This document shows, in pieces, positions 1 through 64,000 of a stretch of DNA of 64,000 nucleotides. The notes under the pieces were generated by a model, which saw only the letters and a program-made list of their open reading frames with translations, was not told the DNA's origin and ran no database searches. Positions within the stretch are counted from its first letter, which is position 1, and each line of letters starts with the position of its first letter. The position numbers were made by a program, and so were the translations under genes. Origin of the DNA: a candidate division KSB1 bacterium (GTDB lineage: Bacteria > Zhuqueibacterota > Zhuqueibacteria > JANLFK01 > Oleimicrobiaceae); NCBI GenBank assembly GCA_024655945.1, contig JANLFK010000015.1, positions 1 to 64,000 on the forward strand. Reading direction: 5' to 3'.

Positions 1-70
1 GGGTATCGATCGCGAGCGGTCCTTTCTACCCTGTTACTCCACTGGCTCGGCCGCCTAAGGATGCCCACAT

Positions 71-1549
71 TCATGCGCAAACTCGCCTGAGGAGCCAAGA
101 AACAAAGGGACTGGTCCCCTCTTGAGACCGCACGTAGCCCCAGAACAGGCTCAAGTTGGCCACCATTGCCGTCAGAATGGCTTGCAGGAGCACTTTGTCC
201 CTGCCGAAGTACCGCGCTTTTCGCATGCCCAACTGAGCCAGGCGGGCAATCCGATGCTCCACCACCACTCGTTTCCTGTATCGGTCACGGAAGCTCTCCG
301 TCGCCTGCTCCTGTCGAGCCGCCGCCAGGTAGTCCTCAAAGGGGTGGACGGTGATCGACCGGCCGTTGCTGCGCCGACTGCTGACACACTGCCGGTAGAA
401 GGGGCACTTCCTACAACCCCGGGCCGGAAACACGAACCGACGCCCTTCGAACTCCTTTCCCCCGATCTTGACCTTCTGAACCGACCAGGTGTGGGTGGTG
501 TGGCCGGCGGGACATCGCGCCCACTGTTTGTCAGGGTCCGTGGCGAAAGCCTCTTTGGCGAAATCCCCCTTCTGTGCACTCCCAGGAACCTTCGCCGTTA
601 CTTTCACGCCGCGCTCAGCCCAATGCGCTCGACTGGCTTCATCCCCGAAGGTGCTGTCGGCGATGATTTCCTCGACTTTTTCGCCGATGGCTCGCTCGGT
701 CTGCTCCACCAAAGTCTGGGAGAAGCTCCCATCGTGGCGGTTCGCAGGCGCTACCGCCACCGCGGCGATTACCGCCGTGTCGGTGTCGGCCGCCACACCC
801 GACTTGTAACCATCGAAACGCACCGACTCACTTTTGCGCCCATGTCGCATCTCCGGATCTGTCGTCAACACAATGCGACCCCGCGCCACCCCTTGCTTCA
901 TCGTCGCGGTGCCGTCGCGCTTGTCCTCCACATTCTGCGTTATGATTTCGTCCACAAGCGACAGCTTCTCCCTGAGCTGTTGCTGCAGTCTCTCAGGCAG
1001 ACGCTTCACTTGCCCTGTGGCCATCGCTTCATGGGCCAGGTGCCGTACTCTTCTCGCATCGGCCACCACCTGAGCCAGGAGCGTGTCCCGCTCGGTCGGA
1101 TCGTCCCAATTGATGCGGCACATGCCCTTGAAACTCTTTCCAAAGTACCGCCCGAACTGGTGCTTCCGGGCCCATGCCGCCGGTTGAGAGCCTTTCGCCT
1201 GCGTCAGCAGGATCAGCACGGTGCGGATCAAGTCAGCCAGCAGATTGAACACGTCCTTGACGGCCCCGCGCCCGAACACCGGGGTGGTGTCCAGAGCGAT
1301 TCGTTTTCCCCAGCGCCGCCCACGAGGCCTGCCCGGCATCGCCGCCTCGATTTTCCCAACGATCCGTTCGAACAACGCACGCTCCTTCTGCGAGCTCAAA
1401 AGCTTGGCGCGGAACACCACCAGGGTGCTCTTGGCCGTGAAGGGAATTTCCTCGGGCGCAATGTCCAGAGCCACCTTCCAGGACAGATCGGCCCGAACCC
1501 GACGCACCGCCGAGAATGCGTCTCGTTGCGGATTCCTGGCTCGAAACAT
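71..1549 (-). CDS. IS1182-type DDE transposase, probably N-terminally truncated
   Basis: This 492-residue transposase has an RNase H-like DDE core: Asp87 in ALDTT, Asp298 in IADST and Glu431 in VVVEHRIA. Between the second Asp and the Glu lies a cysteine cluster (C346, C379, C382, C388) typical of IS1182/IS5-related enzymes. The first residues match the stretch DLSWKVAL that normally follows some 60-80 residues of DUF772 in relatives. Upstream sequence does not continue the family in any frame, so the 5' part is probably lost. An ATG with AAGGAG seven bases upstream could still serve as start. I found no convincing terminal inverted repeats or target duplication, so the element limits are unknown. 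It lies directly beside the integron cassettes, and transposition activity is doubtful. Confidence 0.85.
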   Translation of the reverse strand: MFRARNPQRDAFSAVRRVRADLSWKVALDIAPEEIPFTAKSTLVVFRAKLLSSQKERALFERIVGKIEAAMPGRPRGRRWGKRIALDTTPVFGRGAVKDVFNLLADLIRTVLILLTQAKGSQPAAWARKHQFGRYFGKSFKGMCRINWDDPTERDTLLAQVVADARRVRHLAHEAMATGQVKRLPERLQQQLREKLSLVDEIITQNVEDKRDGTATMKQGVARGRIVLTTDPEMRHGRKSESVRFDGYKSGVAADTDTAVIAAVAVAPANRHDGSFSQTLVEQTERAIGEKVEEIIADSTFGDEASRAHWAERGVKVTAKVPGSAQKGDFAKEAFATDPDKQWARCPAGHTTHTWSVQKVKIGGKEFEGRRFVFPARGCRKCPFYRQCVSSRRSNGRSITVHPFEDYLAAARQEQATESFRDRYRKRVVVEHRIARLAQLGMRKARYFGRDKVLLQAILTAMVANLSLFWGYVRSQEGTSPFVSWLLRRVCA

Positions 1550-1653
1550 CGCTCAGCTCCTTGATGTTGCGACGACATCTGATGGCTGAGCCCAAAATAT
1601 CACAACAACAAACACTCAGCAAGTGATTTTTCGACCGGGTTTCTAGGCATCCT

Positions 1654-1857
1654 ATGTTTTTCCGGGACGTGGTCTGTGACTTTCTCGATGTGTGCTCACG
1701 GCATCAACTGGATATTGGTTTCAGTTTTGCGCAAAATGAGTACAACAAGAAGGGCTGGGAACGAATAGAGAATGAGCAAGCTGCCGACGACACCGAAGCC
1801 AAGTGGCTCGATGCAATTCGTGAGTTTGTCAACAACTTGCGAAGCGGTAACCGCTGA
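1654..1857 (+). CDS. Short ORF, probable 3' fragment of a cassette gene
   Basis: A 67-residue ORF lies between the end of the transposase region and the first attC site. Its stop codon falls inside the attC left arm, the usual place for a cassette gene to end. The protein is acidic with helical character and has no domain I recognise. Because it begins right at the IS-side boundary, it may be the 3' remainder of a longer gene cut by the insertion. Confidence 0.35.
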   Translation: MFFRDVVCDFLDVCSRHQLDIGFSFAQNEYNKKGWERIENEQAADDTEAKWLDAIREFVNNLRSGNR

Positions 1858-1911
1858 CAATCGCATGCAGCGCATGACGCCCGGCCCTGCTGCTAATGCC
1901 GAACGTTCGAC
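1852..1911 (+). other. attC recombination site 1
   Basis: A 60-bp imperfect inverted repeat. The left simple site is CGCTGACA and the right one GTTCGAC. Inner arms GCAGCGCATGACG and GCTGCTAATGCCG pair with extra unpaired bases, as attC arms do. It follows the stop of a short ORF and precedes the next cassette by 15 bp. It is less canonical than sites 2 and 4. Confidence 0.6.
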
Positions 1912-1926
1912 CAGCGGAGGTTGTTG

Positions 1927-2902
1927 TTGTCGTCTGAGGGCGACAGTGAACGGGCCGTCTGCGTGATTGGCGATGTCCACGGGCACCTGCAACTGGGCCT
2001 GTGCGTAGCCGCGCGATGGCAACGCCATCTGGGGCTGGCGTTCGAGGCGGTGTTCCTCTGCGGGGACGTCGGGACGTTCACGTCCGAGGACCAACTGGAC
2101 AGGGCGACTCGCCGGCACGGGAAGGCGAACCCGTGTGAGCTGGAGTTCCTGTACCAGTGGGCCGTGGACCCGCAGCCAGAGTGTCTTGCGAAGATCTTCG
2201 AGCCAGCTGAAGAGGGGGCTCGGTTTGCTCTGCCCGGTAGTCATGGTCCACGGCAACCACGAGGGGTTTGCCCACCTGCAAACTCTGGTTTCACCGCAAA
2301 TCCCTGACGAGCCAGCCGAGTTACTGACACTACCGGCTGTCGAGCCGGGCCGGCACATTCGCTACCTGCCAAGTGGGTGGCGGTGCCGTACTCCGTCGGG
2401 GCTGGTGGTTGCGGGCGTCGGTGGGATCGAGCGCAACCAGCGGCGTGTCAACTATCATGAGATGGTGTACATCGACCAGGACGCCGTGGCCCATTTGTTG
2501 GGCCAGCCCGCGGTCGATGTCCTGATCACTCACCAAGGGCCCAGCGTCCTGCAGGGACAGAGTGGGTCGGACACACTGTAACTCCTTCTTGACGAGGAGG
2601 TGGCCCGGGTTTGGTTCCACGGTCACTCGATTGCCAACCCGGACATCATCCGGGCGGGCCCTCACCGGGCTACCTTGGTCGTCCCCCTGAAGGGTATTGG
2701 CTTTTCGAGCAGGGGGCCCAACGGTGATGATCCGGGGGAGGAGGGCTGGGCCCTCCTCTTCGGAGGTGGAGACGCGGTGTGCCGCCAGCGGCCGGAATTC
2801 TGGCGAGAATACCGAAAGACGAGGTGGAAGGTGGTCGATGAGCGTCGGCTGGTCTGCCCAGATCTCGTCCGCTTTGTTAGGCGCAAGAGGCTGGCTGAAT
2901 AG
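1927..2902 (+). pseudogene. Decayed cassette-borne calcineurin-type metallophosphoesterase
   Basis: Three aligned segments rebuild one metallophosphoesterase. Metal-binding motifs appear in order: GDVHGH, CGDVG, HGNHE, ITHQG and WFHGHS. The reading frame changes at a run of five G (2214-2218), where dropping one G restores the family sequence. Further on, an in-frame TAA at 2579-2581 is followed by continuation in the same frame to 2902. The likely start is one of three consecutive TTG codons (best 1927) just after GGAGG at 1916-1920. With a frameshift and a nonsense codon it should not give full-length enzyme. Either lesion could be a sequencing error. Relatives of this fold hydrolyse phosphoesters; the substrate is unknown. 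Confidence 0.75.
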
Positions 2903-2906
2903 CAGC

Positions 2907-2940
2907 ATCCAACGGACGACGCTGCGCGGCGCCGGTGATC
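2907..2940 (+). other. Possible attC left half-site
   Basis: After the phosphoesterase stop, ATCCAAC fits the RYYYAAC simple site and is followed by a GC-rich arm (GACGACGCTGCGCGGCG). No matching GTTRRRY right end follows before the next gene. This suggests a recombination site that lost its right half. Confidence 0.35.
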
Positions 2941-2971
2941 CCCCACCTTAACCAAAGTGGGAGGAGGGTAC

Positions 2972-3310
2972 ATGATCGTTTGCCATGAAGCCGCTGACAG
3001 GTTCTTCGACTGGCTCACTGCCTATGATCATGGTCCATATCACGATGTGGGAGATGCTCTTGCTTGCTGGCTCGTACACGACAGCGGCGTCCGGCAACTG
3101 GCCGATGATTACTCAATCTTCTTACTTACGACCATCTCTGTGCTCCTTGACAGCAGCCTTGCTGCCGGTGTAACGGTCAGGCAAAGAGGGGGGCGTTCTA
3201 TTGCGATTCATCGTCCCAAAGAAGCTGATTGGATAGATAAAATCGGGCCCGATGTGTTCGCACGCGCAGTTGTGGAAGTTGCGGCATGGGATGCTCGGTT
3301 TCCGCGGTAG
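2972..3310 (+). CDS. Small cassette protein of unknown function
   Basis: A 112-residue protein whose ATG is preceded by GGAGGAGGG. It ends two bases before an attC left site, as expected for a gene-cassette ORF. It has no signal peptide or clear membrane span. A hydrophobic stretch (FLLTTISVLL) is probably a buried helix. I do not recognise the family. Base composition is more AT-rich than the core genes downstream, in line with mobile origin. Confidence 0.6.
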   Translation: MIVCHEAADRFFDWLTAYDHGPYHDVGDALACWLVHDSGVRQLADDYSIFLLTTISVLLDSSLAAGVTVRQRGGRSIAIHRPKEADWIDKIGPDVFARAVVEVAAWDARFPR

Positions 3311-3311
3311 C

Positions 3312-3371
3312 CGCTAACAAATGCATTCAGCGGATCGCGCCCCGCGCCACCGCCGATGCCGGACGTTAGGC
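3312..3371 (+). other. attC recombination site 2
   Basis: The clearest attC in the window. The left simple site is CGCTAAC and the right one GTTAGGC, exactly matching GTTRRRY. They lie 60 bp end to end and are joined by arms that pair imperfectly (CAGCGGATCGCG with CGCGCCACCGCCG). It begins one base after the stop of the upstream cassette gene, with the same orientation as the other sites. Confidence 0.85.
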
Positions 3372-3830
3372 CCTTACCCGCAGGGGGGACAGGGGGTGAA
3401 CAGCCAGGTTAAGGTCGCTCTCTCGGTGATGGGATTGACCTTGCACGTCAGCCCGGTGGGGGGCGGTCTCCCACAGCGGGTCAGGTGACTGGCCCGGTTG
3501 GGAGTGCGCGGAGAGAAGAGGCCCCGGGTGGGTACGGCGGGCGGATCGGGTGATGTGGTTGGGCTGCCAGAGCGGTGGTGGGGGGGCGGTGCCCCTACGG
3601 CGGGGGAGAGAGCGCTTGAGGTTGAGGCTGGCAGGCACTAGGGTGAGCGGGGCGGTGTTGATGGGGGTGGCAGATTGAGGACCAGGGCCTGGTTGTCGGT
3701 GGGGCAGTGAAGGCAGTATGGCGGTTGGGAAAAGTGGGGCTAAGTGCAGAGAGGTGGAAGGTCAGAGAGCAAGGGCGCGTCTATACTGGGTGGAGGTGCA
3801 TGCTCAGGGGAGGCGGGCCTTAGCTGCGCG
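3372..3830 (+). other. Cassette with no convincing gene, strongly purine-skewed
   Basis: About 460 bp between attC 2 and attC 3 hold no plausible plus-strand gene. The plus strand is very rich in G, with runs of five to seven G near 3380-3392, 3460 and 3571-3585. Two weak ORFs exist: a minus-strand 90-residue ORF (3366-3638) and a plus-strand 76-residue ORF (3718-3948) that overruns the next gene. Both have skewed composition and no recognisable family. It may be a non-coding cassette. Confidence 0.5.
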
Positions 3831-3891
3831 TCGAACCAACACCGCTTCGCTCCCTGGCTCGGCGCTGCGGCTGAGCTCGGTGCCGTTAGAT
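3831..3891 (+). other. attC recombination site 3
   Basis: The right simple site GTTAGAT and its arm GAGCTCGGTGCC pair imperfectly with the left arm TCGAACCAACACCGCTTCGCTC. The site is 61 bp long, matching sites 1, 2 and 4. The ATG of the next cassette gene overlaps its last two bases. Confidence 0.6.
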
Positions 3892-4585
3892 GGTCAAAGA
3901 CCGAATGAAAACCGAACAAGAGCTTTCACTCTTAGCGCAGCGCGTTGAAGAAGCCTTGGAACAGTTATCTGCAGATGCAGATGGCTGCGTGCAGCTAGCT
4001 GATTCAGTGCTTAAGGATCTTCGAATCACCTTAAGAGCAACATCAGCCGGCACCGTACATGGACCTTTGATCGGCGCTTTGGAGAAGGCGAAGAAGATTC
4101 GATCAAAGGGCGGCCCTCTTCATCGGCTGAAGGTGGGTAACGGTTTTATCACGATTGGACCTAGGCCGAAATTCAGAGCGATCCACTCTATGCGGTCGCG
4201 AGGCATCACCCATATTCTGACGATACTTGGGGAATCTGAAGGAGCCTTCGAGATTCGAAACCAAGCCAGAAAGGCGGGTATTGAGTGGCTCTGGTTGCCT
4301 TTAGAATGCGCGCAGCAACCGAGCAATCAGTGGCTGCCGAAAATCCATGATCTTTACCAGCAATTGGCAAAGATTCTCGACAAAGGCGGTGGAGTTTACG
4401 TACATTGTTCGGCCGGCATTCATCGAACAGGAATGATTGTATATGGTTTCCTGCGCAGTATAGGCTTCTCAAGATCCGAAGCGAAAGATGCCCTGTCGAA
4501 GCTTAGGTCAGCAACCGCAACTGATGTGGGGGAAGATCGCTTAGCTTGGGCCGATCAGTTCGCCGACAAGCAGACCGGTGATTAG
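3890..4585 (+). CDS. Dual-specificity/tyrosine protein phosphatase in an integron cassette
   Basis: This 231-residue protein has the cysteine phosphatase signature HCSAGIHRTG near residues 172-181, fitting C-x5-R. Cys is the nucleophile and Arg the phosphate binder. An upstream Asp-containing loop would supply the general acid, but I cannot fix which residue. The N-terminal third is helical and specific to this protein. The ORF starts within the last bases of attC 3 and ends two bases before attC 4, so it occupies exactly one cassette. An alternative ATG at 3905 would remove five residues. The key residues are intact, so it may be active. The target is unknown: protein, nucleotide or sugar phosphates are all possible. 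Confidence 0.8.
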   Translation: MVKDRMKTEQELSLLAQRVEEALEQLSADADGCVQLADSVLKDLRITLRATSAGTVHGPLIGALEKAKKIRSKGGPLHRLKVGNGFITIGPRPKFRAIHSMRSRGITHILTILGESEGAFEIRNQARKAGIEWLWLPLECAQQPSNQWLPKIHDLYQQLAKILDKGGGVYVHCSAGIHRTGMIVYGFLRSIGFSRSEAKDALSKLRSATATDVGEDRLAWADQFADKQTGD

Positions 4586-4587
4586 CC

Positions 4588-4647
4588 ATCTAACAACGGA
4601 ATACAACGGGCACTGCTCCGCGCTGTCGCTGATGCTGGACGTTAGCA
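4588..4647 (+). other. attC recombination site 4
   Basis: The left simple site ATCTAAC fits RYYYAAC and the right end is GTTAGCA. Arms around a GC-rich centre pair with extrahelical bases. Its 60-bp length equals the other sites, and it begins two bases after the phosphatase stop. Confidence 0.8.
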
Positions 4648-4664
4648 TTGGAGAGACGCGAAGA

Positions 4665-5103
4665 ATGAGGCTTTTTTTCCTACATCGTTCGACATGACAC
4701 TGGATTCGCGCCCATCCCGTTCGGGGGCTATTGTACGCTTGCCAATTGCAAGGTGGCAACAAGACGGAAAGCGAAAGTGGGGGATTGGATCGTCGGACTG
4801 AGTCCAAAAAGTAGCGGTAATCGTGTCGTATTTGCTATGGAGGTGGAGGAGATTCTCGACTGTAAGAGTTACTTTAACCACAAACCTCTTGCCAACAAAA
4901 ACCGGGCTGCACAAAGGGGGACGTGCTGTGAAGGGTGGAACAACATCTGGAGACCGCTATCAAATGGACACTTCCAAAAGTTGCGCTCCATGCACTCGAT
5001 CGGCGACAAAGGGAATGCCGAAACGAAGGGCGATGCCTTGAGTGGCGTGAATCTTCTCGTGGCAGAGAAGAAATGCCCCCGCTCACGCGAATTTGTGCAC
5101 TAA
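4665..5103 (+). pseudogene. Frameshifted Nmad2-like protein (nucleotide modification associated domain 2)
   Basis: From GTG 4753 a 116-residue ORF reads KKxGDWIVGLSPKS-type sequence (ATRRKAKVGDWIVGLSPKS) and later NIWRPLSNG, both typical of Nmad2. The missing N-terminus lies just upstream in another frame. Starting at ATG 4665 and removing one T from the seven-T run (4672-4678) joins both parts into MRLFSYIVRHDTGFAP... followed by the ORF. The C-terminus departs from the family after SGVNLLVAEK. Nmad2 proteins are predicted partners of systems with modified nucleotides; no biochemical role is assigned here. As read, the product is truncated. No attC follows, so this may be the array end, eroded by the ISL3 insertion. 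Confidence 0.65.
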
Positions 5104-5164
5104 TGTGGGCATCTTGACGCCGCCCAGACAGTGGAGCAATAGGATGGAAAAGGCCACCGGGGAT

Positions 5165-5690
5165 CGATATGCCCCGTGCCCTGAGGCTGATCACGTTGGC
5201 ACTGGCATTCATTGGCTCTGCAAGGCCGCTGTCAATGGGAAACGCAAAACCCGCACCCCATCGCGATGCCCTCTGCGCAGGGAGGCGAACTCGTGCATCG
5301 GCCGGAGCTGCGACTCCATGGCCATACTGACCCAGTGCCCCAGGAACGCCGTTGCCTCTGGGCGAGTCCGCTTCTCCCAGAGATGACGCAGCTGCTGCTT
5401 GAGCAGATAGGCGCGACTGATCTGGAGATTCAATCCCTCTAAGTAGCCGAGACGTTGCCGCTCCGGAGGAGTCAGCTGCGCAGGGTTTTTCAACCACAGA
5501 TAGCGTGTCCCCTCCAGAAGCTGCGGATTGCTCTTGCGCAGACGGTGTGCCTCCTGCGGCGGCCGGGACCTCGTGCCGTCTGACCTGGTCCACGGCATGC
5601 ATGAGCTGACGGACAACATGGAAGTTGTCAAAGACCAATGAGGGAGAGGGGACTACCTGCCGGATCATCTCCTCCACCTCCCAGTTTCCC
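5165..5690 (-). pseudogene. ISL3-family transposase remnant
   Basis: Pieces of the C-terminal half of an ISL3 transposase lie in two frames. Near 5630-5567 the sequence reads SLVFDNFHVVRQL. Between about 5565 and 5260 a second frame carries LEGTRYLWLKNP and QQLRHLWEKR. Back in the first frame near 5240-5165, FPIDSGLAEPMNA resembles the family FPI-NG-EG-N motif. At least two frameshifts and loss of the N-terminal half make it inactive. It separates the cassette array from core genes, and its outer limit falls next to the rlmB promoter. Confidence 0.75.
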
Positions 5691-5691
5691 C

Positions 5692-5720
5692 TTGACCAAT
5701 TGCTGGACGTTTGGTATTTT
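5692..5720 (+). promoter_or_regulatory. Predicted promoter of rlmB
   Basis: TTGACC at 5692-5697 and TATTTT at 5715-5720 are separated by 17 bp. Transcription would start about 50 bp before the proposed rlmB start. The -35 box lies at the edge of the ISL3 remnant. Confidence 0.6.
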
Positions 5721-5775
5721 TCCGACCAAGGAAGGTGGCGTCTTACTCGGCTGCAGTTACAACCAAGGAGGCCAA

Positions 5776-6522
5776 TTGCAAGAGCTGGTCTACGGTCGCA
5801 ATCCGGTGCGCGAGCTTTTGCGCAGCAGGCGGGGCGTGCGCCGCCTGTGGCTTGCTGCCACCCTGAGCCCGGCAGCGACGCAAGAGTTCCTCGCCCTGGC
5901 TGCAGCCGCCAACGTGCCGGCCGAACGTCTGCCCGCCGAAGAACTCACCAGAATGACCCAGACCTCCAAGCACCAAGGGGTGGCCGCCGAAGTGGAACCG
6001 TTCGCCTACGCCGGCATTGACGACATATTCCACCGTGCCGATGAGCACCACGAGCCGCCTTTGTTAGTGGTGCTGGATGGCGTAGAGGACCCTCACAATC
6101 TCGGCGCCATCATCCGCTCCGCCGAGGCAGCAGGGGCACATGGGGTCATTATCCCGCGCGACCGTGCTGTGGCCGTCACCCCAGCGGTGGAGAAAGCTGC
6201 CGCTGGGGCCACCGTCCATCTGCCGGTGACGCGGGTCACCAATCTGGCACGGACTATGGAAGAGCTAAAGGAAAGGGGCGTATGGTTATTCGGCGCAGCC
6301 GAAGATGCCCCGCAGGACTACACCGCCACAGATCTCACTGGGCCCACTGCGCTGGTCTTGGGCGCGGAAGGACGGGGACTCCGACGCCTGACGCGGGAAA
6401 AGTGCGACTTTCTTATTCGCATCCCCATGCACGGCAGGATTAGTTCGCTCAACGTCTCAGTGGCAGCGGGCATCCTCCTTTTTGAGGCCCGCCGCCAGCG
6501 CCAGCTCCGCGGCCGAAGGTGA
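5776..6522 (+). CDS. rlmB: 23S rRNA (guanosine-2'-O)-methyltransferase, TrmH/SpoU family
   Basis: RlmB transfers a methyl group from SAM to the 2'-hydroxyl of a conserved guanosine in the peptidyl-transferase region of 23S rRNA. The protein is 248 residues, the usual length. It has an N-terminal substrate-binding domain opening with VYGRNPVREL, then the SPOUT fold with LDGVEDPHNLGAIIRSAEA, LVLGAEGRGL and IPMHGRISSLNVSVA. These are the three SpoU motifs that form the trefoil knot. I chose TTG 5776 because AAGGAGG lies four bases upstream and it gives the family N-terminus. The open frame extends to 5638, but that part crosses the promoter. The gene converges on selA, four bases away. Other TrmH paralogues cannot be fully excluded. 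Confidence 0.85.
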   Translation: MQELVYGRNPVRELLRSRRGVRRLWLAATLSPAATQEFLALAAAANVPAERLPAEELTRMTQTSKHQGVAAEVEPFAYAGIDDIFHRADEHHEPPLLVVLDGVEDPHNLGAIIRSAEAAGAHGVIIPRDRAVAVTPAVEKAAAGATVHLPVTRVTNLARTMEELKERGVWLFGAAEDAPQDYTATDLTGPTALVLGAEGRGLRRLTREKCDFLIRIPMHGRISSLNVSVAAGILLFEARRQRQLRGRR

Positions 6523-6546
6523 GGGGCTACCTTCGCCCAGCCGCGG
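6507..6546. terminator. Hairpin covering both stop codons of convergent rlmB and selA
   Basis: CCGCGGC (6507-6513) pairs with GCCGCGG (6540-6546), and inside it CGAAGGT (6514-6520) pairs with ACCTTCG (6529-6535), with an unpaired CCCA. The stop codons of both genes (6520-6522 and 6527-6529) lie within it. It lacks a T tract on either side, so bidirectional termination or 3'-end protection is inferred. Confidence 0.5.
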
Positions 6547-7987
6547 TTCTCGTGCCAGTCACTTTGCCCAGGGCTTTTGCGAGGAGCGGCACCTCGTCAT
6601 CCCGCACCGTGCGCATGTCCAAGTAGAGCTCCTCTCCTTGCACATAGCCTATCACCGGCAGCGGCAGGCTGCGTAGCCGACTGGCCAGCTCGCTGGCGCT
6701 GAGGCCGTCGCAGCTCACCACCACCGCGCGGCTGGGGATCTGCTCCAACGGCAATGCCCCGCTTCCTGCCTGGGAGCTGCTCTGCTGGACGCGCAGATGG
6801 AGCCTGTCGGCGTGCGCGCCCACCAGGAGCTCCACGAGCCGCCGCGCACGAGCCTCCACCGTGCTCACAGGCGCCGAGAGCATGCGCAGCGTGGGGTTGT
6901 CGACGAGGAGGCGTTCCTCGTCCAGGAAGAGCCGCAGCGTGGCCTCTAAAGCGGCGATGGTCATCTTGTCACACCGCACTGCGCGCATCAAGGGGTTGCT
7001 TCTGATGGCTTCCACGTGGACACGTCGGCCCACGATGATGCCCGCCTGTGGCCCACCCAGCACCTTATCGCCGCTGAAGGTGACGACGTCGACCCCTGCC
7101 TGCACGCTCTCCTGCACGAGCGGCTCATAGGGAAGCCCAAGTTTGCGCAGGTCCAGGAGCACACCGCCACCCAGGTCGTGGATCACCGGCACATCGTGCG
7201 CATGGGCCAGCTCCACGATTTCCCGCAAGGCCGGCTCTGCGGTAAAACCCAGGACGCGGTAGTTAGAGGTGTGCACCACAACCACCGCGCCGGTTCTGTC
7301 GGAAATGACGCGCTCATAGTCGGTGAGCTTGCTCTTGTTGGTGGTGCCCACTTCCACCATGGCCGTGCCGCTCTTCTCCATGACTTCCGGCATGCGGAAG
7401 GAGCCGCCAATCTCTACAAGCTGCCCGCGCGAAATGATGGCCTCTTTGCCGTAGGCCAGCGTGTTCAAGGCTACCAACACCGCGGCGGCATTGTTATTGA
7501 CCACGCACGCAGCTTCGCCCCCGCTCAGGCGACACAGCAACTCTTCCACGTGGTGCAGGCGATTCCCGCGCTTGCCGCTCTCAAGGTCAAGCTCCAGGTT
7601 GCAGTAGTGCTCGGTAACGGCCAGGACGTTCCGGCGCACTGCCTCAGCCAAGGGCGCCCTGCCCAGTCCAGTGTGCAGCACGATGCCGGTCGCGTTGATT
7701 ACCCTCCTGAGCGAAGGACGCTGCAGAGCACTCAGACGCCTGCGCACCGTCCGCAGCACAGAGGTCACCACGGCTGGACGCGTGCCGACTCTGAGCTTCT
7801 GGCCCGCCAGCATGTGGCGGCGCAACTCGGCCAGCTGGTGCACCACTTCTTCCTTGACCAGCCAACGCGGAAAACGTGCGCAGAGCTTCTCCCCCTGCGT
7901 TGACGAAAGCACCGCCTCCACCGAGGGGAGCAAGCTCACGGAGCTTGCGCCTTCTTGTTGTGCCTTGACGTCCGGTTTGGCTCGCAT
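6527..7987 (-). CDS. selA: L-seryl-tRNA(Sec) selenium transferase
   Basis: SelA is a PLP enzyme that converts seryl-tRNA(Sec) to selenocysteinyl-tRNA(Sec) with selenophosphate. The sequence has the N-terminal SelA domain, VINATGIVLHTGLGRAPL, and the PLP-lysine motif TFSGDKVLGGPQAG. I placed the start at ATG 7987, giving 486 residues, near the family length. The open frame reaches 8053 but would run through a strong promoter at 8032-8060. The gene implies that this organism makes selenoproteins, yet selB, selC and selD are not in this window and I saw no obvious UGA-containing gene here. Confidence 0.92.
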   Translation of the reverse strand: MRAKPDVKAQQEGASSVSLLPSVEAVLSSTQGEKLCARFPRWLVKEEVVHQLAELRRHMLAGQKLRVGTRPAVVTSVLRTVRRRLSALQRPSLRRVINATGIVLHTGLGRAPLAEAVRRNVLAVTEHYCNLELDLESGKRGNRLHHVEELLCRLSGGEAACVVNNNAAAVLVALNTLAYGKEAIISRGQLVEIGGSFRMPEVMEKSGTAMVEVGTTNKSKLTDYERVISDRTGAVVVVHTSNYRVLGFTAEPALREIVELAHAHDVPVIHDLGGGVLLDLRKLGLPYEPLVQESVQAGVDVVTFSGDKVLGGPQAGIIVGRRVHVEAIRSNPLMRAVRCDKMTIAALEATLRLFLDEERLLVDNPTLRMLSAPVSTVEARARRLVELLVGAHADRLHLRVQQSSSQAGSGALPLEQIPSRAVVVSCDGLSASELASRLRSLPLPVIGYVQGEELYLDMRTVRDDEVPLLAKALGKVTGTRTAAGRR

Positions 7988-8031
7988 ATCACCACCGCAG
8001 TCTTCTCGTGCGCTGTACAATAGCCAAGCAA

Positions 8032-8060
8032 ATCTTAAGAAAACTGCGGCCAAATGTCAA
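8032..8060 (-). promoter_or_regulatory. Predicted promoter of selA
   Basis: Read on the minus strand, TTGACA (8055-8060) and TAAGAT (8032-8037) are separated by 17 bp, close to the sigma-70 consensus. It overlaps the stop codon of the upstream membrane-protein gene and lies 45 bp before the selA ATG. Confidence 0.75.
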
Positions 8061-8740
8061 GCTGTTTCTTCGGGCGAGGCCTGCCCTCTGCTCTTCAGGC
8101 GGCGCAGATTGCGAGTGACCAGGAAGAGGCCCACCGCCAACAGGCAAAGCGGCACCACCAACTCGTCTCCCCTCGGCGCATGCCCCAGGAGCAGAAGAGC
8201 GGCGACAGCCAGCAGGCTTACGGCCGGATATTGTGCCCAGCGCAGACTTTGCGTTTGCCTGCCCAGCAGGTAGAGCACGCCAAAGGTGAGACCCAAGCCT
8301 GTGAAAAAGAGCACGCCATGATAGCCCCCACGCACAAGATGAGCACTCCGCAGAAGGGCGGTCACCCCAAGGGTGAACAACACTCCGCTGGGTATGAGCC
8401 ACCACCACTGCTGACGCTGCCGGAGAAAGGCGCCGAGAAACAGTGCCCCGACGGCGCAGAGAGAGGCTCCCCGGATGAATCGCCGCTGGTCATGAGCGAG
8501 GGAGGGGAGTGTCCGCTCCAGCACCATCAGGCCGAGGATGCACGCCACCATGAGCGCCCACCACTGCTGGCGACCGCGGGAGTAACTGAGCGCGAAAGCC
8601 ACGGCCGAGACGCTCAGCATGATGGTGCACACTGTCTCCTTCTCCAGAGGGAGAATCCCCAAGTTGGTCAGAAGAAGCAGTACGCCGAGGAGCGTGATGA
8701 GGGCCCCGGCCACGATCATCGTCTCGTTTGTCCTCTTCAT
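8057..8740 (-). CDS. Polytopic inner-membrane protein with LiaF-like TM region
   Basis: A 227-residue protein made almost entirely of about eight hydrophobic helices. The first pair, MIVAGALITLLGVLLLL followed by a short turn, resembles the LiaI/LiaF transmembrane module found in envelope-stress proteins, but the soluble LiaF domain is missing. The start at ATG 8740 follows an AGAGAGGTG ribosome site; the longer frame to 8848 has no such signal. The C-terminus is basic (TRNLRRLKSRG), suggesting a cytoplasmic end. It lies downstream of the barrel protein in the same direction. Function is unknown. Confidence 0.7.
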   Translation of the reverse strand: MKRTNETMIVAGALITLLGVLLLLTNLGILPLEKETVCTIMLSVSAVAFALSYSRGRQQWWALMVACILGLMVLERTLPSLAHDQRRFIRGASLCAVGALFLGAFLRQRQQWWWLIPSGVLFTLGVTALLRSAHLVRGGYHGVLFFTGLGLTFGVLYLLGRQTQSLRWAQYPAVSLLAVAALLLLGHAPRGDELVVPLCLLAVGLFLVTRNLRRLKSRGQASPEETA

Positions 8741-8937
8741 GTGGCACCTCTCTTGCCAGCAAATGTGCTGCCAGGACAGCCTGCCAGTACAGGCAACGGC
8801 GCCCTCCGAGAACAGCGCAGACCCCTCGCCTCCCTGCAGATGCTGCATCCCGTTGAAACGGCCACGGAGAGAAATTGTTTCACGCAGAGTTTGGCCCCCA
8901 CTGCGGCAGGACGGGTGATCCAGAGTGGAGTTGGAAA

Positions 8938-10566
8938 TCAGAAGCGGTAGCGCAGTTCAAGTGTGAGGAAGGAAGCCCGCGAGTCGTAATCTTGTTCCCC
9001 GGTGTCGAGGTCGGCGTCATGGTTGGCCATGAGCTCCAGCTCCCAGTGCAGAGAAAGTGGCCAGGTAACAAAACACATCACTGCCGAGGCACGGCGGTCC
9101 GAAAAGAAGGACAACCCTGACGCCTCACGTGCGGGCGAGGCCGTGTACGCGACCTTGCCGACGCTGGCATTGGCCGAGACGAGCAGGCCGCCAGGACCAC
9201 TCACCTCCACGGAGAGCGTCGGGCCTTGGGAGACGTATTCGTCGATGCGCGCGAACGGATCATCCGTCAGACTTGCCGTGTGCGCAGGCGTGCGCTTCTG
9301 CAGCTGATAGCCGACCTCGAGGGCACCGACTCTGGTCACGGCAAAACGGAGGGCCGGCGCCACATCCACCACGCGATAGTCGGGCGTTGCCGAGCTTGGG
9401 TAGGCATAGTCCCTGACCCACAGCTCTGCGCGGAGCACCAGACCCAGCCCCGGGAGCAGGTCCCGCCGCCACTCGGCACGTACCTGCGCCTCCAGATAGT
9501 CGTTGTTGTACAGGCTGTCCGCAAAAGGCGCGACAAACAAGCGATACCGGGCGCTGCCCTCGACGAACAGTCCTCGATGGAAAAACCGACTGCTCAGGCG
9601 ATGGTCCTCAAGGTCTCGCGTTTGCGCGGACGGGTACCTCCAGTGCTCGAAACCATACCCCACAGACAGACGCGTCGCCGGCCCGGCAATAGCAGTGACC
9701 CCTCCGCCCAAGCGATGGGCAACGAAGCTGGCGTAGAAGGGCCCAGGGTTGGCGTAGCGCTGCAAGGACCCGGTGTAGGTCAGCGCGGTCGTCAACTCGG
9801 GTGCCAGCGCGTAGGTCAGCTCTGCCCGCAGATTGCCCCGCGCGTAGTCCGGTGTGCCGGGGTCCCGGAAAGCCGTTCCCTCCAGGTCATTTTGCAGCGC
9901 GAGGTAGTGCCCTTTCTTGAACCGCGCCCGGTAGCCGAGGGAAAGCCGCCCGGTTTGGTAGTCGCGGCTGGAGCGCAGTTCAAAGGAGCCGTCAACCAAC
10001 CGGTCGCGCGGCGTGCCCCGTTCCATAGCAAGACGCACCCCAAGGAGGGGATTGCCCGAGCTCTCTGCCAGAGTGGTGTCCTGAAGCTCGCCGGGAAGAG
10101 AAAAGCGCTGTCTCCATCCCTCCATGCCCATGAACAGCTCGGGGTACCAGCGTGCGCGCCGAGCCGCCTGGTCATCCCCCTGGTCCTCCGTGGGCGACAG
10201 CGTGGTAGGGCGGCTCTGGGCGGCCGACACATAGTCGGCGACAACGCTCAGCAACGCCTCAGCAGCCGCCCATTCCCTTTGCCCGGCTAAGCGGAGAGCC
10301 TCCTGCAGCAGGGGACGAACCTCTGGGGCTACCGCATTGGTATCGCCGCGCGTCCAAAAGTCGGGCACGATGCGCTGCACGCGGAGGAGGGCGAGCTCGT
10401 AGAGGGTCTGGGCCGTCGCCTGATCCTCCCCCTGCATGCTCAGGCGGAGGGAATCCTGGGCGTGGAGTGTCCCTGCGCACAAGAAGCAGACCAGGAAGGT
10501 CATGCTCAGCGCGACCTTCCTGGTCAGGAGGGCAAGTCTATGAGCCACTGCTAAAAACACCGGCAT
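8938..10566 (-). CDS. Predicted outer-membrane beta-barrel protein
   Basis: A 542-residue exported protein with a signal peptide whose hydrophobic core is MTFLVCFLCAGTLHAQ. About 120 residues of helical, Gln/Ala/Arg-rich sequence follow, then a long series of alternating polar and hydrophobic strands. The last residues, FLTLELRYRF, form a typical barrel C-terminal signature ending in Phe. These features suggest an N-terminal periplasmic or repeat-like region followed by a barrel. I do not recognise a substrate-specific family. The start at 10566 lacks a clear ribosome site; ATG 10503 is an alternative but gives a shorter signal peptide. It is 30 bp downstream of the WxxGxW lipoprotein, probably in one operon. 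Confidence 0.7.
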   Translation of the reverse strand: MPVFLAVAHRLALLTRKVALSMTFLVCFLCAGTLHAQDSLRLSMQGEDQATAQTLYELALLRVQRIVPDFWTRGDTNAVAPEVRPLLQEALRLAGQREWAAAEALLSVVADYVSAAQSRPTTLSPTEDQGDDQAARRARWYPELFMGMEGWRQRFSLPGELQDTTLAESSGNPLLGVRLAMERGTPRDRLVDGSFELRSSRDYQTGRLSLGYRARFKKGHYLALQNDLEGTAFRDPGTPDYARGNLRAELTYALAPELTTALTYTGSLQRYANPGPFYASFVAHRLGGGVTAIAGPATRLSVGYGFEHWRYPSAQTRDLEDHRLSSRFFHRGLFVEGSARYRLFVAPFADSLYNNDYLEAQVRAEWRRDLLPGLGLVLRAELWVRDYAYPSSATPDYRVVDVAPALRFAVTRVGALEVGYQLQKRTPAHTASLTDDPFARIDEYVSQGPTLSVEVSGPGGLLVSANASVGKVAYTASPAREASGLSFFSDRRASAVMCFVTWPLSLHWELELMANHDADLDTGEQDYDSRASFLTLELRYRF

Positions 10567-10596
10567 CTGCCATTGTCGATGCGTATGTCCGCCTCG

Positions 10597-10896
10597 TCAC
10601 CGTCGTGCCCAGTGCCCTTTTACCCACACCCAGCCGCGAGGCGTCTCTCGCCAGTATCCGGGCACCCAGACCTTTCCTTTGGGAGCTCTTGCCCAATGGC
10701 CTGGCCTCCAGACCCAGTTTCCGTGCCATTCCCAATGACCGGCTACCCACACCGCCCCTGCGAACGGAGGGCGACCAGCCACCTCCGCGCGTACGGCCGG
10801 CGGGGCCGTGCGTACATACACCGCCCTGCTCGCGCACCCCGCAGCAAGGGGAAACAAGACTGTCGTTATCACGAACATGATGCAGGCACCTCGCAT
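10597..10896 (-). CDS. Small WxxGxW (YXWGXW)-repeat lipoprotein
   Basis: A 99-residue protein with a lipoprotein signal ending LAAGCAS. Four aromatic repeats follow: WVAGHWEW, WVWRPGHW, WVPGYW and WVWVKGHW, the hallmark of the WxxGxW/YXWGXW repeat family. Such proteins are small envelope proteins of unknown function. ATG 10896 is preferred because GGAGAGGAGGC lies upstream. The mature part is cationic and aromatic, fitting a role at the cell surface or outer-membrane periplasmic face. It precedes the barrel gene. Confidence 0.8.
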   Translation of the reverse strand: MRGACIMFVITTVLFPLAAGCASRAVYVRTAPPAVRAEVAGRPPFAGAVWVAGHWEWHGNWVWRPGHWARAPKGKVWVPGYWRETPRGWVWVKGHWARR

Positions 10897-10986
10897 TGCC
10901 AATGCCTCCTCTCCCACACTCCACGGAGCTCGCTTTTCGCTTGCCTAGCTGTCTCCCCGTGTCCGATTGCTCTTCTATATGGAGCG

Positions 10987-11016
10987 GAGGGGACCGGGCC
11001 GGATCCCAGTCCCCTC
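10987..11016 (-). terminator. Possible terminator hairpin after the repeat protein
   Basis: GAGGGGAC (10987-10994) and GTCCCCTC (11009-11016) form an eight-bp stem with a 14-nt loop, just downstream of the minus-strand gene ending at 11039. No T tract follows, so the role is uncertain. Confidence 0.35.
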
Positions 11017-11038
11017 CTGGGAGGAGCACAGCATTCGC

Positions 11039-14035
11039 CTACTGGGCAAGCAGCATCTTGCTCACCAACAGATGCCGCCCGCCAGAGGCTGCCTGTGCCT
11101 CGAGCCTGCAAATGTAGACGCCGCTGGCGACCTGGTTGCCATGCCGATCCTTGCCCTCCCAGAAGATCGCATGCCGGCCGGTGTCGAAGGCAGCGTTTGC
11201 CAGTTCACGGATCGGCTGCCCAAGCACGTTGTAAATGGTGATCCTCACCCGTGCCGGCTCCGGCAGCTCAAACCTGATCGAAGTTCCGGGATTGAAGGGA
11301 TTGGGCGAATTCCCTAAGAGAGCAAACCTCGCCGGAAGAGTTGGCTGGTCAGCGGGCGGACCGTTCGTCGGCGCAAGCGCCAGGTCAACATTGTTGCGCA
11401 TCGGATCTGCCGCACTCAGTGTGACCGCCACCGGAGCTGTGGTTTGCGGTGGTTGCGCAGACCCATCGCCGATAGGGAGGAGCGCACAGATTGTGTAGCT
11501 GCCGTTGGGGAGCTCGTCCAGCGCGTATTGGCCGTTCTCGTTGCTCACGGCAGTGGCCACCAGCTCCTCGCCGCGGCGCGCCAGGACCACCCCCCCGGCG
11601 ACCGACCGGCCCTCTTTGCTGGCGATCGTCCCTGCCACCATGAACGGCCCTCGCTCTTGCGGTGTGAGCGCAAAGTCGATGCCACTGATGCTATCCCCGG
11701 CCGCCACAGTGATGGGGGTGGCGTCGCGCCAAGAGTGGCTGTCTTCGTAGAATTCTGCCAGGTAGCCGGTCTTGAAGGCCCACACGATGTAGGCTCCAGG
11801 CCGGAGCCCGGTCAACAGGTAAAGCCCTTCGCCGTCGGTGAGGTCGGTGTAGACCTGACCAGGCCGCACCGGGCTGGCGAAGACGCGTACGCCGCGCAAA
11901 GGCTCCCCGGTGTGCTCATCGGTGACGCGTCCGGCGATGGTCGCCCCGTCCGGCACGCGAGAAGGCAGCAAGAAGTCGATCCCAGCTGTCTGCTCCGGGG
12001 CATTGACGGTCACCGGCGTGGCCCGCGCCCACGTCAGGACTCCGTCGTAGTAGATGGGCACGTGGTCCCGCGCCGAGGCGCGCACAAGGTAGCTCCCGCT
12101 GGGCAGCCCGGCCACGGCATAAGTGCCTTCACTGTCGGCAAAGGCCACCCGGGAGAACGGGCCTCCGGTGCTGAACACCTCCACGCGAGCACCGGCAATC
12201 GGCTGCCCGCTCCTCTGGCTGCGGACCGAGCCGCTGATGCTGCCGCCGCGCTTCACGGTGAAGTCGACACCCTGCACGGTGTCGGCCGCCGCCACGGCTA
12301 CCGGGGTGGCGTCGCGGACAGTTTCGGCCTCCAGGTACCATTCGGCCAGATAGTCGGGGGCAGCAGCACGCACGAGGTAGTTGCCAGGCTGCAGATTGCC
12401 AATCAGGTAGCGACCCTTCTCATCGGTACGCGCTGAGGAGCAGTATGCTCGCGGGCCACCTTGGTACGCGGTGACCAGCGCTCCCACAATCGGCAAGCCG
12501 CCCGCTTCATCCGTCACACGGCCAGCGATGGCGCTCACCGCGCTGAGTCGGAAATCGATGCCTGAGGTGTGTTGGTCTGCCACGACCACCACTGGCGTAG
12601 CAAGCCGCCGGTCGCTCACCCCGTCGTACCATTCATCCGCGTAGCCGCGCGCGCTCGCCAGCACCTGGTAGGTGCCCGGACGCACGGGCAGAGTGTAGCA
12701 ACCGCTGCTGTCGGTGTGGGTAGTGGCTATCCGGTCGCGGCCACTGCCGACCCCATCGAGGACATGGGCACAGACACGCGCCAGGGGAATCGGCGCTCCG
12801 GTTGCCTGGTCCACCACACGGCCGGTGATCGCACTGCTGGTCTCCAGGAAAAAGTCGATGCCGAAGGTAGTGTCACCTTCCGCCACTTCCACCAGCGTAG
12901 CGGTGCGCAACGTGGCGGCGTCTGCGTAGAATTCACCTTTGTAGCCGGCTGCGTTTGCCTCGACTACGTAGGAGCCGCGCGGCAGCGACCCAATCAGATA
13001 GCGGCCGCCGTCGTCAGTAACCGCGTGATACCGGACGTTGGGAAGGGTTAGCGAGTAGGCCTGCACATGGGCGCCTGGCAGCGGCAGGCTACCGGCCTCC
13101 GCAGCCACCATCCCGCCTATTGCCCCGCCTCGTGCCAAGGCAAAGTCGGTGCCCGTGACAGTATCCCCGGGCGCGATGCTGATCGACGTGGCCTCCCGGA
13201 GCGAGGGTGCATCGTCATAGTACTCGGGAAGGAAGCCGGCAGCACAAGCGTGCACCACGTACAGTCCCGGGGCCAGCACAGGGACGGCGTAGCTGCCGTC
13301 GGCGCCCGTGGTGTCGCGCCTTGCCCACGGCAAGGGACCCAAACGCTGCACAGTCACCAGCGCCCCGGCTAAAGGCGAGCCGTCGCGCCCGTCCATTACC
13401 AGCCCTGCGATCAGTCCATTTGCCCCCTGGCTGACCAGGACGCGCGCCGCTCCCCTCAGGAGCCTGCCATCCACAGCTGCCTGGGCAATGACCTGACCGG
13501 CCATGGCCACCGTCCCGGCGGTGAACAGGCCGTCGGGCGTTATCGTGCCCAAAGAGGTGGGCAGTACTTCCCATCGCACCTCGCTGGGGACGATGCTTAG
13601 GCCGCTGCTTGTCATCACGCGCGCAATGAACTGCTGCGACTGGCCGGGAGCCAGCACCACCTCTGCGGGCTCCACCAGGAGCTGCCTGCCAGAACCACGT
13701 CCTTCGGCCACAACCACATCGGCGCTGCCCCGATACTCCACGCCCGCCAGAGCGGCAGAGGCTATCACGCGTCCGACGCCCGGCTCCGGCCCGGCGATGA
13801 AGTAGCCGTCTTTGGTCACGGTGCCAAGGGAACTCGGTTCAACTGACCAGGTACAGGTGACTCCCCGCGCTGGTCGACCGGCGCGGTCAAAGAGCTGTGC
13901 CTCAAACTGCTGCCCCTGCCCAGGCTGCAACGTCACCTGGTGAGGTCTCACGACCACCTGCTGGGCCAGCGCTGTCCCTGCCCAGAGCAAAGCCACTGCC
14001 AGCAGGAGCCATCGAGAATACGTCTTCCCTTCCAT
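11039..14035 (-). CDS. Large secreted protein with tandem carboxypeptidase-regulatory-like repeats and sorting domain
   Basis: A 998-residue exported protein. After the signal peptide (ALLWAGTALAQ) come two Ig-like modules, each with a LQPGQGQQF or LAPGQSQQF motif and a W-x-V/L core. Then six tandem repeats of about 95 residues follow, plus a shorter seventh. Each repeat opens with I-x-G-x-V and closes with EYYDDA-type then GIDFxL-type motifs; these are carboxypeptidase-regulatory-like beta-sandwich domains. The C-terminal 90 residues are a FlgD-like/type-A sorting domain (NSPNPFNPGTSIRFELPE, YNVLGQPIREL, ASGVYICRLEA). It is probably displayed on or released from the surface, perhaps binding carbohydrate or protein. 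ATG 14035 follows GGAGG; no catalytic domain is seen. Confidence 0.8.
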   Translation of the reverse strand: MEGKTYSRWLLLAVALLWAGTALAQQVVVRPHQVTLQPGQGQQFEAQLFDRAGRPARGVTCTWSVEPSSLGTVTKDGYFIAGPEPGVGRVIASAALAGVEYRGSADVVVAEGRGSGRQLLVEPAEVVLAPGQSQQFIARVMTSSGLSIVPSEVRWEVLPTSLGTITPDGLFTAGTVAMAGQVIAQAAVDGRLLRGAARVLVSQGANGLIAGLVMDGRDGSPLAGALVTVQRLGPLPWARRDTTGADGSYAVPVLAPGLYVVHACAAGFLPEYYDDAPSLREATSISIAPGDTVTGTDFALARGGAIGGMVAAEAGSLPLPGAHVQAYSLTLPNVRYHAVTDDGGRYLIGSLPRGSYVVEANAAGYKGEFYADAATLRTATLVEVAEGDTTFGIDFFLETSSAITGRVVDQATGAPIPLARVCAHVLDGVGSGRDRIATTHTDSSGCYTLPVRPGTYQVLASARGYADEWYDGVSDRRLATPVVVVADQHTSGIDFRLSAVSAIAGRVTDEAGGLPIVGALVTAYQGGPRAYCSSARTDEKGRYLIGNLQPGNYLVRAAAPDYLAEWYLEAETVRDATPVAVAAADTVQGVDFTVKRGGSISGSVRSQRSGQPIAGARVEVFSTGGPFSRVAFADSEGTYAVAGLPSGSYLVRASARDHVPIYYDGVLTWARATPVTVNAPEQTAGIDFLLPSRVPDGATIAGRVTDEHTGEPLRGVRVFASPVRPGQVYTDLTDGEGLYLLTGLRPGAYIVWAFKTGYLAEFYEDSHSWRDATPITVAAGDSISGIDFALTPQERGPFMVAGTIASKEGRSVAGGVVLARRGEELVATAVSNENGQYALDELPNGSYTICALLPIGDGSAQPPQTTAPVAVTLSAADPMRNNVDLALAPTNGPPADQPTLPARFALLGNSPNPFNPGTSIRFELPEPARVRITIYNVLGQPIRELANAAFDTGRHAIFWEGKDRHGNQVASGVYICRLEAQAASGGRHLLVSKMLLAQ

Positions 14036-14085
14036 AACCCATTGCCTCCACTGTGAGACAGACAACTACAAGAGCGGGTGGCCCA

Positions 14086-15063
14086 CTACCATCCGCCTCT
14101 GCCCTCTCTTCCGTAGACCATCCCCCAGCAAACGGCGTTGTAGGGCGCCACGTCGTCGTAGATGGTGCCGTGGTCAATGGCATCGATCAGCATATGGCGC
14201 AGTCCCTGCTCATGCTTAGCCACCCAATATCCGCTGAACACCCCGTCGCCAGCGACCTGGTCAGGGTAGATTCCCTCGTCGTTGAGGGGGCGACGCGCGC
14301 GCTGCAGCCCGCGGTCCACGCCAAAGTGAACGAGTACGGTCGTACCAGGGGCCGGCGGATGGTTGTTGCTGTTGGTCACCGCCACGTAGAGCTTGATCGT
14401 GTCGCCCTGGGCGAAGCACGGCAGGCCGTCGTGTCGCTTCAGCCAAAAGTCCAGAGGAGCGGTAACCACGATGGGCTGCTGCCCAGGCGCCTCAAGAGCC
14501 ATGCTGCTGATGCTGACGGTTGCCTGCTCCGCGACGCCCTCGCTCATCGACACCTCGACGAGCCGCCAGTTGCGCCGCGCATTCTCGGAGTACCCGACCC
14601 GCCGCAGTTTTGCCTTGCGGACGACGGTGCTGCGCACCGGCTTCTCATAGACCTTGAAGGTCTCGGGCGTGGTGCTGTCCGTATCCCTGGCAACAACGAC
14701 AAAGGTGCCTGTGAAGGTCTTGGTAATGGTTGCTATGGCGAGGGTGTCCGGCTCTCCAGGCACGCCGGAGAACTGAATGTCCACGGACTCTAACGTGAAC
14801 TTGCCACGCCGACCAAAGCGCACCGGCTCGATATAGTCGCCGGACTTGGGGAGGCCACCGGCCTCGTACTCAGGTGGCTGGGCCCCGCCATCATCAAGCC
14901 CCATTTCATGGAAAATGTCCACGTCGGCTAACACAAGCGTGCGGATGGCCGCCTCATCCTCGGAACGATCCGCAAGTCCAGCCGGGTTCTTGCTACAACT
15001 GAGCATGATCGCCCCCACCGCTGCAAGCACAAGCCCATACCCCAAGGTTAGTCTCCTGTTCAT
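14086..15063 (-). CDS. Predicted lipoprotein of unknown function
   Basis: A 325-residue lipoprotein with the lipobox region AIMLSCSKNPAG. The middle reads as beta-rich sequence (DTLAIATITKTFTGTFVVV). Toward the C-terminus, VLVHFGVDRG and DGVFSGYWV resemble an Ig-like module found in surface proteins of related candidate phyla. ATG 15063 has GGAGG seven bases upstream; earlier in-frame starts do not. It lies 50 bp upstream of the repeat-protein gene on the same strand, and the two may work together at the surface. No enzyme motif was seen. Confidence 0.65.
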   Translation of the reverse strand: MNRRLTLGYGLVLAAVGAIMLSCSKNPAGLADRSEDEAAIRTLVLADVDIFHEMGLDDGGAQPPEYEAGGLPKSGDYIEPVRFGRRGKFTLESVDIQFSGVPGEPDTLAIATITKTFTGTFVVVARDTDSTTPETFKVYEKPVRSTVVRKAKLRRVGYSENARRNWRLVEVSMSEGVAEQATVSISSMALEAPGQQPIVVTAPLDFWLKRHDGLPCFAQGDTIKLYVAVTNSNNHPPAPGTTVLVHFGVDRGLQRARRPLNDEGIYPDQVAGDGVFSGYWVAKHEQGLRHMLIDAIDHGTIYDDVAPYNAVCWGMVYGREGRGGW

Positions 15064-15201
15064 CCTCATTCCTCCAAATGCATGTTCATTTTCCAAACTT
15101 CCAACTTTCGCTAAGGTTCGAGGGAAGGCAACCGCCTGCTCCTCCATGGCTCCGATTCTTATGTCCCGCCTTGCCCTCCTTTCATTTCATTCTCTGTGGC
15201 T

Positions 15202-16689
15202 CTACTCATCCCTATGCGCGCGGACCTTGGCAAACAGGTCCGTGGCACTGTCAACGAGATGCCTGGCCACGTCTGGCGTTCCGCGCTGCAGAGCGATGGC
15301 TGCCGCCTGGCGCAGCGCCCGCACCTGGACAATGATCTCGCGATCTTCGTCGGTTTGCTCAGCCGTAGAAGTGAGCCGGTTCACTGCCTGGTCCAATTCT
15401 TCCAGCCGCTGGGCAACCTCGGTGGCTGAGCCTGCAGGGCCGGCCCCCATCTGCGGCGAAAGCAGCCTGTCGCCGGCCAGGACCCACACCAGTGCCATCC
15501 GGTAACGCCCAAGCCCCACGGCCTGTTCGGCGAGGTGAAGGAGACGCTCAGCCTGGGTTACCAATTCTTCTTGCCCCTCGCCGCCGGCCTGGCGCGCCCG
15601 CTCCAGGTCGAGGCGCAGGCGAGTGATTTCTTCCTCGACCCTCACTGCGAGAGCATCACGCGGCGTTGCGCCCCTGTGCAGCAAACGGTAGGCAATGCCT
15701 TCGGCAAGCTCCGCGTTTTGCAGCGCCATGGGGAAAGCACCGGCCGCTAAGTGCCGACGGGCGCGGGAGAGGAGTTCGTCTCCCTTGGGCAAAAGAAGCC
15801 GGCCCTCTGGCGACGGGGAACGCTGCTCCTCCCGTGCCGCTTCCTGGAGAAGTGCCTCGACGCGCTCTATTTCCTCCTCAGCTCGCTCGCGCGGGGAACC
15901 CATTTCGCCCTCGCTGATGCTGATGCAGCGCAGGAGAATGCGTATGCCTTGGTGGTAGAGCTCCCAGGCCAAGGCTGCGTCACCCCGGTGCAGGGCACGC
16001 CCTGCCAACAGCCCGTGACGACGCGCCTGTTCCAGTGAGCGCCTGGCCATGGGGTTGTCGCTTCGCGCCGCCGCCTGTTCCGCCACATCCAGCAGCGTCA
16101 GGTACTGCTCGCGCGCCTCCTCCAGGCGGCCGGCCCCTGTGCGCCCACCTCCTTGCACCAGGTCACGAGCGCGTTTGCTGCAGTAGATTGCCACGCGGTA
16201 GTGCTCTGCCGCTGCCTGATAGCGCTGCTGGCGGACCGCCTCCGCGGCCCGGGCCTGCTGTTGGCGCGCGCGGGCGAGCAGCCGTTCCGCTTCCATATTG
16301 CCGCTGCCCGGGACGACCTGCTCCGCGTGGCGCATCAGCTCCTGCAGGCGCTCGCCGAGCTGCCCCACGGGGCTTTGCAGCAGCCGTGCCATCAACTGGT
16401 CCAGCACCCTTCTGGCTGCCACAATGTGCGCGTTTGCTTGCGCGTGCCTGCCCTGGGTCATCTCGTTGGCGGCCTGCGCACGCAACTGCCGCGCCTGCTC
16501 AAGGAGCGCCTGGAGCGCTGGGTCGTTGCGGTCAGCCAAAAGCTGCGCCGCCCTTTCCAGCTGACGGTCGAGCTGGTCAAGCCCCGCCTGGGCACCGTGC
16601 TGTCCCTGAGCCAAGACCAGCGGCACCACCAGCATCCCTGCCACGGTGGCGAAGAGCAGAATCCATGGTCGCAAAATGATCCGTTCCAT
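15202..16689 (-). CDS. Exported alpha-helical, coiled-coil protein
   Basis: A 495-residue protein with an N-terminal signal peptide or anchor (PWILLFATVAGMLVVPLVLAQ). The rest is nearly all helix, rich in Ala, Arg, Gln, Glu and Leu. Repeated helix pairs of about 35-40 residues, such as AEHYRVAIYCSKRARDL and AWELYHQGIRILLR, suggest TPR-like or long coiled-coil architecture. ATG 16689 follows a GGAGGGAGG site, while the extended frame to 16965 runs through the intergenic operator region. I do not recognise a family. It is divergent from the TPR-glycan operon. Confidence 0.6.
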   Translation of the reverse strand: MERIILRPWILLFATVAGMLVVPLVLAQGQHGAQAGLDQLDRQLERAAQLLADRNDPALQALLEQARQLRAQAANEMTQGRHAQANAHIVAARRVLDQLMARLLQSPVGQLGERLQELMRHAEQVVPGSGNMEAERLLARARQQQARAAEAVRQQRYQAAAEHYRVAIYCSKRARDLVQGGGRTGAGRLEEAREQYLTLLDVAEQAAARSDNPMARRSLEQARRHGLLAGRALHRGDAALAWELYHQGIRILLRCISISEGEMGSPRERAEEEIERVEALLQEAAREEQRSPSPEGRLLLPKGDELLSRARRHLAAGAFPMALQNAELAEGIAYRLLHRGATPRDALAVRVEEEITRLRLDLERARQAGGEGQEELVTQAERLLHLAEQAVGLGRYRMALVWVLAGDRLLSPQMGAGPAGSATEVAQRLEELDQAVNRLTSTAEQTDEDREIIVQVRALRQAAAIALQRGTPDVARHLVDSATDLFAKVRAHRDE

Positions 16690-16821
16690 CCTCGTTAACC
16701 TCCCTCCAGTCGCCTCTACATTTGCAATGCACGTGCCACGGCCAAACCGAAGAAGCGGGCCACGAGAATACAAGGGGTTAAGCCTACCTCGTGGACAGCC
16801 AGCCCTCCCCGACCCTTGATC

Positions 16822-16861
16822 CTGTACCTGGCGGTACGGCCCTGTGTACCATGCGGTACAG
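16822..16861. promoter_or_regulatory. Two tandem palindromes GTACC-N4-GGTAC, probable operator
   Basis: GTACCtggcGGTAC (16824-16837) and GTACCatgcGGTAC (16846-16859) are identical in both arms and start 22 bp apart, about two helical turns. This is the usual spacing for two dimers of a regulator on one DNA face. They lie between divergent genes starting at 16689 and 17050. Confidence 0.5.
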
Positions 16862-16977
16862 CACATTGCCAGGCTTCGCTGCGTATTGGTGAGGGCTGCG
16901 TCGTGGGAACCCACAGGCACCGGTCGCGGTTCCAATGGTAGCTTACCCTTCGAACGGTGGGGCATCCGATTTTTTGC

Positions 16978-17006
16978 TTGTAAATGTTGGCTGCTTATGG
17001 TATATT
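16978..17006 (+). promoter_or_regulatory. Predicted promoter of the TPR-glycan operon
   Basis: TTGTAA (16978-16983) and TATATT (17001-17006) are 17 bp apart. The start codon lies about 45 bp downstream. Confidence 0.6.
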
Positions 17007-17049
17007 ACGCTTTGTCAAGCATATGCCACTACCCTTGCGAGGAACAATG

Positions 17050-19071
17050 ATGAGCCCGCGTTCGTGGGCCGCACTTACTCTCTGCCTGCTCACTCTCAGC
17101 AGCGGCTGCAGCGGACCCTTGGCGACTCGGAATTCCGGCGCGGAGACCCCGCCTACCACCGCGCAGCCGCAGGTGGATCCGCTCGTCTCCCGTCTGGTGA
17201 TTCGCGGCGCCACCGCAGAGGCGCTCGGCGACCTCACCAACGCTCTGTCCGCCTACCAGGAGGCGGCTCTCCATGCACCCCAGTCCTTCGGCATCCAGAT
17301 GGCCATGGGCGAGGTCTATCTCCGCCTGGGCAAGACGGAGAGCGCACTGCTCTGTCTGCGAAAGGCCGCTGAGCTGAACCCGCGCAGCGCGGAGGCGCAC
17401 GGCCTGTTGGGGAATATCTACGCCGAGCAGCGCAAACTCGATCTGGCCGAGGCAGAGTTCCGCGCTCTGCTGGAAGTTGACCCCCGCGATGCCGATGCTT
17501 TGGGCAGGCTCATCAGCCTAATGGTGGCCCAAGGCAAGACAAAGGCGGCTTTGCAGCAAGTCAAGCAGTTTGCAAAGCATCTGCCCCAGGACGTGGACTA
17601 TTTGGTGCAGGTGGGCAATCTCTTCTACCAGGCAAGAGCCTATACCGAGGCGCGGGAGCTCTATCGCATGGCGATGGCGGTGGATCGACAAGCGGAAACG
17701 CCCTATTTGGCAGTCGCCGCTGCCTGCAAAGCCGAGGGCGACACCACGCAGGCCATCGCCTGGTATCGAAGAGCCTTGCAGGTGGACCCAACCTTCGACG
17801 AAGTGCAAAGCGAGCTGCGCGCGCTCTACGCCGCCACCAAGCGCTGGGACGAAGCGTTAGCGGTGTTCGCCGAGCTGGCGAAGACGGACTCGGCCAATGT
17901 GGAGCACTGGCTTGATATGGGCAGAGTGCACCTCATGAAGGGCGATACCCTTGCTGCCGCAAAGGCGTTCGCCCAGGCCCATGACCGTTTCCCTGATGAT
18001 GAGCGCACCGCCATCTCCTTGGGCCTCTTGCAGGAAAGTCTGCGCGACACGGCTGCGGCCTTGGCTACCTATCGCCGGGCCCTCACGGCAAACCCCAACT
18101 TTGCCCGCGTACGCAAGCTCTGCCGCAACCTGCTGGTGGCGCGCAAGCAGTGGGAAGAGGCCATCCAACTCTATGAGCAGGCGGGCGCGCGGGACTCCAG
18201 TGACGTCGTCAACGGGTTGGAGATAGCTGAACTCTATTTCCAAAAGGGGGACACGGCGACAGCTCTGGCGCACCTCGAGGCACTGGCGAGCCGATTCCCC
18301 AACGATTGGCGCGTGCCGTTTGCTGCCGGTCGCATGGAGTTCATGCGGCGCAACTGGTCGCAGGCCGGGGCGTACTTTGAGAAAGTCATCGCCCTCAACG
18401 ACCGCGTGCCGCCGGCCTGGTCGTTGCTCGGCCGCTGCCACCTCCTGCGCAACGAGCTGCAACAAGCCGAGGCGGTTTTCCGCAGAGCGGCGGGGCTCTT
18501 TCCCGATGATGGGGAGCTCAACTTCTTCTTAGGCTCAGTGCTTAGCCAGATGCGCAAGCCTGCTGAGGCACTACCCTTCATCACCAAGGCGTTGGAAGAC
18601 AACGAGGACAATGTGCCGGTGCTCCTGGTGCTAGCGGCCTGCTACTCGGAACTGCGGCGGGACGAGGAGGCAGACTCGGTGTACACCAAGATTCTCGCCC
18701 TGGACCCGGAAAATCCCACGGCGCTCAACAACTACAGCTATAGCCTTGCTGAACGGGGCATCCGCCTTGATGAGGCACTGCTCATGGTGGAAAAGGCCCT
18801 GCAGGCAGAACCCGAAAACGGCGCCTTCCTGGACACCATCGGCTGGGTTTACTTCAAGTTGGGTGACTATCAGAGAGCACTGGAAAAGATCCTGAAATCA
18901 GTAGAGGTGCGTCCGGGGTCGGCAGAGGTCATAGAACACCTGGGTGACGTGTACGAGAAGCTGGGGGAACTGTCTAAGGCGCAGGAGTACTGGCAGAAGG
19001 CGCTCGAGCTCGACCCCTCGCGCACGCACTTAGAGCAGAAGCTGAAAGGCACATCGCACACACGGCCATGA
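17050..19071 (+). CDS. TPR-repeat lipoprotein
   Basis: A 673-residue lipoprotein (TLSSGCSGPL) followed by 15 or more tetratricopeptide repeats. Examples are LVSRLVIRGATAEALGD, AHGLLGNIYAEQRKLDLAE and VIEHLGDVYEKLGELSKAQ. Such solenoids bind partner proteins and here would lie in the periplasm or at the outer membrane. Two adjacent ATG codons exist; 17050 is better spaced from AGGA at 17040-17043 than 17047. It is the first gene of a plus-strand series; its stop overlaps the next start (ATGA). Co-transcription with an outer-membrane lipoprotein and glycosyltransferases suggests a role in envelope assembly or glycan export. Confidence 0.85.
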   Translation: MSPRSWAALTLCLLTLSSGCSGPLATRNSGAETPPTTAQPQVDPLVSRLVIRGATAEALGDLTNALSAYQEAALHAPQSFGIQMAMGEVYLRLGKTESALLCLRKAAELNPRSAEAHGLLGNIYAEQRKLDLAEAEFRALLEVDPRDADALGRLISLMVAQGKTKAALQQVKQFAKHLPQDVDYLVQVGNLFYQARAYTEARELYRMAMAVDRQAETPYLAVAAACKAEGDTTQAIAWYRRALQVDPTFDEVQSELRALYAATKRWDEALAVFAELAKTDSANVEHWLDMGRVHLMKGDTLAAAKAFAQAHDRFPDDERTAISLGLLQESLRDTAAALATYRRALTANPNFARVRKLCRNLLVARKQWEEAIQLYEQAGARDSSDVVNGLEIAELYFQKGDTATALAHLEALASRFPNDWRVPFAAGRMEFMRRNWSQAGAYFEKVIALNDRVPPAWSLLGRCHLLRNELQQAEAVFRRAAGLFPDDGELNFFLGSVLSQMRKPAEALPFITKALEDNEDNVPVLLVLAACYSELRRDEEADSVYTKILALDPENPTALNNYSYSLAERGIRLDEALLMVEKALQAEPENGAFLDTIGWVYFKLGDYQRALEKILKSVEVRPGSAEVIEHLGDVYEKLGELSKAQEYWQKALELDPSRTHLEQKLKGTSHTRP

Positions 19072-19886
19072 CGCGCCTGCTTGGGCACAAGAGACCGGCT
19101 TTCCAGGACTGGCTCAGAATTTGTGGGGTGGTCGCCGCGGCTGGCCTCGCCGTGTGTCTTGCGTGTGCGCCATCTGCGCGGGAAGCAGCATGGGACCTGT
19201 CGCAAGTCAGCCTGCCACAGCTGCAGCGCGACGTGGACAGGAATGTGAGCAAGCTCAAAACGCTCAAAGGGCGGGCCCGCATCTCCTTCGAGTCCCCGGT
19301 TGCGGGCTACTCCGGCTACACGCAGGTGGCGGTGCGCATGCCGGACTCGGCGCTCATCAAGGTCGAAGCGATCTTCGGCTTAGATGTGGCCTCGCTCTTC
19401 GTGGACGGCCGCTCGTTCATGGCCTATGTACCCTCCGAGAGGCGTGTGTACCGAGGCAGTATCGAGCGGCTGCGCTATCTTGACCCGCTGGTCATGGCCG
19501 TGGACGGCCGGCTGCTGGTCTCTGCCCTAAGCGGCCTGGTCTCCTTGCCCCGGGAAGGCGCCGGGGTAAAAGGTGTGGACAGTCACGGCCTGCTCGTCGA
19601 GAGGCGCGCCGAAGAGGGCCTGTTCCGGTACTGGGTCGACCGCCAGCGCGCCGTGGTCTCACAGATGGAATACGAGGACTCCCAGCTGGGCCTGCTCTAT
19701 CGGTTGAGCTTCAGCCGCTTTGCCAAGACTTCCGGCATGCTTCTGCCGCGCATGGTGACCCTCGAGCGCCCGCAGCAGGGAGAACGCCTGACCCTTTTCT
19801 ATCTCGAACGAACGGTCAACGTGCATCTGCGCGCCTTGGAGATGCGGCAGCGCCTCCCCGGCAATGTGGAGGAGGTCCTGCTATGA
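19068..19886 (+). CDS. DUF4292/LolB-like outer-membrane lipoprotein
   Basis: A 272-residue lipoprotein (AVCLACAPS). The mature part has a helical segment (LQRDVDRNVSKLKTLKGRARI) cut short here, then beta strands spaced as in the LolA/LolB half-barrel, for example GYTQVAVRMPDSALIKVEAIFGLDVASLF split across strands. DUF4292 members follow TPR proteins in many Bacteroidota-like genomes, which supports the call. LolB-like proteins bind lipoprotein acyl chains; whether this one does is inference. ATG 19068 overlaps the upstream stop, and its own end overlaps the GT2 start by four bases. Confidence 0.65.
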   Translation: MTRLLGHKRPAFQDWLRICGVVAAAGLAVCLACAPSAREAAWDLSQVSLPQLQRDVDRNVSKLKTLKGRARISFESPVAGYSGYTQVAVRMPDSALIKVEAIFGLDVASLFVDGRSFMAYVPSERRVYRGSIERLRYLDPLVMAVDGRLLVSALSGLVSLPREGAGVKGVDSHGLLVERRAEEGLFRYWVDRQRAVVSQMEYEDSQLGLLYRLSFSRFAKTSGMLLPRMVTLERPQQGERLTLFYLERTVNVHLRALEMRQRLPGNVEEVLL

Positions 19887-20833
19887 GACCCAGACCGCGA
19901 CAATGCGCCCTATCGGTGGTGGTGCCCCTCTACAACGAAGCCGATTCCTTGCAGCCCCTCCACGCGGAGATAGTCGCGGCCGTCAGGAAACGCGTGCCCT
20001 CTTACGAAATCATTTTTGTGGACGATGGCTCCACCGATGGCTCGCTGGATGTCTTGCGACGTCTTGCTGCTCAGGACCGCCGGGTGAAGGTCATCTCGTT
20101 GCGCAGCAACTGTGGCAAATCGGCGGCCCTGGCCGTAGGCTTTGCCCATGCTCAAGGTTCCGCGGTGGTAACGATGGACGCCGACCTGCAGGACGATCCG
20201 GCGGAAATCCCGCACCTGCTCGCCAAGCTCGACGAAGGATACGACCTGGTTTCTGGATGGAAAAAGAAGCGGCATGACCCACTGCGCAAGCGCTGGAGTT
20301 CCAAGTTGTTCAACATGGTGACCTCGGCGGTCAGCGGCCTGCGGTTGCATGACTTCAACTGCGGACTGAAGGCCTATCGCAGCGAGGTGGTGCGCAGCAT
20401 TCGCCTCTACGGACAGCTCCATCGCTTCCTGCCGGTCTTGGCCCACTGGCAAGGGTTCAAGGTCACCGAGCTGGTGGTCAACCATCGGCCCAGGCGTTTC
20501 GGCAAGACCAAGTTCGGGCCATGGCGGTTCTTCGCCGGCTTTTTCGACCTGCTCACGGTCATGTTTCTCAGGCGCTTCAACCGCCGCCCCATGCACCTTT
20601 TTGGCCTGCTGGGCCTTGTTTGCTTCCTTGCCGGAAGCGCGATCACCCTCTATTTGGCGGTCATGCGCCTGTTCTATTCGGTATACTTGAGCAATCGCCC
20701 CTTGCTGTTCTTAGGCATCCTGCTCATCATCGTGGGCATCCAGTTTGTCTCCATCGGCCTTTTGGGTGAGATGATCACCGAGTCGCGCAAAGACGAGCAG
20801 GGCTACCCTGTGCGCCTGAAAATCGGCTGGTGA
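19883..20833 (+). CDS. Family 2 glycosyltransferase with two C-terminal TM helices (DPM1/ArnC-like)
   Basis: A GT-A enzyme of 316 residues: VVVPLYNEADSL at the N-terminus, VDDGSTDGS, and the metal-binding MDADLQDDP. Two transmembrane helices follow near residues 235-255 and 268-295. This layout is that of polyprenyl-phosphate glycosyltransferases (dolichol-phosphate mannosyltransferase, ArnC, GtrB), which load a sugar from a nucleotide donor onto undecaprenyl phosphate. The start overlaps the upstream gene by ATGA. The donor sugar cannot be read from sequence. Confidence 0.85.
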   Translation: MRPRPRQCALSVVVPLYNEADSLQPLHAEIVAAVRKRVPSYEIIFVDDGSTDGSLDVLRRLAAQDRRVKVISLRSNCGKSAALAVGFAHAQGSAVVTMDADLQDDPAEIPHLLAKLDEGYDLVSGWKKKRHDPLRKRWSSKLFNMVTSAVSGLRLHDFNCGLKAYRSEVVRSIRLYGQLHRFLPVLAHWQGFKVTELVVNHRPRRFGKTKFGPWRFFAGFFDLLTVMFLRRFNRRPMHLFGLLGLVCFLAGSAITLYLAVMRLFYSVYLSNRPLLFLGILLIIVGIQFVSIGLLGEMITESRKDEQGYPVRLKIGW

Positions 20834-20918
20834 TTGGGAAGCAAGCGTTGCGGGATACGGGAATGCGACAGCATCACCACACCTGTGAAACAGCAATCCG
20901 GTTACTCCTGCGAGGACA

Positions 20919-22007
20919 ATGACGTTCGCCTATCGCTCTGACTGCCGACATTTTGGCGGCGACGTGCCGTGTGCTCCCCATAAGGCCCACCAGGTGCACT
21001 GCAGTTCGTGCCAGTGGTACGAGCCCACTTCCGGGCGCATCCTGATTATCAAGTTGGGCGCCGTGGGCGATGTCATCCGCTCGACCCCCATTCTTCACCC
21101 TCTGCGCCGGGATTTCCCCCAGGCCGTGCTCCACTGGTTGACCCACACGCCCGAGGTAATTCCGGACATAGTCGACAGGGTACACCCGTGGCGTCTGGAG
21201 GACATTCTCTACCTGCAGGCCACTGAGTTCGATCTTCTCATTAACCTTGACAAAGACAGGGAAGCATGCGCCTTGGCCTCCATGGTGCGGGCGCGGCAGA
21301 AGAAGGGCTACTTGCTGCGCGATGGCATGCCTGCCCCTGCCGATGTGGCGGCCGAGGGCAAATTCCTGACCGGCCTCTTTGACGACGTCGCCAAGGCCAA
21401 TAACAAGTCCTACCCGCAAGAGCTGTTCGAAATTTGCGGCTACACCTTTGCCGGCGAAAAGTACATCTTGAGCAACTTTGCCGACCTGGGCTTACAATGG
21501 CAAATCCCGCAGCCGCGGCCGCTCGTGGGCCTCAACACCGGCTGTGGCAGTCGCTGGAAGTCAAGGCTGTGGCCAGAGGAATACTGGGCGCAGTTGGCCA
21601 GGGAGTTGCGCGCCAAGGGACTGGGGGTCATCCTCTTGGGCGGACCCCAGGAGCACGAGAAGAACATGCGCCTTGCAGAGGCGACCGGCGCGACTTATCT
21701 GGGCCACTTTCCGTTGCGGCAGTTCATCAACCTCGTGGACCAGACTGACGTGGTGGTGACGGCGGTGACCATGGCGCTGCATATCGCCATCGGATTAGGG
21801 AAGAGAGTGGTGCTCTTTAACAACACATTCAACCGGCACGAGTTTGAGCTGTACGGGCTTGGGGAAACACTGGAGCCCGAGTTCTCTTGCAGCTGCTTCT
21901 ATGCCGCCGAGTGCCCGAATAACTGCATGCAATATCTCTATCCAGCGCGGGTGTTGGCAAGCTGCCTGCGCCAAGTGCTCGCCTCAGGGGGGATGGCCGG
22001 CGTATGA
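20919..22007 (+). CDS. Family 9 glycosyltransferase (heptosyltransferase-like)
   Basis: A 362-residue GT-B enzyme of the ADP-heptose:LPS heptosyltransferase family, with ILIIKLGAVGDVIRSTPIL at the N-terminal core and VGLNTGCGSRWKSRLWP, VILLGGPQEHEKN and VVVTAVTMALHIAIGLGK in the nucleotide-sugar half. Before the core lies a Cys/His-rich extension (C9, C18, H21, C28, C31), probably a small metal site. It would transfer a sugar to the lipid A core or another envelope glycan; donor and acceptor are not certain. The stop overlaps the next gene. Confidence 0.85.
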   Translation: MTFAYRSDCRHFGGDVPCAPHKAHQVHCSSCQWYEPTSGRILIIKLGAVGDVIRSTPILHPLRRDFPQAVLHWLTHTPEVIPDIVDRVHPWRLEDILYLQATEFDLLINLDKDREACALASMVRARQKKGYLLRDGMPAPADVAAEGKFLTGLFDDVAKANNKSYPQELFEICGYTFAGEKYILSNFADLGLQWQIPQPRPLVGLNTGCGSRWKSRLWPEEYWAQLARELRAKGLGVILLGGPQEHEKNMRLAEATGATYLGHFPLRQFINLVDQTDVVVTAVTMALHIAIGLGKRVVLFNNTFNRHEFELYGLGETLEPEFSCSCFYAAECPNNCMQYLYPARVLASCLRQVLASGGMAGV

Positions 22008-23128
22008 AAATCGTGATTGTTGGCACGGCCTACCCGTTGCGCGGGGGCATTGCCCACTACAATGCGCTTCTCTACCGCGCACTGCGCGCCCGCGGCCATC
22101 AGGTGCACGTGGTCTCGTTCAAGCGCCAATACCCGTCTCTTCTGTTCCCCGGCCGCACGCAGCAAGATGCCGGCGAGGAGGCCATCCCGATTCAGGCGGA
22201 GCCGCTGCTGGATTCCATTGGCCCTGCTTCGTGGCTGCGCGTGGCCTTGCGCATTCGCCAGCACGCCCCGGACCTGGTGCTTTTCAAGTACTGGATGCCC
22301 TTCTTCGCGCCATGCTTCGCCGCAGTGGCCTTCCTCAGCAAGCTGCTCTGTCCGACGCCCGTGGTCTACATTTGCGACAACATCGTTCCCCACGAAGGCA
22401 CGCCGCTCGATGTCCCCCTGACCAGGCTGGGGCTGGGCTTTGTGGACCACTTTGTGGTCATGTCCCACACGGTGCGGCAGGACTTGTTGCGCTTTGTCCC
22501 ACATGCAGATTTCCGGCAGGTGCCGCATCCGGTCTACAGCATTTTCGGTGACCCCTTGCCCAAGGAGGAGGCGCGCCGCCGGTTGGGCTTGGGTAACGGC
22601 AACTTGGTCCTCTTCTTTGGTTACGTGCGCGCGTACAAAGGCCTGCATGTTCTTCTCAAGGCAATGCCCGAAGTGCTGCGACAGATACCTGTTCGCCTGC
22701 TGGTGGCCGGCGAGTTCTACAGCGACAAGTCAAGCTATATGGAGCTCATTGAGCAGCTGGGCATCTCCTCTGCGGTGACGGTGGTGGACGAGTTCATTCC
22801 CAACCAGGACGTCAAGCTCTACTATTCGGCGGCAGACGTGGTGGTTCTGCCCTACTTGGCTGCAACGCAGAGTGGCATCGTCCAGATTGCCTACCACTTC
22901 AACAAGCCGGTGATTACCACCGAGGTGGGTGGGCTGCCCGATGAAGTGGTGCACGGGGCAACTGGCTTCGTGGTGCCAGCAGACGATCCCCAAGCATTGG
23001 CTAAGGCCATCGTCAGCTATTTCGCCGAAAAGAGGGAGCGCGATTTCGCGGAAAAGATCGCATTGCACAAGGGACGCTACTCTTGGGATCGTTTGGCTGA
23101 GGCCATCGAATCGTTTGCCACGCCATGA
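22004..23128 (+). CDS. Family 4 glycosyltransferase
   Basis: A 374-residue GT-B enzyme. The N-terminal glycine loop is PLRGGIAHYNALL. The C-terminal domain has LFFGYVRAYKGLHVLL, and the donor-binding region reads LPYLAATQSGIVQIAY then PVITTEVGGLPDEV. The second Glu of the common E-x7-E pair is replaced by a variant here, as seen in several GT4 subfamilies. It acts in the cytoplasm on nucleotide-sugar donors, probably on a lipid-linked glycan. ATGA overlaps exist at both ends. Confidence 0.85.
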   Translation: MKIVIVGTAYPLRGGIAHYNALLYRALRARGHQVHVVSFKRQYPSLLFPGRTQQDAGEEAIPIQAEPLLDSIGPASWLRVALRIRQHAPDLVLFKYWMPFFAPCFAAVAFLSKLLCPTPVVYICDNIVPHEGTPLDVPLTRLGLGFVDHFVVMSHTVRQDLLRFVPHADFRQVPHPVYSIFGDPLPKEEARRRLGLGNGNLVLFFGYVRAYKGLHVLLKAMPEVLRQIPVRLLVAGEFYSDKSSYMELIEQLGISSAVTVVDEFIPNQDVKLYYSAADVVVLPYLAATQSGIVQIAYHFNKPVITTEVGGLPDEVVHGATGFVVPADDPQALAKAIVSYFAEKRERDFAEKIALHKGRYSWDRLAEAIESFATP

Positions 23129-24546
23129 ACGGAGCCTGCGCGGACATGACCTCAGCGCTCTGGCAAGACCCTCGGCCGAAGAAGGTGCTGGTGGTCACGT
23201 ACTACTTCCCCCCAAGCGGCGGGGCAGGCGTGCAGAGGAGCTTGAAATTCGTCAAGTACCTCCCCTCCTGCGGCTGGCAGCCGGTGGTGCTCACCGCCCG
23301 CGATGCCGACTATCCTGCCTTTGACCCCACGCTGCAGGCGGAGGTGCCGCCAGAGGCTCGCGTCTTTCGCACGCGCATCGTGGAGCCGTACCGCCTCTAC
23401 CGGCGGTTGACGGGCAGGCGGCCGGATGAGGCCATGGATATCGCCTCGCTCACCCGCGACGAGCGCCAGCGTCGTTCCTTCAAGGAGCGGCTTGCAGAGG
23501 CGGTGCGGGCCTGGGTTTTTATCCCGGACGCGCGCCTGGGCTGGCTGCCTTTTGCCGTGTATGGCGGGCTGCGCGCGGCGCGCCAGGAACAGGTTACCGC
23601 CATCTACAGTTCCGCCCCGCCTTACACTTGCCACTTGATCGGCCTCTGTCTCAAGCTTGTGACCCGCCTGCCTTGGGTGGCAGACTTTCGGGACTCCTGG
23701 GTGGGCTGGTTGTCCGCAGCGCAACGGCCTCCGTTGCCCCGGGCTGTTGACTGCTTCTTGGAGCACCAGGCGCTGGCACGCGCCGACGCGATCCTGGCCG
23801 TTTCGCGGGGCGTGGCAGATGACTTGGCCAGCCGCCACCCGAAACTCTACGAACAGCGCTGGCGGATTCTGCCTAACGGTTACGACGGTGCCGACTACGA
23901 AGGTCTGACGCCTCACCCACGGCCGAACCGCCTGGTCATCACCTACACCGGCTCTTTGTACGGCCACCGCAACCCGGAGGCGCTACTGCGCGCGGTGAAA
24001 TTGCTCATCGCCGAGCGGCCTGCTGTCCGCGACCGCCTGCTGCTGCGCTTCGTGGGTCGCACCGGTGGGTTCATCGAGGAGATGCTGCGCGATCCCGGCC
24101 TCGCCGGACTGGTGGAAGTTGTGCCCTATGTGCCGCACGCGGAGAGCCTGCGCTTCCTCTTGTCGTCGGACATATTGCTGCTCATCATCGACGATGCGCC
24201 TGCCAACAAGGGCATCCTCACCGGCAAGCTGTACGAGTACATCGGCGCGCGCAAGCCCATCTTGGCATTGGCCCCTGAAGGGGAAGCCGCCGCCCTCATT
24301 CGCCGCCTGCGGGTGGGGAGCGTGGTGGCCCCCAACGATGTGCAGGCGATCAAGCAGGCCCTGGTGCACGCGTACCAGATGTGGCAAGAGAGACGTCTGC
24401 ATCTGGCCCAGGTCGACGAAGCCGGAGTGGCGGCCCTGGACCGTCGCCACCTGGCCAAAGAGCTCGCCGCGGTGCTGGACGCGGTGGTCGCTGGGCAGAC
24501 TCGGTTCCAGCATCCGCTAGCGACAAGGGAGAAAGAACGACTATGA
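23125..24546 (+). CDS. Family 4 glycosyltransferase
   Basis: A 473-residue GT-B enzyme starting with VLVVTYYFPPSGGAGVQRS, the aromatic-Pro-Pro motif of a GT4 subfamily involved in surface polysaccharide synthesis. The middle shows VADFRDSWVGW and the C-terminal half VITYTGSLYGHRNPEALL and ILTGKLYEYIGARKPIL. It is longer than its neighbours because of an insert near residues 85-130. It overlaps the previous gene by ATGA. The sugar is not predictable. Confidence 0.85.
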   Translation: MNGACADMTSALWQDPRPKKVLVVTYYFPPSGGAGVQRSLKFVKYLPSCGWQPVVLTARDADYPAFDPTLQAEVPPEARVFRTRIVEPYRLYRRLTGRRPDEAMDIASLTRDERQRRSFKERLAEAVRAWVFIPDARLGWLPFAVYGGLRAARQEQVTAIYSSAPPYTCHLIGLCLKLVTRLPWVADFRDSWVGWLSAAQRPPLPRAVDCFLEHQALARADAILAVSRGVADDLASRHPKLYEQRWRILPNGYDGADYEGLTPHPRPNRLVITYTGSLYGHRNPEALLRAVKLLIAERPAVRDRLLLRFVGRTGGFIEEMLRDPGLAGLVEVVPYVPHAESLRFLLSSDILLLIIDDAPANKGILTGKLYEYIGARKPILALAPEGEAAALIRRLRVGSVVAPNDVQAIKQALVHAYQMWQERRLHLAQVDEAGVAALDRRHLAKELAAVLDAVVAGQTRFQHPLATREKERL

Positions 24547-24740
24547 GGCACATGTCTGCTCCAGCAGGGCGTCGCAGTTCGGCCATGCGATCTGGGCGCA
24601 GGTCTGCCGTCCAGCGCTCTGGCTTGGTGGCCTTGGTCTTCCGCTGCCCCTGGAGACCCTTAGGTCTTCTCCTCGCGCCCGCATTGAGGGCCCGTCGCTC
24701 CTTCCGGCACGGCGCCGCACCCCTCTTTCGCACCGCATGA
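24543..24740 (+). CDS. Doubtful small ORF between two glycosyltransferases
   Basis: A 65-residue ORF starts at an ATG overlapping the upstream stop (ATGA), like true genes in this operon. The predicted protein is very Arg/Pro/Ala-rich, with one weak hydrophobic stretch (PLGLLLAPAL). I recognise no family. It may be a coupled small basic protein or simply a 207-bp spacer. I think the spacer is more likely. Confidence 0.2.
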   Translation: MRHMSAPAGRRSSAMRSGRRSAVQRSGLVALVFRCPWRPLGLLLAPALRARRSFRHGAAPLFRTA

Positions 24741-24753
24741 ACGGGGAACAGCC

Positions 24754-25920
24754 GTGGCGAGGAGGCTGCGACTTCTTTACCTGGGTGACCCCGCTGCGAT
24801 CCACGTGCAGCGCTGGCTGAGGTACTTTGCGGGCGTGGGACACAAAGTGGCGCTTCTGCCGTATCCGGGTTCCCTTGCCCATGTGAGTGCCGAGTCGCTT
24901 CCCAGTGTGCACCTGCACTGTCCGGGAGAAGGCCCTCTCCGCCATGTGGTCCGTGCCCGGCCGGAGTTAGCCACGAAGACGCTCATCATCGACAACGCCT
25001 TGCGGGTGCGCCAGCTGGCGCGCCGCGGGCGCGTCGACATCCTCCACGCCCACTACCTCTCGGCAAACGGCTGGAGCGGCATGCTCAGCGGCGTGCGCCC
25101 TTTCGTAGCCACGGCCTGGGGATCAGACCTCAACGTCGATCTGCATCGTTCCCCGTTCTACCGCATCCTCACCAAGCTCTGCATCCGCCGCGCAGACTTG
25201 CTCACCGCAAATTCGGCCGACCTGTGCCGGAAACTGGTGGAGGCAGGGGCCGACGAGCACAAGGTCCATCTGGTCCAGGCAGGACTGGAGCTTGCGCGTT
25301 TCCCGTTCAAGCGCGGCGATGAACGCCTGCGGCAGGCTTTGGGCCTGCGCAACAGGCCGGTGGTGCTGAGCACGCGCATGCTCGGCAAGGTGTACAATCT
25401 GGATATCGTCATCCGCGCCGTTCCCAAGGTGCGCGCAGCGGTGCCCGACGTCGTCTTTCTCTTCGCCTATCGCGGCAGCGCCGCGCAGGAGGAGGCTTTG
25501 CGCGCGCTGGTGACAGAACTCGAGGTGCAGGCCTCGGTGGTTCTCTTGGGACCTGTGCAGAACGAGCACATCGCGCCGCTCTACCATCTGGCCGAGGTGT
25601 TTGTCTCGGTACCCTCTTCAGAAGGGATGCCGGGGTCCCTCACTGAGGCCATGGCCTGCGGCTCCGTGCCTGTGCTTAGCGAGTTGCCGTATGTGCGGGA
25701 GTGGGTGCACCATGGGCGGAATGGGCTCGTGGTGCCGGTGCGCGATGTGGACGGCCTGGCCGAGGCCATCGTCTGGCTCCTGCGCCATCCGCGCCAGAGG
25801 GCTGCCATGGCGCGCCGCAACCGCCTTCTTGTCGAGGAGCGCGCCGACCACCGCTTGTGGATGGCACGAGTCGAAGAGCTCTACCTTTCCCTGCTGTCGG
25901 CACCGGCTTGCTGGAGGTGA
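24754..25920 (+). CDS. Family 4 glycosyltransferase
   Basis: A 388-residue GT-B enzyme from a GTG start. Features are LYLGDPAAIHVQRWLRYFA at the N-terminus, ILHAHYLSANGWSG and TAWGSDLN in the first domain, and the full GT4 donor motif FVSVPSSEGMPGSLTEAMACG, given here in two overlapping parts: FVSVPSSEGMPG and LTEAMACGSVP. Its Glu residues match the E-x7-E pair. The start is not coupled to the upstream gene, as a 207-bp spacer intervenes. Likely role: another sugar transfer in the same envelope glycan. Confidence 0.85.
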   Translation: MARRLRLLYLGDPAAIHVQRWLRYFAGVGHKVALLPYPGSLAHVSAESLPSVHLHCPGEGPLRHVVRARPELATKTLIIDNALRVRQLARRGRVDILHAHYLSANGWSGMLSGVRPFVATAWGSDLNVDLHRSPFYRILTKLCIRRADLLTANSADLCRKLVEAGADEHKVHLVQAGLELARFPFKRGDERLRQALGLRNRPVVLSTRMLGKVYNLDIVIRAVPKVRAAVPDVVFLFAYRGSAAQEEALRALVTELEVQASVVLLGPVQNEHIAPLYHLAEVFVSVPSSEGMPGSLTEAMACGSVPVLSELPYVREWVHHGRNGLVVPVRDVDGLAEAIVWLLRHPRQRAAMARRNRLLVEERADHRLWMARVEELYLSLLSAPACWR

Positions 25921-25946
25921 CGCCGGGCAGTCGCCAGGTCACAACT

Positions 25947-27893
25947 ATGCACACCCGAGGCATTATGCACACCTTCCCCGAACAGATCGACTACCAGGAA
26001 CTTGGTCTACAGGTAGGAGTGGAAATCCACCAACAGCTGCTCACGGAGCGCAAGCTCTTTTGCCATTGCCCGGCGGGCCGCTACTCGCGCGCGCACCAGG
26101 CCGAGGTCCTCAGGCACATGCGCCCCACCCTCTCCGAAATGGGCACCTACGACGGCACGGCCCTCATGGAATTCAAGACCAAGAAGAACGTGGTCTACCT
26201 CCTCAAGCCCGAGTCGGTGTGCACCTATGAGATCGACGACACGCCGCCATTCTTGGTCAACGAGCAAGCCCTGGACATCGCCATCCAGATCGCCTTGGCC
26301 TTGGAGTGCAAAATCATCGACGAGGTACACGTGGCGCGCAAGCAATACCTGGACGGCAGTATCCCCACCGGCTTCCAGCGCACCATGGTCGTGGGCATTG
26401 ACGGAGCGGTGCCCTTCAAGGGGCGGACGATAAGAATCCTGCAGGTGAACTTAGAGGAGGATGCCTGTCGTGAGGTCAGCGACGTGGGCCACACCATCAC
26501 CTTTCGCACCGACCGGCTGGGCATGCCGCTTGCGGAGATCATCACCGGGGCGGACATGCACACCCCCCAAGAGGCTGCCGAGGGGATCCGGCTCATCAGC
26601 CAAGTGGTGAGGGCCACAGGCAAGGTGCGCCGCGGCATCGGCTCGGTCCGCCAAGATGTCAACGTCAGCATCAGCGGAGGCACACGCTGCGAAATCAAGG
26701 GCGTGCCGAGGATAGGTCTGATTCCGGCGCTGGTGCACTACGAGGCCATTAGACAGAGGCGGCTCCTTGAGCTGCGCGACGCGCTGCGCCATCGCAGCCT
26801 TTTTGCCGCTTCTCTGCGCTTCGAGATCCACAAGCTCAATGACCTGTTCGCCCACTCGGAGTTCGCGCCTTTTCGGGAAGCGGTGCAGCGCGGCGAGATC
26901 GTGCGCGGCATCAAGCTGGTGGGCTTGCGTGGCCTGCTAAACCATCCCGTGGGTGCCGGGCGCACCTTTGCCGACGAGCTGGCCGGAAGAGTGAGGGTCA
27001 TCGCCTGCCTGGACCAGCCGCCGATCTTGGTGCACACCGATTCCTACCCACACTACCCTGGCTGGGAAGCGGAGCTTGCGGCCATACGGGAGCGTTTCCG
27101 CATGTCGGTGCAGGACGCCGTGTGCATCTGCCACGGCAGCGACGCGGACACCAACACCGCAGTGGACGAAATCAGGGCACGGGTGGCGGAGGCCATCGAG
27201 GGGGTGCCCAACGAGACGAGGCAGGCTCTCCCGGGCGGCGCCACCGATTTTGAGCGCATCCTGCCCGGGCCGGACCGCATGTACCCTGATACAGATCATC
27301 CGCCTACGCGCATCACGCCCGAGCGCCTGGCCCGCCTGCAGACCCTGGTGCCGGAAAAGCCTTGGGCGCGTCTGGCCCGTTACCAACAATGGGGCCTCTC
27401 GCCGATGCTGGCAGAGCAAGTCCTCAATAGCCCCTACGCCGAGCTCTTTGAAAAGGCGGCCATAGAGGACCCTTTTCCGCCGCGCACCATAGCGGCACTG
27501 CTGGTGTATCGGGCTCCTGCGCTCCAGAGGCGAGGCGCTCGGGTAGCTTCCCTGTTGAACGACCACTTTCTCGAGCTGCTACGCCAAGCTGCCGCGGCAC
27601 GGCTCAACGCCCAGCAACTGACCACTACCTTCGAGGCCTTGCTGCGCAATGAAGGTGCTTCCGTCCAGCAGGTGCTGGCCCAGATGCAGCGCGCAGGACA
27701 GGACAGGCAGGCGCTGCGCAAGGCCGTGGCAGAGGTGGTGCGCCAGCACAAGAACCTTGTCGCCGACCCCTCAGTGGCCGAGGCCAAGAAGCTCCGCTAC
27801 CTCATGGGACAGGTGCGCCAGCGCGCTCCGCACGCTTTCGATGGCAAAGAGGCGCATGCATTGCTCACGCGCGTGCTCAGGCAAACGAGGTAA
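25947..27893 (+). CDS. gatE: Glutamyl-tRNA(Gln) amidotransferase subunit E (archaeal-type GatE)
   Basis: GatE selects mischarged Glu-tRNA(Gln) and, using ammonia from GatD, converts it to Gln-tRNA(Gln). The opening DYQELGLQVGVEIHQQL is the GatE form rather than bacterial GatB. A GAD insert domain, present in GatE but not GatB, spans roughly residues 335-450 and includes DADTNTAVDEI and GVPNETRQALPGG. A YqeY-like tail follows (KNLVADPSVAEAKKLRYLMG). Length is 648 residues, as in archaeal GatE. Start ATG 25947 is chosen; ATG 25965, after GAGG, is equally possible. No gatD lies in the window. The gene follows the glycan cluster and precedes tex, an unrelated setting. Confidence 0.85.
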   Translation: MHTRGIMHTFPEQIDYQELGLQVGVEIHQQLLTERKLFCHCPAGRYSRAHQAEVLRHMRPTLSEMGTYDGTALMEFKTKKNVVYLLKPESVCTYEIDDTPPFLVNEQALDIAIQIALALECKIIDEVHVARKQYLDGSIPTGFQRTMVVGIDGAVPFKGRTIRILQVNLEEDACREVSDVGHTITFRTDRLGMPLAEIITGADMHTPQEAAEGIRLISQVVRATGKVRRGIGSVRQDVNVSISGGTRCEIKGVPRIGLIPALVHYEAIRQRRLLELRDALRHRSLFAASLRFEIHKLNDLFAHSEFAPFREAVQRGEIVRGIKLVGLRGLLNHPVGAGRTFADELAGRVRVIACLDQPPILVHTDSYPHYPGWEAELAAIRERFRMSVQDAVCICHGSDADTNTAVDEIRARVAEAIEGVPNETRQALPGGATDFERILPGPDRMYPDTDHPPTRITPERLARLQTLVPEKPWARLARYQQWGLSPMLAEQVLNSPYAELFEKAAIEDPFPPRTIAALLVYRAPALQRRGARVASLLNDHFLELLRQAAAARLNAQQLTTTFEALLRNEGASVQQVLAQMQRAGQDRQALRKAVAEVVRQHKNLVADPSVAEAKKLRYLMGQVRQRAPHAFDGKEAHALLTRVLRQTR

Positions 27894-27993
27894 ATTGGCT
27901 GTGTTCATCCGCCCAGCAGAAATGCCCCAAATCACGATCGCAGCAGGGCTATTTGGGCTCGCGCCGGGCACGATGTCTTGAGGTCAGTTGGTC

Positions 27994-30159
27994 ATGGATG
28001 AAAATGCTCTCATCACGGTCTTAGCAGAAGAGCTACGCTTAGGCTGGCGTCAGGTGAAGAACACGGTGGAGCTGCTGGATGCCGGCAACACCGTGCCCTT
28101 CATTGCCAGATACCGAAAGGAACTGACCGGTAGCCTGGACGAAGAGGCCATACGCACCATTGAGACGCGCATCCGCTACCTCCGTAACTTGGAGGAGCGC
28201 AAAGCGGTGGTGCTGCGCAGCATTCAGGAGCAAGGCAAGCTGACGCCTGAACTCGAGGCGCGCGTTCTTGCCGCCACCAAGCTGCAGGAGGTGGAAGACC
28301 TCTACCTCCCCTACAAGCCAAAAAAGCGCACGCGCGCCACCGTGGCCAGGGAGCAGGGCCTCGAACCCTTGGCGCAAGTCATTCTGGCGCAAGAGGTGGA
28401 GAGCGGCGACCGTGTGGCCATCGCCGCCTCATACGTCGCTCCGGAAAAGGGGGTGAAGAGCGCAGAGGAGGCCTTGCGCGGTGCCCGGGATATCGTCGCC
28501 GAAATAGTGGCCGACGATGCGGACGTGCGCCAGATGCTGCGCCAGGCAACCTGGCAGAAGGGACTCCTCCGCACTGCCGCCAAAGGCCCGGCTCACGCCG
28601 GCGTGTACGAGATGTACGCAGAGCATGCCGAGCCGGTGCGCGGCATTCCGCCGCACCGCATTCTGGCCATCAACCGGGGCGAACGCGAAGCGGTGCTGCG
28701 CGTGCGGGTCGAGATCGACCCCGAACCGTTGCTCGCCGCCATTGCCGCCCGCTACATCACCAACCGTGCTTCCATCTTCGTGCAAGACCTTGCGGCTGCC
28801 ATCGATGACGCCTATCACAGGCTGCTGGCGCCGGCCATCGAGCGCGACCTGCGCGCCCAGCTCACAGAGCGGGCCGAGGAGAAGGCCATCCAGACCTTTG
28901 CGGAGAACCTGCGCCATCTGCTCATGGTACCCCCCATTCGCGGCAAGGTGATCATGGGCATCGACCCAGGGTACCGCACCGGCTGCAAAGTCGCAGTCAT
29001 CGATGCCACTGGCAAGTACTTAGAAGGCCAGACCATCTTCCCGCATGAGCCGCAGCGTCTGTGGAACGAGGCCAAGGAGGTGCTGCACGAGCTCATCGAC
29101 GACCATGCGGTGGACATTGTGGCCATTGGCAACGGTACCGCCAGCCGGGAGACGGAGCTTCTGGTGAGCGAAGTCATCGCCGAGGAGGAGCGCCCGGTTG
29201 TCTACACCATCGTCAACGAGGCAGGAGCCTCGGTGTACAGCGCCTCGCCGCTGGCGCGCCAGGAACTTCCCGAGCTGGACGCCGCCATGAGGGGCAACGT
29301 GTCCATCGCCCGCCGCCTCTTGGATCCCTTGGCAGAGTTGGTCAAGATCGATCCCAAGTCCATCGGGGTGGGGATGTACCAGCACGACGTGAACCAGGCG
29401 CGCTTGGGCGAGGCCTTGGATTGGGTAGTGCAGTCGTGTGTGAACCGCGTGGGTGTCGATGTCAACACCGCCTCCCCTGCCCTGCTGCGCTATGTGGCCG
29501 GCATCAACCGCAGGGTGGCAGAGGCCATCGTCGCCCATCGCGATGCCCACGGCCCGTTCCGCACGCGCGAGGAGCTCAAGAGGGTCAAAGGGCTTGGCGA
29601 AAACATCTTTGTGCAAGCGGCCGGCTTCCTGCGCATTCTCGATGGCGACAACTTCTTGGATGCCACTGCCGTCCACCCGGAGTCGTACCCCGCCGCAGAA
29701 AAGCTTGTCAAGGAGCTCGGCCTGAGCCTTGATGAAGTGAAGAACAAGGGTGAGATAGTGCGCAAGCACATGCAGGAGCGCGGCCTCACCGTCGCGGAGC
29801 TGGCAGTGCGCTGCGGATGCGGCACAGAGACCCTGGCCGACATTGTGGAAAGCCTGGCGCGCCCAGGTCGAGATCCCCGGGAAGATATGCCCGGACCGAT
29901 CTTCCGCAGGGACGTGCTCAAGATCGAAGACCTGAAGCCGGGAATGGTTCTGAAGGGCACGGTACGCAACGTGGTCGACTTTGGTGCTTTTGTGGACATC
30001 GGCGTTAAACAGGACGGCCTGGTGCACCGCAGCCAAATGGCGCGCACCTATGTCAAGAACCCCTTGGAAGTCGTGTCCGTCGGCGACGTAGTGGACGTCA
30101 AGGTGCTCAACCTCGACGTGGAGCGGGGACGCATCTCTCTCAGCTTCCTCCTGGACTGA
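27994..30159 (+). CDS. tex: Tex family RNA-binding transcription accessory protein
   Basis: A 721-residue Tex protein with all family parts. The N-terminal helical domain includes GNTVPFIARYRKELTG. A YqgF/RNase H-like domain has GIDPGYRTGCKVAVID. Helix-hairpin-helix motifs follow (VDVNTASPALLRYVAGI). The C-terminal S1 domain reads RNVVDFGAFVDIGVKQDGL. Tex binds nucleic acid and associates with the transcription machinery; the exact task remains debated. ATG 27994 lies ten bases after GAGG; TTG 27988 is an alternative. The gene ends a long plus-strand series. Confidence 0.92.
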   Translation: MDENALITVLAEELRLGWRQVKNTVELLDAGNTVPFIARYRKELTGSLDEEAIRTIETRIRYLRNLEERKAVVLRSIQEQGKLTPELEARVLAATKLQEVEDLYLPYKPKKRTRATVAREQGLEPLAQVILAQEVESGDRVAIAASYVAPEKGVKSAEEALRGARDIVAEIVADDADVRQMLRQATWQKGLLRTAAKGPAHAGVYEMYAEHAEPVRGIPPHRILAINRGEREAVLRVRVEIDPEPLLAAIAARYITNRASIFVQDLAAAIDDAYHRLLAPAIERDLRAQLTERAEEKAIQTFAENLRHLLMVPPIRGKVIMGIDPGYRTGCKVAVIDATGKYLEGQTIFPHEPQRLWNEAKEVLHELIDDHAVDIVAIGNGTASRETELLVSEVIAEEERPVVYTIVNEAGASVYSASPLARQELPELDAAMRGNVSIARRLLDPLAELVKIDPKSIGVGMYQHDVNQARLGEALDWVVQSCVNRVGVDVNTASPALLRYVAGINRRVAEAIVAHRDAHGPFRTREELKRVKGLGENIFVQAAGFLRILDGDNFLDATAVHPESYPAAEKLVKELGLSLDEVKNKGEIVRKHMQERGLTVAELAVRCGCGTETLADIVESLARPGRDPREDMPGPIFRRDVLKIEDLKPGMVLKGTVRNVVDFGAFVDIGVKQDGLVHRSQMARTYVKNPLEVVSVGDVVDVKVLNLDVERGRISLSFLLD

Positions 30160-30738
30160 AGAACCCAACCACCGAACTCTTCCTCGAGCAGCCGCGCGAA
30201 GGGCGCAAGCGCACAGCCACGCCACCAGAATAGCCCATGAGGCGACGCCTCTTGGGCGGCCCCTTTGCCCGGATCGGCCCGACCTCAGCCCCGGCAGGGA
30301 CCGTCCTCTGGCTGATCGGCGACTAAACGATTAGGGAAGACCTACTGTGCGCTCCACTGTCCTCGTTCGGCGAGTGCTCCCTGGCCATGGTGCGACCTGC
30401 CAGCGAGCGCGAATCGGCGAGGCAACGTTCCGAAACCTTCGCGAACAATGCCATCCGCCGCGAGCGGCCGCCAATGCTCCTAACGCCACCGCGCCCGCGA
30501 CGACATAGGTCGTCCCGCTATCGACCATGCAATCCGCCTGAACACCGGTTACCAACGGGGCTGATGGCCGTCGCACGAGGGGTCCTGGCAGCCACTGGCT
30601 CGACCGCCTGGGAGACCCTCCTGACAAACGAATCCCTCGGGGCATGCCCAGGAACAACGAGCTGGCAAGCCCACGACACGGAGCAGGTCCCGGGCTGCCC
30701 TGCTCGTGCCAACCGGGCGCGGCTCTTCACCCAGCAGC
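30160..30738. other. Intergenic stretch without a recognised gene
   Basis: This 579-bp gap between convergent genes has only shadow-like ORFs of about 110 residues. A small hairpin GACGAC-ATAG-GTCGTC occurs at 30499-30514. I see no tRNA, promoter or repeat. Confidence 0.5.
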
Positions 30739-32364
30739 TCAGCGGACCAAGAAAAGCTTCCGCGTGACCTGCATCTTCCCGGCCTCGAGGCGGACGAGGT
30801 AGACCCCCGAAGCCACCAGCTCGCCCTTGCTGTCGCGGCCGTCCCAGCTCATCAGGTGCTCGCCAGGAGCGCACACTCCTTCCCAGAGCCTGCACACCAG
30901 CCCGCCGCGCACATTGAAGATGTCGACCCGGACATGCTGCTTGCTGGGCAGAGAGAAGCGAAAATGACTGGCGGCGTTGCACGGGTTGGGATACGGGTCT
31001 TCTATCTCGAGCTGAGCCCCCACGCTTGTGGCCCTCTCGCCGGCCACCCCAGTCTTGAGATTTTTGTACACCTCCACAGCGCTCCCGTCAGCAGAGGGAA
31101 CGTAGAGATGGTCCTTGGTAATGGCGACGCCCGAGACCGAGCAAGGGAAAAATCCTCGCAGGCGCAGGGGCCCTGCGAGTCGGTACTCGGCCAGGTGTAT
31201 GCCTCCCGCATACTGCACACAAAGCAGCTCTCCCAGGCAGACCACCGACCATACAGCGCCGATCATTTCGCTGTGCAGCAGGCGCGGCGAGGCCGGCGCG
31301 GAGACGTCGTAGAGTTTGACCGCGCTGTCTGCACCCCATGTACACAGGCGGTTTCCCATCGCCGAGATCCCTTTGACCCTGCCCGCATCGGGCACATGGG
31401 CAACCAGCCGGGGCATCTCCGGATTGGACATGTCGAACACGCCCCAATCGCCGCTGGCCACATACAGGTACGGCGGCAAGAAGAGAAGGCTGTCGATGCG
31501 TTCCGCCGCAAGACTGGGCGGAAGACGCCAGCCAAGCAACGGCACCGTGACAGCCTGCCTTATTCTGCCCAAGTCGCTCGCGTTGAGGACGATGATCGAT
31601 CCCCGATCCGACTTTTCACTGAGCACAATCACATAGTCGCCGCAGATCACGAGGTCTCGAAAATTATAAAACCAGTGCGACGAGAGAAACTGCCGGAAGG
31701 TAAAAACCTTATCAGGAGAAACCGAGTAGGCGTACAGGACAGGGGTATAGACGAAAAAGGCGCGGTCATTGCCAATGGCAAATGGGTCATTTTCGGAGCC
31801 GCGGATCTCCTGGATGTTCCACACCTGGCAGGAATCCTGGTGGACGGCGATCACCGCCGGCTTCCAGCCCTCGTACTTAGAAGGGGCCGTCGTGTCTCGC
31901 ACCAGGACGTACAGAAAAGGCTCCTCCGCGGCAAGGGCTTGCACCCGCTCGCTGGGACCGAGAGAGAGGCGGCACCGACTTTGCAGACTGGCGAATTGCA
32001 GGGAATTTGCCGTCGGGAGACTCATGGTAAAGGTGTCCGGAGAGGCGAAGCGGCCAGCAGGACTGCTGATGCACACCGTCCAGTGATAGGTGCCCGAAGG
32101 GGCCTCTGCCGAGAGCAGCGAGGTAGTGGGAAACTCCAGAAACACTCGCTCGGTGGACCAGCTGCGCATGGGCGGCCACAGGCAAAGCTCGAACTGGCGA
32201 TCGATGTACCATGGGTAGGGGCACAAGGCGCCCCACCGGAAGGAGGTAGTCAAGGCGTCAACAAATTCCCCCTCAGCCGGGCTGAGGAAGTAGAGCGTCG
32301 GTTGGAGCAAGGCCGGGGGAATTCCTGTCACGCGGATAAGCCCGCTTGAGGTGTTGCAGGCCAC
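30739..32364 (-). CDS. C-terminal part of a frameshifted sorting-domain surface protein
   Basis: The third and longest piece of one gene that runs from 33964 to 30739. It contains about 400 residues with bladed, LVIV-repeat-like sequence (WGVFDMSNPEMPRLVAHV, VKLYDVSAPASPRLL), typical of LVIVD/beta-propeller surface proteins. It ends with a FlgD-like/type-A sorting domain (DPYPNPCNAASHFRFSLP, VDIFNVRGGLVCRLW, ASGVYLVRLEAGK). The ATG at 32364 is not a likely true start; the preceding codons continue the middle piece if one G is added to the six-G run at 32364-32369. As assembled, this piece lacks a signal peptide and would not be exported. Confidence 0.65.
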   Translation of the reverse strand: MACNTSSGLIRVTGIPPALLQPTLYFLSPAEGEFVDALTTSFRWGALCPYPWYIDRQFELCLWPPMRSWSTERVFLEFPTTSLLSAEAPSGTYHWTVCISSPAGRFASPDTFTMSLPTANSLQFASLQSRCRLSLGPSERVQALAAEEPFLYVLVRDTTAPSKYEGWKPAVIAVHQDSCQVWNIQEIRGSENDPFAIGNDRAFFVYTPVLYAYSVSPDKVFTFRQFLSSHWFYNFRDLVICGDYVIVLSEKSDRGSIIVLNASDLGRIRQAVTVPLLGWRLPPSLAAERIDSLLFLPPYLYVASGDWGVFDMSNPEMPRLVAHVPDAGRVKGISAMGNRLCTWGADSAVKLYDVSAPASPRLLHSEMIGAVWSVVCLGELLCVQYAGGIHLAEYRLAGPLRLRGFFPCSVSGVAITKDHLYVPSADGSAVEVYKNLKTGVAGERATSVGAQLEIEDPYPNPCNAASHFRFSLPSKQHVRVDIFNVRGGLVCRLWEGVCAPGEHLMSWDGRDSKGELVASGVYLVRLEAGKMQVTRKLFLVR

Positions 32365-32930
32365 CCCCCTGCCAGCACCGTCCAGTACTCACCCTCCAGG
32401 AGGCGAACGGGGATCCAAGCCGGCAGGGCTTCGTTGGCTACCTGGAAAAGAGCGTTCAGCAGAGCATGGTTGCCCGCGGGCGAAAGTGCTCCGGGCGAAA
32501 AACTCACTTCCACAGCGACTGTCCCCTCGTCCACCGGGTGGGTGACAACGTGCAGGGGGAGATCATTTTCTGAAGGTACCACCCCCGCAAATCGCAATAG
32601 TCGCGGCTCGAAACTCAGCGTGAACCTCAGCCTTTCTACCTGGGCAAAGCTCAACAGGTGCACCGGCATGGCCAGCGAATCGGCACCAGGAGCAGTGGCC
32701 GGCGTGCCGCAAAAGAGCCCTGCGCCGTGGCGGAAAGCCCATTGCAGCGCTTCGGCTTCCTGCCTCAAGGTCGCCACCGCCTGAAGTTCAGCGGTATCCT
32801 TCACCGCGATGATCGCTAAAACGACTGTAGCACTATCCCCCGGGGCCACGTCCACTGGCCCGCAGGAGAGCATCATCCTTCTGTCCTCTGCGCCATAATC
32901 GAGCCACCCCAGTCCAAAGATAGGATCCCC
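32328..32930 (-). CDS. Middle part of the same frameshifted surface protein
   Basis: The central segment has the sequence GDPIFGLGWLDYGAEDRRM then MLSCGPVDVAPGDSATVVL, a pattern common in large secreted proteins of related candidate phyla. It also contains a cohesin/Ig-like beta-rich stretch (VERLRFTLSFEPRLLRFAG). It joins the N-terminal piece if a run of four C on the plus strand (32927-32930) had five. It runs out of frame after 32364. By itself this segment has no start signal. Confidence 0.55.
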   Translation of the reverse strand, partial: GDPIFGLGWLDYGAEDRRMMLSCGPVDVAPGDSATVVLAIIAVKDTAELQAVATLRQEAEALQWAFRHGAGLFCGTPATAPGADSLAMPVHLLSFAQVERLRFTLSFEPRLLRFAGVVPSENDLPLHVVTHPVDEGTVAVEVSFSPGALSPAGNHALLNALFQVANEALPAWIPVRLLEGEYWTVLAGGWPATPQAGLSA

Positions 32931-33964
32931 TTGGTGGCCCATGTGGTGGTGCGGCCAGTAGAGGGGTCCACCGCCGCCTCCCCGTTGGTAGCCAGGCACC
33001 GCAGCCGCCGGTACATCTCCAGGGCGGTTGTCGTCTGCTGGTAACTTATGTCCGCCCACTCGTGCGGAACGTGTTTCTCAGCTCGCGGCGAGTATACCGG
33101 CACGTGGCTGTAGCCTATCCGGGGACCGGAGAAGGTGAAGGCAGTGTCTCCTGGTGACGGTATGAGAGGGGATTGCAGCATCTGATAGCCAACGGCGTGC
33201 TTGACACGTTCCCACGGGTCCCTCCTCTGTGGAGCGTCAAAGGCGTATACCAGGGACAGGGTGCTGTCGCTGGCCACCAAGTCATTATTCGCCATGCCCA
33301 CGTCGGGGTCCGCATAGGCACCGATGTAGCAATCCTGCCACAAATGGGAGCTCCTGTTGTGCAGCTTCCACTCCAAGAACATGATGTTGTCGATTTCTCG
33401 CCACCCCCACACCATGAGATGGACCTCCGCCCCCAAGGGTGCACAGATGTTGGCACTTCTTTCCTCCGGATACGAATCGACAAAGGAGCACCATAAGGTC
33501 TGATCGCCCAAAAGGAGAGGATTGCCGTGCTCGTCGCTGGGGGCACCCCCGGCAATGGGCCACTGGGCATAGTCAGGGTTGGTCACAGGGCTATCGCCCC
33601 GCGAGATCTTGTAGACGCGAAAAGTCGAATCCCCCCTGCCGAAAGGCTCACCAGTAGGCCCTATGGCACCGCCACAGAAGTCGGTCACGAAATCCGCGCT
33701 CGAGACGCGCATCTGTCCATCAACCAGCGCGCCCACCCAAATCCCGGAGGTGCAAATGAGCTCAACGCCATCGAGGGAGAAGTCAGAGTTCCCAGTAGTG
33801 GGATGACGGGCGAAGGTGCCATTATCATGGATGGAACACGAGATGCGGTTGGCGGCAAAGTAATTGTAGTGGGAAGAAACCTGTGATCCGCTTCGAGGCA
33901 GGGGGTTCTCTGCCCCAAGGAGCAAAGGGCAGGACAGAACAATCAGGAGAAACGATTTCCTCAT
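32873..33964 (-). CDS. N-terminal part of the same frameshifted surface protein
   Basis: The 5' piece starts at ATG 33964, after AAGGAGG, with a signal peptide (KSFLLIVLSCPLLLGAE). About 340 residues of secreted, aromatic-rich sequence follow, for example FSLDGVELICTSGIWVGAL and WGWREIDNIMFLEW. The reading frame is lost near 32930 and stops at 32873 after 45 or so bases of unrelated sequence. Joined across both breaks, the gene would encode roughly 1075 residues with signal peptide, Ig-like and propeller parts and a sorting domain. Confidence 0.65.
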   Translation of the reverse strand: MRKSFLLIVLSCPLLLGAENPLPRSGSQVSSHYNYFAANRISCSIHDNGTFARHPTTGNSDFSLDGVELICTSGIWVGALVDGQMRVSSADFVTDFCGGAIGPTGEPFGRGDSTFRVYKISRGDSPVTNPDYAQWPIAGGAPSDEHGNPLLLGDQTLWCSFVDSYPEERSANICAPLGAEVHLMVWGWREIDNIMFLEWKLHNRSSHLWQDCYIGAYADPDVGMANNDLVASDSTLSLVYAFDAPQRRDPWERVKHAVGYQMLQSPLIPSPGDTAFTFSGPRIGYSHVPVYSPRAEKHVPHEWADISYQQTTTALEMYRRLRCLATNGEAAVDPSTGRTTTWATKGILSLDWGGSIMAQRTEG

Positions 33965-34475
33965 TGTCGGCCCTCCTTGCACAGCCGGAGGGGGAGCCGG
34001 GCATGTGCGTCCATGCACCCGATTCGCGCAGACAGGTATGCCTGTTCACTGTTGGCGCAGGCCTGCGTCCCCGCTCCGACCAAAGGGCCATCGTGAGACA
34101 TGCCCTTGGCCGGGACATGCGCAGTCACGCGCCTGCTTATGAGCTTGTGGCCCACTCCCTGCACGCGAGAAGCAGGAGGCTTTCCCGCACCCTCTGACAA
34201 CAACAGCGATTCCCCATACGCATTGGCCTGGTCTGTGCCTGAACAAACAGCCCGTGGCTATCCCCAACTCCCGGGGTGTTATGGTTCATGCAAACTCGCG
34301 TGCACCTGCGAGGCGTGTTTCTCTCCACTCGCAGCAAGTGCTCTCCGCCTGTTGCCGGCCATCCCCGCGCTCGCTCTTGGCGCTCAATGGTCGTGCTCCG
34401 GCGCCGGCCACCCAGAGCCGGGCCTGCTGCCCCCACGCGCATCGCCTGCGGCACTTCTGCTGACCCCAAGGCGGC
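33965..34475. other. Intergenic stretch without a recognised gene
   Basis: A 511-bp gap lies upstream of the frameshifted gene and downstream of the amidase operon. A short palindrome ACAGG-TATG-CCTGT is at 34032-34045, and a hairpin GGGCTC-TTTT-GAGCC overlaps the end of the upstream gene. No clear promoter, ORF or RNA gene was seen. Confidence 0.45.
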
Positions 34476-35036
34476 TCAAAAGAGCCCGCCCCACCGCACC
34501 GGGAGGTTTCCGCCAAAAATGAAGCCAGAGTCGCGCCGGTCGAGGAAGGCCCACACGCCCAGGCGGCCCATGGAGCCGCCCACCAGAAGGACCGGCACCA
34601 GTTCGTCCCGATCGTGGTCGCGCACCGCGCCCACACCGGCTTCGAAACGGAAAAAGGCCTCGCCTTTGATGCGCCGATAGTCCTGTGCTAACTGCCTATA
34701 GCCCGCGTAGAGCTGTTGCGTCTGCTCGATGAGGGCAGACTGCAGGCGGAAGTGCCGCTCATAAGCAGCGTTCATCCGCTCGTAGCAGGCCAGGAGGGAA
34801 TCGGCCGCTTGGGCACGACTCAAGGCAGCGCTCAGCTCCTCGCGCGCTTTGAGCGCTTCTTTCGCGGTGGCCATGGGCACGGCCAGGTAGGTCTGGCCAT
34901 TAATGTTCACCAAAAAGTTGCCGCCGCTGGAGTCCAACACGGCACACCTCTGGCCAAAAAGGCAGGGTGCGACAATTGCCACCAGCAACGCCGCGCCGGC
35001 CATGGTGGCTAAGGGATGTAGTCGGTGTCCGTGCAT
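34476..35036 (-). CDS. Exported coiled-coil protein, last gene of the amidase operon
   Basis: A 186-residue protein with a signal peptide (LATMAGAALLVAIVAPCLFGQ). A short beta segment (NFLVNINGQTYLAV) is followed by a long amphipathic helix region (about residues 55-130), then a C-terminal segment that reads as beta strands ending FIFGGNLPVRWGGLF. A signal peptide plus long helix suggests a periplasmic partner for the neighbouring membrane coiled-coil protein. ATG 35036 is preceded by GGAGGTGG. No database family comes to mind. Confidence 0.6.
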   Translation of the reverse strand: MHGHRLHPLATMAGAALLVAIVAPCLFGQRCAVLDSSGGNFLVNINGQTYLAVPMATAKEALKAREELSAALSRAQAADSLLACYERMNAAYERHFRLQSALIEQTQQLYAGYRQLAQDYRRIKGEAFFRFEAGVGAVRDHDRDELVPVLLVGGSMGRLGVWAFLDRRDSGFIFGGNLPVRWGGLF

Positions 35037-35067
35037 GTATCCACCTCCTGCGCAATGCGGGCCGTGC

Positions 35068-35487
35068 CTACCGCCTGTTGCCAAATGCCCTGCCGAATGC
35101 TTCCAGCACTTCCTCGGGGCTCATGCGTTCGATGGCCTCCACGCGCTTTTCCTTCTCGGCCTCAAGCATGAGGATGCGCCGCATGTAGGCGACCCGCTCT
35201 TTGCGCATGGCCTCCTGCGCCTCGCGCACCTCTTGTGCCGAGAGCGCATATTGCTTTTGCAGCTCTGCCAATCGCCGCTCCAGTCCTGCCAACTCCGCCT
35301 CTCTGGCCTGCAGCTGCTTGAGGAGCCGTCGCCGCCTGGCCTCGGCAAACACGGAGAAGCCGAGGACTGCAGCTAACGCCGCCAGCACAAACACCACTCC
35401 CGCCTTGACGCTCACGCGGAGCTGCCAAAGGACACCGCCCAAGATGAGCGCGCCAACGATGAGCAACGCCATGGTGTAGGCGTCCAT
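35068..35487 (-). CDS. Membrane-anchored coiled-coil protein, spanin-like in layout
   Basis: A 139-residue protein with two adjacent N-terminal hydrophobic segments (ALLIVGALILGGVLW and VVFVLAALAAVLGFSVFA), then about 90 residues of continuous heptad-like helix (LQAREAELAGLERRLAELQ). The C-terminus ends with a small conserved-looking motif (MSPEEVLEAFGRAFG). Its layout recalls inner-membrane spanins (Rz), but no sequence identity is claimed. It lies 31 bp before the exported coiled-coil gene and 3 bp after the membrane paralogue gene. Confidence 0.6.
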   Translation of the reverse strand: MDAYTMALLIVGALILGGVLWQLRVSVKAGVVFVLAALAAVLGFSVFAEARRRRLLKQLQAREAELAGLERRLAELQKQYALSAQEVREAQEAMRKERVAYMRRILMLEAEKEKRVEAIERMSPEEVLEAFGRAFGNRR

Positions 35488-35490
35488 GGA

Positions 35491-36090
35491 CTACCTCCCC
35501 TCCGGGACAGCCGCGCCTGCCTCGGCCTGCGCCTCCTTGCGCTTGCGCCGACGCTCGACCTCCTGAATCAGGCTGTGCACGGGCTCCGAGCCAAGGCCGA
35601 CAATGATGCCGCTGACCAGCATGGTCACCGCTGCGGGCAACTTCTCCAGGCGGTCGATCTGCAAATCCATGTTGAAGGTGCGCACGACGTCAATTGTGGT
35701 GACCACACATAGCGCGACCCCCAGCAGGCTGGCCACCACCCGGGTGGTCACCGCAATGGCTGCATGGCGAACGAGCTGCGGACTGATGATCGGGACCAGC
35801 CCCGAGTGCCCCGCCTTCTTGCCCAGCAGCACGTCCCTGATCAGGTAAAACAGGGCGGACGCATCACTGGCCTGGTACAAGGCCCCGCCCCCGGCACGCT
35901 GCGCAAGTCGCAGGCGTAACCTCTCCGCGCGCTTCTGCCACCAGCGATGCCAGCCGAACTTGTACTCCAGCATGTCGTAGCAGGCCATCAGCACTTCCAT
36001 GATGCGCTCCACAAGCAGAGCCAACACCAGAATGAGCAAGTACAGGTAGGTCACGTGCAGAATGACCTCAGTCGTGGTCTGATTCTCCAT
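35491..36090 (-). CDS. Three-TM membrane protein related to the amidase membrane part
   Basis: A 199-residue membrane protein from ATG 36090 (GGAGGAGCC upstream). TM1 ends with ALLVERIMEVLMACY; TM2 is about residues 105-128; TM3 carries SGIIVGLGSEPVHSLIQ. Two motifs, VERIMEV and the G-x-G-S-E-P-V-H signature, match those in the next protein upstream (TIERVLQVV and GAGAQPVHFLI), so the two are paralogues in their membrane part. The C-terminus is basic. A holin-like role is possible by analogy only. Confidence 0.65.
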   Translation of the reverse strand: MENQTTTEVILHVTYLYLLILVLALLVERIMEVLMACYDMLEYKFGWHRWWQKRAERLRLRLAQRAGGGALYQASDASALFYLIRDVLLGKKAGHSGLVPIISPQLVRHAAIAVTTRVVASLLGVALCVVTTIDVVRTFNMDLQIDRLEKLPAAVTMLVSGIIVGLGSEPVHSLIQEVERRRKRKEAQAEAGAAVPEGR

Positions 36091-36107
36091 GACCAGGCTC
36101 CTCCGGT

Positions 36108-37415
36108 TCAAACGTAGAGAAAAGGCTTCTTCTGGAAGAGGGCCAGCTCTCGACGCGCCTCTTCTGACTCTTGCCACCGGCGGCCATAGCCGGCTACCAG
36201 TTCCTGGAACAACGCGAGGGGAAAATTGGAACCGGGGCAGCTGGTGGCCACCAGCGCGCTATGGGGCACGATGGCACTGTCAAAGGCCAAAGGAATGTCA
36301 TAAAGCAGCGTCCACAGTGCCACGACGCGCGCTGCCGCATCCAGTTGGGCGTCGCTGGGCGAGCGCAGGCCATAGCTGCCGTCGTAGTTGGCAAAAGGCT
36401 GGGCTGGGTCAGTCTCGAAATTGCCGTTCAGGGCGAGGCCCAAAGAGCGCAGATTGTAGCCCCGCACATGATTGCCGTAACGATCCCAGCGGCAGAAGGT
36501 ATGGATAGAGCCGTCCTTCAGCACTACGCAATGGTAGCCTGTCACCCACCCCTTCTGCTTGATCAGACTCACCACATCGTTGAAGGTGGTGTCGCTGTGC
36601 ATGCCGGTGTGATGGAAGACGATGAGCTCCGGGTTGGCGGGCCGCAGGTGCACGTGCTCCAACGCCTCCCTGTCGATCCCACCGGAGTAGGGGACGCCTA
36701 TCACCCCCTGGCTCGAAAGCACAGGAGCTGCGCTCTGAGGAGCTCGCGCCTTCTCCTCGACGGCAGCGGCCTCTTCAGCTGGAGGCGACTTGAGACTGGT
36801 GATCTTGCGCCGCGTGATGAATTCGATAAGAAAGTGTACGGGCTGCGCCCCAGCTCCGATGAGCACACCGGTGAGCACCCAGTCCAGGCGCAGTGGGATG
36901 CCGGCCCGTGCCCCCATCAGCCTGGCCAGGAGCCCAAAGTGCGCCGCAGAGCAGACCACCACCCCCGCAAAGGCGCCGAGGATCTGCATCCAGAAGGTGC
37001 GCAAGACCTTGAGGCGGTCGGGAGCCGGCATCTCGTCAACAAGCGCTGTGCCCTCCGGGCACTTCTCCTCCAGCTCGGTCTTGCTCGTGTCGAGGTGCAA
37101 CTTCTCCAGCTCGGCCAATCGCGCGCTGAGCGAGCCCCTGAGCGCTTTGGGCAACGTCTCGCCTTCCCTGCTGAGCTTGGCCCGGATTTCCTCCAGCTCC
37201 TCCACCTGCAGGTCGAGGGCGTCACGCTCATGGCGCGCCTGCATCGCTGCGATGAGCCGTTCCGGGGCTTCGGTTGCCTGTGGAGCTAACTCCTGCGCAT
37301 GGAAGAGCACCTTGTCAAAAAGCGTTTTCACCACCTGCAGCACACGCTCGATGGTGAAGGCCAGACCCAAGGCAGCGGTCAGCGCCACCAGGATCTGCTG
37401 GTAGTCATGCTCCAT
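36108..37415 (-). CDS. Membrane-tethered N-acetylmuramoyl-L-alanine amidase (Amidase_2/PGRP fold)
   Basis: A 435-residue protein. TM1 spans about residues 8-29; a coiled coil about 50-115; TM2 145-166 and TM3 178-200 with GAGAQPVHFLIEF; a Pro/Ala linker; then an amidase domain (255-410). Zinc ligands appear as H268 or H269 in IVFHHTG, H385 in VPHSAL and C393 in TSCPGSNFP. Tyr294 in GYHCVV fits the catalytic Tyr. Such enzymes cleave the amide bond between MurNAc and the stem peptide. The topology would need the amidase domain outside the inner membrane. It lies within an operon of membrane proteins and is not with phage structural genes. Confidence 0.8.
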   Translation of the reverse strand: MEHDYQQILVALTAALGLAFTIERVLQVVKTLFDKVLFHAQELAPQATEAPERLIAAMQARHERDALDLQVEELEEIRAKLSREGETLPKALRGSLSARLAELEKLHLDTSKTELEEKCPEGTALVDEMPAPDRLKVLRTFWMQILGAFAGVVVCSAAHFGLLARLMGARAGIPLRLDWVLTGVLIGAGAQPVHFLIEFITRRKITSLKSPPAEEAAAVEEKARAPQSAAPVLSSQGVIGVPYSGGIDREALEHVHLRPANPELIVFHHTGMHSDTTFNDVVSLIKQKGWVTGYHCVVLKDGSIHTFCRWDRYGNHVRGYNLRSLGLALNGNFETDPAQPFANYDGSYGLRSPSDAQLDAAARVVALWTLLYDIPLAFDSAIVPHSALVATSCPGSNFPLALFQELVAGYGRRWQESEEARRELALFQKKPFLYV

Positions 37416-37475
37416 CGCCTGTCTTCTCCCCTGGCTGCGTGAGAATCAGAAAGGCAACTGCATGGGACTCTGCGC

Positions 37476-38027
37476 TCAACCTTTGGCGGCGGTTGTCGGC
37501 TCGGGCACGTCGAACTCGAGTCCCACCGGGTGCACCTGTTCAGAGAAGAGGCGCACCAGCTGCTCGAGCTCGGGGATCCCAACTTGGTAGAGTTCCCCCT
37601 GCTTTGTCTCGACGCAGAGCACCTTGTTGCCTTCCGTCACCACGAAGGCACGCCGCCCATTGGCCAAGACAAAATGGCCGCTGCGCACGGTGCGCGTGAC
37701 TGTGCCGCTTTTCTTCTTCACCGGGCGCCAGGGGTTGCCGCGATGCAGATCTTCCACCCAGGCTCTCGCCACGTCAGCCCCGGTGAGCACGCGCTCGCGA
37801 TACATAGGCACCTTCAAGGTCAGCTTGCCCTGGTCGAGCCTCACCGTGCCTGGCGTGCGAAGGTGATACACCCAAAGACCAATGGCGATGCACACGGCGC
37901 CGCCAAGCATGTAGGACAGCGGATTCTGTCGCCCTCTGAGTATGCCCAGGAGCATAACACAACCCAACACCACCACGCCAATGCCAGCAGCCGCGACAAA
38001 TGCGAGGACGGGAAGTGTGTAGGACAT
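37476..38027 (-). CDS. Two-TM protein with bacterial PH-like domain, first gene of the amidase operon
   Basis: A 183-residue protein. Two helices (about residues 6-29 and 37-54) are separated by a basic turn (RGRQNP). A compact beta domain follows, with strands KLTLKVPMYRERVL, GRRAFVVTEGNKVLCVETKQ split across segments and a closing helix (LEQLVRLF). That layout resembles bacterial PH domains, which often mediate envelope or stress functions. It is 60 bp upstream of the amidase gene and 80 bp downstream of a strong promoter, so it leads the operon. Confidence 0.6.
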   Translation of the reverse strand: MSYTLPVLAFVAAAGIGVVVLGCVMLLGILRGRQNPLSYMLGGAVCIAIGLWVYHLRTPGTVRLDQGKLTLKVPMYRERVLTGADVARAWVEDLHRGNPWRPVKKKSGTVTRTVRSGHFVLANGRRAFVVTEGNKVLCVETKQGELYQVGIPELEQLVRLFSEQVHPVGLEFDVPEPTTAAKG

Positions 38028-38106
38028 GGCCGCCTCCGAGGCTATGTGCAGTTCTCCCTTGGCGCGCGGCGGTCCTCAGGCCGCACGCGACCGTCTGTTC
38101 GGCCAT

Positions 38107-38135
38107 AATATACGACCTTCGCCCAAGGAAGTCAA
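38107..38135 (-). promoter_or_regulatory. Predicted strong promoter of the amidase operon
   Basis: On the minus strand TTGACT (38130-38135), 17 bp, then TATATT (38107-38112). The first gene starts about 80 bp downstream. This is among the best consensus promoters in the window. Confidence 0.75.
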
Positions 38136-38279
38136 GAAAAAGAGTGGGAAAATCAAGACCCGTTCGGGGAAATGGGCGAGGGAGTCTGCTCGCGAAAACC
38201 CGCCAAGGCCAGCTTCGGGATGCACGGAGGCTGGGCCTGCTCGGTTTGCCAGGTTCCGCGCACTGCCCGCCCAGGCAGT

Positions 38280-39533
38280 TCAGAACAGTGCCACCGCCGC
38301 AAAGGTGACCACCGACCCCTGCGCGTCCATCACGGCGTGGCGGTAGTCGAGCACGGCTCCCCCTCGGATGTCCAGCGCCTGCAGCAGAGTGTAGATGGGC
38401 GGAAATCCGCACACGCGGAAACGGTTCTGCGATGCCACCATTCCCCTGGCCACTGCCCCGGCGTCGCCGCTGGCTACGGCCTGAAGCAACTCCTGGTCGT
38501 GGCGTCGGACAAGGGCGAGGCGATTACTGTCCCCCGCCCACGGATCGCCATAGCGCGGCCCGACGTGCGACAGGTCGGCACTGGCCAGCCCGATGACGCG
38601 CCCAGGGAAGCTCTGCACTGCGCCCCGCAGCGCCTGCACAAAGTCACGGACACGCGCGCCGGCGCCATCCTCCCCGAGCACCTGCTCCGCGGAGAAGGAA
38701 CAGAGGACTGGGGCAATCTGCACCTCGGCACCAAACAGGTGTTGCAAGAAGAGCACCTGGAACTCGATGGTGTGCTCGCTGCGGTGGGCAAGTTCATCGG
38801 CGAACAGGTCGTCGCCCCATTGGCGAGCAAGGCTCTCCATGAAACCCTGGTCGGTGCGGGCTACTCCGAGCGGCGTCTGAAATGGCTTCATGGTGCCGGC
38901 GAACAGAGGAGGGAGCGGCGCATGGCTGGTGCCCAGCACAACGTAAAGGTCGGCCTTGCCCGCCGCCAGCGACTCGCGGTAGGCGCGGCCGTAGGATTGC
39001 CCTCCGGCGCGCAGGTCGATGTGCGGCACCACGCACCCTTTGAGCTGGTCCAGTTGGAAAGGCCCCCCACCGGGGCGCTCGTCCGTGGCGCCCTGGCAGA
39101 AGCTGCTTAGCAGCCGGCGGAGCTCATCCGCCTCAGCGGGGTAGCTTTGCCCTGCGTGCACACTCTCGCGCACCGGCGCGCGGCGAAAGGCCTCTTCTAC
39201 TTCCCTCCGATGTTGGGCAAAGCGCTCGTTGTCCAGCAAGAGCTGCTCGTCCAGCATGCGGACAAGCTGGCTGAGCTGCTCCTCAAAAAGAAAGCTGCCG
39301 AAACGACGCATGTAGGCCGCCCGCAGGTCCAACAAGGAGTGGTGGCCGTCCATGAACTGCAGCACATAGGCCACGTCTTCTGACACCAGCACCACACCGT
39401 CGGAGAGGTGAGTGAGGTCGTGCACCGCCACCATGTTGCGACCGCCGTGGCGCACGGGCGTCGCATCGATGAGGCGCAGCTTGGGAAACTGGGGCAGGGG
39501 CTCACTCACGCGGCGCACAGCCTCCACGCGCAA
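38280..39533 (-). CDS. Memo-like protein (AmmeMemoRadiSam system protein B) with N-terminal extension
   Basis: A 417-residue protein whose C-terminal 290 residues are a Memo domain: VVPHIDLRAGGQSYGRAY, VVLGTSHAPL, HTIEFQVLFLQHLF and LASADLSHVG, with candidate metal or active-site His residues in each. Memo is a nonheme-dioxygenase-related fold. In bacteria it co-occurs with AMMECR1 and a radical SAM protein, whose pathway is still unclear; neither partner lies here. Residues 1-115 form an added PqqD/winged-helix-like domain (SLLDLRAAYMRRFGSFLFEE). The start is TTG 39533, or nearby GTG codons (39527, 39509). It follows namZ by 24 bp. Confidence 0.8.
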   Translation of the reverse strand: MRVEAVRRVSEPLPQFPKLRLIDATPVRHGGRNMVAVHDLTHLSDGVVLVSEDVAYVLQFMDGHHSLLDLRAAYMRRFGSFLFEEQLSQLVRMLDEQLLLDNERFAQHRREVEEAFRRAPVRESVHAGQSYPAEADELRRLLSSFCQGATDERPGGGPFQLDQLKGCVVPHIDLRAGGQSYGRAYRESLAAGKADLYVVLGTSHAPLPPLFAGTMKPFQTPLGVARTDQGFMESLARQWGDDLFADELAHRSEHTIEFQVLFLQHLFGAEVQIAPVLCSFSAEQVLGEDGAGARVRDFVQALRGAVQSFPGRVIGLASADLSHVGPRYGDPWAGDSNRLALVRRHDQELLQAVASGDAGAVARGMVASQNRFRVCGFPPIYTLLQALDIRGGAVLDYRHAVMDAQGSVVTFAAVALF

Positions 39534-39557
39534 CCCCGAGAGGACGGCCGACGGAGT

Positions 39558-40811
39558 TCAATCATAAAGCAAGTATTTCTGGCGCAAGGAGAGGAAGGCC
39601 TGCAGCTCTTGACTCCACGAGGCGATGATGGCCTCCGGCGCGTCGCCACGCAGCAAGGCGGTGGTCACTGGCGTGGAGCCCGTCATGAGGCGCATGCCTG
39701 GCTCGCGGATAGTCAACTTGTCCTGGTGCAGGTCCCGCAGCGCGGCAATAAGGTGAATGCCAACATCGACCGCTCTCAAGGACTCTGGTCTGGTGACCCG
39801 CAGCCGCAAACCCTTGCAGAGCTGCCCTTCGTACTTGGGATTGGTCGCCATGCCGGGCAAGTCCACCGGCACAAAGGAGGTCGAAGCGAATGCCAGGCCT
39901 GGAAACGAGTGGGGCTGCAGGGCCTGGAGGAGCTTGGCCGTGTCGATCCACGGCGCACCGATGTTCTCGAAAGGCGCCTGCGTGCCGCGCCCCTCGGCCA
40001 CGTTGGTCGCTTCCAACAGCCCAATGCCAGGGTAGAGCTGGGCGGTCGTCGGCGAGACGATGTTCGGCGACGGCTTGACCCACGGGAGGCCGGTGTCGGC
40101 AAAGAGCATGTGACGTCGCCAGTTCCTCATGCGCACCACGGTGAGCTCTGCCTTCTTGCCGCCGGCTAGCCATCCCTCTTCATTGAAGAGGCGCGCCAAC
40201 TCGCCGACCGTCATCCCATGGCGCAGGGCAATGGGATGAATGCCCACAAAGGAGCGATTCTCCGGTGCCAACACAGGCCCTTCCACGATAACGCCCCCGA
40301 TGGGGTTGGGTCTATCGAGCACCACAAAAGGGATCTGCTGCTCGGCGGCAGCCTCCATGGCTAAGGACATAGTGCTGATGTAGGTGTAAAAGCGCGTGCC
40401 CACGTCCTGAATGTCGAACACCAGCACGTCCAGGTCACTGAGCATCTCGGGGGTGGGCTTCTTCGTCTCGCCGTACAGGCTGAGGATGGGCACGCCGGTC
40501 TTGGCGTCCACCTCGGCACCGATCTGCGCCCCGGCTTCCGCAGTGCCGCGGATGCCATGTTCCGGGGCAAACAGCTTGCTCAACGTCACCCCAGCTGCCT
40601 CATGGAGCAGATCGGCAATGTGGCGCCCTTGCCGGTCGATGCCCGTGTGATTGGTGATGACCCCCACGCGCTTACCTTTGAGCAAAGAGCAGTCGCTGGC
40701 GACCAGCACGTCGAGGCCGCTTTCCACCGGAGCAGGGGCCGGCTCTCTGGCCGGCGTGCAGCTGAGGGCGCCGAGGACCAGCAGCCACCAGCTACAGAAT
40801 CGAGCGAGCAT
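39558..40811 (-). CDS. namZ: Exo-beta-N-acetylmuramidase NamZ (DUF1343) lipoprotein
   Basis: A 417-residue lipoprotein (VLGALSCTPAR) of the DUF1343 family, whose characterised members remove N-acetylmuramic acid from the non-reducing end of peptidoglycan fragments. Motifs: VGVITNHTGID, LFAPEHGIRG, FDIQDVGTRFYTY and VLDRPNPIGG. The His/Glu-Asp set fits the catalytic region. It overlaps the end of the transglycosylase gene by 20 bp, so the two are translationally coupled. Together they could break and recycle wall fragments in the periplasm. Confidence 0.85.
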   Translation of the reverse strand: MLARFCSWWLLVLGALSCTPAREPAPAPVESGLDVLVASDCSLLKGKRVGVITNHTGIDRQGRHIADLLHEAAGVTLSKLFAPEHGIRGTAEAGAQIGAEVDAKTGVPILSLYGETKKPTPEMLSDLDVLVFDIQDVGTRFYTYISTMSLAMEAAAEQQIPFVVLDRPNPIGGVIVEGPVLAPENRSFVGIHPIALRHGMTVGELARLFNEEGWLAGGKKAELTVVRMRNWRRHMLFADTGLPWVKPSPNIVSPTTAQLYPGIGLLEATNVAEGRGTQAPFENIGAPWIDTAKLLQALQPHSFPGLAFASTSFVPVDLPGMATNPKYEGQLCKGLRLRVTRPESLRAVDVGIHLIAALRDLHQDKLTIREPGMRLMTGSTPVTTALLRGDAPEAIIASWSQELQAFLSLRQKYLLYD

Positions 40812-42801
40812 CTGTCTTCCTTCCGTCTATCGCAGAGACCAGCGGGATCCGAACAATGTCGCCCGGACGTAGCTTCTGCAGATCCTTGCCCACGTTGTAG
40901 TCCACCACCAGCCAATAGGGCACGTCGTACACGTCCCTGCACAGCGAGTAGACGTTCTCTCCTGCCACGATCTGGTGGGTGCGCACGCTGTCCACCCGGA
41001 AGCGCTGGAAAAAGTCCTCCCGAATCCCCTGGTGGTACTCGATTCTGCGGCGGCGGAACTCCTCGACGGTCACCTTGCTGAAGTTAACAAGGATGCGCTG
41101 ACCGATGTAGATATCCTCGTTTGCCTTGAGCCCGTTCAGGTTGCGCAAACGGCGCACCGGCAGGTTAAGCCAATCGGCAAAGTGGCCGATAGTCTCGTCG
41201 CTGAGCACCACCACCGTCCCGCCCACCGGATCCGGAATATCCACGTAGAAGGTATCCGGGCGCACCGCCGGTCCGTAAGGGCCAGCTGGCGCCACAGGAG
41301 TGGAAGCCGGCGCTCTCGTGCTTGCCGCTGGCTGGCCTGCGGTGTCCACGATGACCAGCGGCTGCGCCCCAGAAGCAGCACCACCTCCCTGCGCCTCACG
41401 TTCCCCACCTTTCGGCACCAGGGCCAACTTCGTCTCTGCCACAACTAACAACAGCTGTCCAGGTTGCAGCCGCTTCGCATCGTCTATGCCGTTTATGGCC
41501 ATCAGTTCCTGGATGCTCACGCCGAACCGCCGCGAGATGCTCCACATGCTGTCCCCCTCGCGCACACGATAGTACCCGGAGGCGGTCTTCTCATGCACCT
41601 GCTCTTCGGAGCGCTCCTCCTTGGGAATCTCTGCGTACAAGGCTTCGGCCACACTGGCTTTTTCTGGAGGCAACCTGAGCTCGTAGCCTTCCGGCACATA
41701 GCGGCGATCCTCAAGCACCGGGCTGCGCAGCGCAGGGTTGTAAGCCATAAACTCCTGCTTGCTCAGGCCGAACTTTCTCATCAAGGTGGAGGCCTTCACA
41801 TAGTGCGGCACCCGGAAGACCACATAGCGCAGCGGTGGTTCCGTTTCCACTGGGCCGAAGTACTTCTCTCTATTCTCCATCACATGTTTCGCCGCCAGGA
41901 ATTCCGCGTAAAAGTTGCGCGAGGCAAAACCGAAGGCGCGCCCACGATAGTTTGCAGCAATGTGGCCGAGGTCGGAGCTTTCCAACAGCTCCTGGGCCCG
42001 CTTCATGCCGTTGAGGCCGTGATTGTATGCGGTGACTGCCAGCGGCCAGTTGCCCAGTTCCTCGTAGTTCTTTCTCAGCAACTTGGCGGCAGCTTCGGTC
42101 GCTTTGATATGGTCAAAACGCTCATCGACGTCATAGTTGATCTTCAGGAACAGGCGACCGGTGCTACGCGTGAACTGCCAGATCCCTGCGGCGCCCGACT
42201 TGGAGTACGCCCGAGGGTGGTAAAGCGACTCCACCAGGGGCAAATGGACCAGTTCCTCGGGTACTTTGTGGCGACGAAGGATCTGGCGCATCTCCTCCAA
42301 GAAGCGTCCGGAGCGCCGCAGCCCCTCCATCACCGCATCTTTCTGCCCCTGCTGCCAGCGCAGGTTGGCCGCTGCCTTCCGGTACTTGTACGGATCCTGG
42401 CAGTCGCGCCACAGCAGGTAGGCGCGCTTCTCGCGACCTCGCAAGCCGCCGGTATCGATGGGCGGGTTGTGGTCAAAGTGGGTCAAAATGGCCCGATACT
42501 CATTTTCGATGGGCCTCAGGCGGGCATAGCCAGAACCCTGGCTGTGCTGCCACAAGCTATCGAGGTCGACTACCTCGTAGACGATGTCCAGCCGCTCCGC
42601 GTCGTGGAGGAGCATCTGGCGGCGGGTGTAGACGGCGTAGACCTTCGTCCAAAAGTCAACGTTGGCCTTGAGGTTGGGCGGCACCGGGAAGAGTTCCTCG
42701 CTCTCCGGCCCACCCGTGGGCAGGGCAATGCCCGCCCCCATACCCACCAACCCAATCCCCAGCAGCAAGACGATGTGCCGTGCAATGACCTGTCCTCTCA
42801 T
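40792..42801 (-). CDS. mltD: MltD-like lytic transglycosylase with three LysM domains
   Basis: A 669-residue exported protein. A signal anchor (IVLLLGIGLVGMGAGIAL) and a helical segment precede a GH23 lytic transglycosylase domain: VPEELVHLPLVESLYHP holds the catalytic Glu, and SKSGAAGIWQF and AVTAYNHGLNGMKRA are family motifs. LysM modules follow at about residues 420-465 (YYRVREGDSMWSISRRFGV), 545-590 and 625-665 (HQIVAGENVYSLCRDVY). It cuts MurNAc-GlcNAc bonds and forms 1,6-anhydro ends. ATG 42801 follows GGGAG. Downstream namZ overlaps it. Confidence 0.9.
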   Translation of the reverse strand: MRGQVIARHIVLLLGIGLVGMGAGIALPTGGPESEELFPVPPNLKANVDFWTKVYAVYTRRQMLLHDAERLDIVYEVVDLDSLWQHSQGSGYARLRPIENEYRAILTHFDHNPPIDTGGLRGREKRAYLLWRDCQDPYKYRKAAANLRWQQGQKDAVMEGLRRSGRFLEEMRQILRRHKVPEELVHLPLVESLYHPRAYSKSGAAGIWQFTRSTGRLFLKINYDVDERFDHIKATEAAAKLLRKNYEELGNWPLAVTAYNHGLNGMKRAQELLESSDLGHIAANYRGRAFGFASRNFYAEFLAAKHVMENREKYFGPVETEPPLRYVVFRVPHYVKASTLMRKFGLSKQEFMAYNPALRSPVLEDRRYVPEGYELRLPPEKASVAEALYAEIPKEERSEEQVHEKTASGYYRVREGDSMWSISRRFGVSIQELMAINGIDDAKRLQPGQLLLVVAETKLALVPKGGEREAQGGGAASGAQPLVIVDTAGQPAASTRAPASTPVAPAGPYGPAVRPDTFYVDIPDPVGGTVVVLSDETIGHFADWLNLPVRRLRNLNGLKANEDIYIGQRILVNFSKVTVEEFRRRRIEYHQGIREDFFQRFRVDSVRTHQIVAGENVYSLCRDVYDVPYWLVVDYNVGKDLQKLRPGDIVRIPLVSAIDGRKTDARSIL

Positions 42802-42942
42802 GGCGCTCCCGAACCAGCCTTTCCCATTTCCTGCTGATGGTAGTCGTCGCAATTGTTCCGCATTCGCCGAGTCGCTCGCACCCTGCGCTGGCTGCACTGC
42901 GGCCTTGCGCCCTACGGTGCGAACGCGCCCAGACGCCGCGCT

Positions 42943-43440
42943 TCACTCCACCTCTTGGTCGAACAGCGGGTCGTCCTCGAGGAGGGAGTCATCATCATCG
43001 GCGGCGTCACGACCGAGGGCGAGGGAGAGAAACTTGGGCTCTCGCACCAAAATGCGCCGCACGATGCGCAGCAGGTCGCCCTTGTCCAACTTCTCCAGCT
43101 CGTCCATGGACTCCCCCACGTCCAGGAAGCTCTCCCCATCGTTGATCCAGGAGTACAGAAGCGCCAATGCATGATTGCAGATGCCACCGCGGTGGGAGCA
43201 GGTGCAGGAAGTGTAGATCTCCCGCCCCCGCACTTTGATCTCCACGATGTTGACCATCGCGAATTCGCGCACCTGACCGATGAGCGTGTTGCGAAAGACC
43301 GTCGCGCCGCTCACGAAGCCATTGGCGTAAAACTCCCAGCCGCGGCCGCCCGTGCACTCCTGGTCCAATTGGGCGATCTGCTCAGGCGTGATGCTGAGAA
43401 GCTCGGCAGCGATTGGATACTTTGCAGATTGCCTCAACAT
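42943..43440 (-). CDS. SWIM zinc-finger protein
   Basis: A 165-residue protein with a SWIM motif, CxCxnCxH, visible as SCTCSHRGGICNHALALLY. SWIM domains bind DNA or protein, often at the N-terminus of SNF2-type helicases; here it stands alone. The C-terminus is very acidic (DAADDDDSLLEDDPLFDQE). ATG 43440 is preferred over the GTG at 43503 that overlaps the protease gene, but neither has a clear ribosome site. It lies downstream of the M48 protease. Confidence 0.7.
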   Translation of the reverse strand: MLRQSAKYPIAAELLSITPEQIAQLDQECTGGRGWEFYANGFVSGATVFRNTLIGQVREFAMVNIVEIKVRGREIYTSCTCSHRGGICNHALALLYSWINDGESFLDVGESMDELEKLDKGDLLRIVRRILVREPKFLSLALGRDAADDDDSLLEDDPLFDQEVE

Positions 43441-43477
43441 CTTCGGTCCATGCGCCTTGTGGTTCAAACCAAGATCG

Positions 43478-44617
43478 CTACGCCCGTCCTGCCTCCGGAA
43501 CACTCGGCAGCGTCTCCCCGCGCTCCGGTACCGCTTGCCGTGTGGCCATCTTCAGTCTACGCCGCAAGCTCGGATGGCTGGAGAAGAGGAACTCCACCGC
43601 CGGATGCGGGTCCGGATCGGACATGTTCATCACCCCCAGTCGCGCCAGGGCCGATCGGAAAGCCTCGCTCGAGCCCTGTTGCAAGGCGAACTGGTCGGCC
43701 TCCGCCTCAAAGCGCCGCGAGAGCGTATGCAGCGCAGGCGCGGTGAGCACCTGGTAGGCCGCGAAAAGGCAAATCAACAGCGGCAAGGAGGCAAAGCCAT
43801 GCGGCGAGCCGGCGACCCTGGTCACCAGGCAGCCATAGAGCAACGCGCTGGCCCCCAGCCCCATGGTCACCTGAGCTGCAGTTGCGGCCAGCATCTTCCA
43901 CAGGTGGCCGTGCACGTGATGGCCGAGCTCGTGGGCCACCACGCTCTCGATCTCCGCCGGTGTAAAGTGGTCAAGCAACGTGTCGCTGACCACGATGCGC
44001 CGCGTTCGCCCCATGCCCACCAGTGCCGCATTCGCCTTTCGCGACTTCTTGCTGAGGTCAAACCGCAACACCTCACTCACGCGCACGCCCAACGGTGAAG
44101 CCAGGCGGGATAGCCGCTCTTGCAGCTCCTGATCACCGATGGGCTGGAAGCGGTGAAAGAGCGGCAAGATTAGGCGCGGCCCAACCACGGTAAGCACGAC
44201 GCTTATCGCCACCATTGCCGCCGCATACGGGGCCCACCAGGCAGTGGGCAACGTACGAAAAAGGTAAAAGAACAAGAACAACGCGGGCGCCCCTACCATC
44301 GCCGCAATCGCTACACCCTTTGCCTGCTCAAGCAACCACTGAGCGAAGCCCTGCGTACACAGGCCGTGGCGCCGCTCAAGGAAAAAGTCCCGCCACACCT
44401 CTAAGGGAGAGACGGCCACGAGCTGCGCGGACCCTACCAGGCATGCGAAAAGGAGGAAGGACAGATAGGGGTGAGCACACGCTGCGGTCGCCACTCCTTC
44501 CAGACGGACGGTCAGACCGCTGAGCACCGACCCCAGCAGGACGGCCCATGAGAGCACCGTCTCCGCAATCCCTAAGAGCAACTTGTTCCGTTGGTAGCGG
44601 GCTGCCTCACTGTCCAC
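43478..44617 (-). CDS. M48 family metalloprotease (Ste24/CAAX protease 1-like)
   Basis: An integral membrane zinc protease of 379 residues. It has TM segments before and after the zinc site VAHELGHHVHGH; the third ligand is the Glu in SRRFEAEADQFAL. The family cleaves membrane proteins or prenylated substrates; bacterial members act in membrane-protein quality control. I chose GTG 44617, five bases after GAGGAGG and downstream of a predicted promoter. The long frame to 44698 would cross that promoter. The SWIM gene follows. Confidence 0.85.
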   Translation of the reverse strand: MDSEAARYQRNKLLLGIAETVLSWAVLLGSVLSGLTVRLEGVATAACAHPYLSFLLFACLVGSAQLVAVSPLEVWRDFFLERRHGLCTQGFAQWLLEQAKGVAIAAMVGAPALFLFFYLFRTLPTAWWAPYAAAMVAISVVLTVVGPRLILPLFHRFQPIGDQELQERLSRLASPLGVRVSEVLRFDLSKKSRKANAALVGMGRTRRIVVSDTLLDHFTPAEIESVVAHELGHHVHGHLWKMLAATAAQVTMGLGASALLYGCLVTRVAGSPHGFASLPLLICLFAAYQVLTAPALHTLSRRFEAEADQFALQQGSSEAFRSALARLGVMNMSDPDPHPAVEFLFSSHPSLRRRLKMATRQAVPERGETLPSVPEAGRA

Positions 44618-44662
44618 GGCCACCTCCTCACCGTCCCGCCGCACCTTCCTTCCCTCAGCTCT

Positions 44663-44691
44663 AATGTACGAATTTCTTGCCACTTTTTCAA
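44663..44691 (-). promoter_or_regulatory. Predicted promoter of the M48 protease gene
   Basis: TTGAAA (44686-44691), 17 bp, TACATT (44663-44668) on the minus strand, 46 bp before GTG 44617. It supports the shorter start. Confidence 0.65.
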
Positions 44692-44753
44692 GAGACAATT
44701 GCGACCATCGCCCCGCTTACCGCCCTCTCGCCACTTCCTGCTGGCGAGCAAGC

Positions 44754-46820
44754 TCACCTCGCCTTCACCACCTTCTGCACGCGCCACCTATCCCCGGCCT
44801 CCACCCGGCAGAAGTAGACGCCTGACGGCAGCGCCCTTCCCGCGTCATCATTGCCATGCCAGGTGAAGCGATGCACTCTCGCCGGTAGCGGGCGCCCGTC
44901 CACCACCGTCGCCACTCGTCGCCCGACAAGGTCGTAGATGCTCACGGAAACAACCGCGGGCTCGGGGAGCTCAATCTGGATCGTCACATATCTCCGATCT
45001 CCTGCTGGAAACGGATTCGGATACAGGGCACGCAGTTGAAAACTCACCGGCACCAGTGGCGATGGTGGCGCCGAGGAATCCCCTGGCAGATGAACCAGGC
45101 GCAGAGCGGAGTCGCCTGGCAGCAGATAGAAAAGGTTCTGCGGAGCCCCTTGTGGGTGCACAAAGACCTTGCCGCGCACATCCTGAGCGGCAAAGTACAA
45201 GAAGAGCGTATCGCCCTCCCCCGGACGAGGCAGTTCGGCGAAAAAGTGATGCTCTTTTTCCGCCGGCACCATGTACACCAGCTGGTCGGCTGCTGCCGCA
45301 TGGCGGCCCCAGAGCACGGCCACGCCATCGGACACAATAGGCGGCTCGCCAGCCACGGCCAGGCGCACCTCCACCGTGTCGCCTGACCGAGAAGCAACCC
45401 ATGGCCGTGGCGTGAAAGCCGGGCCGTAGTAGAGAAGGGCCTTCCAGGCGTCGACCAAACCCCAGCCATAGTCGTTGTCCGGGCTCTGCGCACGATCGGC
45501 CGTCCTCCTGAGCGCCTCGACGACTTGCATGGGCGTCAGGTATGGGTGAGCATCCAACATCAGCGCCACCACTCCTGAGAGCAGCGGACAGGAAAAGGAG
45601 GTACCGCTGCCTATGCGAAAGTCCGTGGCGTGCACCGGGCCGGCCATGTACACCCCCACCCCCATGGCCACCACGTCCGGCTTGGTGCGCCCGTCGGCAG
45701 TAGGACCCCGCGAACTGAACGAGGCCAAGACCCCGCTGCTGTTCACGGCCCCTACTGCGATCACGCTATCCCCGTCGGCCGGGGCGATAATGTAGCGCCA
45801 GGCACTATTGCCCTCGTTGCCCGCGCTGTTGACCACCACCACCCCCTTACCCACGGCAATGTCGGCGGCGCGAGTAGTCACCGCGGTGTTGCCGTCCATG
45901 TCCTGGTAGGTGTACCAATCAAGATAACCCAGGGAGCTGGAGACCACATCAGCCCCCATGGCCTCCAGCCACTCGATGCCCGCCACCCAAAAGTCCTCCT
46001 CGATGGCCGTCTCGCTGGGCACATACTCTGTCTTGGCCAGCAGGTACTCGGCACCGAAGGCGGGTCCGATGAGCCGTCCAGGGCTGAAACCGCCTATGAC
46101 CGACAGCGTCCCGGTACCATGTTGGTCTTGGTTGGCGGCGTCTTGCCCTTCCTGGTTCTGGGTCACGCTGTCGCCGTTGATGAAATCGAACTCCGCCACC
46201 ACGCGCAGGCGCTGAAAGGCCTCGTTGAGCTGGTGGCGAAAGCCGGTGTCCAACATGCCGATGCGCACCCCCGTGCCGTCGATGCCCAGGTCATGCACCT
46301 CAGGCACGCGCACCAGCCTGTTCTGCTCGTAGGAAGGGCCGTAATCCAGGGTGTGCTCCAGGCCTTTGCCCAGTCGGGGCTGTTCTGCGAGCGGCGCAGG
46401 CTCTGGCCTCGCCAACCGCACAGCCACCGGCTGCACCGCTCTCACGAAAGGCAGGCCGCGCACCGTCGCCAGCTGCGCCGTGTCCACCGCGGCACTCACC
46501 GCGTTCAGCCACCGCGAACTCACCAGCGGCTCAACTGCTAATGCGCGGAGCCTTTGCACATAGGGCTCGTAGACCTGGAGGTCCCTCTCATCGACAAGCG
46601 CCTGGGCTGGCAGCACCTTGGCCCGCCGCTCGAGCGCCCGCGGCGAAAGATGCTGCGATGCCGCGCCCGATTTCATCAGGGCCTCCGACTCCGACACAGG
46701 ACCCTTGTCGACAAAAAAGATCCAATACCGCTGGCCCCCCGCGCGCCCGGGCATGGCACTGTCCAGGGGACCGAAAAGCGACAGCAAACCTGCGACGATT
46801 AGTCCAAGGCGGCGCGTCAT
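44754..46820 (-). CDS. Secreted subtilisin-like (S8) serine protease with C-terminal sorting domain
   Basis: A 688-residue exported protease. After the signal peptide and a propeptide-like region (residues ~25-140), the triad residues are seen in IGMLDTGF (Asp), DQHGTGTLSVIG (His) and GTSFSCPLLSG (Ser), with SAGNEGNSA giving the oxyanion-hole Asn. The last 90 residues form a FlgD-like/type-A sorting domain (LYPNPFPAGDRRYV, YDLVGRRVATVV, GVYFCRVEA). Its ATG directly follows the stop of the cyclophilin gene. It is likely surface-bound or released. Confidence 0.9.
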   Translation of the reverse strand: MTRRLGLIVAGLLSLFGPLDSAMPGRAGGQRYWIFFVDKGPVSESEALMKSGAASQHLSPRALERRAKVLPAQALVDERDLQVYEPYVQRLRALAVEPLVSSRWLNAVSAAVDTAQLATVRGLPFVRAVQPVAVRLARPEPAPLAEQPRLGKGLEHTLDYGPSYEQNRLVRVPEVHDLGIDGTGVRIGMLDTGFRHQLNEAFQRLRVVAEFDFINGDSVTQNQEGQDAANQDQHGTGTLSVIGGFSPGRLIGPAFGAEYLLAKTEYVPSETAIEEDFWVAGIEWLEAMGADVVSSSLGYLDWYTYQDMDGNTAVTTRAADIAVGKGVVVVNSAGNEGNSAWRYIIAPADGDSVIAVGAVNSSGVLASFSSRGPTADGRTKPDVVAMGVGVYMAGPVHATDFRIGSGTSFSCPLLSGVVALMLDAHPYLTPMQVVEALRRTADRAQSPDNDYGWGLVDAWKALLYYGPAFTPRPWVASRSGDTVEVRLAVAGEPPIVSDGVAVLWGRHAAAADQLVYMVPAEKEHHFFAELPRPGEGDTLFLYFAAQDVRGKVFVHPQGAPQNLFYLLPGDSALRLVHLPGDSSAPPSPLVPVSFQLRALYPNPFPAGDRRYVTIQIELPEPAVVSVSIYDLVGRRVATVVDGRPLPARVHRFTWHGNDDAGRALPSGVYFCRVEAGDRWRVQKVVKAR

Positions 46821-47477
46821 CTACCGCTGCTCCATGTGGATCTCTTGGATGAAGAGCGGCGTCTTGGGCACCGCAAGCTGAGGATTGACTTGCACCGTCT
46901 CCAAGGCGTTGATCTTGTCCAACACCTCCATCCCCTGGATCACCCTGCCAAACACAGTGTACTGGCCGTCAAGGAAGGCAGTCCGTTGCCGTGACAGGCA
47001 GATGAAGAACTGACTCCCGGCGCTGTTCGGGTCTGGGGTGCGCGCCATGGAAAGGATGCCCTTGTCGTGCGGCACGTCGTTGAACTCGGCAGGCAAGGTG
47101 TAGCCCGGATTGCCGGTGCCATCGTTCTGTGGATCTGCGTCCCGAGAAAGGATGTCGCCTCCCTGTACCACAAAGTCCTTGATCAGCCGATGGAACTTGG
47201 TGCAGTTGTAGAAGCCGGCGTTCACCAGTCGTTTGAAGGCCGCGCAGTGCACAGGAGCCTTGTCCGGGAAAAACTCGATGACCATCGTACCCAAATTGGT
47301 GGTCATCACCGCCACTTCGTTGGCATTTAGCTGTTCAAGGGGCATTGCCTTCACCTTCTCTTTGAGTGCCTCGATCTGTTCTGCTGTCAGGGTCGGACAC
47401 TCCTTGGCCTTCTTGGACGTGCAGGACGCCACTGCCAGCGCAGCAATGAGCGCGATGAGCATGAGTCGGGGGTACAT
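46821..47477 (-). CDS. Cyclophilin-type peptidyl-prolyl isomerase lipoprotein
   Basis: A 218-residue lipoprotein (LAVASCTSKK) with a complete cyclophilin domain: IEFFPDKAPVHCAAFKRL, KFHRLIKDFVVQGGD with the catalytic Arg-equivalent set, and GSQFFICLSRQ. It would catalyse proline isomerisation while proteins fold in the periplasm or at the outer membrane. ATG 47477 follows GAGGAGG. It is immediately upstream of the S8 protease (no spacer), consistent with helping exported proteins fold. Confidence 0.9.
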   Translation of the reverse strand: MYPRLMLIALIAALAVASCTSKKAKECPTLTAEQIEALKEKVKAMPLEQLNANEVAVMTTNLGTMVIEFFPDKAPVHCAAFKRLVNAGFYNCTKFHRLIKDFVVQGGDILSRDADPQNDGTGNPGYTLPAEFNDVPHDKGILSMARTPDPNSAGSQFFICLSRQRTAFLDGQYTVFGRVIQGMEVLDKINALETVQVNPQLAVPKTPLFIQEIHMEQR

Positions 47478-47541
47478 AGCGGGTCCTCCTCGGGAAAAGT
47501 TCGCTCCTCGCATGCCACCTTCTGTCTGTCTGACGGCTGTC

Positions 47542-47570
47542 AAGTTACCAAAATGCTCCGTCAAAATCAA
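47542..47570 (-). promoter_or_regulatory. Predicted promoter of the cyclophilin-protease operon
   Basis: TTGATT (47565-47570), 17 bp, TAACTT (47542-47547), minus strand. It is back to back with the plus-strand promoter of the 5'-nucleotidase gene. Confidence 0.55.
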
Positions 47571-47610
47571 GCCCAAACACGACGCGACCCCCGCGCCGCA
47601 CACTTTTCGG

Positions 47611-47639
47611 TTGCAAATGTAAGCGGAGTTTTCTATCTT
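47611..47639 (+). promoter_or_regulatory. Predicted promoter of the 5'-nucleotidase operon
   Basis: TTGCAA (47611-47616), 17 bp, TATCTT (47634-47639). The ATG lies about 65 bp downstream. Confidence 0.6.
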
Positions 47640-47703
47640 GGTGTGACCTCACCGAAGCAAATGGTTGCTGCACACGTCTTCAACTGAGGAAAGGACGAGT
47701 TTG

Positions 47704-49206
47704 ATGAGCACACGCAGGTGGCTGGTCTTTGCGCTGTCCGCTCTGACACTCACCTCCGCTGGTGCACAAGCGCCCCCGGCGGAGCTTGTCATCCTGCACA
47801 CCAACGACATGCACGCGCAGTTCCTGCCCTCCTCGCCGGAGCAGGGCCGCACCAAGGTAGGCGGCATGGTGGCATTGGACTACTTCGTGCAGAAGGCGCG
47901 GAGTGAAGGGAAACCGACCCTCTTGCTGGATGCTGGCGACTATATGACCGGTACTCCTCTGGCAAGCATGGAGGCCCACGGTGCGCGCGGCGGCGGATTC
48001 GTGGAGATGATGAACCTCGTCGGCTACAACGCCGCCGCCTTAGGCAACCACGAGTTCGACAACGGCCAGGACAATCTCAAGAAGCTCATCGCCCTTGCCG
48101 ACTTTGACGTGCTGTGCGCCAACCTCTGGCGCGGCGATTCGCTTTTCGCCCTGCTTCCCTACAAGGTCTACCAGGTGGGCTCTCTGCGGGTAGGCGTCAT
48201 TGGCCTCATTCTGGAGAAACTTTTTGACGAAGTGGCACGGCGACAGGTGGAGGGACTGCGCGTGGAATCGGTCGTGCAGGCAGCGCAGCGAGCCATTGAC
48301 GAGCTGGACCCAGTGACCGACCTCATCATCCTTCTCACGCACCAGGGCGACTATGAGGATCGCGCCTTAGCCAGCGCCATTCGCGGCGCGGATGTCATCA
48401 TTGGCGGCCACAGCCACACGCGCATCCCCAATCCCCAGAAAGTTAACGGCGTCATCGTGGCGCAGACGGGCTCGAACCTGCAGAGTTTGGGTCGCCTCGA
48501 CCTGCAAGTAGCCGCCGACTCGGTGGTGAGTTTCCGCGGGTCACTCATCCCCCTCCTGGTCGATAGCGTGCGCACGCCCAATTTGCGCATGGCGGAGCTG
48601 GTCGAGGGCTATCAGAAGCGCATCGACGAGGGTTACGGGCAAGTGATAGGCCGCCTTCTCACCGACTGGCGTGGGTCCCGGTACGGCGAAAGCAACGTGG
48701 GCAACTTTGTCGCCGACGTGATGCGCAAGGCAGTAGACGCCGATTTTGCCACCATCAACAGCGGCGGCATTCGCAAGAGCATCAAGGCGGGCCCGCTGCG
48801 CAAACTGGACATTGTCGAGCTCCTCCCCTTTGCCAACACCCTGGTGACCTTCGAGTGCACAGGCAAGGAGCTCCTCACCTTCTTGGAGTTCAACGCCAGA
48901 AACGTCGCCTGGCGACGCGGCGGCCTCATGCAGGTGTCAGGCCTCACCTGCGCTTACCAGGTGGCCGATAGCGTGGTGCGCGTGGTGAGCGCCTCAGTAG
49001 GCGGCAAGCCGATCAATCCTCGGGCCACCTACCGCGGCGTCACTGTGGACTTTGTGATCTACGGTCAGGCCGGAAGGTACATGGGCTTCGAGCCGAGGAA
49101 CCCGCAGAACACGGGCCTCGTGCTGTCCGAGGTAGTCATCGACTACATCAAGAAGCACCCGCGCGTCTCTTCCAAGGTCGAAGGGCGCATCAGAAGAGTG
49201 GGTTAG
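47704..49206 (+). CDS. Exported 5'-nucleotidase/2',3'-cyclic phosphodiesterase family protein
   Basis: A 500-residue periplasmic enzyme with a signal peptide (LVFALSALTLTSAGAQ). The metallophosphatase domain has LHTNDMHAQF, LDAGDYMTGTPL, GNHEFDNGQ, LTHQGDYEDR and GGHSHTRI, which together bind two metal ions. The substrate-binding 5'-nucleotidase C-terminal domain has INSGGIRKSIKAG and LLPFANTLVTFE. It would release nucleosides or other groups from nucleotides outside the inner membrane. ATG 47704 follows GGAAAGGAC. A transporter and a P-loop protein follow, suggesting a salvage unit. Confidence 0.9.
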   Translation: MSTRRWLVFALSALTLTSAGAQAPPAELVILHTNDMHAQFLPSSPEQGRTKVGGMVALDYFVQKARSEGKPTLLLDAGDYMTGTPLASMEAHGARGGGFVEMMNLVGYNAAALGNHEFDNGQDNLKKLIALADFDVLCANLWRGDSLFALLPYKVYQVGSLRVGVIGLILEKLFDEVARRQVEGLRVESVVQAAQRAIDELDPVTDLIILLTHQGDYEDRALASAIRGADVIIGGHSHTRIPNPQKVNGVIVAQTGSNLQSLGRLDLQVAADSVVSFRGSLIPLLVDSVRTPNLRMAELVEGYQKRIDEGYGQVIGRLLTDWRGSRYGESNVGNFVADVMRKAVDADFATINSGGIRKSIKAGPLRKLDIVELLPFANTLVTFECTGKELLTFLEFNARNVAWRRGGLMQVSGLTCAYQVADSVVRVVSASVGGKPINPRATYRGVTVDFVIYGQAGRYMGFEPRNPQNTGLVLSEVVIDYIKKHPRVSSKVEGRIRRVG

Positions 49207-49276
49207 GGCGTTTCCGGTCAGAAACTTGCGTTTGCGGAGATTCTGCAGAGCAGAAGCGGAAAGGAGAGAGTGAGCG

Positions 49277-50584
49277 GTGACAGAGCAGAGACATGAGGAG
49301 GCACCCCGCCATTCCTGGGCGTTCCGGCGGCGACGCTTCGCCAACTGGTTCCCCTTGGGGCTGACCTACGCCACGTTCTACATGGGCCGCTACAACCTGT
49401 ACAATGCCAATCCGGAGCTGTGCAAGCAATTCAGCTGGAGTAATGAACAGATAGGCTGGATTATCACCGCCGGCTTCTGGACCTATGCCCTCAGCCTCAT
49501 CTTCAACGGCCCTCTGACCGACAAGATCGGCGGCAAGAAGGCGATGCTCATCGGCGCCGCCGGCACCCTGACCATGAACTTGGCCATCGGCCTGATGTTG
49601 GGCCTGTCCGGCTGGCCTTTCAAAGTGCTCATCACCATGGCCATGCTCTTTGCCGTCAATAGCTACTTCCAGAGCTTCGGCGCCATCTCCATCGTCAAGG
49701 TGAATGCCCACTGGTTTCATGTGCGCGAGCGCGGGGTGTTTGGCGCCATTTTCGGGGCGATGATTCAAGGGGGCTACTACCTGGCCTATGGCGTGGGTGG
49801 GTTCATCTTGGTGCATTTGCCCCTGCAGTATGTGTTTCTCATCCCATCGGCGGCGATTGCCTTCATGGCGCTCATCGACCTTTTCGCTCTCAAGGACACA
49901 CCCCAGGAGGCCGGGTTCCCGGAGCTGGAGACGCACGACGCCTCCTTTGGCGACGACGCGCCGGTGGACTGGGGCTTCATCGTCAAGAAGATTTTCACCA
50001 ACCCCATCCTCATCACTATCGCCTTGGCTGAGTTTTGCACCGGCTTTGTGCGCTCCGGCGTGCTCGCCTGGTGGACAAAGTACCTGGACAACGTGTTTCA
50101 GATAGGCAAAGACACGGCCATTTTCAGATTCGTCTCCACGGGCATCCCGCTGGCAGGAATTGCCGGCGGCTTTGTGAGCGGCTTCCTGTCGGACAAGGTG
50201 TTTGGTTCGCGACGACCGCCGGTGGCCTTCCTCTTCTACTGCGGGCAGGTGCTCTTCCTGTTTGTGCTGGCCCAAGCAGGCAGTCCCTGGGCAGCGGCAG
50301 TTCTGATTGTGACGGTCAACTTTTTCATCAACGGCGTGCACGGAATTTTGTCGGGCACCTCTTCCATGGACTTTGGCGGGCGAAAAGGGGCAGCCAGCGC
50401 CACCGGCATGCTGGACGGCTGCCAGTATCTGGCCGCCGGCTTCGTCGGGTTCGCCATGGGCAGGCTGCTGGACACCTTAGGTTGGGGCGCCTGGGCCTAC
50501 AGCATCATGGGCTTTGCCGTGATCGGCGCCTTCCTCATGACGCGCCTTTGGCGGGCAGTTCCGTCATCGGCCATCAAAGGGTAA
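49277..50584 (+). CDS. MFS transporter, organophosphate:phosphate antiporter-like (GlpT/UhpT)
   Basis: A 435-residue protein with 12 predicted TM helices. The opening FYMGRYNLYNANPEL and the following WSNEQIGWIITAGFWTYAL match the GlpT/UhpT/PgtP group, which exchange phosphorylated small molecules for phosphate. The loop GPLTDKIGGKKAM is the MFS signature. The start is GTG 49277 after GGAGAG. Which phosphate ester it carries is not evident; proximity to the 5'-nucleotidase suggests a nucleotide-, glycerol- or sugar-phosphate-related substrate. Confidence 0.8.
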   Translation: MTEQRHEEAPRHSWAFRRRRFANWFPLGLTYATFYMGRYNLYNANPELCKQFSWSNEQIGWIITAGFWTYALSLIFNGPLTDKIGGKKAMLIGAAGTLTMNLAIGLMLGLSGWPFKVLITMAMLFAVNSYFQSFGAISIVKVNAHWFHVRERGVFGAIFGAMIQGGYYLAYGVGGFILVHLPLQYVFLIPSAAIAFMALIDLFALKDTPQEAGFPELETHDASFGDDAPVDWGFIVKKIFTNPILITIALAEFCTGFVRSGVLAWWTKYLDNVFQIGKDTAIFRFVSTGIPLAGIAGGFVSGFLSDKVFGSRRPPVAFLFYCGQVLFLFVLAQAGSPWAAAVLIVTVNFFINGVHGILSGTSSMDFGGRKGAASATGMLDGCQYLAAGFVGFAMGRLLDTLGWGAWAYSIMGFAVIGAFLMTRLWRAVPSSAIKG

Positions 50585-50607
50585 AAGCAGCTTCAAGGAG
50601 GCTGAGC

Positions 50608-51348
50608 ATGAGCCAGGAGCACAGCGGAAAATCGACCTTCGACGTCATCGTCCTCATCGCCCGGCCGGCCGCTGGCAAGTCGGAGGTCATCGACTTCCTC
50701 AAGAAAGTGGACGTCAATGAGCGCATCCGCCGCTTCCACATTGGCCAGTTCGAGGAGATCGACGACTTCCCTTACGTCTGGGAGACCTTCGAGATCGACG
50801 ACATCCTGAGCCGCCACGGGCGCAAGCGGCTGTGGACCGATGAGCGCTACTACTTCACCGACGAGTGGGTGTGGAACCTGTTCATCGAACGCATCAACTT
50901 GGCCTACGCCAAGAAGTTGGCCAAAGACCCGGCCTACCACGAGCACACCACGGCCATTGTCGAGTTCGCGCGCGGGGGCAAGAATGGCTTCCGCGAGGCC
51001 TTTTCTTACCTCAGCGACGACATTCTGAAGCGCGCCGGGATTGTCTACATCAAGGTCTCCTACGAGGAATCGCTGCGCAAGAATCGCCTGCGCGCCCGGC
51101 CCGGCATGGAGGACTCGATCCTCTACCATTCGCTCCCGGACGAGAAGATGGAGTACTACTACAAGACCAACGACTGGGACGAATTGAGCGCCGCCGATCC
51201 GCATTTCATCACTATCAAGGGGCACCGGGTCCCGTACGCGGTGTTCGACAACGAGGCCGACCTGACCACCACGCACACCGAACTCTTAGGCCCTGCCCTT
51301 GAGCAGGTATTTGGCCACCTGTGGAAGCTGTGGGTCGCCTCGCGCTGA
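50608..51348 (+). CDS. P-loop NTPase of unassigned function, probable kinase
   Basis: A 246-residue soluble protein starting after AAGGAGG. VLIARPAAGKSEVIDFL near residue 20 is a Walker A variant in which Ala replaces the first Gly. Later segments have DDILSRHGRKRLWTDE and IVYIKVSYEESLRKNRLRA, the latter resembling a LID with several Arg residues, as in nucleoside or nucleotide kinases. No exact family comes to mind. It follows the transporter gene by 23 bp, and a kinase acting on a nucleoside or sugar imported or released by its neighbours is a reasonable guess. Confidence 0.65.
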   Translation: MSQEHSGKSTFDVIVLIARPAAGKSEVIDFLKKVDVNERIRRFHIGQFEEIDDFPYVWETFEIDDILSRHGRKRLWTDERYYFTDEWVWNLFIERINLAYAKKLAKDPAYHEHTTAIVEFARGGKNGFREAFSYLSDDILKRAGIVYIKVSYEESLRKNRLRARPGMEDSILYHSLPDEKMEYYYKTNDWDELSAADPHFITIKGHRVPYAVFDNEADLTTTHTELLGPALEQVFGHLWKLWVASR

Positions 51349-51552
51349 GGCTGATCCGCCCAAGTAGCTGGTACTCAGCGGGCAGTGTTGCAAAACAGGC
51401 GATGGAGGCGTGACCCCCAGGCGAGTGTTCAGCCAAGGACGGCGGCGTGCCTCCCACCGCCGAGTGGCAGTCTCAAGTCCCTCGCACCCCCTTCCGACGG
51501 GGAAGGCCCGCAGGTGTTCCCCCGACCGGCGACGCGTGTCCGTGGGGGGAGA

Positions 51553-51587
51553 CAAGAAAAAGGCCGCCAAAGCTGAGAAGGGCGGCC
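51553..51587 (-). terminator. Rho-independent terminator after groES
   Basis: Read on the minus strand: GGCCGCC (51587-51581), 12-nt loop, GGCGGCC (51568-51562), then TTTTTCTT. It follows the groES stop by about 35 bp and is the clearest intrinsic terminator in the window. Confidence 0.75.
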
Positions 51588-51622
51588 GCGCGAATGCCCA
51601 CGTATCGGCTCCGGCAGTCCTC

Positions 51623-51904
51623 CTACAGAACCGCCAGAATCTCGTCCTCGGTGAGGAAAAGGTACTCTTCGCCCTCAATAGTCCACTCGTTTCCGGCCCA
51701 TTTGGCAAATAGCACGGTGTCACCCACCTTGACGCTGGGCGGAATGCGCTTGCCTTGCTTGTCGATGCGCCCCGTGCCCACGGCAATGACCTTGCCGCGC
51801 TGCGGGCGTTCCTTGGCCGTGTCCGGCACCACGATGGGGCCGCGCTGCGCCGGCTCCTCTACTCGTTGCACGAGAATCTTGTCGCCTAAGGGTCGGAGCT
51901 TCAT
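51623..51904 (-). CDS. groES: Co-chaperonin GroES (Cpn10)
   Basis: A 93-residue GroES with KLRPLGDKILVQRVEEPAQ at the N-terminus, GPIVVPDTAKERPQRG as the mobile loop region, VKVGDTVLFAKWAG and EYLFLTEDEILAVL. It caps GroEL rings during folding. ATG 51904 gives the standard N-terminus; the longer open frame to 52369 is antisense to the MinD gene. groEL does not follow in the window. It lies 55 bp after the MinD-like gene and has its own terminator. Confidence 0.92.
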   Translation of the reverse strand: MKLRPLGDKILVQRVEEPAQRGPIVVPDTAKERPQRGKVIAVGTGRIDKQGKRIPPSVKVGDTVLFAKWAGNEWTIEGEEYLFLTEDEILAVL

Positions 51905-51959
51905 CAGATTTTCTCCACTTGGGGCTGCCTCGGCGCTCCAATGGCAGCCCGGTTTCGCT

Positions 51960-53297
51960 TCAGCGATGGCGGAACAGAGGTTCCAGCTGCCGTACACTGC
52001 AGGGGTGGCCACCGTTCTGATACTCGCAGTCGCCCCAGTAGAAGCAACGCACCGAGCAGATGGTCTCGGACGCCTCCAGGGCTTGCTCCGGGTACTCCTC
52101 TGCGCTCTCTTTGGCCTCCTTGCGGATGCGGCGCCCGATGCGTCTGCCTTCCCAGCCTTGCTTGCCCAGAATCTTGAGGGAGATGATCTTTGCAAAGCTG
52201 CGCGATGCCTTGGAGCGCGGATTGTTGAGGATGAACGGCCGCAGGCGCTTGGAGGACTCGCGCACGCTCTCGTCGTATTCGATGTAGCCCAAATAGTCCA
52301 CGTCGATGGAGAGAAGCTCAGCCGCAGCAGTTTTGATGGCCAAGCCGTCGCGCACCTCGTCGTGTTCATAGACCATGTTCAGCAGCAGCCGAGGACGAAA
52401 GCCCTCCAGCACCGCCTCGAAGGTGGCGCCAGCCGCCGCATCCACCTGCTGCACCTGCTTGAGAAGTTCCTCCATCGGCGTGCGCATGAGCCCCGCCTGG
52501 GTAAGCTGGTGCTGCTCCAAAAGCTTGAGCACTTCCGCATCATTGCGGAAGGTCAGGTACAGCTTGCGCAGGAGACACACCTTGAGGAAATTGAAGCACT
52601 CCTGCACCGCCATCGGGTCCGGGATAGTGACGACGATGCCCTCGTCACTGGCCAAAAAGAAGTCGATCACGTTGTAGCTGGAGCCAGCACCGAGGTCTAA
52701 CAGGATGAAATCGGCATTGATGCCGCGCAATTGGTTGATGAACTTCAGCTTCTGCCAATAGCGCGGGTTGGCCAAGCCGAGGGTGCCGCATGCGCCGCTA
52801 ATCATCTGCAGGTTTTCCACAGGCGTGTCCAGGATGATGTCTTCTAACCTCTCTCGGCGCAGGGTGTAAAAGTCAAAAAAGGTATATTGCGGCTCGATGA
52901 TCCCCATGCAGGTGTGGAGGTTGGCCCCGCCCAAGTCGGCGTCCACCATCACCACGCGGTAGTCGAGGGCAGCCAAGCCCACGCCCAGGGAGGCGGTCAC
53001 CACAGTCTTGCCCACGCCCCCTTTACCACTGCCCACGGCGATCACTCGCCGCTGGCGCGCAGAGGGCTCCGCCTCCGGGAAGATCTCGCGCAGCTCCGCC
53101 AGTTTGGCAGCTTCCACCCACTCCTCGAGTTCTGGATGCCACACCAGGTCCCGGGCGGTGAACTTGCCGCTCCTGGCCATCTCGCGCAGCTCGTGCTTGC
53201 TGAATGGACCAAACTGCCTGTCCGGCGTCTTGACGAAGATATTCCCCACCAGTGTGCCTAAGGAGCGACGTTTGCTCTGCATCGGCAGCGTGTTCAT
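51960..53297 (-). CDS. MinD/ParA-like ATPase with N-terminal GYF_2 domain and C-terminal cysteine cluster
   Basis: A 445-residue protein. Residues 15-75 form a GYF_2-like domain (FGPFSKHELREMARSGK, DLVWHPELEEWVEA). A deviant Walker A ATPase follows: GSGKGGVGKTVVTASL, VMVDADLGGANLHTCMG and ILLDLGAGSSYNVID. The C-terminus has C-x3-C-x5-C and another Cys (CSVRCFYWGDCEYQNGGHPC), maybe a metal site. MinD/FlhG-type proteins control placement of cell structures; the GYF_2 domain may recruit a partner. ATG 53297 has no strong ribosome site; ATG 53282 is close by. Confidence 0.8.
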   Translation of the reverse strand: MNTLPMQSKRRSLGTLVGNIFVKTPDRQFGPFSKHELREMARSGKFTARDLVWHPELEEWVEAAKLAELREIFPEAEPSARQRRVIAVGSGKGGVGKTVVTASLGVGLAALDYRVVMVDADLGGANLHTCMGIIEPQYTFFDFYTLRRERLEDIILDTPVENLQMISGACGTLGLANPRYWQKLKFINQLRGINADFILLDLGAGSSYNVIDFFLASDEGIVVTIPDPMAVQECFNFLKVCLLRKLYLTFRNDAEVLKLLEQHQLTQAGLMRTPMEELLKQVQQVDAAAGATFEAVLEGFRPRLLLNMVYEHDEVRDGLAIKTAAAELLSIDVDYLGYIEYDESVRESSKRLRPFILNNPRSKASRSFAKIISLKILGKQGWEGRRIGRRIRKEAKESAEEYPEQALEASETICSVRCFYWGDCEYQNGGHPCSVRQLEPLFRHR

Positions 53298-53393
53298 CTC
53301 ACCCTATCCGACCTCTCCATTTCCACCGGCAGCTCCATCACCCCGACGCAACATCTGGACGAATCTGTTCTCTGCGCATCCATTAGCAGCACA

Positions 53394-53422
53394 AAGGTAG
53401 CAAAAACTGCGCTCCTGTGCAA
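53394..53422 (-). promoter_or_regulatory. Predicted promoter of the MinD-like gene
   Basis: TTGCAC (53417-53422), 17 bp, TACCTT (53394-53399), minus strand, about 100 bp before the ATG. Confidence 0.6.
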
Positions 53423-53434
53423 TCGGAAAGTTTC

Positions 53435-56363
<2,929 letters not shown>

Positions 56364-56396
56364 GGGGTATTCTCTCCCTGTGCAAGTGAAGTGTAG

Positions 56397-56435
56397 TGCG
56401 GCGCCTGCTTCCCTGGTCAGTTGCCTTTCGCCGCA
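56397..56435 (-). promoter_or_regulatory. Structured leader upstream of metK
   Basis: TGCGGCG and CGCCGCA (56397-56403 with 56429-56435) form a seven-bp stem with a 25-nt loop in the 110-bp metK leader. The loop contains GGCAAC and GCAGG. It does not clearly match SAM-I, SAM-II or SAH riboswitch consensus, so a ligand is not claimed. Confidence 0.35.
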
Positions 56436-56473
56436 TGAATTACCAGCATCCCCCGCAATTGCAGACGACAAGA

Positions 56474-57532
56474 TTACAACTTGTGCAAATGCTCCTTGAG
56501 CAGATCGATGTTCTCCACCGGGGTGGGATCCACGCCGTTGTAGAGCGCCAAGTAGTAGCTCACCCAGTCCCCGAGGTGAATGAGCGAGAGGATGCGCGCC
56601 AGGCGTGATCTGCCCTGGGCAAAAAGTTCAACCGGCGCGCTGGAGTAGCGAGCGATGAACTCCTTGATGAACTCCATGCGCACCTGCACGCGCGCGTGGT
56701 CCCCGCTGTCGCGCAACAGCACTACCTGCACCATCCGCTGTACCGGCTTTAACAACCCCCATCCGACAATCTCATTGTGGTTCATTTCCGGCAGGGTGCT
56801 GCTATAAGCGAGCACCTTGCTGTTTTCGGAAAGCTGTCCCCGCCAGCGCATGCCGACGACCTCAAAGGCATTCGCCGTGTAGACGAGGGGTAACTTACCC
56901 TTGAGCCGCTCGGCCACGCTGAGCGCCACGTTGCCCTGCTGGGCTTTGCCATACTCGGCAGCCAGCGAGGCCAGCAGCCCAGTCGCCTCCTCAATCGCCC
57001 GCTCCTGGGCAGGAACCAGTCCCAGTTTTTCCAGCACCGCCAGCGGGGGCATGCTCAGATACGCCAAAGCCGTGCGCGGCGGATAGCCCTGGGGAATGGT
57101 CACCTGCGGCACGTCGTCTGCCTGGGCGCACCTGGCGAGCTCGCCACCGGAGGTCACGCACAGAAGCTTTGCCCCACGCTCTTTGGCCTCGTGGTAAGCC
57201 GACAGCGTCTCTTCGGTGTTCCCAGAGTAGCTCGAGGCAATCACCAGAGCGTCGCGACCGACAAAGGCCGGGTTGCCATAGTCGCGGTTGACGACGATGG
57301 GAACCTTGATGACGTCGGACAGGTAGCAACGGAGCAGGTCGCCACCGATAGCAGAGCCGCCCATGCCTAAGAACACTACCACCTGCACGCGAGAATAGTC
57401 GGCAGGCACGGCAACGCCCTGGCCGAGTCGATACCCCTCGGCAAGCTGCGTGTGGAAAGCGCCGATGATCTCCCGCATGCCCGCCCTGTCTAGCGCGAAA
57501 TCAGGTCCGCTCTGTGACTTGTCTCCCTTCAC
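56474..57532 (-). CDS. Bifunctional phosphoglucose/phosphomannose isomerase (SIS domain)
   Basis: A 352-residue protein with two SIS folds: [27 protein letters not shown] and later [13 protein letters not shown], holding the Glu and His used for ring opening and isomerisation. It interconverts glucose-6-phosphate or mannose-6-phosphate with fructose-6-phosphate. The start overlaps the ptsI stop (ATGA). Coupling to PTS genes fits the entry of a phosphorylated hexose into glycolysis. Confidence 0.88.
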
Positions 57533-59310
57533 GAGGCCTCCAGCAAGTCCGGGAACTTTTGCCGCATCACCCCCTGGAGGTAGGCCTTTATGTCGGCAGC
57601 TGAGCGCAGGCGCAACACCTCCTCTGCTACCTTTCGCGCGTCTTCGTAGGAAATGGCGCGCACGATCTCCTTAACACGCGGCAGGTCCAGGGGGCTGACG
57701 CTGAGCTCGTCCAGGTCGAGGCCCACCAGCAGCATGGCCGCCAGCGGGTCGCTGGCCATCTCGCCACACATGCCCACCCAGATGCCGCGTTCGTGACCGG
57801 CTTCCACCACATGTTTGATCAGGCGCAGCACCGCAGGATGATAGGCCTCGAACAGATGCGCCACGCGCTGGTTGCCCCGATCCGCCGCTAAGGTGTACTG
57901 AATGAGGTCGTTGGTGCCGATGCTCAGGAAATCCACCTCGGCTGCCAGCTGGTCGGCGGTGAGCGCCGCAGAAGGCACCTCGATCATGATGCCCAGCTCG
58001 AGGTCGCGGTCATAGTCCAGACCCTGCTCATCCAATTCCTTTTTGACCTCGGCGATCACCCTCTTGGCCTGCAGCAGCTCATCCAGGGAGGAGATCATCG
58101 GCAGCAGCAGGCGCGCCTGCCCATGCGCACTGGCGCGCAGGATGGCCCGCAGTTGCGTCTTAAAGAGCTCGGTATGCTCCAGGCAGATGCGAATGGCGCG
58201 TCGGCCAAGAAACGGGTTCGCCTCCGGCTGACCATTGCCCTCCTCTGCGATTTTGTCGCCTCCCAAGTCAAAGGTGCGAATGATCACCGGATTGGGAGCC
58301 ACACCCTCTACCACCATGCGATAGGCGTTGTACTGCTCCTCCTCAGTGGGCAGGCCCTTGCCGGAAAGGTAGAGGTACTCGGTGCGGAACAGGCCAACCC
58401 CCTGCGCACCGTGGGCCACCACAGAGTCGATCTCCTCCGGGAACTCGATGTTTGCTGAAAGCTCGACGTCTTTGCCATCCAAGGTGCGCGCTGGCAGCTC
58501 CCGCAGCCTTTCCAGGCGCTGCTGCAGTTGCGCAAACTCCGCCCGCCGGCGACGATACTCCTCAATCACCTCCGGCGACGGGTGGATGACCACGGTGCCG
58601 CGCAGACCGTCCAGGATCATCATGTCACCGGTCTGCACCACGGCCGAAATCCTGCGCAGGCCCACCACCGAGGGGAGTTCCAGGGAGCGCGCGAGAATTG
58701 CCGCATGCGAAGTGCGCCCACCAAGGTCGGTGGCAAACCCCAGCACCTTTGCCTTGTCCAGGGAGACGGTGTCAGACGGCGAAAGGTCACTGGCCACGAT
58801 GATCGCCGGCTCGGCCAGCGGGGCTAAGTGGTCCGGCCGCTGCCCCTGGATGTGGCGGATGACCCGACGCTTCACGTCGCGCACATCGGCAGCGCGGGCG
58901 CGCAGATATTCATCCCCGCCGGAGGCCAACGAGCTCTGCATGGCCCGCATGACTTCGTAGAAGATCAGGTCGGCGTTCTTGCGCTCGCTGCGAATGCGAC
59001 GGATGGTCTCGTCGATGACCACCTCGTCCTCCAGCATCAACTGGTGAGCCTCAAAGACCTTGGCGCTCTCCTCGCCCAAGTCTCTCCCCACCTCGTGGCG
59101 GATGCGTTCCAGCTCTTGTCGCGCCTGTTCCACCGCCCGCTTGAGTCGCTCGATCTCGGTAGGCACCTCTTCCTCGGACAGATCGCGCGGAAAGATGTGC
59201 ACCACGTCCCCACCCAGGACAAAGGCCTTGCCGATGGCGATGCCCGGTGAGGCGGCGATGCCTTGGAGCGTCTGCTCCTGTTTCGACTGGTCTACTTCTC
59301 CCACGCCCAT
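57529..59310 (-). CDS. ptsI: PTS Enzyme I (phosphoenolpyruvate-protein phosphotransferase)
   Basis: Enzyme I passes phosphate from PEP to HPr. The active His202 is in LGGRTSHAAILARSL. PEP-site motifs include RTEYLYLSGKGLPTEEEQ (first part) and SIGTNDLIQYTLAADRGN; the catalytic Cys region is MCGEMASD. The protein has 593 residues, slightly long because of an extra N-terminal stretch (MGVGEVDQSKQE). It is 18 bp after ptsH and overlaps the isomerase start. Confidence 0.94.
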   Translation of the reverse strand: MGVGEVDQSKQEQTLQGIAASPGIAIGKAFVLGGDVVHIFPRDLSEEEVPTEIERLKRAVEQARQELERIRHEVGRDLGEESAKVFEAHQLMLEDEVVIDETIRRIRSERKNADLIFYEVMRAMQSSLASGGDEYLRARAADVRDVKRRVIRHIQGQRPDHLAPLAEPAIIVASDLSPSDTVSLDKAKVLGFATDLGGRTSHAAILARSLELPSVVGLRRISAVVQTGDMMILDGLRGTVVIHPSPEVIEEYRRRRAEFAQLQQRLERLRELPARTLDGKDVELSANIEFPEEIDSVVAHGAQGVGLFRTEYLYLSGKGLPTEEEQYNAYRMVVEGVAPNPVIIRTFDLGGDKIAEEGNGQPEANPFLGRRAIRICLEHTELFKTQLRAILRASAHGQARLLLPMISSLDELLQAKRVIAEVKKELDEQGLDYDRDLELGIMIEVPSAALTADQLAAEVDFLSIGTNDLIQYTLAADRGNQRVAHLFEAYHPAVLRLIKHVVEAGHERGIWVGMCGEMASDPLAAMLLVGLDLDELSVSPLDLPRVKEIVRAISYEDARKVAEEVLRLRSAADIKAYLQGVMRQKFPDLLEAS

Positions 59311-59328
59311 CTCCCCTCCCGTGAGAAC

Positions 59329-59604
59329 CTACTGCTCATCGAAGGTGCGCACGCTTATCAGCTCCTCCAGTGCCGCCATGGCCTCTTGTTCATCCACGCC
59401 ATCGACCCTGACGGTGATGGTGCTGCCCATCTCCGCCGCCAAGGTCATCACGCCCATGATGCTCTTGCCGTTGACTTCGCGGCCGTCTTCATTCTTGGAC
59501 ACATAGACCTGCGACTTGAACTTGCCTGCGGTCTTGACAAACAGGGCCGCCGGCCGCGCGTGCAGCCCCAATTGGTTCTTGATTGTGAACCGCTTGACAA
59601 TCAT
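59329..59604 (-). CDS. ptsH: PTS phosphocarrier HPr
   Basis: A 91-residue HPr. His15 in NQLGLHARPAALFV accepts phosphate from Enzyme I. GKSIMGVMTLAAEMG contains the Ser46-equivalent, so regulation by an HPr kinase is possible. ATG 59604 follows AAAGGAGAG, although at a longer distance; the extended frame to 59799 is antisense noise. It lies between EIID and Enzyme I genes. Confidence 0.92.
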   Translation of the reverse strand: MIVKRFTIKNQLGLHARPAALFVKTAGKFKSQVYVSKNEDGREVNGKSIMGVMTLAAEMGSTITVRVDGVDEQEAMAALEELISVRTFDEQ

Positions 59605-59645
59605 GGGCGGTTGCGCCAACTCTCCTTTGCGGCCCAGGCCATCGT

Positions 59646-60398
59646 TCAGCCAATGGCCGCGCCCAAGAGCACCCCAGTCACCAGGAGGGCGAGCACCACT
59701 GCCGGTACGGAGACCTTGCCGCTGCGCAGCGCCGCACAGGAAAGCAGCGCCGAGCCCGCACCCACCGCCAGGGAGGAGGCCGCGCCAGGCCCCAGCCACT
59801 TGGCACCGCTCGCCAGCAGAAGGCCGACAATGCCCGCTCCGGCAGTTGCTAAGCGATCGGCATACGGCTGAAACCTGCGCACCGAGATCCTTCTGACCAC
59901 ATCAAAGCCCTCGCGAAAGCCTTGGAACAACACATGAGCCCGGAACCACAAGTGCGGCACATTGTACACCAGCAAGAAGGCTATCACCCCCCACCAGCCG
60001 AGATGCATCGCCAAAATGACCCCTATCATGGCTGCTATGGGCTTGGCGCGGGACCAAAACAGCGTGTCGCCGATGGCGCCTAGGGGGCCACACAGCCGCT
60101 CTTTGAACAGGCGAATTGGCCGATCCTCTGTCCAGTTCTGCGCCACGGCCTGCTGCTCCAACTTGGCCACTGCGCCCAACACCCACGCAGCGGTAAACGG
60201 ATGGGTGTTGAAAAACTGCAGGTGGCGCTGCAGGAAGGCCCGGCGCTGTTCTTCTGTTCTGGCCACCCTCCTGGCGATGGGGAGGATGGCAAAGCAGAAG
60301 CCCAAGGCGAGCATGCGCTCAAAATTCCATGAGCCCTGAATAAAAAAGGAGCGCCACCACACCCGCCAGAGATCACCGGTTCGCACCACTTCATGCAT
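59646..60398 (-). CDS. PTS mannose/fructose/sorbose family subunit IID
   Basis: A 250-residue EIID with the family opening WWRSFFIQGSWNFERM, PLGAIGDTLFWSRAKPI and C-terminal hydrophobic segments. EIID and EIIC form the membrane channel of Man-type PTS transporters. No EIIA or EIIB gene lies in the operon, so the sugar and phosphate donor path are unknown. The ATG is 18 bp after the EIIC stop. Confidence 0.85.
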   Translation of the reverse strand: MHEVVRTGDLWRVWWRSFFIQGSWNFERMLALGFCFAILPIARRVARTEEQRRAFLQRHLQFFNTHPFTAAWVLGAVAKLEQQAVAQNWTEDRPIRLFKERLCGPLGAIGDTLFWSRAKPIAAMIGVILAMHLGWWGVIAFLLVYNVPHLWFRAHVLFQGFREGFDVVRRISVRRFQPYADRLATAGAGIVGLLLASGAKWLGPGAASSLAVGAGSALLSCAALRSGKVSVPAVVLALLVTGVLLGAAIG

Positions 60399-60416
60399 GG
60401 CTGCCGCCTTGCACCT

Positions 60417-61112
60417 TCACGCCAGGTAAAGGTAAAGCAAACCCGCTCCCAAACCAGCAGTCGCTGCCCACACATTCCTCCGCGAAAGGAGCAGCATGCA
60501 CACGGCGCCGACGCCTGCGCCGATGAGCATTGCGCGTGTGAAGCCGAACGCCCCATCCCAGGAGGCGGGCACAACGGCGATTGCCTTGGAAAGTAGCCAC
60601 AGGCCCACCACGGTAGCGACTGCGGTCAGGAGCGCCCCGGCCGCAAAGGAGAGCGCCATAGCCACCACGTGGCAGGTGGCCACCCCGGCCACATCGCCGC
60701 GCGCCGCCGCAGCATCGGCCCGATGCAGGAGAAGGACGTTGGCACGCCTGCAGCCGGTAACCACGGACCCGCCAATAACGGCTACCATCACGCCCCAGGC
60801 GACGGCCGCAAAGAGCTGCACGTCCGGACGATTGCTCGCCCGACCAAGCCAGATGGCCACACTGGCGCTCACCAGGGCACCCACGTTCCCCTCACTGACG
60901 CGCACCCCGCCCACCGGCACTTCAGCCAGCCAGAGCAGCTCAAGCAGTATGCCTATGGTCAGCCCCATCGGTACGTCGTGGAGCACAAGCCCAGCCAACG
61001 TGCATGCCACCAGCGGATGGGAAATCAGCACCTGGAAGGCAGCGGTGGTGTCGCTGGCGACCACGCCCCCGATGAGACAAATCAACAACACTTCTTGTGA
61101 AGGGGGTGCCAT
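60417..61112 (-). CDS. PTS mannose/fructose/sorbose family subunit IIC
   Basis: A 231-residue polytopic EIIC, first gene of the operon. Family motifs: GLVLHDVPMGLTIGILLELLWL (here as GLTIGILLELLWL) and VPVGGVRVSEGNVGALVSA. Six or more TM helices are expected. ATG 61112 lies after a TATAAT promoter; TTG 61121 is an alternative. Without EIIA/EIIB, a complete transporter needs subunits from elsewhere. Confidence 0.85.
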   Translation of the reverse strand: MAPPSQEVLLICLIGGVVASDTTAAFQVLISHPLVACTLAGLVLHDVPMGLTIGILLELLWLAEVPVGGVRVSEGNVGALVSASVAIWLGRASNRPDVQLFAAVAWGVMVAVIGGSVVTGCRRANVLLLHRADAAAARGDVAGVATCHVVAMALSFAAGALLTAVATVVGLWLLSKAIAVVPASWDGAFGFTRAMLIGAGVGAVCMLLLSRRNVWAATAGLGAGLLYLYLA

Positions 61113-61133
61113 TGCGCGCAAACAGCCTCTTGA

Positions 61134-61162
61134 ATTATACGCAATTCCGGCCTAAGAATCAA
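61134..61162 (-). promoter_or_regulatory. Predicted promoter of the PTS-metK operon
   Basis: TTGATT (61157-61162), 17 bp, TATAAT (61134-61139), minus strand. The -10 box is a perfect match and lies only 22 bp upstream of ATG 61112, so the leader is short. Confidence 0.75.
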
Positions 61163-61201
61163 TCGCAAAACTGCGCGAGCTTGGGTACCGAGCCCAGCCT
61201 G

Positions 61202-62179
61202 TCATGCAACCCGGGCCACCAGCTGCTCGCTCAGCTCCGCAAGGGCCTCCACCGCCGGACAGGGTCGCAAGGAGGAGAGTGCCTCCCGCGCTGCCTGCAG
61301 CTCCGCTGGGACCAACGCCTCCGCTTGAGCAATGACGCCCAATCTCCGGAACAACTCCTCCACCCTATCCAACTCCTCGCCGGTCAGAGGCCTCCCGAAG
61401 TGGGCCATGAGCCACTCCCGCTGTTCGGAGGACATGAGGGGCTGCGCAGCCACGACCAGAAAGGTCTTCTTCCCCTGCGTCAGATCGCTCCCACGCGGCT
61501 TTCCAGAGACTGCCGCCGGCGAAAGAAGGTCGAGCAAATCGTCCTGCACCTGAAAAGCGATGCCCAAATGAGTGCCATACTCGCGCAGCGCCGCCACCTC
61601 TGTTTTGCTCCCTCCGCCGGCCAGTCCACCCAGTTCGCACGAGGTTGCCAGTAGGCACGCAGTCTTTTTGCGAACCATGAGCAGATAGTCGTCCATGCTC
61701 ACCGCCGGGCGGGACTCAAACTCCTTGTCGAGAGCTTGGCCTTCGCACACTTCCACGATCCCCTGCGTGAACACCCGCGCCATCTCTGCCAGATGCGGCA
61801 AAGGCGGACTGAGGAGCGCACGATAGGACAGGCCCACCAGGCCGTCTCCGGCCAGTATGGCCGTGCCCACATCCCATTTGACGTGCACGGTGGGGCGACC
61901 GCGCCGCGTATCGTCATGGTCCATGATGTCGTCATGGACCAGGGTAAAGGTGTGCAGAAGCTCCACCGCCACTGCTGCCGGCACGGCCGCTGCCACCTGG
62001 CCGCCCACCGCCTCCGCAGAAAGGAGGACCAACAACGGGCGAATCCTCTTGCCGCCGCTGTCGATCAGGTAGCGCATTGGCTCGTAGAGAAGTCCCGGTT
62101 CCTGCGGTGCACAGATTTCCGCCAGCGGCCTTGCTAACAAGGCACGCAGTTCCCGGGCCTTCTCCTCGAGGACTCCCAC
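61202..62179 (-). CDS. Polyprenyl (farnesyl/geranylgeranyl) diphosphate synthase
   Basis: A 325-residue trans-prenyltransferase. The first aspartate-rich motif is HDDIMDHDDTRRG and the second FQVQDDLLDL; both bind Mg-diphosphate. It condenses IPP with allylic diphosphates. Product chain length depends on residues before the first motif (ELLHTFTLV): bulky residues there suggest a C15-C20 product rather than a long chain, but this is weak. It lies two bp downstream of fni, so the pair supplies isoprenoids. Confidence 0.9.
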   Translation of the reverse strand: MGVLEEKARELRALLARPLAEICAPQEPGLLYEPMRYLIDSGGKRIRPLLVLLSAEAVGGQVAAAVPAAVAVELLHTFTLVHDDIMDHDDTRRGRPTVHVKWDVGTAILAGDGLVGLSYRALLSPPLPHLAEMARVFTQGIVEVCEGQALDKEFESRPAVSMDDYLLMVRKKTACLLATSCELGGLAGGGSKTEVAALREYGTHLGIAFQVQDDLLDLLSPAAVSGKPRGSDLTQGKKTFLVVAAQPLMSSEQREWLMAHFGRPLTGEELDRVEELFRRLGVIAQAEALVPAELQAAREALSSLRPCPAVEALAELSEQLVARVA

Positions 62180-62181
62180 CC

Positions 62182-63273
62182 TCAGCAGCCCTCCATGAAT
62201 CGGCCTTTGAGGAAGTAGCGCACCTCGCGCAGCCGGTCAACCTCGGCACACCCGGTCAGAAACATAGCCAGGCGGAACTCTTCGCGCCATTGGGAGATGA
62301 GCTCCTCGACGGTCGGCCCCTCCTTCCCGAACAGAGCCCTCAGGAAGGGTGCGGCAGCTCCGGCCATCTCGGCGCCAAGCGCCAAGGCCTTGGCCACATC
62401 CAGCCCGTCGCGGACGCCGCCAGAGGCAAGGAGATGCAGGCCGGGAATGGAACGGAGCTCCTGCAAACACAAGGCAGTGGGAATGCCCCAGTCCCAGAAT
62501 TTCTCCGCAAGGCGAGGATCTGCCCCGCGGTAGTATTCCACGGCAGCCCACGAGGTACCACCTGCCCCGCTGACGTCAATGTAGCGCACCCCAATGTCTG
62601 CCAAGCGCTGCGCCACTTCCTTGGAGATGCCTGCGCCGGTCTCTTTGACAATCACCGGCACCGGCAGTTCCTCCACAAGCTGCTGCAAGGCCGCCAGCAC
62701 GCCGCCAAAGTCTGTGTCTCCCTCCGGTTGCAGCGCCTCGTGCAATGGGTTGAGGTGGACGGCCAAGGCATCCACCTCCACCATGCGCATGATCCGCTCA
62801 ACTGCGCCAAGTCCTCCCCTCTGCGCCACCTGCGCCACGCCGATGTTCCCGACCAACGGAATATCCGGCGCCACCTCGCGCACCGCACTGAAACTGCGCA
62901 CGTGCTGCTGGTTCTCTAAGAGCTGCCGTTGGCTGCCCAAGCCAAGGGCTACGCGCTGGCTCTTGCAGGCCTGGGCAAGGCGCGTGTTCACTTCTTCGGC
63001 CTGGGCAAAGCCGCCGGTCATGCCGGTAATCATCAGCGGCATGGAGAGTGCCCTGCCGAGAAAGGTGGTACCGGTGTCCACCCTCTCTAAGGCCACCTCA
63101 GGCAGCGCACAGTGCAGGAGCTGAATCTGCTCAAACCCGGTGGTGAGCGCACGGAAACTCACGTCCTGTGACAAGCAGATCTCCAAGTGGTCCGCTTTGC
63201 GCGCCGCAACGCTGTCAACGCCATTTGTGCGCCCCTTGTCGTCGCCGGACACTGCCAACTTCCTCTGCTCCAT
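62182..63273 (-). CDS. fni: Type 2 isopentenyl-diphosphate delta-isomerase
   Basis: An FMN-dependent TIM-barrel enzyme that interconverts IPP and DMAPP. Motifs: RKADHLEICLSQDV, MPLMITGMTGG, HLNPLHEALQPEGD, VIVKETGAGIS, DVSGAGGTSWA and LASGGVRDGLDVAKALALGA split across two halves. Length 363 is standard. The promoter at 63298-63326 drives fni and the synthase gene. Confidence 0.92.
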   Translation of the reverse strand: MEQRKLAVSGDDKGRTNGVDSVAARKADHLEICLSQDVSFRALTTGFEQIQLLHCALPEVALERVDTGTTFLGRALSMPLMITGMTGGFAQAEEVNTRLAQACKSQRVALGLGSQRQLLENQQHVRSFSAVREVAPDIPLVGNIGVAQVAQRGGLGAVERIMRMVEVDALAVHLNPLHEALQPEGDTDFGGVLAALQQLVEELPVPVIVKETGAGISKEVAQRLADIGVRYIDVSGAGGTSWAAVEYYRGADPRLAEKFWDWGIPTALCLQELRSIPGLHLLASGGVRDGLDVAKALALGAEMAGAAAPFLRALFGKEGPTVEELISQWREEFRLAMFLTGCAEVDRLREVRYFLKGRFMEGC

Positions 63274-63297
63274 CGTTACCCCGCCAATTATGGCTCA

Positions 63298-63326
63298 AAG
63301 GTAAGCAAAATCTGATTCCCAGTCAA
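63298..63326 (-). promoter_or_regulatory. Predicted promoter of fni
   Basis: TTGACT (63321-63326), 17 bp, TACCTT (63298-63303), minus strand, 25 bp before the ATG. Confidence 0.65.
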
Positions 63327-63369
63327 GGGAAAGTTCCCCGTCGACGGCGCCCGCGCCCGCAGAATTTGC

Positions 63370-63398
63370 TTGCGTCTGTCCGCTTTTTTTCTTAACAT
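63370..63398 (+). promoter_or_regulatory. Predicted promoter of the acyltransferase gene
   Basis: TTGCGT (63370-63375), 17 bp, TAACAT (63393-63398). The start codon is about 80 bp downstream. Confidence 0.5.
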
Positions 63399-63479
63399 AT
63401 GCACGCCGGTGGTGGCTGTGCAGAATGAGGAAACGACGATGGAGAAGTGCCGAACGTTCTACCAATGAAAGGACGCTGA

Positions 63480-64000
63480 TTGTCCGACGCCCTGTACAAG
63501 ACGCTGCGCCTGTTGCGCTGTTTGTTTCGTTATGAGGTGGTCGGCCTGTCCAACCTGCCCGCCAGCGGGCCTGCGCTCCTGGTGGCAAACCATGTGGGCA
63601 GCACCGGTCCCATCATGCTCTTCTTCTCCCTCCCTGTACGTTTCCATCCCTGGGTGATTGCCGACCTCAGGGATCGCCGCCGTTCGCCAGCCTACCTCCT
63701 GCAACAATTCGTCCAGCCGACCCTGCACTTAGAGGGCTACTTCGGTCGCTTGCTCGCCAAGCTCATCAGCACCATCACCGTGCCACTTCTGCGCAACTTG
63801 GGCTGTGTGGCAGTGGAAACGCACAGCACCTGGACGGGGGCAGCATTCCGACGCAGCCTTTCGCTCCTCTTCCACGGCAGGAACATCCTGATCTTCCCGG
63901 AGGACCCTGCCCTGTCCATGGATCCCACCACGATGATGTACCCATTCAAATTCGGCTTTGTCCACCTGTGCCAAATGTTTCGGGAGCGCACCGGCCTGTC
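63480..64000 (+). CDS. PlsC-like phospholipid/glycerol acyltransferase (3' end outside window)
   Basis: A partial gene of at least 173 codons. TTG 63480 follows GAAAGGA at six bases and an in-frame TGA lies directly before it, so this start is nearly forced. VANHVGSTGPIM matches the acyltransferase His block, although the usual Asp after four residues is absent; ILIFPEDPALSM fits the later FPEG-type block. Such enzymes add acyl chains to lysophospholipids or other lipids at the inner membrane. The replaced Asp makes catalysis by the standard dyad uncertain. Confidence 0.65.
   Translation, partial: MSDALYKTLRLLRCLFRYEVVGLSNLPASGPALLVANHVGSTGPIMLFFSLPVRFHPWVIADLRDRRRSPAYLLQQFVQPTLHLEGYFGRLLAKLISTITVPLLRNLGCVAVETHSTWTGAAFRRSLSLLFHGRNILIFPEDPALSMDPTTMMYPFKFGFVHLCQMFRERTGL

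Follow-up and report, generated by a model that had tools for sequence, protein, structure and literature searches.

The window analysed here, a stretch of 64,000 nucleotides from a candidate division KSB1 bacterium, contains a compact operon for membrane and exported proteins that is laid out much like a phage lysis cassette. This raises the question of where such a layout outside any phage comes from and what it might do. An earlier note on this DNA had described one promoter driving five genes and had suggested a domesticated lysis or wall-remodelling system.

Structure of the operon

All five open reading frames and the promoter were found as the earlier note had drawn them (Table 1), with intergenic gaps of 3-60 bases from gene 1 through A, B and C to D. 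The TTGACT-17-TATATT site is the sole one of its kind in positions 34000-38500, where shuffled sequences would be expected to yield 0.6. It is among the best-conserved upstream blocks across two sister species, and both hexamers and their edges are nearly invariant in two congeneric species, in which much of the surrounding upstream DNA has diverged. Candidate promoters 5' of A at other loci were mostly no better than those in shuffled sequences, the exception being L058, and no match to RNA families was found. With respect to the nearest species, dN/dS is 0.08-0.15 for all five genes, comparable to the nearby Tex, NamZ and MltD genes; the value of about 0.09 for the module suggests strong purifying selection.

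Table 1. Features of the operon, in coordinates of the 64,000-nucleotide window
Feature	Position	Strand	Description
Promoter	38107..38135	-	Sigma-70-type, TTGACT-17-TATATT; upstream of gene 1 and the cassette; 10/12 consensus positions
Gene 1	37476..38027	-	Short membrane protein of unknown family; accessory, genus-only; bPH_5 E 0.13
A	36108..37415	-	3-TM domain, helical hairpin loop, linker and C-terminal Amidase_2 zinc amidase (residues ~240-435)
B	35491..36090	-	3-TM paralogue of the A membrane domain, predicted N-out/C-in, charged cytoplasmic tail
C	35068..35487	-	Two TMs and a coiled coil of ~80 residues, probably periplasmic
D	34476..35036	-	Signal peptide, small beta domain, 70-residue helix, four C-terminal strands; last residue Phe

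The first gene had been described as PH-like and as part of the module, and neither description is supported: its match to bPH_5 is not significant (E = 0.13), and its homologues among the 40 nearest genomes are confined to G001 and G002, both of the same genus. Judged by these homologues, gene 1 is outside the conserved unit, so that four of the five genes, in the order A-B-C-D, remain of the unit first proposed.

Further upstream on the same strand (38280-42801) are genes for Memo, a NamZ exo-muramidase and an SLT/LysM lytic transglycosylase, an arrangement kept within the genus, and this stretch possibly forms a wider wall-turnover cluster with the cassette.

Conservation and phyletic distribution

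In the 40 nearest genomes, the homologues of B sit in A-B-C-D or A-B sets. A profile of A recovered 30 loci from the GTDB contig collection, none of them viral, which belong by title to about ten phyla; the titles name Calditrichota, KSB1, Deferribacteres, Bacteroidota, Ignavibacteriales, Nitrospiraceae, Aminicenantes, Acidobacteriota, Gemmatimonadetes, CSSED10-310, Desulfatibia, Gammaproteobacteria and Caldisericaceae. Nearly all of these loci are from MAGs under their submitters' titles, so individual taxon assignments can be wrong; Neptunicella marina S27-2 is a named strain with the cassette (L069, on a contig of 60.6 kb). With two loci left out of the count because the contig end falls inside the cassette (L049 and L070), the A-B-C-D order is intact in 25 of the 28 others, including one locus with a cut D (L042) and two with a diverged D (L066 and L068), and the remaining three (L047, L063 and L067) have A-B without C-D. 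The genes are thus not scattered in relatives, and the layout outside any phage is conserved well beyond the source genome. The neighbours of the cassette change between lineages, which indicates that it is self-contained, and no phage gene was recognised when the flanking genes of the loci were inspected by reading. Pairwise distances of the four families are correlated across 18 loci (r 0.72-0.87, Mantel p <= 0.0005), a correlation of which shared ancestry alone gives some part. Together, the shared order in 25 loci, the low dN/dS and the co-varying family distances exclude a chance arrangement.

A is present in 19/82 genomes of the source phylum, in 1/296 genomes of the order of Neptunicella and in 1/297 genomes of the phylum of L048, the sole match in each of the latter two being the genome used as centre. 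The tree of A does not track the phyla cleanly, and the simplest reading of this pattern is horizontal spread of the cassette, within the limits set by MAG binning errors and paralogues. One Caldithrix sp. MAG has a complete A-B-C-D (L058) and in addition an A-B pair (L067) that belongs to a different subfamily. At two loci A is broken into two reading frames, by either a true frameshift or an assembly error (L059:7974-9251 and L071:2-986). In a separate branch (L138-L140) a small HU-like gene lies near A-B; two of its members (L138 and L140) have diverged genes 3' of A-B, for a two-TM protein and an exported protein, which are unrecognisable as C and D by sequence.

Scans with Pfam, PHROG, NCBIfam and PADLOC described nothing of the cassette beyond the amidase domain; the PADLOC scan for known anti-phage defence systems gave nothing above noise. 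A match of the membrane parts to a known transporter or secretion family was looked for and not found, and no published description of the cassette was found in the open-licence literature.

The membrane-tethered amidase and its paralogue

The last 200 residues of A match Amidase_2 (PF01510; 63.5 bits against a curated cut-off of 26, E 3e-17), and a profile of 27 A homologues retrieves a LysC-type endolysin (6srt), PGRPs and T7 lysozyme from the PDB. The zinc-ligand positions H268/H269, H385 and C393 are invariant in 27/27 homologues, and Y/F294 and K/T391 occupy the expected catalytic positions of the superfamily. The active site is by these signs intact, and the fusion of a 3-TM protein to a zinc amidase stands as earlier described. 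The NCBIfam AmpD model matches 1/27 homologues, and weakly, which does not place A in that family. The AlphaFold2 model of A as a single chain (mean pLDDT 84.8) places a helical hairpin (49-105) between TM1 and TM2, shows TM3 interrupted at the conserved GxG, and continues through a disordered linker (206-234) into a confidently predicted amidase. Fold searches of viral structures with A matched only endolysin amidase domains; a Lentibacter phage amidase among the fold-search matches was set aside, cobavirus endolysins being free of membrane anchors according to its paper.

Sequence comparison confirms that B, at ~200 residues with a long cytoplasmic loop, is a paralogue of the membrane part of A that lacks the amidase. 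In both, TM1 ends with a conserved ER and TM3 with a conserved GxGxxPxH, and no Pfam match is common to more than one B homologue. Across 29 B homologues the net charge of the N-terminus is negative in 22 and positive in none, the TM1-TM2 loop is positive in 27, the TM2-TM3 loop is more often negative (13) than positive (2), and the tail is positive in 28 and negative in none. Among the 27 homologues of A, the N-terminus is negative in 17 and positive in one, and the segment after TM3 is positive in 21 and negative in one. An apparent cleavable signal peptide could also be read on B of L066 and L068 and on several stand-alone B-like proteins. This charge pattern and these signal peptides suggest that both A and B are oriented N-out/C-in, which would make the amidase of A face the cytoplasm. 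The cysteine content agrees with this prediction (1.68% in the amidase, against 0.47% in mature D and 0.04% in the coil of C), whereas the stretch preceding TM2 of A, net negative in 16/27, does not fit it cleanly.

Three TMs arranged N-out/C-in, as predicted here from the charges, correspond to the topology of class I holins, and in this respect the holin-like protein of the earlier note is upheld. As to family, B has no holin match above noise; it gives scattered weak PHROG hits, among which phrog_20258 and the holin phrog_1299 were too weak for use. None of the 29 B homologues matches MotA_ExbB (PF01618), and the B profile matched neither ExbB, TolQ, MotA nor other solved relatives in the PDB.

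The coiled-coil proteins C and D

C had been described as having the layout of an inner spanin. It is indeed a membrane-anchored coiled coil, but most members have two TMs, L066 and L068 having one, and thus differ from the i-spanin plan of a single TM, N-in, with a periplasmic coil. The charges of C favour a periplasmic coil, though not cleanly. Spanin profile phrog_739 matches 16/26 C proteins; class-preserving shuffles of C still match spanin PHROGs in 2/10 cases, and these hits were therefore dropped as proof of a spanin.

D is exported and contains a coiled coil, as earlier noted, and more besides. In the single-chain AlphaFold2 model (mean pLDDT 87.8, pTM 0.46) the one long helix, of period 3.46, lies between the small beta domain and the four strands, and the last residue is Phe in 17/23 D proteins, for which chance gives ~1e-19 at 4% Phe. 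A C-terminal Phe is typical of outer-membrane proteins inserted by BAM, and the modelled C-terminus of D is probably of this outer-membrane type. The D alignment contains no lipobox that would mark an o-spanin lipoprotein. In roughly half of the D proteins a single Cys directly follows the predicted end of the signal peptide, again without a lipobox; this Cys could form a disulfide between D subunits. Fold searches with D in viral and PDB libraries returned nothing significant. Known two-component spanins pair an inner-membrane protein of N-in/C-out orientation with a lipoprotein of the outer membrane (PMC6139136); given the two TMs of C and the missing lipobox of D, this pair would be a different solution, even if it does the same work.

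Relationship to known systems and origin

The closest analogy to the cassette as a whole lies in lysis modules. In the lambda S-R-Rz-Rz1 cassette the holin S105 has three TMs and is N-out/C-in (PMC10865782). The likeness extends to the order of functions, a 3-TM membrane protein of this orientation (predicted for A and B), and the succession of an inner-membrane coiled coil and a partner in the outer membrane. What sets the cassette apart from lambda is the long cytoplasmic loop of A and B together with their tethered enzyme, the second TM of C, and the predicted beta anchoring of D in the outer membrane in place of a lipoprotein. Type 10 secretion systems (T10SS) set a precedent for lysis modules on bacterial chromosomes outside phages: ChiWXYZ of Serratia and YenLC of Yersinia entomophaga combine holin-, endolysin- and spanin-type parts (PMC10847048). 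The present cassette differs from these in that B, C and D have no detected homology to their parts, its amidase is fused to a membrane domain, and it lacks a linked toxin or regulator and any visible phage ancestry. It has in common with phage and T10SS lysis cassettes a hydrolase with an intact active site and a predicted class I holin topology, and holin family membership, an i-spanin, an o-spanin lipoprotein and phage relatives are all missing. The resemblance is therefore one of layout and predicted topology and does not extend to family membership.

Individual parts have further counterparts. A shares fold and zinc-site residues with the T7 lysozyme, LysC and PGRP amidases (PF01510), but in A the amidase is joined to a 3-TM domain, its predicted orientation is cytoplasmic, and it conserves an extra motif, CRWD. 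ExbB and TolQ are built N-out with a cytoplasmic loop of ~80 residues, a short hairpin and a C-in tail. The predicted topology of A and B is common with such ExbB/TolQ/MotA stators; there is, however, no sequence or profile match to them, and the cassette has two unlike paralogues and an amidase. The predicted coiled-coil helix and four C-terminal strands of D recall YadA-type trimeric autotransporter anchors, from which D differs in lacking a Pfam or fold-search match.

Scans of viral contigs with A returned no relative, tblastn matches of A in phage records cover the amidase only, its plasmid matches are to the generic amidase domain, and B has no match in phages. The profile of B, on the other hand, detects a shorter stand-alone B-like gene in eight genomes without A. 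In seven of these, of the same phylum and comprising three families (L128-L134, e.g. L128:4131-4634), it is followed 3' by genes for a CAAX-like membrane protease, MltG (YceG, PF02618) and UvrD, and in four a gamma-glutamyltranspeptidase gene lies 5' of it. These genes share with B the 3-TM domain with ER and GxGxxPxH, but occur singly, without an amidase, C or D. Relatives of the membrane domain are thus found on chromosomes in the context of wall synthesis, which suggests that this domain is of cellular origin. The B-like proteins of these seven genomes form an undescribed 3-TM family with a signal peptide. A similar glycine-rich end of TM3 recurs in more distant 3-TM proteins (L136:8719-9387, L137:8558-8920 and L135:8413-8769), a hint of a large unannotated superfamily.

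Domestication of a phage lysis cassette, which might now release toxins or contractile particles, is the least probable of the explanations that we weighed. The layout, the membership of the amidase in the endolysin superfamily and the weak spanin-profile matches of C speak for such descent. Against it, A has no relatives in viral contigs, its phage and plasmid matches being limited to the amidase, B lacks phage matches and has chromosomal relatives beside MltG, and the spanin matches also arise from shuffled controls. The sheath gene PF04984 occurs in 0/19 cassette genomes and in 9/63 others; with a chance of ~0.08 for 0/19, this establishes no link between cassette and sheath either way and leaves avoidance unproven. 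The suggested release of contractile particles is accordingly unsupported.

Functional interpretation

We propose, at somewhat less than even confidence, that A-B-C-D is a bacterial, phage-independent module for controlled opening of the cell envelope, with whole-cell lysis and local opening for secretion or vesicles both possible outcomes. A and B would assemble in the inner membrane as a hetero-oligomer that keeps the amidase on the cytoplasmic side, away from its wall substrate, like an endolysin before holin opening, and C and D would bridge the inner and outer membranes via their coiled coils. Upon a signal, the A/B core would open, so that the tethered amidase gets to the wall, and C-D might then disrupt or join the membranes, in the manner of a holin, endolysin and spanin. 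This reading is favoured by the four parts that span three envelope layers in the order of a lysis module in 25/28 loci, the intact and Cys-rich amidase, the predicted N-out/C-in orientation of A and B with its S105-like plan (PMC10865782), the 70-residue helix and outer-membrane-type C-terminus of D, and the self-contained nature of the cassette, with T10SS as precedent (PMC10847048). Against envelope opening stand the absence of a holin match, the length of B with its long cytoplasmic loop, unlike phage holins, the two TMs of C and the missing lipobox of D, unlike known spanins (PMC6139136), the A-B sets without C-D (L047, L063 and L067) and the lack of a linked cargo or regulator. The dN/dS of about 0.09 and the conserved near-consensus promoter are easier to reconcile with a function in common use than with a lethal one.

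These same features, with purifying selection like that on housekeeping neighbours, would suit a constitutive envelope-maintenance complex, in which C and D tether the inner to the outer membrane and an amidase placed by A and B trims peptidoglycan at the contacts. This explanation, which we regard as rather unlikely, draws further on the NamZ and SLT/LysM genes upstream in the genus and on the B-like genes beside MltG in seven genomes. It needs a periplasmic amidase, so that the charge-based topology of A would have to be wrong; the positive charge after TM3 of A in 21/27 homologues and the Cys-rich amidase point instead to the cytoplasm, and the patchy distribution (19/82 genomes in the phylum, rare elsewhere) also speaks against it. 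A predicted cytoplasmic amidase would be in place for AmpD-like muropeptide recycling at the membrane, with A/B perhaps as the entry path. The NamZ and lytic transglycosylase genes and the single weak AmpD match are in keeping with this, but among solved structures it is LysC, PGRPs and T7 lysozyme, and not AmpD, that come closest; moreover, C and D are left without a role, and NamZ is a neighbour within the genus only, so that recycling seems improbable. Slimmer still are the prospects of an energised Tol/Exb-like trans-envelope motor with A and B as stators, C as a moving coil and D as the outer-membrane partner: the predicted ExbB/TolQ-like plan and the conserved charged residues at the TM1 and TM3 ends of A and B would suit it, whereas MotA_ExbB is found in 0/29 B homologues, PDB profile searches with B return no ExbB, TolQ or MotA, and a cytoplasmic amidase would be left without a role.

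Biological significance

Returning to envelope opening, it is conceivable, though we hold this fuller statement with some doubt, that the cassette is a cellular, non-viral machine, in which coiled coils link a paired 3-TM core, with its own cytoplasm-side amidase, to an outer-membrane protein held by a beta anchor; such a machine would have arisen without any contribution from phage holins and spanins and would have spread through distant diderm phyla as a set of four genes. The cassette is in any case more widespread than could be seen from the source genome alone. Were it a maintenance complex, it would be a conserved trans-envelope amidase system that the scans describe only at the amidase domain. 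If the module does open the envelope, bacteria would have arrived at a counterpart of the holin, endolysin and spanin by using parts of their own, and it would become possible to test poorly cultured phyla for programmed lysis or vesicle release.
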